Origin: a virus
Virus record (IMG/VR): IMGVR_UViG_3300028548_005375
Span: 1-23,442 of that record
DNA length: 23,442 nt
Reading direction: 5' to 3' (one strand)
The notes beneath the pieces were generated by a model. That model was not told where the DNA came from. It saw only the letters and a program-made list of their open reading frames with translations, and did not search any database. This document shows positions 1-23,442 of the stretch, piece by piece; position 1 is the stretch's first letter; the number at the start of each line of letters is the position of its first letter. The translations under genes and the position numbers were made by a program.

Positions 1-220
1 CAGCGCGGCCACCCAATCGGTCAACATTGCTTGGAATTCTGGTAATCCTGCAACTAGTATTTATGTAAATGGATCAGATGCATTTAACATTAATCTCTAT
101 GTATCTAGCGCAGACATTCTGACTGCTGGAGAGACAAGTGCGCTGTACCTTACCGGGCCAACTTTTTTGGGCTTCTCGTGCTTTATGACACAAACTGATT
201 GCGAGGAAAGTGGCGGATGA
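1..220 (+). CDS. Phage tail/structural protein, C-terminal fragment
   Basis: An open frame enters from the left edge (codons begin at base 2) and ends at TGA 218-220, giving about 72 residues of C-terminus. The piece is rich in Ser, Thr, Asn and Gly with alternating hydrophobics (AFNINLYVSSADIL, SALYLTGPTFLGF), as in beta-rich tail fibre or tail appendage domains. It ends just before a lysis-type cassette, where the last tail gene often lies in lambda-like phages. Its stop overlaps the start of the next gene (ATGA), so the two are translationally coupled. Function is inferred from position and composition only; no family motif is visible. Confidence 0.6.
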   Translation, partial: SAATQSVNIAWNSGNPATSIYVNGSDAFNINLYVSSADILTAGETSALYLTGPTFLGFSCFMTQTDCEESGG

Positions 221-726
221 GTTTAGCAGAAACAGAGCTAACAATAGGCGGCACAAGCTTTAAGGGTGTATATATCGCCATACTTCTCAGCCTTGCAACT
301 ACTCTGGGCGGTGGCGTTTGGACTGCCAGTAGCCTTTACGGACGCTTAGAGTCTGTTGAGTCTCGTCACATACCCGACATTTCTCCAATTCAAGAACAGA
401 TCATAGCGGATAAGCAAGAGCTTTTAAGCGCGATTAAATTAATCCAAGCAGAGTTAGAAGCTAATGACGTATCGCAGTTACAGGGAAAGCTAAGTGCTTT
501 GGGTGTCAACCTGGCAACCATAGCGGAGCAGCAGACTAAGTTGTTGCTGATTGATGACAATGTTCAAGACCTTGAAAAAGCGATTGAGGCCATGAAAGGT
601 ACAGTGACTAAGGCCGAGCTGATTACTCAAAGCGTATCGAAAACTGATGCAAAATTGAAGTCAATTCAGAATGAGATAAATCAACTTTGGGATGGGATGG
701 ATTACATAAGCAACCCACTTAAATAG
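217..726 (+). CDS. Membrane-anchored coiled-coil protein, possible lysis accessory (spanin-like topology)
   Basis: This 169-residue protein starts at ATG 217, which overlaps the upstream TGA and has GAGGAAAG about 8 bases upstream; a TTG at 199 is a less likely start. Residues about 16-40 form one transmembrane segment (GVYIAILLSLATTLGGGVW). The rest is a long hydrophilic alpha-helical region with heptad-like spacing, probably a coiled coil. The segment NDVSQLQGKLSALGVNL resembles small membrane proteins I recall from marine phage lysis cassettes. One N-terminal membrane segment plus a coiled coil is the layout of inner-membrane spanins, and a 3-TM holin follows directly. No lipoprotein partner (o-spanin) is visible, so the spanin role is unproven. 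Confidence 0.7.
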   Translation: MSLAETELTIGGTSFKGVYIAILLSLATTLGGGVWTASSLYGRLESVESRHIPDISPIQEQIIADKQELLSAIKLIQAELEANDVSQLQGKLSALGVNLATIAEQQTKLLLIDDNVQDLEKAIEAMKGTVTKAELITQSVSKTDAKLKSIQNEINQLWDGMDYISNPLK

Positions 727-735
727 GAAAACAAA

Positions 736-1110
736 ATGCTTCAAGCACTCATATCGCCAGTGGCAAACCTTGTCGGTGGCTATTTAAAAAACAAGTCAGA
801 AGAGAAACAAGCAAAGCACCAGGCTAAGATGAGCGTTATCCAAAGCGATGCTGATTGGGAAGCAAAGATGGCTAGCGCTTCGGGCGAATCTTGGAAAGAT
901 GAATATCTGATTGTGCTGTTAACATCGCCTGTCATTGCGATTATGTATGGAGCTATGACTGACAACCCTGAAATTATTGAGCGCGTTAAGTATGGGCTGC
1001 AAACACTTGAGCTATTGCCAGATTGGTTTTCCTACATGCTTGGCGTAGGCGTGACCGCTTCCTTTGGAATTAAAGGCGCTGACAAAATTATGAAACTAAA
1101 AGGTAAATAG
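736..1110 (+). CDS. Holin of the 3-TM (GTA_holin_3TM) type
   Basis: This 124-residue protein begins LISPVANLVGGYL, has a charged Lys/Ala/Glu stretch at about 18-40, then the family-typical SGESWKDEYLIVLLTSPVIAI and PDWFSYMLGVGVTASFG segments. This order (short N-terminal hydrophobic helix, charged linker, SWKDE, two membrane helices, basic tail ending KLKGK) matches the three-TM holins associated with gene-transfer-agent release. It would form inner-membrane lesions that release or activate the endolysin. It sits 9 bases after the coiled-coil membrane protein, but the endolysin is about 9 kb away in the window, so lysis functions are split unless the circular genome brings other genes close. 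Confidence 0.82.
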   Translation: MLQALISPVANLVGGYLKNKSEEKQAKHQAKMSVIQSDADWEAKMASASGESWKDEYLIVLLTSPVIAIMYGAMTDNPEIIERVKYGLQTLELLPDWFSYMLGVGVTASFGIKGADKIMKLKGK

Positions 1111-1121
1111 AGGCTAGAGAT

Positions 1122-1175
1122 ATGGCTTATAAACAGTTAGGAAAAGCTAAGAAAAAAAAGAAAATAAAAAAGTAA
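1122..1175 (+). CDS. 17-residue lysine-rich peptide
   Basis: This very small frame encodes MAYKQLGKAKKKKKIKK. AGAGG at 1109-1113 lies 8 bases before the ATG, a good Shine-Dalgarno spacing, and it follows the holin stop by 11 bases in the same direction. Ten of 17 residues are Lys. A peptide this basic could bind nucleic acid or anionic membrane. It may also be a chance frame in an A-rich stretch. It is included because of the ribosome binding site and its position as the last gene before attP. Confidence 0.4.
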   Translation: MAYKQLGKAKKKKKIKK

Positions 1176-1187
1176 ATAACACTTAAT

Positions 1188-1221
1188 CATGGGGCAATCT
1201 TGATTTCATGGGGCAATCTTG
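1188..1221 (+). repeat. Integrase arm-type sites, P-side pair
   Basis: The 15-mer CATGGGGCAATCTTG occurs exactly at 1188-1202 and 1207-1221, with a period of 19 bases (about two helical turns). The TGGGGCAA core recurs inverted at 1351-1358 and direct at 1417-1424, on the other side of the tRNA-derived core. Paired direct repeats outside a core site are the usual form of arm-type sites bound by the N-terminal domain of tyrosine integrases. The assignment is from pattern and location. Confidence 0.72.
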
Positions 1222-1252
1222 GTTTTGCTAAATCGCTACAGCGCAGTGAGAA

Positions 1253-1305
1253 TGGTGCACCCGGAGGGATTCGAACCCCCGACCAAGTGGTTCGAAGCCA
1301 CTTGC
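1253..1305 (-). other. attP: attP core: 3' part of a tRNA-Arg(UCG) gene
   Basis: Read on the minus strand, this segment is a tRNA from the anticodon arm to CCA. It has the stem AGTGG/CCACT around loop CTTCGAA (anticodon TCG), variable loop TGGTC, T arm GGGGG-TTCGAAT-CCCTC (one G-U pair), acceptor strand CGGGTGC, discriminator A and CCA. The matching 5' acceptor strand GCACCCG and a D arm are absent upstream, so this is not a whole tRNA gene. Phages that integrate into tRNA genes carry just such a 3' segment to restore the gene. Strand exchange probably occurs in or near the anticodon loop. Confidence 0.85.
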
Positions 1306-1328
1306 AAATAGTCGATTAACCTTATATA

Positions 1329-1341
1329 AATCAATCACTTA
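1329..1341 (+). promoter_or_regulatory. Candidate IHF binding site in attP
   Basis: AATCAATCACTTA fits the E. coli IHF consensus WATCAANNNNTTR at every defined position. It lies between the attP core and the inverted arm-type site at 1351-1358, the position IHF sites occupy in lambda-type attP to bend DNA so integrase can bridge core and arm. The match is short and assumes the host IHF shares this specificity. Confidence 0.55.
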
Positions 1342-1350
1342 CTAAAATAA

Positions 1351-1424
1351 TTGCCCCAAGCAATACATATGTGAGTGGCTTTAAAGGCTATATATAGCGC
1401 GGCATTAGTTTTTCTGTGGGGCAA
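1351..1424. repeat. Integrase arm-type sites, P'-side
   Basis: TGGGGCAA occurs inverted at 1351-1358 (within AATAATTGCCCCA) and direct at 1417-1424 (TGTGGGGCAAATTTT), just downstream of the integrase stop. Both are followed by A/T-rich bases like the P-side pair. They complete an attP of roughly 240 bp with sites on both sides of the core. The single outermost copy at 1417 is the least certain. Confidence 0.58.
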
Positions 1425-1427
1425 ATT

Positions 1428-2537
1428 TTAACGCTGAAATGGTATTACAATCTCTGGCTTTCTACGATAAACGCGGTTAGTTGTTGCGGTACTGTGATGC
1501 TGTAATAGTTTAGCAGCGTGTTCAGCTGATTCAACGTCTGATGCAGTCTTTGCTCTTAGGTCGCGCTCTTGGAATTTTTCAGTTAAATCAGTCTCCTTTA
1601 TAGCTTTAGACATTGCCCTTTGCCACTGGCTGTCAAAATTGCTTGTCTCGCCATCTTCATTGACTAGCGGCTGACCAGTAGAGCTTGCAAACAGATAAAT
1701 GCATTGCACTTTCAGCCACCTGGTTCTCCAGATCATAATGTTATCAATAATTTCTCTTAACCCAGTTGATTGACCTTCAAACTCAAAAGGCAAGAATGAT
1801 GCCTTACCTCCTTTTTTACCTTTCGTTTTTTGCCTTTTTGAGAAATGCAGACCGTCCTTTGTGATGTCGCTTAATTTAATTCTAAGCAGCATTGACTTGT
1901 CTTTACCTGTTGCCATCTTTAAAGGAATATAAACCTTTAAAAGCGCATTACAGACCTCAAGCAAAGAATCTAACTCGTCATCAGTTACATATCTATCCCG
2001 ATCATTAATAGGAATTTTACCAACGATAGATTTGGATGGATGTTGTATTTCACACCCCCATTCGATTGCTTTCGAAAAAATATGTGACAAAACTTCAAGA
2101 TCAAGGTTTGCGCGTTTGGCGCTTAAATTGTGATGTACATAATCCCTGTATTGGAATACCTGATGTGTTTTAAAGGCTATTACTGGCTGATCTGGGTCAA
2201 AGACTGACCTTAACCGCGTCATTGATTGCAGATTGCTTTTTTGCGTTTGTTTAGCTTTGTTGGGTATGACTTGCGTTTGATAGCGCGTAAACAATGCGCC
2301 TAGCGTGTAAGGCTTTTCAGAGGTAGATATTTTTGATGCCCAAAACTCAAAGGCTTTTTTCTCTGCAATTTGCAGCGTTTTGCCAGAGCCTAACTTGACC
2401 TCTATTTTATTACCCCAGAGGTGTGCTACAGATTTAGATACTCTGTACCAAATAACAAATTGACCCTTTTCACCGCGTTTTCTTAACCGCCAGTTTTCAG
2501 GATATTTTTTGTTCTGTTTCAACTTTTCATTAACCAA
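1428..2537 (-). CDS. int: Tyrosine site-specific integrase
   Basis: This 369-residue protein directly flanks the tRNA-derived attP. Near its end are ERDLRAKTASD (box II region), LLQHHS, and NRVYRRKP with the presumed nucleophile Tyr357, followed by a 12-residue tail. The middle ATGKDKSMLLRIKLSDI aligns with the box I region, but the usual catalytic Arg (TGxR) is replaced by Asp213, and the box II His position is Arg. The N-terminal part should contact arm sites. An ATG at 2612 would overlap the upstream gene by 83 bases and encode residues unlike an integrase, so the TTG at 2537 is preferred; TTG 2522 is also possible. It catalyses phage integration and, with a directionality factor, excision. 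Confidence 0.9.
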   Translation of the reverse strand: MVNEKLKQNKKYPENWRLRKRGEKGQFVIWYRVSKSVAHLWGNKIEVKLGSGKTLQIAEKKAFEFWASKISTSEKPYTLGALFTRYQTQVIPNKAKQTQKSNLQSMTRLRSVFDPDQPVIAFKTHQVFQYRDYVHHNLSAKRANLDLEVLSHIFSKAIEWGCEIQHPSKSIVGKIPINDRDRYVTDDELDSLLEVCNALLKVYIPLKMATGKDKSMLLRIKLSDITKDGLHFSKRQKTKGKKGGKASFLPFEFEGQSTGLREIIDNIMIWRTRWLKVQCIYLFASSTGQPLVNEDGETSNFDSQWQRAMSKAIKETDLTEKFQERDLRAKTASDVESAEHAAKLLQHHSTATTNRVYRRKPEIVIPFQR

Positions 2538-2730
2538 GTGATGCAAAATCCATAGTATATGCTTTAAGTTGCGGCTCTTGAAATTGCTCAACTGGAACAA
2601 CAAAAGAGCCATCTGGCCTAATCCTATAACTATATCCCATAAAATCCAAGACCTTTAACTGTTTCGATCGGCTCTTTGCCGCTGTCAATTCTTCAACATC
2701 GTTAGCTGACAGCCAGAATTTAACTAGCAT
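2530..2730 (-). CDS. DUF4224-family protein, candidate excision directionality factor
   Basis: This 66-residue protein (MLVKFWLSANDVEELTAAKSR...) has the pattern of DUF4224 proteins: a short helix with an LSxxDVxELT motif, a Ser/Lys-rich turn (KSRSKQLKVLDFMGYSYRI) and a conserved RPDGSFVVP. Such proteins are typically encoded immediately upstream of phage integrases. ATG 2730 has AAGGA at a good distance; ATG 2739 has the same motif with no spacing. Its end overlaps the integrase start, implying coupled translation. Small integrase-linked proteins often direct excision, but no HTH characteristic of Xis is evident, so the role is inference. Confidence 0.72.
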   Translation of the reverse strand: MLVKFWLSANDVEELTAAKSRSKQLKVLDFMGYSYRIRPDGSFVVPVEQFQEPQLKAYTMDFASLG

Positions 2731-3007
2731 CGCTTTCATCCTTCATCTTCTTAGTTCTAAAAAACCCATCATGCTCCGGGTTATAAGCCATGAATAACCT
2801 CGCATAGTACGCGATGAAATCGTTACTGATCTTAAAGCTGTCACCCTTTGTTTCTAACGCAGTCTCCCACCTAATACGGTTAATGATTAACCAGGCGCTT
2901 GATTGCACAAGACCAGCATCAATAGCCCTATGAGTGAAGCGTTCAAACATCTGATAGACATGAGGGTTTTGATTGTGCCAAGACCACCACTTTTGTTTTG
3001 TAGACAT
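2720..3007 (-). CDS. Conserved phage protein of unknown function
   Basis: This 95-residue protein contains NPHVYQMFERFTHRAIDAG, RIRWETALETKGDSFKISND and AYYARLFMAYNPEHDGFFRTKK. I recognise this pattern from many small phage proteins encoded in early regions, but no function is established to my knowledge. GAGAGGTG lies just upstream of ATG 3007, and TAATG couples it to the preceding short gene. The protein is rich in aromatic and basic residues and has no membrane segment. A nucleic-acid or host-interaction role is possible but not shown. Confidence 0.78.
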   Translation of the reverse strand: MSTKQKWWSWHNQNPHVYQMFERFTHRAIDAGLVQSSAWLIINRIRWETALETKGDSFKISNDFIAYYARLFMAYNPEHDGFFRTKKMKDESDAS

Positions 3008-3093
3008 TAGTCACCTCTCAAGATGCAATAGCAATACGTTGCGCTGGCAATACAAAATCCAATAAGAAATATACCCATTATCAAATCTCCCAT
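3007..3093 (-). CDS. 28-residue single-TM small protein
   Basis: This short frame encodes M-G-D-L-I-M-G-I-F-L-I-G-F-C-I-A-S-A, then TYCYCILRGD, mostly one hydrophobic helix. GAGGA lies 7 bases before its ATG. Its start abuts the upstream stop (TAA then ATG), and its stop overlaps the next start as TAATG. That exact fit between two leftward genes supports real translation. Several Cys residues lie at the C-terminal end of the helix. It could be a membrane-acting early peptide, such as a host-takeover or exclusion factor, but only size and hydrophobicity support this. Confidence 0.55.
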   Translation of the reverse strand: MGDLIMGIFLIGFCIASATYCYCILRGD

Positions 3094-3225
3094 TTATTCG
3101 TCCTCGCTTTGTTCGGCAAAACAATCATCACAAACAGGCTCTTCAACCTTGTTAAATTTTAAATACTCAGCAGGGCTGTAATCGTCATCCCTCCAAACAC
3201 CACAGATTTCGCATTTGTAGATCAT
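3094..3225 (-). CDS. Small zinc-ribbon-like protein
   Basis: This 43-residue protein (MIYKCEICGVWRDDDYSPAEYLKF...) has two Cys pairs, CEIC near the start and CDDC near the end, spaced as in a compact zinc ribbon, with an acidic C-terminus ending QSEDE. The start at 3225 is chosen because AAAAGGAGAGAGAGAC precedes it; a longer frame back to 3354 overlaps the preceding gene and encodes unrelated sequence. Function unknown; zinc ribbons of this size mediate protein or nucleic-acid contacts. Confidence 0.68.
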   Translation of the reverse strand: MIYKCEICGVWRDDDYSPAEYLKFNKVEEPVCDDCFAEQSEDE

Positions 3226-3244
3226 GTCTCTCTCTCCTTTTAAG

Positions 3245-3275
3245 CGGCTCGTTGGGTACGGTGAGCCAAGCCGTA
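3245..3275 (-). promoter_or_regulatory. Alternative RNA hairpins upstream of zinc-ribbon gene
   Basis: In the 61-base gap between two leftward genes the + strand has GGCTC (3246-3250), TACGG (3257-3261), GAGCC (3263-3267) and CCGTA (3271-3275). GGCTC pairs with GAGCC and TACGG with CCGTA, but the pairs interleave. The mRNA could therefore form either hairpin or a small pseudoknot just before the AAAAGGAG ribosome binding site. Five-base stems are weak, so this is tentative. Confidence 0.3.
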
Positions 3276-3286
3276 AGGGGACGGTT

Positions 3287-3559
3287 TCAGAAAGGAATAT
3301 CCTGCTCCATCTCCGTAATAGACATACCAGCAACAGCAGACCTAACTTGCTCAATACCGTTGTTGTGTACTTGCTCCTTTGGCGAGTAGCTGGTTTTCAT
3401 ATACTTAGCCCCAGCTTTACTCGTGTTAATCCACGCACTAAACCAATACTCAGTGCCGTCAATCATGGCGCTGCCCTTATAATCAGGATGTGAATCGGTT
3501 TCTTTTTTATCGTTCTTAAATAGAACGCCCTCATTATCCTTCTGCTGATACTCGCTCAT
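3287..3559 (-). CDS. SSB-like phage protein with C-terminal DIPF tail
   Basis: This 90-residue protein contains NEGVLFKNDKK, HPDYKGSAMIDGTEYWFSAW and INTSKAGAKYMKTSYSP, a compact beta-strand pattern resembling small OB-fold-like phage proteins. It ends EMEQDIPF. The acidic DIPF end is the signature C-terminal tip of bacterial SSB, which binds RecO, PriA, exonuclease I and other partners. ATG 3559 has AAAGGAG 8 bases upstream and overlaps the previous stop as ATGA. With the candidate annealing protein at 4115-4957 it suggests a recombination/repair module. Direct homology to canonical SSB is not evident, so ssDNA binding is inferred. Confidence 0.65.
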   Translation of the reverse strand: MSEYQQKDNEGVLFKNDKKETDSHPDYKGSAMIDGTEYWFSAWINTSKAGAKYMKTSYSPKEQVHNNGIEQVRSAVAGMSITEMEQDIPF

Positions 3560-3750
3560 GCTGATTGCTCCTTTCCAAACCATTCAAATACACTATCTCT
3601 ATTAACCAACCAGACATCACCAAATAGGCTGTGCAGTCTGGATTCCCCTTCCGTAAAACCCCATTCATCAACAAAGCTGACATAGTTATGCTTTAAGCTT
3701 TCAAGCATTAAACCGTCAACGACGTTGCTGGCATCTATTGCTTTATTCAT
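3556..3750 (-). CDS. Small phage protein, unknown function
   Basis: This 64-residue acidic protein (MNKAIDASNVVDGLMLESLKHNYVSFVDEWGFTEGESRLHSLFGD...) has no recognised family. It has no membrane segment or metal motif, and carries several Trp/Phe residues in a predicted mixed fold. Its last residues KEQSA are encoded by the same bases that form the next gene's ribosome binding site. Its own start carries an identical leader. It lies within the leftward early operon between the coiled-coil protein and the SSB-like protein. Confidence 0.65.
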   Translation of the reverse strand: MNKAIDASNVVDGLMLESLKHNYVSFVDEWGFTEGESRLHSLFGDVWLVNRDSVFEWFGKEQSA

Positions 3751-4118
3751 GCTGATTGCTCCTTTAAGATGTCCGACTCAAATAAATCCCAGTCAAAATG
3801 CAAAACCTTAAAGCCATCTAGACTTGATAGGCTTTCGATATTGTCCAAGTCAGCCTGGTGCGTTTGTTTCATTGCTACCATTGCTCCGCGTTTTTCCGCT
3901 ATCTGAATTTTAAGCGCAAGAATTTCAGCACTAATTTTGTCTTGATAGACCTTCATTTCCTCTACCGTCAAGTCTTCATACTCGTTCACTTCTTTCATGG
4001 TCTTTCCCCTTGTTAACAGTTGTTTGTAATTCATATCTGGATCAACGTATTTAAAGCCGTCATAAACCAGCGTTCCGTTTTCTTCCGCTTCAATTAAATA
4101 GTTTCCTATCTTGCTCAT
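3747..4118 (-). CDS. Coiled-coil phage protein, unknown function
   Basis: In this 123-residue protein, residues about 45-95 form a charged helix (YEDLTVEEMKVYQDKISAEI...KIQIAEKRGAMVAMKQ) with coiled-coil character. The C-terminus has SLDGFKVLHFDWDLFES, ending KEQSA like the next gene. ATG 4118 has AAAAGGAG upstream and overlaps the preceding TGA. An internal ATG (MKEVNEYEDL) preceded by GGGGAAAG could give a shorter form of about 83 residues. No family recognised. Its position next to the candidate annealing protein suggests an accessory role in recombination or in early host takeover. Confidence 0.65.
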   Translation of the reverse strand: MSKIGNYLIEAEENGTLVYDGFKYVDPDMNYKQLLTRGKTMKEVNEYEDLTVEEMKVYQDKISAEILALKIQIAEKRGAMVAMKQTHQADLDNIESLSSLDGFKVLHFDWDLFESDILKEQSA

Positions 4119-4957
4119 TGCTGGCTCCTTTTTACGCTTTGAAGTTTTGGTTTAGGGTCGGCTGCTGTCTTAGTTAATGCTCTAACTTTCTCAGTGAGTG
4201 TTTCGCCAAGAAGCTTTTTAAGATGATTCTTCTCAAGCAAACTCAACTCATCTAAAGCCTCAAAGCACCCAAAACCATCTTGTTGATCAAGGAGCTTTTC
4301 CATATCTTTAGTTAGATTTTGCCAAGCTATAAGACCCTCACTATCCAGCTTTCTAAAAAGCTTTTTGTTGCTTGTGATTTTCCCCGGAACAAAGCCGCTA
4401 AAAAGGTCTGTTTGTTGCTCTTCTGTTAAGGTTGACAAGAATGCGTTAAAGGACATTGCGTCTTGATTGTTAAAGCACTTATTGAAAAAGGCTCGTTGGT
4501 CATCAGTTAAAAGACTTGCTGGTGCAGTGCCATCTTCAGGGACATCGTTTATCGATGGAGGGCGAGCTTCTTTAAAATCATCAGCCTCATCTTCTGAGTA
4601 GACATGACCATGCAACCCAACAAGTTTTAAAATAACGCGATCTTTAGCGCGTTTCTCAGCCATCGCAAAGGGGTAGGCGTTCTTGTTGTTGTAGGGTGCA
4701 GCCTCACCAAAGGACCATTCAGACTTGTCACCCAAATGACCTGTTACAACGATGACAACATTCTTTGAGTTAATGTCGCTCTCAACGATGGTTGGAGGAT
4801 CAAAGGTAATCTTCTTGTGCGCGGCTACTCGCTCAAGCGCTTTATGCAGGACTACAAGCGTTTTATTTTGAGGTAATTCCCAGCAAGCTGTGTCAGGTGT
4901 CTCGCCAATTTCTTTTAAAACATCACCCACCAGTTTAGGCACGTTGTTCTTTTTCAT
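4115..4957 (-). CDS. Candidate single-strand annealing/recombination protein (Rad52/ERF-like)
   Basis: This 280-residue soluble protein has an N-terminal domain of about 130 residues carrying AYPFAMAEKRAKDRVILKLVG (residues 94-114). The AEKRAxxRxIL pattern recurs in phage proteins of the ERF/Rad52-type single-strand annealing group that assist recombination. A low-complexity linker (about 125-150) is followed by a helical C-terminal domain (LTDDQRAFFNKCFNNQDAMSF, LLEKNHLKKLLGETLTEKVR). It is the largest gene in the leftward early operon and lies two genes upstream of the SSB-like DIPF protein. The start at 4957 overlaps the upstream stop as ATGA. The family assignment rests on one motif and context; a structure comparison would settle it. 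Confidence 0.55.
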   Translation of the reverse strand: MKKNNVPKLVGDVLKEIGETPDTACWELPQNKTLVVLHKALERVAAHKKITFDPPTIVESDINSKNVVIVVTGHLGDKSEWSFGEAAPYNNKNAYPFAMAEKRAKDRVILKLVGLHGHVYSEDEADDFKEARPPSINDVPEDGTAPASLLTDDQRAFFNKCFNNQDAMSFNAFLSTLTEEQQTDLFSGFVPGKITSNKKLFRKLDSEGLIAWQNLTKDMEKLLDQQDGFGCFEALDELSLLEKNHLKKLLGETLTEKVRALTKTAADPKPKLQSVKRSQQ

Positions 4958-5169
4958 TGTGATGCCCTCGCAGCCAAACCAATTCGGGTTATGTTCTCGC
5001 CACGTTTAAGTGCTTCATGAGCATCTTCATAGCCTTCATGATATTCAACTGCCGCACAATTAAAATCTTGCTTGCGGTTATGAATTCGGTGATTCCAGCC
5101 ACGCAAATACTCACTGTTTTGTGGTCTGTCAGAAGAAAACACTTCTGTAATTTGCTCTAATATATTCAT
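4954..5169 (-). CDS. Small phage protein, unknown function
   Basis: This 71-residue protein (MNILEQITEVFSSDRPQNSEYLRGWNHRIHNR...) has YHEGYEDAHEALKRG near its end. The RGWNHRI and EGYEDA segments look like a short helical phage family in which Trp/His/Tyr are conserved, but I cannot name it. AAGGGGAAAGGT directly precedes ATG 5169; a longer frame to 5220 would overlap the upstream gene and begins with unlikely sequence. It overlaps the candidate annealing gene by 4 bases (ATGA). Confidence 0.6.
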   Translation of the reverse strand: MNILEQITEVFSSDRPQNSEYLRGWNHRIHNRKQDFNCAAVEYHEGYEDAHEALKRGENITRIGLAARASQ

Positions 5170-5188
5170 ACCTTTCCCCTTAAGAAAT

Positions 5189-5515
5189 TTAAGAACGCCC
5201 TTCAATAATCCCGATTGCATACTCAGTCACTTGATCAAAAACAATCTCACCAAGCGTTTCAAAGTCTGTGTTTGCAACAGCCAAAAGAATTGCATCTGCA
5301 ATGCGTTCCGTTTGTAAGACGTTCTGTCGTCGTTCGTAAAAACCTCCACCACTCGGATAAGGGTCTGCCACACCATTCACACTAAATGCTTCCCACAAAA
5401 TATCGTGGTCGATTAATGTGTCGCATATTTGTGAGTGAGTAATTGTCTCAACAATCAAAGGATATTCTGGCGGGTTGAGTCGGTCGCTTGCATCGTCGTT
5501 CCATTCAAAAGTCAT
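5189..5515 (-). CDS. Phage protein, unknown function
   Basis: This 108-residue acidic protein (MTFEWNDDASDRLNPPEYPLIVETITHSQICDTLIDHDILWEAF...) has a Gly-rich turn (YPSGGGFYERRQ) and a helical C-terminal half ending GIIEGRS. AAAGGGGAATTAATA places the ribosome binding site correctly for ATG 5515; a longer frame from 5551 would run into the HTH gene. There are no metal motifs or membrane segments. It is the second gene of the leftward operon, after the Cro-like regulator, so it is expressed early. Confidence 0.62.
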   Translation of the reverse strand: MTFEWNDDASDRLNPPEYPLIVETITHSQICDTLIDHDILWEAFSVNGVADPYPSGGGFYERRQNVLQTERIADAILLAVANTDFETLGEIVFDQVTEYAIGIIEGRS

Positions 5516-5534
5516 TATTAATTCCCCTTTCCCA

Positions 5535-5732
5535 TTATCGATAAACTTCATCGGTTGCTACCTCAAAAAATTTAGCAAGCTTTAAAGCTGTCACCCTTGA
5601 TGGTGTTTTAGTCACGCCACTTATAAGCTTGCTAATCGTTTGCTGAGTCACTCCAGTCTTTCGCGCTAACTCAACCTGGTTCATTCCCTCATTGCTCATT
5701 ACTTGCTGTAAAAATTCATTGCCTGTTTTCAT
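5535..5732 (-). CDS. Cro-sized HTH transcriptional regulator
   Basis: This 65-residue protein is a single HTH_3 domain: NQVELARKTGVTQQTISKLISGVTKTPSRVTALKLAKFFEV. The recognition helix (VTQQTISKLISG) and scaffold residues are intact. It is the first gene of the leftward early operon, about 25 bases after the predicted transcription start, so it is well placed to regulate its own promoter and the divergent repressor gene as Cro does in lambda. Here, however, it lies on the integrase side rather than upstream of the replication genes. ATG 5732 is preferred over TTG 5744. Confidence 0.82.
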   Translation of the reverse strand: MKTGNEFLQQVMSNEGMNQVELARKTGVTQQTISKLISGVTKTPSRVTALKLAKFFEVATDEVYR

Positions 5733-5753
5733 TAATTGTTCCAATATTATTTG

Positions 5754-5764
5754 ATTACGCGTTT
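5754..5764. promoter_or_regulatory. Operator-like site at leftward transcription start
   Basis: ATTACGCGTTT contains the TACGCGT core shared with 5796-5808 and 6787-6799. It lies 1 base downstream of the leftward -10 box, over the predicted start of transcription, where a bound repressor would block initiation. The right half departs by one base from the perfect TACGCGTA palindrome. Confidence 0.5.
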
Positions 5765-5793
5765 AAGATAGCATGCATGAATATCAAACGCAA
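5765..5793 (-). promoter_or_regulatory. Leftward early promoter (candidate)
   Basis: On the minus strand, TTGCGT (5793-5788) and TATCTT (5770-5765) are separated by 17 bases, with transcription expected to start near 5758, about 26 bases before the HTH gene. Operator-like TACGCGT sites flank it on both sides (5754-5764 and 5796-5808). The boxes are imperfect, but spacing and position fit an operon promoter. Confidence 0.5.
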
Positions 5794-5795
5794 CG

Positions 5796-5808
5796 CTCTT
5801 ACGCGTAT
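5796..5808. promoter_or_regulatory. Operator-like site CTCTTACGCGTAT, copy 1
   Basis: The 13-mer CTCTTACGCGTAT is repeated exactly at 6787-6799 over the start of the other early transcript. Its TACGCGTA centre (5800-5807) is a perfect 8-bp palindrome. It lies immediately upstream of the leftward -35 box. Sharing an exact dyad between the two early promoters is the expected layout of a lysogenic repressor's operators. Confidence 0.62.
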
Positions 5809-5855
5809 TATTGTTTGAGCTTCAGCCAGGTAGAGGTAATTTAGATTTTGAACTC

Positions 5856-5902
5856 TTGCGTGAGAGCGTACTGTCGGTTACGATGCTGTCTAGAATAATT
5901 CT
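5856..5902 (+). promoter_or_regulatory. Repressor-gene promoter and dyad (candidate)
   Basis: TTGCGT (5856-5861) and TACGAT (5879-5884) are 17 bases apart, giving a start near 5891 and a very short leader. The perfect dyad AGAATAATTCT (5892-5902) covers this start and could be an operator for the Cro-like protein or for autoregulation. A short AGG lies 5 bases before ATG 5913, so translation initiation may be weak. Confidence 0.45.
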
Positions 5903-5912
5903 CTAGGTGTAT

Positions 5913-6242
5913 ATGTCAGTCGGTGATCGCGTAAAGCAAGCACGACAAGATGCTGGAATGACTCAAGAAATGTTAGCTAAGATTTCAGGGGTTGCTCAGG
6001 CAAGAATCAGTGCGCTCGAATTAAACAAAAATAAAACATCAAGATATTTAATTGAGTTAAGTACTGCGCTGGGTGTAGACCCTAGTTGGTTATCAACTGG
6101 AGCAGCCACCGGGGACGTTAAGGTTGATTATACCCCTTTAGAAAAGGAGTTTCTCAGGTTGATTAAGGAATTATCTGAGGAAGATCGCGCTCGTGAAATT
6201 GCTTATATTCAAAAGCTTGTAAATGACCGATCACTTCTTTAA
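5913..6242 (+). CDS. CI-like HTH repressor without protease domain
   Basis: This 109-residue protein has an N-terminal HTH_3 domain (GDRVKQARQDAGMTQEMLAKISGVAQARISALELNKNKTSRYLIELSTALGVDPSWLSTG, about residues 3-65). A short helical tail follows (PLEKEFLRLIKELSEEDRAREIAYIQKLV), which probably dimerises. It is transcribed divergently from the Cro-sized gene, as expected for a lysogeny repressor. The S24 peptidase domain of lambda CI and LexA (Ser-Lys dyad, Ala-Gly cleavage site) is absent, so direct RecA-stimulated self-cleavage is unlikely. ATG 5913 is preferred over GTG 5907. It could instead be an accessory regulator. Confidence 0.78.
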   Translation: MSVGDRVKQARQDAGMTQEMLAKISGVAQARISALELNKNKTSRYLIELSTALGVDPSWLSTGAATGDVKVDYTPLEKEFLRLIKELSEEDRAREIAYIQKLVNDRSLL

Positions 6243-6315
6243 GTCTATCGTTAAAATCCATCTGTTCTTTCGTTGTTAGCTTATTATAAAGCTCTAGTAA
6301 ATCACGTTCGTTCAT
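6163..6315 (-). CDS. Possible 50-residue protein convergent with the repressor gene
   Basis: The frame MNERDLLELYNKLTTKEQMDFNDRLKEVI... begins at ATG 6315, with AAGGGG 9 bases upstream. Its first 34 residues look like a genuine amphipathic helical protein. Its last 25 or so codons lie antisense to the 3' end of the repressor gene (80-base overlap), where the sequence may be only a shadow. If expressed, the two transcripts would interfere. No family recognised. Confidence 0.4.
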   Translation of the reverse strand: MNERDLLELYNKLTTKEQMDFNDRLKEVIGHLQAFEYKQFHERDLPQIIP

Positions 6316-6829
6316 TGGTTTAGTCCCCTTGCAGCGCCATTCTGCAAAAGCCAAATCATCTGCACTGTCAGAAATCGACCAGTATGGCTGACCAAGGTGT
6401 AATAATATGTTGTCATTTTTGTAACCATTTTAATTCTTGCCTTCTGTTTTGTTTATTATTTTTTTTAAGTCGGTCTGCGAAAGTACTCTCAATTATTTAC
6501 AATTGCAAAGCTTATTTTAATATTAACAATAATCAGTCGCAATTAGATTATTTGAAGGTGATCGTGTGCGTTTTACTTAAAAACTTAGATAACATTGTAA
6601 TTGCATAGGCTGCAGAGTAGATTGAAAAAAACACTATTTAAGGCTGCATAAATATAAATACGCTAACAGTCAGCATTTGCAATGTTTATCTATGCATAAC
6701 TAAAATTTAATACATTGCTATATAGATAGATCAAAATTTAATTTTTATACATTATTTTATTATCGCAATCCGCTATTGAATATAATCTCTTACGCGTATA
6801 ACATGACCTTCTATTAACCCATAAAAGGC
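6316..6829. other. AT-rich intergenic region before the replication operon
   Basis: About 510 bases have no gene I can support. The only long frame (6384-6608 +) is Cys/Phe/Leu-rich low-complexity sequence with no ribosome binding site. The right half is very AT-rich and holds AAAATTTAAT twice (6702-6711 and 6733-6742). The rightward promoter/operator is at its end (6781-6799). It may contain protein-binding sites or a small RNA gene; I see no clear hairpin-plus-T-run terminator. Confidence 0.5.
6781..6799 (+). promoter_or_regulatory. Rightward early promoter -10 box with operator copy 2
   Basis: A perfect TATAAT (6781-6786) is followed at once by CTCTTACGCGTAT (6787-6799), exactly the same 13-mer as at 5796-5808. 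Transcription would start inside the TACGCGTA palindrome, about 37 bases before the replication gene. No good -35 box is visible at 16-18 bases, so an activator or an extended upstream AT-rich element may help. A repressor on this site should silence the rightward early operon. Confidence 0.6.
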
Positions 6830-7591
6830 ATGCCGTTGAGCAAAATTCTTGTCGCTCCCTTAGAGGCTTTAACCGATCCTGACTTGACTGATCAAGAGCG
6901 CAGGGTGTTGCTTGCTCTGTTTTCTTATCGCGGAAGATTAACCGAAAACGTCTGGCCGACAAGAGAGCAAATTGGTGAGAGAGCGAACATTAAAGACCTC
7001 GCTAGTGTCGGTAAACGGACATCATCGCTTGCCAAGAAAGGTTGGTTGATCAAGTTTAAAAAAGGCTTCTCTGGGCATATGACTTATACGATGCAGTTCC
7101 CAGTACGTCTTGAGACTCCAGTGGACGCTACAGTACAACCATTAGAGGTGAAATCCACCTCGTATGCATTAGAGGCAGAATCCACCTCCCATTCGAGGCA
7201 GAATACACCTTCCCATACGAGGTGCTTAGTACCCGCTGCATTAAACAAACCAATTAAACAAACCATTAAACAAACCATAGTACATAAGAGAATCATTTTT
7301 TCTGTTGATGATCCTTTAGGTGATCTATACAAAGAATTTATAGACTACCGAATCGGGCTAAAGCATCCATTGACTCAACAGATGTTCGATCGTTTTCTTG
7401 GCACGGTACAGATGTGCTGCGATGAACTATCAAAAACCCCAACGTGGGTCATCACAGAAACAATCGATGCGGGCTGGCGAACATGCAAAGCAGAATGGCT
7501 CAGAAACAGGATTGCGGTAAAGCCTAAGTCTGATTCTATCAGAGGCAAATCAATTCTTGAATCTTTAACCGACACCAGTTGGGCTAACTGA
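6830..7591 (+). CDS. Replication initiator, lambda O-like, with N-terminal winged-helix domain
   Basis: This 253-residue protein has an N-terminal region of about 95 residues (LTDPDLTDQERRVLLALFSYRG...WPTREQIGERANI...VGKRTSSLAKKGWLIKF) typical of the helix-turn-helix domain of phage O-type initiators. A repetitive linker at residues 100-150 is encoded by the iteron and AT-rich repeats. The C-terminal domain (DPLGDLYKEFIDYRIGLKHPLTQQMFDRFL...AEWLRNRI) probably contacts the helicase or its loader. As in lambda, the origin seems to lie inside the gene. No helicase or loader (P/DnaC-like) gene follows, so the host DnaB may be recruited directly. AAAAGG lies only 1 base before ATG 6830; TTG 6836 has better spacing. 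Confidence 0.8.
   Translation: MPLSKILVAPLEALTDPDLTDQERRVLLALFSYRGRLTENVWPTREQIGERANIKDLASVGKRTSSLAKKGWLIKFKKGFSGHMTYTMQFPVRLETPVDATVQPLEVKSTSYALEAESTSHSRQNTPSHTRCLVPAALNKPIKQTIKQTIVHKRIIFSVDDPLGDLYKEFIDYRIGLKHPLTQQMFDRFLGTVQMCCDELSKTPTWVITETIDAGWRTCKAEWLRNRIAVKPKSDSIRGKSILESLTDTSWAN
7145..7276 (+). repeat. ori: Candidate replication origin: iterons plus AT-rich triplet repeat
   Basis: Three 17-mers, GAGGTGAAATCCACCTC (7145-7161), GAGGCAGAATCCACCTC (7172-7188) and GAGGCAGAATACACCTT (7195-7211), and a degenerate GAGGTG at 7219 follow one another at 27, 23 and 24 bases. The first is a perfect GAGGTG/CACCTC dyad. Right after come three exact copies of ATTAAACAAACC at 7240-7251, 7253-7264 and 7265-7276, an easily melted strand-asymmetric tract. 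Iterons followed by an AT-rich tract inside the initiator gene is the layout of lambda ori. Confidence 0.72.
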
Positions 7592-7848
7592 TGGCCTCTT
7601 GCAAAATCCGAAAACGATATAAGTTCATCGGCACTGACAGCAGATTTAAGGCGGGTGAGTTTTATGATCGCTGGCAGATAAGTGACATTTCTGATTTAGG
7701 TTTTTTTGCAGTTAAGAATCGGTTGCTAGGTGTAGATTTTTTTGATGATAATTTTTTGAGGCCAGCAAAACCGCGCAATACTATATCACCTGTTTTTCAG
7801 ACGACCACTGAAGCGTTGAGCGCTAAGTGGCTGAAAAGGAAGTTGTGA
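7591..7848 (+). CDS. Small phage protein, unknown function
   Basis: This 85-residue basic protein (MASCKIRKRYKFIGTDSRFKAGEFYDRWQISDISDLGFFAVKNRLLGVDFFDDNF...) reads like a small beta-barrel domain: alternating strands YKFIG, YDRWQI, GFFAVKN, VDFFDDNFL. It overlaps the initiator stop by 1 base and its own stop overlaps the next start. No family recognised. It occupies the slot where lambda-like phages usually encode a helicase loader, but it is too short and lacks Walker motifs. Confidence 0.68.
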   Translation: MASCKIRKRYKFIGTDSRFKAGEFYDRWQISDISDLGFFAVKNRLLGVDFFDDNFLRPAKPRNTISPVFQTTTEALSAKWLKRKL

Positions 7849-8273
7849 TGGGTGAGCAATTTAATGTAAACAGCCAGCATAGTTTTAAAGGGTTTTTAAA
7901 GCGGGCAGAGGAATTGTTTAACAACAATGGCTATGTGACGTTTAAGTGGACAACAGGGCGGCAACGAACATCAATCCAAAATGATTCTATACATTTATTC
8001 TGTCGGCAAATTGCAGATGCTTGCAACGACTCTGGCTATGAGATGGTGATCAGCTCTGCCATTTTAAAGTCTGATCTTTATGTTCCCTGGTCACAAAGCA
8101 GCGTGAAAGAAAGAATCTGGAGGACAGTACAGGTTGCCAAATACCCAGCACGAAAATCTACAACCCAGCTTGAGCGCAAAGAAGTCAGCGAAATTGCTGA
8201 AATAATCACTCGGCATCTAGGGGAAAACAAAGGGCTGCACGTTCCTTTTCCTAGTCAGGAGAACAAGCCTTGA
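7848..8273 (+). CDS. NinB-like phage protein
   Basis: This 141-residue protein contains GRQRTSIQNDSIHLFCRQIADACNDSG, YVPWSQSSVKERIWRTVQ and KKSTTQLE-like spacing (KYPARKSTTQLERKEVSEIAEIITRHLGENKGLHVPFPS). I know this arrangement from conserved phage early proteins related to NinB of lambda, which is associated with recombination (Orf, a recombination mediator binding ssDNA/SSB). Start ATG 7848 has GGAAG 6 bases upstream and overlaps the previous TGA; a GTG at 7827 would overlap more. The family match is from memory of the motif order. Confidence 0.65.
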   Translation: MGEQFNVNSQHSFKGFLKRAEELFNNNGYVTFKWTTGRQRTSIQNDSIHLFCRQIADACNDSGYEMVISSAILKSDLYVPWSQSSVKERIWRTVQVAKYPARKSTTQLERKEVSEIAEIITRHLGENKGLHVPFPSQENKP

Positions 8274-8464
8274 TTAATTTTAACCTCTATTGGAATTGGG
8301 TGCGGCTAAAGGTGTTCTATCAGCGCAAGCGCAACGCTATTAAGAAGCATTTTCAAAAGCTGTTTAAACGCTATTGCACATGTTCCTACAGTGTTAAGCC
8401 AGGTCGAGGCGAGGTTATATGCCAAACGTGCAAAGGCTGGCAGAAGCACTCGGGGTGGCGCTAA
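8270..8464 (+). CDS. Small basic Cys-containing protein
   Basis: This 64-residue protein starts with TTG at 8270 (TTGA overlap with the upstream stop; CAGGAG 8 bases before). The N-terminal half is very basic and aromatic (NWVRLKVFYQRKRNAIKKHFQKLFKRY). The C-terminal half has CTCS and CQTC, a four-Cys arrangement that may bind zinc. A basic helix with a zinc knuckle suggests nucleic-acid binding. No family recognised. It ends in TAATG coupling to the next gene. Confidence 0.62.
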   Translation: MINFNLYWNWVRLKVFYQRKRNAIKKHFQKLFKRYCTCSYSVKPGRGEVICQTCKGWQKHSGWR

Positions 8465-8850
8465 TGCCTATTAAACGCGATCAAGCAGACAAATGGTTTA
8501 GTAGCGTGGTGCGTCTTAGCAAGAACTTAACGTGTGAGAAATGCGGCAAAGATGGAAGGACTGAGTGCGCTCATATATTCGGACGACGGGCCAAAAGTGT
8601 TCGCTGGTCTTTAGATAACGCGGTCAGCCTCTGTCATTACTGCCACAAGGATTTCACAGCCAACCCGGTGGAGTTTACCTACTGGATTACAGAGCGTCTA
8701 GGACAGGCGCACATGGACATTCTCAGGGAGAAATGGCAAGTGCTATTGCCAACCACAAAGGTGCTGCGAAAAGAGATCGCCAGGCACTACCGGGAGGAGC
8801 ATAAACAGATGCTTGTTGACGATGCTTATGTGCCAGTTAGTTGGAACTAA
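8464..8850 (+). CDS. NinG/HNH-like nuclease family protein
   Basis: This 128-residue protein has CEKCGKDGRTECAHIFGRRAKSVRWSLDNAVSLCHYCHKDFTANPVEF at about residues 25-72: two CxxC pairs with a central ECAHIFGR. That is the pattern of lambda NinG (Rap)-type proteins and HNH nucleases (Cys-zinc cage, central His as metal ligand). Rap resolves branched recombination intermediates in lambda. The helical C-terminus (KVLRKEIARHYREEHKQML) is basic. It lies in the nin-like stretch between replication and Q genes, as in lambda. ATG 8464 follows TAATG; a longer frame from 8419 overlaps the upstream gene. Confidence 0.75.
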   Translation: MPIKRDQADKWFSSVVRLSKNLTCEKCGKDGRTECAHIFGRRAKSVRWSLDNAVSLCHYCHKDFTANPVEFTYWITERLGQAHMDILREKWQVLLPTTKVLRKEIARHYREEHKQMLVDDAYVPVSWN

Positions 8851-8867
8851 ACAGTGAGGGTGAGCAA

Positions 8868-9041
8868 GTGAGTGAAGAGTTTGAGGTTGAATATGTGGTG
8901 AACACCGCGACGATTTCTATGCAGTTTCAGCAAGACTATACGGTCAAGGATATTCGATCGATGCAGGATTATTTACAGGCGATGTTAGAAAGGAGAGATG
9001 AGCATGGTGGATTTTCAACCGTGGTTTCAGGATTGCATTGA
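8868..9041 (+). CDS. Small acidic phage protein, unknown function
   Basis: This 57-residue protein (MSEEFEVEYVVNTATISMQFQQDYTVKDIRSMQDYLQAMLERRDE...) starts at GTG 8868, preceded by GAGGGTGA. A TTG at 8841 would overlap the upstream gene. It reads as a short beta hairpin followed by an alpha helix, and the last 13 codons overlap the next gene. No family recognised; the position suggests a nin-region accessory protein. Confidence 0.55.
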   Translation: MSEEFEVEYVVNTATISMQFQQDYTVKDIRSMQDYLQAMLERRDEHGGFSTVVSGLH

Positions 9042-9219
9042 CAACGATTGGGATGACCTAATTGAAGTTTATTGGAATATCCAGAAAACCACGCAAGGGG
9101 ATATTCAGACTAATGCAATTAGACATTTAATTGATCAAGTAACCAGGCGGCTGCTAAAACTACCTCCTTCAGAGGAACAAGTGACCGCTCAGAACCCCTC
9201 AATGACCACAGGTGCATAG
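9004..9219 (+). CDS. Small phage protein, unknown function
   Basis: This 71-residue protein (MVDFQPWFQDCIDNDWDDLIEVYWNIQKTTQGDIQTNAIRHLIDQVTRRLLKL...) is acidic and aromatic at the start and ends in a basic helix. AGGAG (8991-8995) fits ATG 9004 better than ATG 8998. It overlaps the preceding gene by 38 bases in another frame and stops 1 base before the Q-like gene's start codon. No family recognised. Confidence 0.6.
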   Translation: MVDFQPWFQDCIDNDWDDLIEVYWNIQKTTQGDIQTNAIRHLIDQVTRRLLKLPPSEEQVTAQNPSMTTGA

Positions 9220-9220
9220 T

Positions 9221-9754
9221 ATGTGTGAAGTTATAGCGATGTTAAGTGCTGGAAGCCCACCCTTAGACTCAATTAGAGGCTCATCTAATACAGGCATTAC
9301 GTCTGGCGATGTGGCTTGCTGCCTTAATAGAGTGGACAGAATGACCTATCTATACTCCCTTAGTAAGTTTGCGCTCGATGATTCTGGTCGCTCAGAGCTT
9401 AATCAGCTGGCGATCAAGGAAGCCTCTATTATGGGCTTTAGGCTAACAAACAAAGAGAGCAAGCAAACCGTGTCAGCTTTAGCGTTGACCGCCTTAGAAG
9501 CGTCAATAAGCCCAAACAGATGCCGTAAGTGCAAGGGTGTGGGTGAGATTACTATTGAATCAAGAGTTGAGGCGTGTGAATCATGTCAAGGAATAGGAAG
9601 CAAGAGCATAACAGAGCGGAGTCTAGCCACCATATTAAAGGTGACTAGATTCCAAGCGCGTAAAGTGTGGAAAGAAAGGCTTGCTGATCTTCTAAGCCGT
9701 TATGCTGACCGTGATGAACAGATCAATAGGGCTATTTTTATCGGTCTTAGATAG
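9221..9754 (+). CDS. Q-like late antitermination protein
   Basis: This 177-residue protein has a DnaJ-like zinc module at about residues 99-126: CRKCKGVGEI, then CESCQGIG. Following it is a helix-rich basic part (TRFQARKVWKERLADLLSRY) able to bind DNA. Zinc-containing Q proteins of lambdoid phages have this composition. It is the last gene of the rightward early operon and is followed within 170 bases by a promoter and an intrinsic terminator, the exact context of Q, pR' and tR'. It would load on RNA polymerase at the late promoter and let it pass the terminator. ATG 9221 has AGGTG upstream. Confidence 0.78.
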   Translation: MCEVIAMLSAGSPPLDSIRGSSNTGITSGDVACCLNRVDRMTYLYSLSKFALDDSGRSELNQLAIKEASIMGFRLTNKESKQTVSALALTALEASISPNRCRKCKGVGEITIESRVEACESCQGIGSKSITERSLATILKVTRFQARKVWKERLADLLSRYADRDEQINRAIFIGLR

Positions 9755-9801
9755 CCAAAAATAATGCTGTACCGTACCAACACTTTATGTGACACGCTTT
9801 T

Positions 9802-9834
9802 ACTGTACATATATCCACTGTATATGTAGACAGT
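9802..9834. repeat. Interrupted inverted repeat upstream of late promoter (candidate Q site)
   Basis: ACTGT (9802-9806) and ACATATA (9807-9813) pair with TATATGT (9821-9827) and ACAGT (9830-9834). The two arms are 12 complementary bases with a 2-base insertion on the right and a 7-base centre. The right arm covers the -35 hexamer TAGACA. The placement fits a Q-binding element or an operator for late expression. Confidence 0.5.
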
Positions 9835-9855
9835 CAACCAAAACTATGCTTAAAT
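9827..9855 (+). promoter_or_regulatory. Late promoter (pR'-like, candidate)
   Basis: TAGACA (9827-9832) and TTAAAT (9850-9855) are 17 bases apart; the -35 differs from consensus at one base. Transcription would start near 9862, 40 bases before the intrinsic terminator, producing a short terminated RNA until antitermination occurs. It lies 73 bases after the Q-like gene. Confidence 0.6.
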
Positions 9856-9900
9856 CACTAGAGTGACCATATTCTAATCATTTTGGCTCACGACCAACAG

Positions 9901-9923
9901 ACCGCTTTTATTGGCGGTTTTTT
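9901..9923 (+). terminator. Intrinsic terminator (tR'-like)
   Basis: ACCGC (9901-9905) pairs with GCGGT (9914-9918) around loop TTTTATTG, followed by a run of T to 9923. It lies between the late promoter and the lysis genes, so it would stop uninduced late transcription and be the target of Q-mediated readthrough. Confidence 0.8.
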
Positions 9924-9933
9924 CGTTTCCGGG

Positions 9934-10004
9934 CGGCTCTATCCTATGAGTGACCTGAGACACCCGATTGAAGCGGCTAACTCCCTTTAGAGCCGTGGGG
10001 TGTC
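9934..10004 (+). promoter_or_regulatory. Pseudoknot-capable leader of the late operon
   Basis: Two complementary pairs interleave. CGGCTCTA (9934-9941) pairs with TAGAGCCG (9988-9995), 8 bp; GACACCC (9959-9965) pairs with GGGTGTC (9998-10004), 7 bp. The order a-b-a'-b' allows an H-type pseudoknot or two exclusive hairpins. AGCCG can also pair locally with CGGCT at 9974-9978. The element sits between the terminator and the endolysin ribosome binding site (about 10020), so it could affect endolysin translation, RNA stability, or a DNA-level event such as packaging. Confidence 0.5.
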
Positions 10005-10030
10005 CAAACTACATAATACAAGAGGCACCC

Positions 10031-10510
10031 ATGACAATATCAACCGCTGGCCTTGACCTTATTAAAGAGTTTGAAGGATGCAAGTTAGAGGCATATCAAT
10101 GCTCTGCTAACGTCTGGACGATTGGCTATGGTCACACTCGCCATGTAGAGGAAGGCGATACAGTTACGCAGAAAGAGGCTGATGCCTTGCTGCTGGACGA
10201 TGTTGCTATGGTAGAAACTCATTGTAAGCGTCTTATTACCGTCCCCTTAAAGCAACACCAGCATGACGCAATAGTCTCCTGGTGCTACAACTTAGGCTGC
10301 GGCAATCTAAGAGCAAGCACAATGCTCCGGGTAATAAACGCTGGCGAGATGGATAAGGTATCAGAGCAGATCGTAAGATGGGACAAGGTGAAGGGTAAGC
10401 CCCTTGCTGGGTTAACGCGCAGACGTTTGGCAGAAGCACTCCTGTTTGACTCAGGTAAAGCAGAGAAGCCAGAGCCAGAGCCTAAGCCTAAGCGAAAGAC
10501 TAATGGATGA
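10031..10510 (+). CDS. Endolysin, GH24 lysozyme
   Basis: This 159-residue protein (MTISTAGLDLIKEFEGCKLEAYQ...) shows the phage lysozyme catalytic pattern E-x8-C-x5-T: Glu15, Cys24 and Thr30, with WTIGYGHT. Cys replaces the Asp of T4 lysozyme, as in several phage GH24 enzymes. LKQHQHDAIVSWCYNLGCGNLRASTML and LAGLTRRRLAEALLF are the conserved C-terminal helices. It hydrolyses the MurNAc-GlcNAc bond of peptidoglycan. No signal peptide or SAR domain is seen, so export depends on a holin. A Pro/Glu/Lys tail (EKPEPEPKPKRKTNG) follows. The start is chosen from AAGAGG; the upstream extension to 9968 lies within the structured leader. Confidence 0.92.
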   Translation: MTISTAGLDLIKEFEGCKLEAYQCSANVWTIGYGHTRHVEEGDTVTQKEADALLLDDVAMVETHCKRLITVPLKQHQHDAIVSWCYNLGCGNLRASTMLRVINAGEMDKVSEQIVRWDKVKGKPLAGLTRRRLAEALLFDSGKAEKPEPEPKPKRKTNG

Positions 10511-10673
10511 TCATAACTATGGAAAGGATGTAATTGACCTGGCTGCGGCTTCTACTGGCATTTTATCAATGGTTGCGTGGCTTCCTCCGACAGCTTCACT
10601 GTTTACTATTGTTTGGTTAGGTATTCGCATATGGGAAACAAAGACCATTCAGAAGATTATTAATAACAAATGA
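10503..10673 (+). CDS. Small holin-like membrane protein
   Basis: This 56-residue protein (MDDHNYGKDVIDLAAASTGILSMV...) has a hydrophobic stretch at about residues 13-40 with a Pro-Pro turn (WLPPTASLFTIVWLG), so one long or two short membrane helices, and a basic tail (KTIQKIINNK). This layout and its overlap with the endolysin stop match small class II-type phage holins. A 3-TM holin is encoded elsewhere (736-1110), so one of them may be an antiholin or pinholin partner. The start at 10503 overlaps the endolysin by 8 bases. Confidence 0.7.
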   Translation: MDDHNYGKDVIDLAAASTGILSMVAWLPPTASLFTIVWLGIRIWETKTIQKIINNK

Positions 10674-11050
10674 AAGTAGGCAATCAAGGTGATGGCGGTG
10701 GTAAGCCGCTTATCGTTTTTAGTGATGAACAAGTTATCGAATTAAAGGCGCTTGCTGCTGTATTAACGAAGGGGCAGATAGCGGATTATTTTGGCATTTC
10801 AGAGACTACTTTGAGAGCGATTGAGGCGCGTCAACCCGAAGTATCTGATGCCTATAAAAAAGGGAGAGTAAAACAGATCAGTGACATGGGTTCTAACCTC
10901 GTTAAATTAGCCACAGATGGCAACGTAGCGGCTAATATTTTTTACCTAAAGACTCAGGGAGGCTGGAAAGAAGAGCAGCCAGAAGCGCAAGAGATACCCG
11001 CAATTAATATCGTAGTGGATGGTCGTGCAGCTAACGCTACCTCAGAGTGA
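10670..11050 (+). CDS. terS: Terminase small subunit
   Basis: This 126-residue protein has an HTH near residues 30-55 (LTKGQIADYFGISETTLRAIEARQPEVSDAYKKGR). A helical central part (GSNLVKLATDGNVAANIFYLKTQGGWKEE) and an acidic-to-neutral C-terminus that would contact the large subunit follow. The AYKKGR...LKTQGGWKE pattern is typical of HTH-type terminase small subunits. It recognises the packaging site on phage DNA. Start ATG 10670 overlaps the holin-like gene's TGA (ATGA); its end overlaps terL by 32 bases. Confidence 0.85.
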   Translation: MKVGNQGDGGGKPLIVFSDEQVIELKALAAVLTKGQIADYFGISETTLRAIEARQPEVSDAYKKGRVKQISDMGSNLVKLATDGNVAANIFYLKTQGGWKEEQPEAQEIPAINIVVDGRAANATSE

Positions 11051-12254
11051 GATATGGCTAAGTCAATCGCGCTTTAGGGCTGTGGTTGCTGGACGCAGAT
11101 TTGGTAAAAGCTTTCTAGCTGGGGCTGAATTACTTAGAGCTGCCATATCAGGCAAGAACAAAAACTGTTTTTATTGTTGTCCTACTTACGGAATGGCAAA
11201 AGAGATCGAATGGGACTTACTTATACAGATGATTCCCGACGAGTATTTGGTCAAGACTAATGAAACAGCGTTAACCATAAAGCTAATCAATGGCTCAACG
11301 ATTGCTCTTAAGGGGGCAGAGAAACCAAACAACTTAAGAGGCAGAGCATTAGACTTTGTTGTGCTGGATGAGTTTGCTGATATGCGTCCAGAGGCATGGT
11401 TTGAGGTTCTAAGGCCATCGCTATCTGATCGCCATTCAGAGGATAGCCCGACTAGAGCCTTGTTTATAGGCACACCTAAAGGCCGCAACCACTTCTATGA
11501 TTTGTGGGCAAAAGGCGTTGATGGTGCGGATGAGTGGGAGAGCTTTCAGTATACGACTGTTGAGGGCGGCAATGTGCTGCCAAGCGAAGTTGAGCAAGCA
11601 AAGTCTGATCTTGATCAGCGCACCTTTGCTCAAGAATATCTAAGTGAATTCGTTACCTATTCTGGGTTGATTTACTGGGCTTTTGACCGAGCAACATCTG
11701 TTGTCAAGGCGGAGGATGATGGTGGTGTCTTGCACATCGGAATGGACTTTAACATAGACCCTATGAGTGCTGTCATTGCACAACGCAGGGGTAGTGATCT
11801 CATCTGCATAGACGAGGTGGTTATCTATGGCTCAAACAGCGATGAGATGGCTAAAGAAATACATCAACGCTATCCCAATCGACAAACAATAATCTACCCC
11901 GATCCTGCGGCTCGTCAAAGAAAGACATCAGCCGCGGGTCGAACAGACCTATCTATATTACAAAATGCTGGCTTTATGACTAAGGCCAAGAAGGCTCATC
12001 CTGCTATCCGTGACCGCATTAACGCTGTCAATTCACGGCTCAAGACCGGGGATGGGAAACGACATCTGTTTTTTACTGAGAACTGTAAGCAAACCATCAA
12101 ATCATTAGAGCGGCAGACCTACAAAGAAGGGACAAGCCAGCCTAACAAAGATGATGGTTATGACCACATGAACGATGCGCTCGGCTATATGGTTGAGTAC
12201 CTATTTCCAGTTAGAACAGATTACCAAGTGCAACAGCCTACCCGGTGGACATAA
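11019..12254 (+). CDS. terL: Terminase large subunit (ATPase-nuclease)
   Basis: This 411-residue protein has Walker A AGRRFGKS at residues 24-31, Walker B VVLDEFAD near 115, coupling motif GTPKGRNHFYDLW near 150, and the RNase H-like nuclease domain with its first acidic motif GMDFNIDP and a C-terminal acidic cluster YDHMNDALGY. It drives DNA translocation into the procapsid and cuts concatemers. The start ATG 11019 lies inside terS; its ribosome binding site is weak, suggesting coupling to terS. All motifs needed for activity are visible. Confidence 0.95.
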   Translation: MVVQLTLPQSEIWLSQSRFRAVVAGRRFGKSFLAGAELLRAAISGKNKNCFYCCPTYGMAKEIEWDLLIQMIPDEYLVKTNETALTIKLINGSTIALKGAEKPNNLRGRALDFVVLDEFADMRPEAWFEVLRPSLSDRHSEDSPTRALFIGTPKGRNHFYDLWAKGVDGADEWESFQYTTVEGGNVLPSEVEQAKSDLDQRTFAQEYLSEFVTYSGLIYWAFDRATSVVKAEDDGGVLHIGMDFNIDPMSAVIAQRRGSDLICIDEVVIYGSNSDEMAKEIHQRYPNRQTIIYPDPAARQRKTSAAGRTDLSILQNAGFMTKAKKAHPAIRDRINAVNSRLKTGDGKRHLFFTENCKQTIKSLERQTYKEGTSQPNKDDGYDHMNDALGYMVEYLFPVRTDYQVQQPTRWT

Positions 12255-13775
12255 ATGGCAAAAATACAGATTGAAGATACGCATCCAGAGTACGAGAAGT
12301 ATAAAGACAGATGGTCGTTTTATCTGCGTTCTTACCTGGGTGGGGCAGATTATCGTGAGGGCAGATACCTTACGCATTATGTCAATGAGGATGAGGACAG
12401 CTACCAGCGCAGACTCGACCTAACATGCATGGACAACCACGCCAAGAACATCACGCATATCTATTCGTCGTTCTTATGGCGCGTACCACCAACCAGAACC
12501 TTTAATGCTCTCGCTGGCAATGTGGCGCTTGATCCGTTCCTGAAGGATTGTGATCTTGATGGGCGTTCATTGAATACGTTTATGCGTGAGGCACAGGTGT
12601 GGGCATCCGTCTATGGTCACGTTTGGATCATGCTCGATAAGCCTAAGTCTAATGCGGGTACAAGAGCCGAAGAGTTAGCCCAGGACATTCGCCCCTATGT
12701 GACCATGTTCACGCCAGAGAACGTCTTAAACTGGGAGTATGAGCGATCAGAAAGTGGTCGGTTTGTGCTTTGTTATCTTAAGGTACTTGAGTCGGCTGGT
12801 CTAAATACTGATGGTGAAGAAGAAACATTTTATCGCGTATGGCAGAAAGACACTATCCAAGTCTGGAAAGTAGTGGATGGTGATGAGATGTTAATTGAGG
12901 AGCTTGAGAATCCATTAGCTGAAATACCCGCTGTGTTCCTTCCTGCTCAACGATCAGTGACCAGAGGCATAGGCGTGTCAGATTTGTCTGATATTGCATA
13001 CGTCCAGCGCAGCATCTATCAAGAGCTATCAGAGCTTGAGCAAATTATGCGTTTATCCAACCATCCGACTCTTGTAAAAAGCTTCGGAACTGACGCTTCA
13101 GCAGGTGCTGGCTCAATCATTAACATGCCAGATGATCTTGACCCTAGCCTCAAGCCTTATCAAATGCAGCCAAGTGGCGCAAACATGGACGCTATTAGGG
13201 CGGCTATTACAGACAAGGTGGAGAGCATTAACCGCATGTCTCATATGGGTGCTGTGCGTGGTACTGCTGCTGTTACCTCATCAGGTATCGCATTGCAGAC
13301 AGAGTTTCAGATGCTTAACAGTAAGCTATCAGAGAAAGCCGACATCCTAGAGTTAGCTGAAGAGCAGTTGTTCAACCTCTTTTGTGAGTGGCAAGCGGTC
13401 ACACCAGACGTTGAGATCAGTTACCCGGATTCCTTTGACCTAAGAGACTATGACAAAGAGCTGACATTCTTGCAGCAGATGAGAGCGTCAGGGGTTAAGT
13501 CAGTCACGCTTGCTATGGAGATAGATAAAAGGATTAGTGATCTTATTCTTGATGATGAGGCACTGGCACAAGCGCACAAAGAGATTGAAGAAACAGCATC
13601 TGTATTAGGTGACTTCTCTGACAAGACACAGATATATAGCTATCACATTGACGCTGGTGTCGTTACGCCTAACGAGGTGCGCGAGAAGATCGGTCTTGAT
13701 GATATTGAAGGCGGTGATGTACTTATTGAGAAGTTAGAAGAGGGCGCAAGTAACGCTGATCTAGGGCAGTTCTAA
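12255..13775 (+). CDS. Portal protein (DUF4055-type)
   Basis: This 506-residue protein sits directly after terL and begins 1 base after its stop. The N-terminal part (YRSYLGG..YREGRYL-like: SYLGGADYREGRYLTHYVNE) and the middle region (GIGVSDLSDIAYVQRSIYQELSELEQIMRLSNHPTL, then an ATGAVRGTAAV-like Ala/Gly loop) fit the DUF4055 group of portal-like proteins. As portal it forms the dodecameric DNA channel and terminase docking site. The C-terminus is acidic (EGASNADLGQF). Family naming is from pattern memory; the portal role is well supported by gene order. Confidence 0.88.
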   Translation: MAKIQIEDTHPEYEKYKDRWSFYLRSYLGGADYREGRYLTHYVNEDEDSYQRRLDLTCMDNHAKNITHIYSSFLWRVPPTRTFNALAGNVALDPFLKDCDLDGRSLNTFMREAQVWASVYGHVWIMLDKPKSNAGTRAEELAQDIRPYVTMFTPENVLNWEYERSESGRFVLCYLKVLESAGLNTDGEEETFYRVWQKDTIQVWKVVDGDEMLIEELENPLAEIPAVFLPAQRSVTRGIGVSDLSDIAYVQRSIYQELSELEQIMRLSNHPTLVKSFGTDASAGAGSIINMPDDLDPSLKPYQMQPSGANMDAIRAAITDKVESINRMSHMGAVRGTAAVTSSGIALQTEFQMLNSKLSEKADILELAEEQLFNLFCEWQAVTPDVEISYPDSFDLRDYDKELTFLQQMRASGVKSVTLAMEIDKRISDLILDDEALAQAHKEIEETASVLGDFSDKTQIYSYHIDAGVVTPNEVREKIGLDDIEGGDVLIEKLEEGASNADLGQF

Positions 13776-14650
13776 TGGCTAAAGATACTGACTACGCTGA
13801 CCTCTTAGAAGAGCTTACATTGCAGCACCAGGCACGATTAGCTGATGCGCTTGACAGGCTAGAGGAAAGAATCACTGAGCTAATGGCAACAGCCCCTTTA
13901 AGAGACGGCAAGCTTTATGATCTTGAATGGGCGATAGCCGCAAGGGTACAGCTAAAAGCGGCTATTAATACAGGCTATCTTGTCGAAGTCCAAGAGATTA
14001 TCAAGAGCTATAAGAGCGTCACAGCATCAACGTACGCAATGCTTAAGTCATACAACGCGCTCCCAACTCTTGACCCGGTAATCATTAGACAACTGCAAAC
14101 CTTAAGCTTTAAGGGCTTTGAGGCAATAGCTAATGAATACCTCGATATTCTTTCAACAGAGGTCTATCAAAGCACACTGACCAACAGAGCCTTTGCCCAA
14201 TCACTCAAGACGATCAAGCAGACCATCAATGGAGTCTACATACAGAGCGACAATGTAGAGGCCCAGAAGCTTGTTGAGATTGCTAAGAATGGAACGGCTG
14301 CTGAAAGCGCTGCGGCTGTTGAGAAGCTTCAAACCATCTATGCAAGAGACCGGGTAGGCAACAACTTAAAGCGATACTCCAACGCATACGCTCAAGACTC
14401 ATTAATGCAATTTGATGCCTCAGTAAACGTGGCAACAGGCCGTCAAAACGGTGCAACAAAATGGAAATACTTTGGTGGGAAAACTGAAACCTCTCGGCAA
14501 TTTTGCAGAGATCACGCAGGAAAGACATACACCGACGAACAGATTGCTCAGATATGGGCGGGAAGCTGGAAAGGCAAGTCATCAAGTGACGCAATGATTG
14601 CGCGTGGTGGCTATAACTGCGAACACCACTGGCGACCTATATACGATTAA
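13775..14650 (+). CDS. MuF-like head morphogenesis protein
   Basis: In this 291-residue protein, the C-terminal 70 residues (WKYFGGKTETSRQFCRDHAG, then YTDEQIAQIW and RGGYNCEHHWRPI) match the Mu gpF/SPP1 gp7 minor head protein motif with conserved Cys and His. The N-terminal 200 residues are helical. These proteins bind the portal and are packaged inside the capsid, sometimes injected. The TAATG overlap with the portal gene and the following scaffold gene fit the standard order. No toxin domain is fused to the C-terminus. Confidence 0.88.
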   Translation: MAKDTDYADLLEELTLQHQARLADALDRLEERITELMATAPLRDGKLYDLEWAIAARVQLKAAINTGYLVEVQEIIKSYKSVTASTYAMLKSYNALPTLDPVIIRQLQTLSFKGFEAIANEYLDILSTEVYQSTLTNRAFAQSLKTIKQTINGVYIQSDNVEAQKLVEIAKNGTAAESAAAVEKLQTIYARDRVGNNLKRYSNAYAQDSLMQFDASVNVATGRQNGATKWKYFGGKTETSRQFCRDHAGKTYTDEQIAQIWAGSWKGKSSSDAMIARGGYNCEHHWRPIYD

Positions 14651-14676
14651 CTAACCACTCGAAAGAGGAACGCAAC

Positions 14677-15345
14677 ATGAGCGATGACATCATGGCAACA
14701 CCAGACGCTGAGACTGAAACAGCAGCAACACAAACACAGGAAAAGACGTTTACACAGTCCGATGTAGATAGGCTAATAGCAACTAGGCTTGAAAGAGCAG
14801 AGCGCAAATACCAGAGGGAAGTCGGTGACATCAATCTTGATGAAGCACGACAGATGCTCAAAGAGCGTGAGGATGCCAACCTAGAAACACAGAAGCAACG
14901 AGGAGAGTTCGAATCAATCCTTAAGGACACAGTAAACAAGAAAGATCAGGAAATCAGCGCGTACAAGTCAAAGCTTCAATCAACCCTAGTGGATGGTGCT
15001 TTATTATCAGCAGCCTCAACTAACAACGCTGTAAACCCCGATCAAGTATCTACTCTGCTAAGGCATCAAGTTCGTCTAAGCGAGGACGGTACAGTGGAAG
15101 TGACAGATGCAAATAATGTTGCCCGGTATAACGACAAGGGCAATTTGCTAACAGTCAACGAAGCGGTATCAGAATTCTTAACTGCTAACCCTCATTTTGT
15201 CCGTGCTACTCAAGGCGGTTCAGGAAGCATGGGCAAAGCTGGTGGCACCAGCGACCTCGGAAAAACGCAGAGTCGTGAAACTTTTGAAAAACTCAATCCC
15301 CAAAAGCGTGCGGACTTTATCCGCAGCGGGGGAACTCTCGAATAA
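14677..15345 (+). CDS. Capsid scaffold protein
   Basis: In this 222-residue protein, the N-terminus is acidic and low in complexity (ATPDAETETAATQTQEKTF), followed by FTQSDVDRLIATRLERAERKYQRE and a long coiled-coil helix to about residue 100, then a loosely structured C-terminal half with a Gly-rich linker. This composition and the slot between the MuF-like and coat genes are typical of scaffold proteins that direct procapsid assembly. No protease domain is seen. Confidence 0.85.
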   Translation: MSDDIMATPDAETETAATQTQEKTFTQSDVDRLIATRLERAERKYQREVGDINLDEARQMLKEREDANLETQKQRGEFESILKDTVNKKDQEISAYKSKLQSTLVDGALLSAASTNNAVNPDQVSTLLRHQVRLSEDGTVEVTDANNVARYNDKGNLLTVNEAVSEFLTANPHFVRATQGGSGSMGKAGGTSDLGKTQSRETFEKLNPQKRADFIRSGGTLE

Positions 15346-15364
15346 AATTTAAGGAATATATAAC

Positions 15365-16531
15365 ATGGCAGAGAACACACTTACGGGTCTTATACCCGAA
15401 ATATACGAAGCGTTGGACATCGTATCCAGAGAATTAACTGGAATGATCCCATCTGCTACAATGAATGCATCAGCAAACAAAGCTGCTGTAGGACAAGCTA
15501 TTCGCGTTGATATTGAACCCGAAGGCAACGGTGGAGATGTAACCCCAGCAATGGTCGTTCCTGATCCTACTGGTCAAACTTCTGGATTCACGGACATTAT
15601 TATTACTAAATCTCGTTTTAGAGAGTTTGGTTTTAACGGTGAAGAGCAGAAAGGTTTGGACACAGGGCCTGGATACGGTAGCGTTCGCGCTCAACGCATT
15701 GCACAAGCAATTCGTAAGTTGACCAACGAGGTAGAATCTGATCTGTGTGGCTTGCAATCTACTTTCTCACGCGCTCACGGAACTGCTGGCACGACTCCTT
15801 TTGGAACGGCTAACGATTACACTGATGCGTCTAACGCCCTAAAGATACTAAAAGACAACGGTGCGCCCCTTCAGGACAATCAATTAGTCATTAACACTAG
15901 TGCAGGTGTCAATTTTCTAGGTAAGCAATCAGCGGTTAACTCTGCTGGTACTGACTCGATGTTACGTCAAGGTGTATTGCTTGATGTCAACGGAATGCCG
16001 ATTCGTGAGTCTGCCCAGATTGTCGATCAGGCGGCTGGTGCGATTGCTGGTGCGGCTACAACTAACGCTGCTGGTTATGCGGTTGGTAAAACTGTACTTA
16101 CTTTGGCTGCTGGTGGTACTGGAAACGCGGTTGCTGGCGATGTTTTGACCTTTGCTGGTGACACGAATAAGTACGTTGTTGCTTCAGCAGTATTTGCTGG
16201 TGCTAACCCTGCGGCTGGCGATACGATCACTCTTGCCGCTCCTGGGTTGCGCGTTGCAATGTCTGCGGCTACTAAAGCAATCTCTAAGACTGCTGCTTCT
16301 AGTCGTAACATGGCGTTTAACCGATCTGCAATCGTTCTCGCGGCTCGCGCCCCAGCTCGACCAGCAGAAGGTGATATGGCCGTAGATGTAACCACTATCA
16401 CTGACCCACGGTCTGGACTTACTATGGAATTTGCCATGTATCCGGGCTATCGTAAAGTGCGTTATGAAGTCGCCCTTGCTTGGGGTGTGAAAAACATCAA
16501 GCCAGAGCATACTGCTTTGATACTTGGTTAA
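15365..16531 (+). CDS. Major capsid protein, P22-coat-like
   Basis: This 388-residue protein (MAENTLTGLIPEIYEALDIVSRELTGMIPS..., FREFGFNGEEQKGLDTGPGYG) has the N-arm and E-loop signature of the P22-type coat family (HK97 fold). Residues about 220-305 are an Ala/Gly/Thr-rich beta insertion (AAGGTGNAVAGDVLTFAGDTNKYVV) resembling the I-domain of P22 coat. Codons are noticeably biased to GCT, GGT and CGT, as in highly expressed genes. AAGGAA precedes ATG 15365. An intrinsic terminator follows the stop. P22-type coat with long-tail genes indicates a mosaic head-tail combination. Confidence 0.92.
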   Translation: MAENTLTGLIPEIYEALDIVSRELTGMIPSATMNASANKAAVGQAIRVDIEPEGNGGDVTPAMVVPDPTGQTSGFTDIIITKSRFREFGFNGEEQKGLDTGPGYGSVRAQRIAQAIRKLTNEVESDLCGLQSTFSRAHGTAGTTPFGTANDYTDASNALKILKDNGAPLQDNQLVINTSAGVNFLGKQSAVNSAGTDSMLRQGVLLDVNGMPIRESAQIVDQAAGAIAGAATTNAAGYAVGKTVLTLAAGGTGNAVAGDVLTFAGDTNKYVVASAVFAGANPAAGDTITLAAPGLRVAMSAATKAISKTAASSRNMAFNRSAIVLAARAPARPAEGDMAVDVTTITDPRSGLTMEFAMYPGYRKVRYEVALAWGVKNIKPEHTALILG

Positions 16532-16542
16532 GTTGTAAAGAC

Positions 16543-16574
16543 AAGCCTCATCCTTTCGGGGGTGGGGCTTTTTA
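16543..16574 (+). terminator. Intrinsic terminator after coat gene
   Basis: AAGCCTCATCC (16543-16553) pairs with GGGTGGGGCTT (16560-16570) as an 11-bp stem with two G-U pairs and a 6-base loop, followed by TTTTTATT. It lies 12 bases after the coat stop and within the leader of the next gene. It would favour high coat mRNA over tail mRNA by partial termination. Confidence 0.78.
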
Positions 16575-16585
16575 TTGAGGTTATT

Positions 16586-16999
16586 ATGGCATTTTCAAAC
16601 GATTCAGACTTACTCGACATATTGCCAGACATCCTGGGTTTCGGGATTGATTCCTTCTCAACAGAACACGCAAAAGCCCAAGCCGATATAGAGCGACATA
16701 TACGCGCTGTATGGTGGGATCAACGTGGTTACAGTGGCGAGTTAAAGCCAGCTTTGCTCACTGATTCTCAATGGACTCGCGCCAACGCATATTTAGTTCT
16801 TTGGAAGTACGCACTGCCCCAGCTTACAAATTGGGTTGATGGTGATCGCTTTCAGGGAATGATTGATTTTTATAGGTCACGTTACAACGAAGAACTCGAA
16901 GCCTGTTTTAAGGATGGGGTTGAGTACGATTCTAACGATGACGGAGCAGTGGATGAAGCAGAAAGAACGCCTATCAACGATGGTCGCCTAGTCAGATGA
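16586..16999 (+). CDS. Head-tail connector/adaptor candidate
   Basis: This 137-residue acidic protein (MAFSNDSDLLDILPDILGFGIDSFSTEHAKAQADIERHIRAVWW...) has a long helical core. The gene follows the coat and precedes the gp10-like protein, the usual place for the first head-completion protein. The helix EHAKAQADIERHIRAVWW and RFQGMIDFYRSRYNEELE resemble gp6/gp16-type connectors. ATG 16586 has GAGG upstream; the frame from 16562 overlaps the terminator. The call rests mostly on position. Confidence 0.7.
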   Translation: MAFSNDSDLLDILPDILGFGIDSFSTEHAKAQADIERHIRAVWWDQRGYSGELKPALLTDSQWTRANAYLVLWKYALPQLTNWVDGDRFQGMIDFYRSRYNEELEACFKDGVEYDSNDDGAVDEAERTPINDGRLVR

Positions 17000-17445
17000 G
17001 CCTAGCAGTTAAGGTCAATATTAAGCCTAAGAACTTCAAAGACATCCCTAAGAAGATGCGGAAGGCGGTACAGGCAAACGTCAAACGCGCCTTATCTAAG
17101 ACAGCAGAGGTTGGGATTGTCACGATCTTAGAGCGTACTGAAAAGGGTATGGGGTTTGAAGGTGGCAAGTTTAAAGCATACAGCAAGAAAGGCTCCAATG
17201 ATGGGTACTTTGGCGTTAGGTTAAGAAGCGGAAAAGGGGTTCTTCCAAACCTTGATTTTACTGGTCAGATGATGAGTTCGATAAGGGCAAAAGCCAATAA
17301 TAAAAGAGCTGTCATCTCATTCACTAGAGACGTAGAGCAGGACAAGATTAAAGGCAATAACAGAACCAGACCGTTCTTTGGCTTTAGTCGTGCTGAAAAT
17401 AAAGAACTAGGCAAGAAGTTCACGAGGTTTTTAGATGAGCGTTAG
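16996..17445 (+). CDS. HK97 gp10-like tail completion protein
   Basis: This 149-residue basic protein has IKPKNFKDIPKKMRKAVQANVKRALSKTAEVG and RPFFGFSRAENKELGKKFTRFL near the end, with NLDFTGQMMSSI in the centre. The final RPFFG..xENxxL pattern is typical of HK97 gp10/minor tail Z-type proteins that join head and tail. It overlaps the neighbours by 4 and 11 bases. Confidence 0.78.
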   Translation: MSLAVKVNIKPKNFKDIPKKMRKAVQANVKRALSKTAEVGIVTILERTEKGMGFEGGKFKAYSKKGSNDGYFGVRLRSGKGVLPNLDFTGQMMSSIRAKANNKRAVISFTRDVEQDKIKGNNRTRPFFGFSRAENKELGKKFTRFLDER

Positions 17446-17869
17446 AGAATCAATCGCAGAGAATATCGTCACAACGCTTAAGGCTGTCCATTCGCCCTTG
17501 CGCTTGAGCTACGTTACCCGGCAGCCATTTGATTTCGAGCAGCTATCAAACGCCCAATACCCAGCCATCTTGGTTAGAACCGCAGATGATAGCCGTGAGG
17601 ATTCGACGGTGGGTGGATCGTTAGCTAAGAGAATGGCAACCATCAACTATGAACTGGTGTGCTTTGTTAAAGGCAAGCTAATAGACCAGGCAAGGAACAA
17701 CATCATTGAGACTATTGAAGAGGGTCTTGATGTGGACAGAACAAGGGGGGGGTTTGCGTTAGATACGCAGATAACCCAAGTAGAGATTGATGAAGGACAA
17801 ATAGACCCTATCGGTGGGGTCATTTTAACGGTTCGCGTTATGTACCAATACACACGCGGCACAACTTAG
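17435..17869 (+). CDS. Tail terminator-like protein
   Basis: This 144-residue protein (SVRESIAENIVTTLKAVHSPLRLSYVTRQPFDFEQL...YPAILVRTADDSRE...YELVCFVKGK..ARNNIIETIEEGLDVD) matches the layout of tail terminators of the lambda gpU type: N-terminal helix, central beta strands and a helix with regular Ile/Leu. Position between gp10-like and tail tube supports it. It would cap the tail tube end and meet the head connector. Confidence 0.75.
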   Translation: MSVRESIAENIVTTLKAVHSPLRLSYVTRQPFDFEQLSNAQYPAILVRTADDSREDSTVGGSLAKRMATINYELVCFVKGKLIDQARNNIIETIEEGLDVDRTRGGFALDTQITQVEIDEGQIDPIGGVILTVRVMYQYTRGTT

Positions 17870-17885
17870 AAAAGAGGATAACAAC

Positions 17886-18287
17886 ATGGCTACAATATCG
17901 GGAACAAGTGGATCGGTTTTTTTGCAATTAGTCGGAACAGCAGAGGCTGTCGTCGGAGAGGTAAGGACGTTTAATTTTGATGAAACTATTGAGCCTATTG
18001 ATAGCACGACAATGGGCGATACAGCTAAAAACTACACAGGTGGTTTAAAAGATGGAATCTTAAACCTTGATTGTTTTTACGATCATCTGGATGCGCAGCA
18101 AGTCGTTATGGATGCTGGTGCATTACTTGACATAGAAATCAATCCGGGCGGTACAGGGTCTGGTCAAAAGAAATATACAGGTGTTGGATTGGTAACAAGT
18201 CGCTCTGTAAGCAACTCTCCTGATGGCTTAGTTGAGGCAAGCTTTGTTATGCAAATCTCTAACGGCTTAACAGAGGGGACTTATTAA
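17886..18287 (+). CDS. Major tail tube protein
   Basis: This 133-residue protein (MATISGTSGSVFLQLVGTAEAVVGEVRTFNFDETIEPIDSTTMGD...) is a small beta-sandwich protein. TIEPIDSTTMGDTAKNYTGGLKDGILNLDCFYD and GLVEASFVMQIS are the conserved strands of siphovirus tube proteins (TP901-1/lambda V type). GAGGAT precedes ATG 17886. It polymerises around the tape measure. It ends next to the tail chaperone gene (ATGG overlap). Confidence 0.85.
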   Translation: MATISGTSGSVFLQLVGTAEAVVGEVRTFNFDETIEPIDSTTMGDTAKNYTGGLKDGILNLDCFYDHLDAQQVVMDAGALLDIEINPGGTGSGQKKYTGVGLVTSRSVSNSPDGLVEASFVMQISNGLTEGTY

Positions 18288-18637
18288 TGGGTCTTGCTAG
18301 AGATTTACGCTCAAGGCGTGTAATCCCACTGCGCGAGGTAGTGGTTCCAGCTTGGGCTAATGAGGATGGTGTTCCCTTTACTTTGTATTGCGGCCCAATT
18401 AGTTGTTATGACCTTGACCAATTACAGAAAAAGCATCCTAAGTTTTTAGAGAATACGACTATCGGTGCAATGGTTGATCTTATCCTTATGAAAGCAATGG
18501 ATAAGTCAGGAGATAAGTTGTTTAAACATGCTGAAGATCGCATAGATTTAATGGGAGAGGAAACAGCAGTTATCTCTGAAATCGCTCAGCAAATGTTTGC
18601 AGAAATTGAATCGGTTGAAAATCAAATAAAAAACTAA
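18287..18637 (+). CDS. Tail assembly chaperone, G-type
   Basis: This 116-residue protein (MGLARDLRSRRVIPLREVVVPAWANEDGVPFTLYCGPISCYDLDQL...) lies between the tube and tape measure genes. Its reading frame ends at TAA 18635-18637 directly after A-AAA-AAC, a slippery heptamer. Tail chaperones of this position (lambda gpG, HK97) bind the tape measure during assembly. The helical C-terminus (ETAVISEIAQQMFAEIESVENQIKN) is acidic. Confidence 0.82.
   Translation: MGLARDLRSRRVIPLREVVVPAWANEDGVPFTLYCGPISCYDLDQLQKKHPKFLENTTIGAMVDLILMKAMDKSGDKLFKHAEDRIDLMGEETAVISEIAQQMFAEIESVENQIKN
18628..18634 (+). other. Programmed -1 ribosomal frameshift site
   Basis: The sequence A AAA AAC in the chaperone frame is a canonical X-XXY-YYZ slippery heptamer. 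It is followed at once by the zero-frame stop TAA. Slipping back one base gives AAA AAA and continues CTA AAA CGC GAT, an open frame to TGA 18775-18777. The stop codon after the slip site may stimulate the shift; CCTTC-AAGG at 18646-18654 gives only a short local hairpin. Confidence 0.8.
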
Positions 18638-18777
18638 AACGCGATCCTTCAAGGATGAGTTTATTAGCTTTGGCTGATCGCTTGCACATGTCTATTTCAG
18701 AAGCACAACAAATGTCCGTCACCGACTTTAACGAGTGGATGGCTTACTTCCAAATAAAGAGTGAACAAGATGGCTGA
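18634..18777 (+). CDS. Tail assembly chaperone T domain (reached by -1 frameshift; GT fusion)
   Basis: This 47-residue segment in the -1 frame (MSLLALADRLHMSISEAQQM, then SVTDFNEWMAYFQIKSEQDG) has the LLALADRL..S..EA..M...DFNEWxAYF pattern typical of GT-type tail chaperones. Translated after the slip it extends the 116-residue chaperone to about 163 residues. It could in principle start at ATG 18655, though no ribosome binding site of normal spacing is obvious beyond AAGG. The stop overlaps the tape-measure start. Confidence 0.78.
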   Translation, partial: LKRDPSRMSLLALADRLHMSISEAQQMSVTDFNEWMAYFQIKSEQDG

Positions 18778-20623
18778 GAACACCAAGATTATAATCAGTG
18801 CAGTTGACAAGACCAAGAAAGGTTTTGGTTCTGTCGGCCGGGCTCTAGGGGGTTTAACTAAATCAATCTTTAGCATGCGAACTGCTTTAATTGGTGTGGC
18901 TGGTGTTGCTGGGTTTGGATTTCTTGTTAAGTCGTCCCTTAATGCAACGGATTCTCTCAAAAAGACCGCTGATAAAATCGGAACAACAACTGAAGCGTTG
19001 AGTAAACTTCGGTTTGCCGCAGACCTCACTGGCATAGCCACAACAACAATGGATATGGCTTTACAGCGATTTACTCGACGAACTGCGGAAGCCGCGAAGG
19101 GAACTGGAGAGGCAAAAGGTGCGCTCAAAGCTCTTGGTTTAAACGCTCGTGCGTTAGTTAATATGCCTCTTGATCAGAGAATGCTTGCGTTAGCCGATGC
19201 CTTTGCTAAAGAAACAAACGAAGCGCAAAAGCTTGCTTTAGCTTTTAAGCTCTTTGACTCTGAAGGTGCAGCTTTAGTTGTAACGCTTGGTAAAGGCCGT
19301 GACGGTTTGAATGAGATGTTTGGTGAGGCTAAGGCGCTTGGCATTGTTATGTCTGGTGACGCGGCTAAAGGGGTTGAAGATGCAAACGATGCTTTGACTA
19401 AGCTCACAACTATGTTTAGGGGCGTTACGAATCAGGTGGTCGCTAAACTTGCCCCTGCTATCGAAGCGCTTGCGACAGCCTTCAAAGATAAGTTATTAAA
19501 AGCTATTGATGATTCCAAAGGCGGCATTGATGGGCTTGCTAGGTCTTTAGCAAGTAATTTTATTGAGGGCGCAATTAAAACGGTGAGAGCCGTAGAGACT
19601 ATTGGCAACGCAGTCATTGGAATGTACAACGCAATGATTAGCGCAAGGGCTGAGTGGGACAGAATTTCTGGCAAATCTACCTTTGGTGCGTTGCAAAAAG
19701 ATTTAAAAATAGTCGATGAAATGTTAGCCACTAAAAACCCGCTGGACAGGTTCCGATTTTTTGGTGAGGAAGGGATTGCTGAGTGGTGGGATACTGACGA
19801 GTTAAATGCTAAAAGAGATGAGTTAGTAAACGCAATGGCCGTTCTGGAGGCTATGGGCAAAGGTTCGTATGAATTGCCAGAAATCAATTTAGATGGATTG
19901 ATCGCAGTACTTCTCGGCACTAAAAAAACAGTTGAAGAGTTTAAACCTGTCCTAGAAAGCATTACTGAACCACTTGTATCTCTGGATGAAAAAGTCAAAG
20001 CCAGCACGATAGTAATTGGCGCTATGAAACAGACGTTTGAAGATTGGCAAAAAACGCTGCCAACTCTTGAGGAGGGCATGACTAGCCTCACTAAAAACGC
20101 AATGGGTGCATTTACTAAAGGATTCACCGATGCTATTACTGGGGCTGAGAAGTTCTCTGATGCAATGAAAGCGATGGCTAAGTCTGTTATTGATAGCCTG
20201 ATACAAATGCTCGTCCAGTATTACATTACTCAATCTATCTTTGGTGCTATTACGGATGCGTTTCCTGGTGGCGGTGGTGGTGGCGGTGGCGGTGGTAGCA
20301 CTGGTTTTGGCGGTACTAAGCATCCTGGTTTTGACGGTGGCGGCTTTACCGGGATGGGTTCACGCTCTGGCGGTGTCGATGGTAAAGGTGGCTTTAATGC
20401 AATACTTCACCCTAATGAAACCGTTATTGATCACACCAAAGGAACAGGCGGTGGTCAAGGTGTCACGGTTAATCAAACAATCAACGTCACCACAGGCATT
20501 CAAAGCACTGTAAGAGCAGAGATCGTTCAGCTAATGCCTCAGATAGCGCAAGCGGCTAAAGGCGCTGTGGCAGACGCTAGAGTGCGCGGTGGTAACTTCT
20601 CTAAAGCAATGGCAGGAGCTTAA
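18770..20623 (+). CDS. Tail tape measure protein
   Basis: This 617-residue protein starts at ATG 18770 inside the T-domain gene. Residues about 30-60 are a hydrophobic helix (SIFSMRTALIGVAGVAGFGFLV), followed by long helical segments with repeated ALT/AF motifs. At residues 500-509 there are ten Gly in a row, then GFDGGGFTGMGSRSGGVDGKGG and ILHPNETVIDHTKG, the typical Gly-rich C-terminus of tape measures. Using about 1.5 angstrom per residue, it predicts a tail near 90-95 nm. It sets tail length and is injected with DNA. Confidence 0.9.
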   Translation: MAENTKIIISAVDKTKKGFGSVGRALGGLTKSIFSMRTALIGVAGVAGFGFLVKSSLNATDSLKKTADKIGTTTEALSKLRFAADLTGIATTTMDMALQRFTRRTAEAAKGTGEAKGALKALGLNARALVNMPLDQRMLALADAFAKETNEAQKLALAFKLFDSEGAALVVTLGKGRDGLNEMFGEAKALGIVMSGDAAKGVEDANDALTKLTTMFRGVTNQVVAKLAPAIEALATAFKDKLLKAIDDSKGGIDGLARSLASNFIEGAIKTVRAVETIGNAVIGMYNAMISARAEWDRISGKSTFGALQKDLKIVDEMLATKNPLDRFRFFGEEGIAEWWDTDELNAKRDELVNAMAVLEAMGKGSYELPEINLDGLIAVLLGTKKTVEEFKPVLESITEPLVSLDEKVKASTIVIGAMKQTFEDWQKTLPTLEEGMTSLTKNAMGAFTKGFTDAITGAEKFSDAMKAMAKSVIDSLIQMLVQYYITQSIFGAITDAFPGGGGGGGGGGSTGFGGTKHPGFDGGGFTGMGSRSGGVDGKGGFNAILHPNETVIDHTKGTGGGQGVTVNQTINVTTGIQSTVRAEIVQLMPQIAQAAKGAVADARVRGGNFSKAMAGA

Positions 20624-20626
20624 TCA

Positions 20627-21187
20627 ATGCCTTTATCTTTTCCAACTGTCGGTGTGGCTAATATGTCGATGCGGTTGCGTCGAGTGGTTGCAGTGTCAGA
20701 ATCACCCTTTACATTAGACACTCAGGTTTTTGCTCATCAAGGCGCTCGCTGGGAGGCAGAGATTAGCTTGCCACCCTTAAAACACGCAGAATCGAGATCG
20801 GTTGAGGCGTTCATTGTTGGCCTTAAGGGGCGCGAGGGGACGTTTACCTTTGGCAATCCTTTGCACACAAGCAGCATAGGCAACAACACAGTCTCTAGCG
20901 CTGCAATTAGGGCTGAAACCTTTGCGCTTACCGGGGGAACAGGGGCGATCCCAGCTGGCACTTATTTCAAGCTAAACAATTTCCTTTATTTAGTAACCTC
21001 TGACAAAGCAGCAGGGGCAACTGCGCTTAACTTTCAGCCGCCTTTGCGTCTTGCTGTTACGTCATCCAGTGCAATTACCTTTAACTTACCAACTACCACC
21101 TGGCGAATGGCAAGCAATGATGTTGGCTGGTCTATAAATCAAGCAAGCATTTATGGCTTTAGCTTTGCTTGTGTTGAAGTCGTATGA
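20627..21187 (+). CDS. Distal tail protein
   Basis: This 186-residue protein (MPLSFPTVGVANMSMRLRRVVAVSESPFTLDTQVFAHQGARWEAEISLPPLKHAESRSVEAFIVGLKGREGTF...) is a beta-rich N-terminal domain followed by an insert of beta strands (AIPAGTYFKLNNFLYLVTSD) and a final TWRMASNDVGWSINQASIYGFSFACVEVV. FxGxxWE...LPPL is the usual signature of distal tail/hub proteins after the tape measure. It probably forms the ring joining tube and tail tip. It overlaps the next gene (ATGA). Confidence 0.75.
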   Translation: MPLSFPTVGVANMSMRLRRVVAVSESPFTLDTQVFAHQGARWEAEISLPPLKHAESRSVEAFIVGLKGREGTFTFGNPLHTSSIGNNTVSSAAIRAETFALTGGTGAIPAGTYFKLNNFLYLVTSDKAAGATALNFQPPLRLAVTSSSAITFNLPTTTWRMASNDVGWSINQASIYGFSFACVEVV

Positions 21188-21816
21188 GCAGAACCCTAAC
21201 CAGTGGTATGGTCGGGGTCACAACCGATCAAGTTGTGCGTCCTGCCTATTTTGTGCGAATGCAATTTGATTCAAGTGATTCCCCTGCCGTCCTAAATATT
21301 TGGTCTGGCGTGGGTGATCTTGCTTTTGGGGGTAATACCTATACAGGGGTTGGTGATCTGCTAGGAATTAGCGAGATAAAAGAAACGTCTGATATGTCAG
21401 CCGCTGGCATTAACGTATCTCTTTCTGGTATCAAGTCGTCCTTTCTTGCAATCGCTAAAAACCACGAGTATCAAGGCAGACCGCTGACTGTTTTTCTTGG
21501 TGCGTTTAATTCAAGTGGTGCGCTTATAGCTGATCCAGTTATTCTGTTTTCTGGTTTTATGGACACAATGACAATCTCTGAAAATGGAGAATATTCAACA
21601 CTTAAAGTCTCTGTTGAGAATAAGCTGATCGCCTTTGAACGATCTAAGGTTAGACGTTACACGGCAGAAGATCAAAAGATAGACCACCCAACAGACAAAG
21701 GATTTGAGTTTGTGACCGCGATCGTGCAAAAAGAGATTATCTGGGGAAGGCCATCAAACACAGCGGGTGGTGGTGGTACTGATGGCGATAATGATATTCC
21801 TACTTATTTACATTAA
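21184..21816 (+). CDS. DUF2163-like tail protein
   Basis: This 210-residue protein (MSRTLTSGMVGVTTDQVVRPAYFVRMQFDSSDSPAVLNIWSGVGDLAFGGNTYTGVGDLLGISEI...) has the YxGxGDLLGI and EIKETSDMSAAGINVSLSGI segments of hub proteins related to phage/GTA tail proteins with DUF2163. The C-terminus (VENKLIAFERSKVRRYTAEDQKIDHPTDKGFEFV) matches that group. It ends in a Gly-rich tail (AGGGGTDGDNDIPTYLH). Part of the tail tip. It is 4 bases overlapping with its upstream gene. Confidence 0.78.
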   Translation: MSRTLTSGMVGVTTDQVVRPAYFVRMQFDSSDSPAVLNIWSGVGDLAFGGNTYTGVGDLLGISEIKETSDMSAAGINVSLSGIKSSFLAIAKNHEYQGRPLTVFLGAFNSSGALIADPVILFSGFMDTMTISENGEYSTLKVSVENKLIAFERSKVRRYTAEDQKIDHPTDKGFEFVTAIVQKEIIWGRPSNTAGGGGTDGDNDIPTYLH

Positions 21817-22269
21817 ATGAAAATAGCTCACGAATGTTTGGCGATGGTCAGAGAAGATATTAAGCCGCTAATAGAAAAGCATTGGGAATTGGTCGCTCTG
21901 AATCAAGGCAAGATTAAACTTAATCCTAATTGGGAAGAGTATGCAAAGCTCGATGCTGCTGGTGCGTTGCGCGTCTTTACCGCAAGACAAGACGGTGATC
22001 TTGTTGGTTATTGCGTCCTTATGGTTGGTCGGAGCGCCCATTATAAAGATCACATTTTTGCTAATAACGATGTCCTTTTTGTATTGCCTGATTCTAGGGC
22101 AGGGGCAACTGGCTACAAGCTAACCAAGTTTGCCGAAGATTACTGTCGAGACAATGGCATTTCATTACTTAACATAAACACTAAAGTCCATCTTCCTTTT
22201 GACAGCTTGATGCTCTCAATGGGGTTTGACTTAGTTGAACGCATTTACTCTAAATGCTTTAAGGATTAA
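21817..22269 (+). CDS. GNAT-family acetyltransferase encoded in tail module
   Basis: This 150-residue protein contains the GNAT core: ALRVFTARQDGDLVGYCVLMVGRS (strands 2-4), HIFANNDVLFVLPDSRAGATGYKLTKFAEDYC (motif A with the acetyl-CoA loop SRAGATG) and SLLNINTKVHLPFDSLMLSMGFDLVERIYSK (motif B). It would transfer an acetyl group to an unknown amine. It starts directly after the preceding stop and precedes the tail-tip gene, the slot of the gpK-like peptidase in lambda. It could modify tail proteins or host molecules. Chance of another function is low; the substrate is unknown. Confidence 0.85.
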   Translation: MKIAHECLAMVREDIKPLIEKHWELVALNQGKIKLNPNWEEYAKLDAAGALRVFTARQDGDLVGYCVLMVGRSAHYKDHIFANNDVLFVLPDSRAGATGYKLTKFAEDYCRDNGISLLNINTKVHLPFDSLMLSMGFDLVERIYSKCFKD

Positions 22270-22272
22270 AGA

Positions 22273-23442
22273 ATGGCAATCGCATTAATTGCAGGATTAG
22301 CATCAGCAGCCAGCGCAATTCTTTTAGAGTTGACTGTGGCATGGTACGTTGCGTTCGCTGTGGGTGCTGGTCTTTCAATAGTGTCTCGCGCTTTAATGCC
22401 ATCTCCAGACTTAGGCGCTCAGATGAGTGGTCGTACTGTTACCACTAGAGAAGCCGCGCATTCACGAAAGATTGTTTATGGTCGAGCCAAGTTAGGCGGT
22501 AACATCGTTTATTTAGAATCAACAGGCACAGATAATAAATATCTATACTTGGTGGTAGTTGTTGCTGGACATGAAATTGATGCTTATGAAAGCGTTTGGT
22601 TTAACGATGAAAAGATATTTGATGGTACTAACTTTTTAAATAGCTGGGGAACCTATGTTGATATTGGGTTTTTTAAAGGCGATCAAACAGCAGCAGATAA
22701 CAGCAGAACAAACAACCTAGTCACCGCGTCCAGCAAATGGACTAACAACCACAAGCTTTTAGATACTGCATATATGGTGCTTAGGCTTGAACATGATGTT
22801 GACAAGTTCTCTAGCGGTTTGCCAAATATCTCCACGATCATTCGCGGTAAAAAGGTTCTTAATCCAAATGGAGGAGCAACAGCTTGGTCACAAAACCCTG
22901 CGCTTTGTGTCTATGATTATCTGCGTGATACTAAATACGGTTTAGGTGAAACGGCTGCCAACATTCTAACTAGCTCAGTCAATGCGGCTAAAGTTGTCTG
23001 TGATCAAACTGTTGATCTGGCAGCCGGGGGAAACCAACCCCGATACACAATAGATGGAGTGATTGACACAGCAGGGTCATTAAAATCAAACATTGAGTTG
23101 ATGGTTGGATCGATGGCGGGTCGTTTAATTTACTCTGGCGGTCAGTTTGAAATCCATGCAGGGGAATACGTTTCTCCCGCCTTTACCGTCAATGAGTCTG
23201 AGATCGTGGGCGAGATTAGCGTACAGACAAAGCAGTCAAGACGGAGCGCTTACAATGCCGTCAAAGGCGTATTCTTATCTGAAGCCGATAATTATATAAT
23301 AGCCGATTACCCTGCCCAGGTATCAAAGACGGTTGCAGGTTCTTTTGTCGTTGGTAAACGATATCAAATACTAGTTATTAACAACACTGATTTCACAGCT
23401 ATCGGTGCGTCTGCTAACACTGTTGGCGTTGACTTTACCGCA
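22273..23442 (+). CDS. Tail-tip (J-like) host-specificity protein, N-terminal part
   Basis: The frame from ATG 22273 stays open to the window end (390 residues). Residues about 1-45 are hydrophobic (ALIAGLASAASAILLELTVAWYVAFAVGAGLSIVSRALM) and are followed by the J-like pattern SRKIVYGRAKLGGNIVYLES, VVVVAGHEIDAYESVWFNDEKIF, and ALCVYDYLRDTKYGLGE. DUF-type beta domains with IELMVGSMAGRLIYSGGQFEIHAGEY follow. The last 30 residues (VVGKRYQILVINNTDFTAIG, then ASANTVGVDFTA) begin an inserted FTAIGA domain found in many phage proteins. It is the tail tip that contacts the receptor. Truncated by the window. Confidence 0.85.
   Translation, partial: MAIALIAGLASAASAILLELTVAWYVAFAVGAGLSIVSRALMPSPDLGAQMSGRTVTTREAAHSRKIVYGRAKLGGNIVYLESTGTDNKYLYLVVVVAGHEIDAYESVWFNDEKIFDGTNFLNSWGTYVDIGFFKGDQTAADNSRTNNLVTASSKWTNNHKLLDTAYMVLRLEHDVDKFSSGLPNISTIIRGKKVLNPNGGATAWSQNPALCVYDYLRDTKYGLGETAANILTSSVNAAKVVCDQTVDLAAGGNQPRYTIDGVIDTAGSLKSNIELMVGSMAGRLIYSGGQFEIHAGEYVSPAFTVNESEIVGEISVQTKQSRRSAYNAVKGVFLSEADNYIIADYPAQVSKTVAGSFVVGKRYQILVINNTDFTAIGASANTVGVDFTA

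Follow-up and report, generated by a model that had tools for sequence, protein, structure and literature searches.

The tract at positions 7145–7276 of the window, a linear virus record of 23.4 kb (23,442 nucleotides) analysed over its whole length, is very probably a phage replication origin located inside the gene of its own initiator. A lambda-like origin at this place had been proposed in an earlier note, and an origin of the lambda type within that gene is the preferred interpretation, supported by the assignment of the protein to PHROG 678 (matched by 9/9 homologs, the window protein included), by the position of the repeats in the linker and by their behaviour among relatives. The tract appears to represent a clean natural case of protein-coding DNA under DNA-level selection, in which synonymous sites are frozen while the amino acids drift; the location of the repeats in different codon frames is part of the same case. 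It also points to an O-type initiator of uncultured phages in which tandem 12-mers form the putative unwinding element and for which a helicase loader is not recognisable.

The O-like replication initiator gene (6830..7591, plus strand) is an open reading frame for 253 amino acids, the product of which matches PHROG 678 (replication initiation O-like) with an E value of 1.5e-10 over residues 12–252; the value for lambda O is 1.7e-35. An N-terminal winged-helix domain (residues ~12–90), a disordered linker (~91–156) and a helical C-domain (~157–230) were predicted, and the C-terminal tail LTD(T/R)SWA is conserved. Overall confidence in the AlphaFold model is low (pLDDT 47, with residues 75–158 below 50), and the N-domain of the model resembles a LexA-type wHTH (Z 4.8, 2.2 Å over 61 residues). 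Neither a viral fold library searched with the model nor the solved structures searched with the sequence gave a significant match. The Pfam Phage_rep_O N-domain (PF04492) is matched by lambda O (5.7e-36), whereas the window protein showed only a weak HTH_36 similarity below the cut-off. When the two proteins were compared directly by two-sequence blastp, the similarity was marginal (E 0.007) and comprised a short N-terminal stretch and the LT(N/D)T.W C-terminal tail. No significant full-length match was obtained with named phages and plasmids, the Leptospira phages LE3/LE4 and a Kocuria plasmid matching the N-domain only (E 2e-3 and 7e-5), and tblastn against bacterial genomes found no relatives.

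The gene layout of the window is lambdoid. The minus-strand genes (5744 to 1428) code for an HTH protein, recombination-type proteins, an SSB-like protein and an integrase; the plus-strand genes (from 5907) code for HTH repressor-like, O-like, NinB-like, NinG, Q-like, lysozyme, terminase, portal and tail proteins. The early genes, in the order Cro/repressor-like HTH genes, O, NinB, NinG and Q, are reminiscent of the early region of a lambdoid phage. Nothing was found in the window with Rfam or in a scan for tRNA genes. The interval between the Q-like and lysozyme genes contains a LexA-box-like sequence, CTGTATATGTAGACAG, at 9818–9833, and a 19-bp tandem repeat (TCATGGGGCAATCTTGATT/GGTT) occupies the intergenic positions 1187–1224 beside the integrase gene, possibly as an att or regulatory site.

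The array, all on the plus strand, lies in the predicted disordered stretch between the winged-helix N-domain and the helical C-domain. Iterons 1 (7145..7161, GAGGTGAAATCCACCTC) and 2 (7172..7188, GAGGCAGAATCCACCTC) are read in codon frame 0, as EVKSTS and EAESTS, respectively, while iteron 3 (7195..7211, GAGGCAGAATACACCTT, read as SRQNTPS) and iteron 4 (7219..7235, GAGGTGCTTAGTACCCG) are in a shifted frame. The family consensus GAGGTCAAATCCACCTC is a 5+7+5 dyad. The earlier note had described three iterons with a GAGGTG/CACCTC dyad and a degenerate fourth copy; all four are present, but the exact dyad is confined to iteron 1, those of iterons 2 and 3 being imperfect. The three exact copies of ATTAAACAAACC that it had listed begin 4 bp past iteron 4. 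The first (7240..7251) is in codon frame 2 and encodes LNKP, the second and third (7253..7264 and 7265..7276) are in frame 0 and encode IKQT, and together they form the presumed DNA-unwinding element. Since successive iterons are spaced by 27, 23 and 24 bp and successive 12-mers by 13 and 12 bp, the repeats run through two codon frames. Among the homologs, the GC content of the 12-mer tract is 23–28%, its computed stability is, in most of them, the lowest or close to the lowest of any 50-bp stretch of the gene, and its top strand is devoid of G in 7/9.

The repeat array was confirmed to be real and non-random. Two copies of the consensus iteron with at most three mismatches were found in the window against 0.02 expected, and three 12-mer matches with at most one mismatch were reached by only one of 100 whole-window shuffles. 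When the same protein was recoded synonymously, three identical 12-mers never arose in 3000 recodings, and three iteron copies at 13/17 or better arose once in 1000. No comparable array was found elsewhere in the window, and DnaA boxes were not enriched in it. The GC skew, put forward earlier as a check, has its cumulative minimum near 7000, at the array. This signal was rejected as origin evidence and provides no independent support, because the skew follows gene direction; the plus-strand genes left of the array are positively skewed as well.

The 17-bp iterons and the 12-mer tract are kept in all eight relatives found among viral contigs, while the linker protein drifts, as the earlier note had anticipated. 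The homologs encoded at these loci show 59–99% identity over the best segment, and several of the nine sequences, the window included, are close to each other. No homolog has the same protein linker without the DNA repeats. An identical 17-mer is translated both as EVKSTS and as (A/S)RSNPP. In relative L004, frame 0 extends over iterons 1–3 and the fourth is in the shifted frame, while in the other homologs the shift already affects the third iteron. Of the 12-mers of L003, two are read in frame 2 and the remaining one in frame 0, which is the reverse of the window, also in the order of the frames. The iterons of L009 have changed in sequence and kept perfect dyads (GAGGCAGATTATGCCTC). Iteron 4 has the well-preserved form GAGGTCAAATCCACCCA in L004 and has become the dyad CGGGTCAATTAGACCCA in L006. 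Compensatory change in the dyad arms is modestly above shuffles: among 20 distinct iterons, 89 of 120 cells pair against a shuffle mean of 82.5, and 847 of 20000 shuffles reach 89. As the arm complementarity exceeds the shuffles modestly, binding of the iterons by a dimer is reasonable, not proven.

The codon test was done with six diverged homologs; as related pairs were pooled, its counts are descriptive and not independent trials. In the N-domain, the amino acid identity is 82%, conserved residues share their codon in 51% and the four-fold sites are 43% identical; the corresponding values for the C-domain are 69, 50 and 38%. In the iteron segment, the amino acid identity is 49%, whereas the same codon is used in 81% and the four-fold sites are 75% identical. 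In the 12-mer segment, on which the peak of synonymous conservation of the initiator gene is centred, 64% amino acid identity goes with 98.5% same codons and complete identity of the four-fold sites (46/46). The usual relation between amino acid and synonymous-site conservation is thus inverted in the linker. This pattern supports selection which preserves the DNA repeats rather than the encoded protein, in agreement with the earlier suggestion that DNA function overrides protein constraint here.

Both oriLambda, in gene O, and the window array lie in that part of the initiator gene which encodes the linker behind the DNA-binding domain, and both consist of about four 17–19-bp imperfect dyads followed by an A+T-rich tract (PMC5043065, PMC7466680). 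Stx phages carry a six-iteron version of oriLambda. Frame-shifting iterons are not new, since the annotated lambda iterons are in frames 0, 2, 2 and 1 of O and so occupy three codon frames, compared with two in the window. The iteron sequences of the two origins are unrelated, the A+T-rich part consists of three exact 12-mers in the window and of a purine-rich tract without such repeats in lambda, and the window protein is shorter than lambda O (299 amino acids). In lambda, O dimers bind 19-bp inverted repeats, the neighbouring 40-bp A+T-rich region opens, and the origin is activated by transcription from pR (PMC5043065). By analogy, the iterons should be the binding sites of the O-like protein and the 12-mers the place at which it opens the DNA. 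Its dimers would contact the 17-bp dyads via the N-terminal winged helix and bend the DNA, and the adjoining A+T-rich tract of three 12-mers would then open, probably aided, as in lambda, by transcription of the initiator gene itself. The linker peptide would be a by-product of the DNA encoding it.

The tandem 12-mer tract also has counterparts in other systems. The 13-mer unwinding elements of oriC and of plasmid RK2 are likewise tandem A+T-rich 12–13-bp repeats beside initiator sites (PMC5043065), although they are unrelated in sequence and the window initiator is neither DnaA nor TrfA. Further counterparts are the intragenic origins of the L156 type, L156 being a PHROG 270 match: in these, GGGTATA... 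/ ...ATACC arms are followed by tandem 12-mers of the TTAATAATACAG type inside the initiator linker, as in the window, while the initiator family and the repeat sequences are different. The linkers of L160, L167, L191 and L206, all of the PHROG 270 type, contain in-gene repeats of their own, behind which lie tandem 12-mers of the TTAATAATACAG type. Dyads with tandem 12-mers therefore recur in unrelated initiator families.

The term lambda-like should not be read as equivalence with the lambda O/P system, because no relative of P, DnaC/IstB or DnaB was found and the Pfam O domain is unmatched. PF06992, PF01695, PF03796 and PHROG 109 gave no match in the window, in which the segment from O to Q is complete, or in the relatives, the records of which are fragmentary; lambda, the positive control, matches PHROG 109. 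The tandem 12-mer tract as presumed unwinding element and the lack of a detected P/DnaC/DnaB-type gene are two differences from lambda. The lack of a recognisable loader raises the question of helicase recruitment; in place of a P-type loader, the C-domain or another partner may take this role. The place of lambda P is taken by a gene (7591..7848, plus strand) for an 85-aa protein which matched nothing in Pfam, PHROG or NCBIfam and ends with SAKWLKRKL. A tail that fits S..WL.(K/R)R or a similar pattern is common to otherwise dissimilar small proteins near O, encoded at 7591–7848 of the window and in L004 (5777–6037), L005 (5764–6255), L009 (5767–6021), L006 (1716–2054) and L067 (685–1029), with SAKWLKRKL, SAEWLKRPLV, SAKWLRKSI and SQQWLSKRF as variants; it is possibly a docking motif.

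Other functions of the repeats have to be weighed against an origin. Dyads bound by a winged-helix protein would suit a repressor site equally well, and the best solved matches of the N-domain model are transcription regulators such as LexA, so that the array might be an operator at which the O-like protein autorepresses its own gene by roadblock while replication starts elsewhere. We regard this as improbable: it leaves unexplained both the three 12-mers with complete synonymous conservation and the O-like family assignment, and the window offers no other candidate origin array. Autorepression could nevertheless occur alongside origin function. Some other DNA-level role, in partition, packaging or recombination (e.g. 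as a hot spot of module exchange between phages), appears more improbable still. Cassettes built in the same way are found near terminase genes or after Q in other phages, and lambdoid origins are also sites of module exchange; however, the location in an O-like gene and the layout of iterons plus an A+T-rich tract directly match a known origin type. The least credible alternative is that the repeats of the linker peptide were selected and the DNA repeats merely result from a recent tandem duplication. Although two of the three 12-mers encode IKQT, this explanation is already contradicted by the different codon frames of the repeats within and between homologs, by a linker less conserved in amino acids than the domains and far more conserved at synonymous sites, and by a related architecture outside genes, interrupted by in-frame stops in L023 and L149.

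This extragenic architecture is the most surprising lead of the study. A pattern scan for three copies of AAACAAACC yielded, in addition to the family, several unrelated winged-helix replication-type proteins with such tracts in the linker (L025–L027 and L029, identified by eye) and two arrays outside initiator genes. By follow-up scans, a cassette of ~120 bp, made of 17-bp dyads and AAACARACC repeats, was then located outside any initiator gene in nine contigs: L006 (3330–3435), L023 (4502–4617), L067 (3748–3880), L098 (9623–9755), L107 (2981–3070) and L149–L152. In it, a GTTACnnnnnnnGTAAC array with a spacing of mostly 24 bp is followed by ATTAATAAACARACC and additional copies of AAACARACC. 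When phage backgrounds are compared, the dyads together with the first repeat are ~0.7–1.0 identical, the next 30 bp are variable, and the identity outside the cassette is ~0.12–0.4. The backgrounds in which the GTTACnnnnnnnGTAAC cassette sits, near Q or terminase genes, are dissimilar and number at least six; three of them additionally have an O gene of their own, the in-gene array of which is different. L006, a relative of the window, combines a window-type O gene and its in-gene array with a cassette directly after the Q gene, and L150 and L098 combine an L156-type initiator, which has a different in-gene array, with a cassette near terminase genes.

The open frame VTPIVT...INKQT, which is interrupted by stops in L023 and L149, suggests that the cassette descends from an initiator linker. 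Its cognate initiator gene was not found in phages or plasmids, and the cassette junction had no exact match in bacterial genomes. O-like genes of the L039/L058/L143 type contain in-gene GTTACCCCAGAGGTAAC iterons which are one base from those of the cassette, a likeness partly selected by the search pattern. The cassette may serve for firing in trans, as a decoy, or be a relic. That the dyads and AAACARACC repeats form a modular origin which leaves the initiator gene and is fired, or acts as a decoy, via the initiator of another phage, a prophage or a plasmid is conceivable, if on balance doubtful. If true, it would mean origin piracy or origin titration between phages, and cassettes working as origins or decoys would place phage competition at replication initiation; synthetic ectopic copies of the lambda origin are known to block lambda (PMC4488673). 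When orphan copies were sought for the iteron type of the window itself, the scan gave only family members and the unrelated G+C-rich contig L158. Repeated TAGACCGGGGTG / TAGATCGAGGTG units were observed flanking or near the orphan cassette in L006 (5159–5294) and L107 (~2915–3140).
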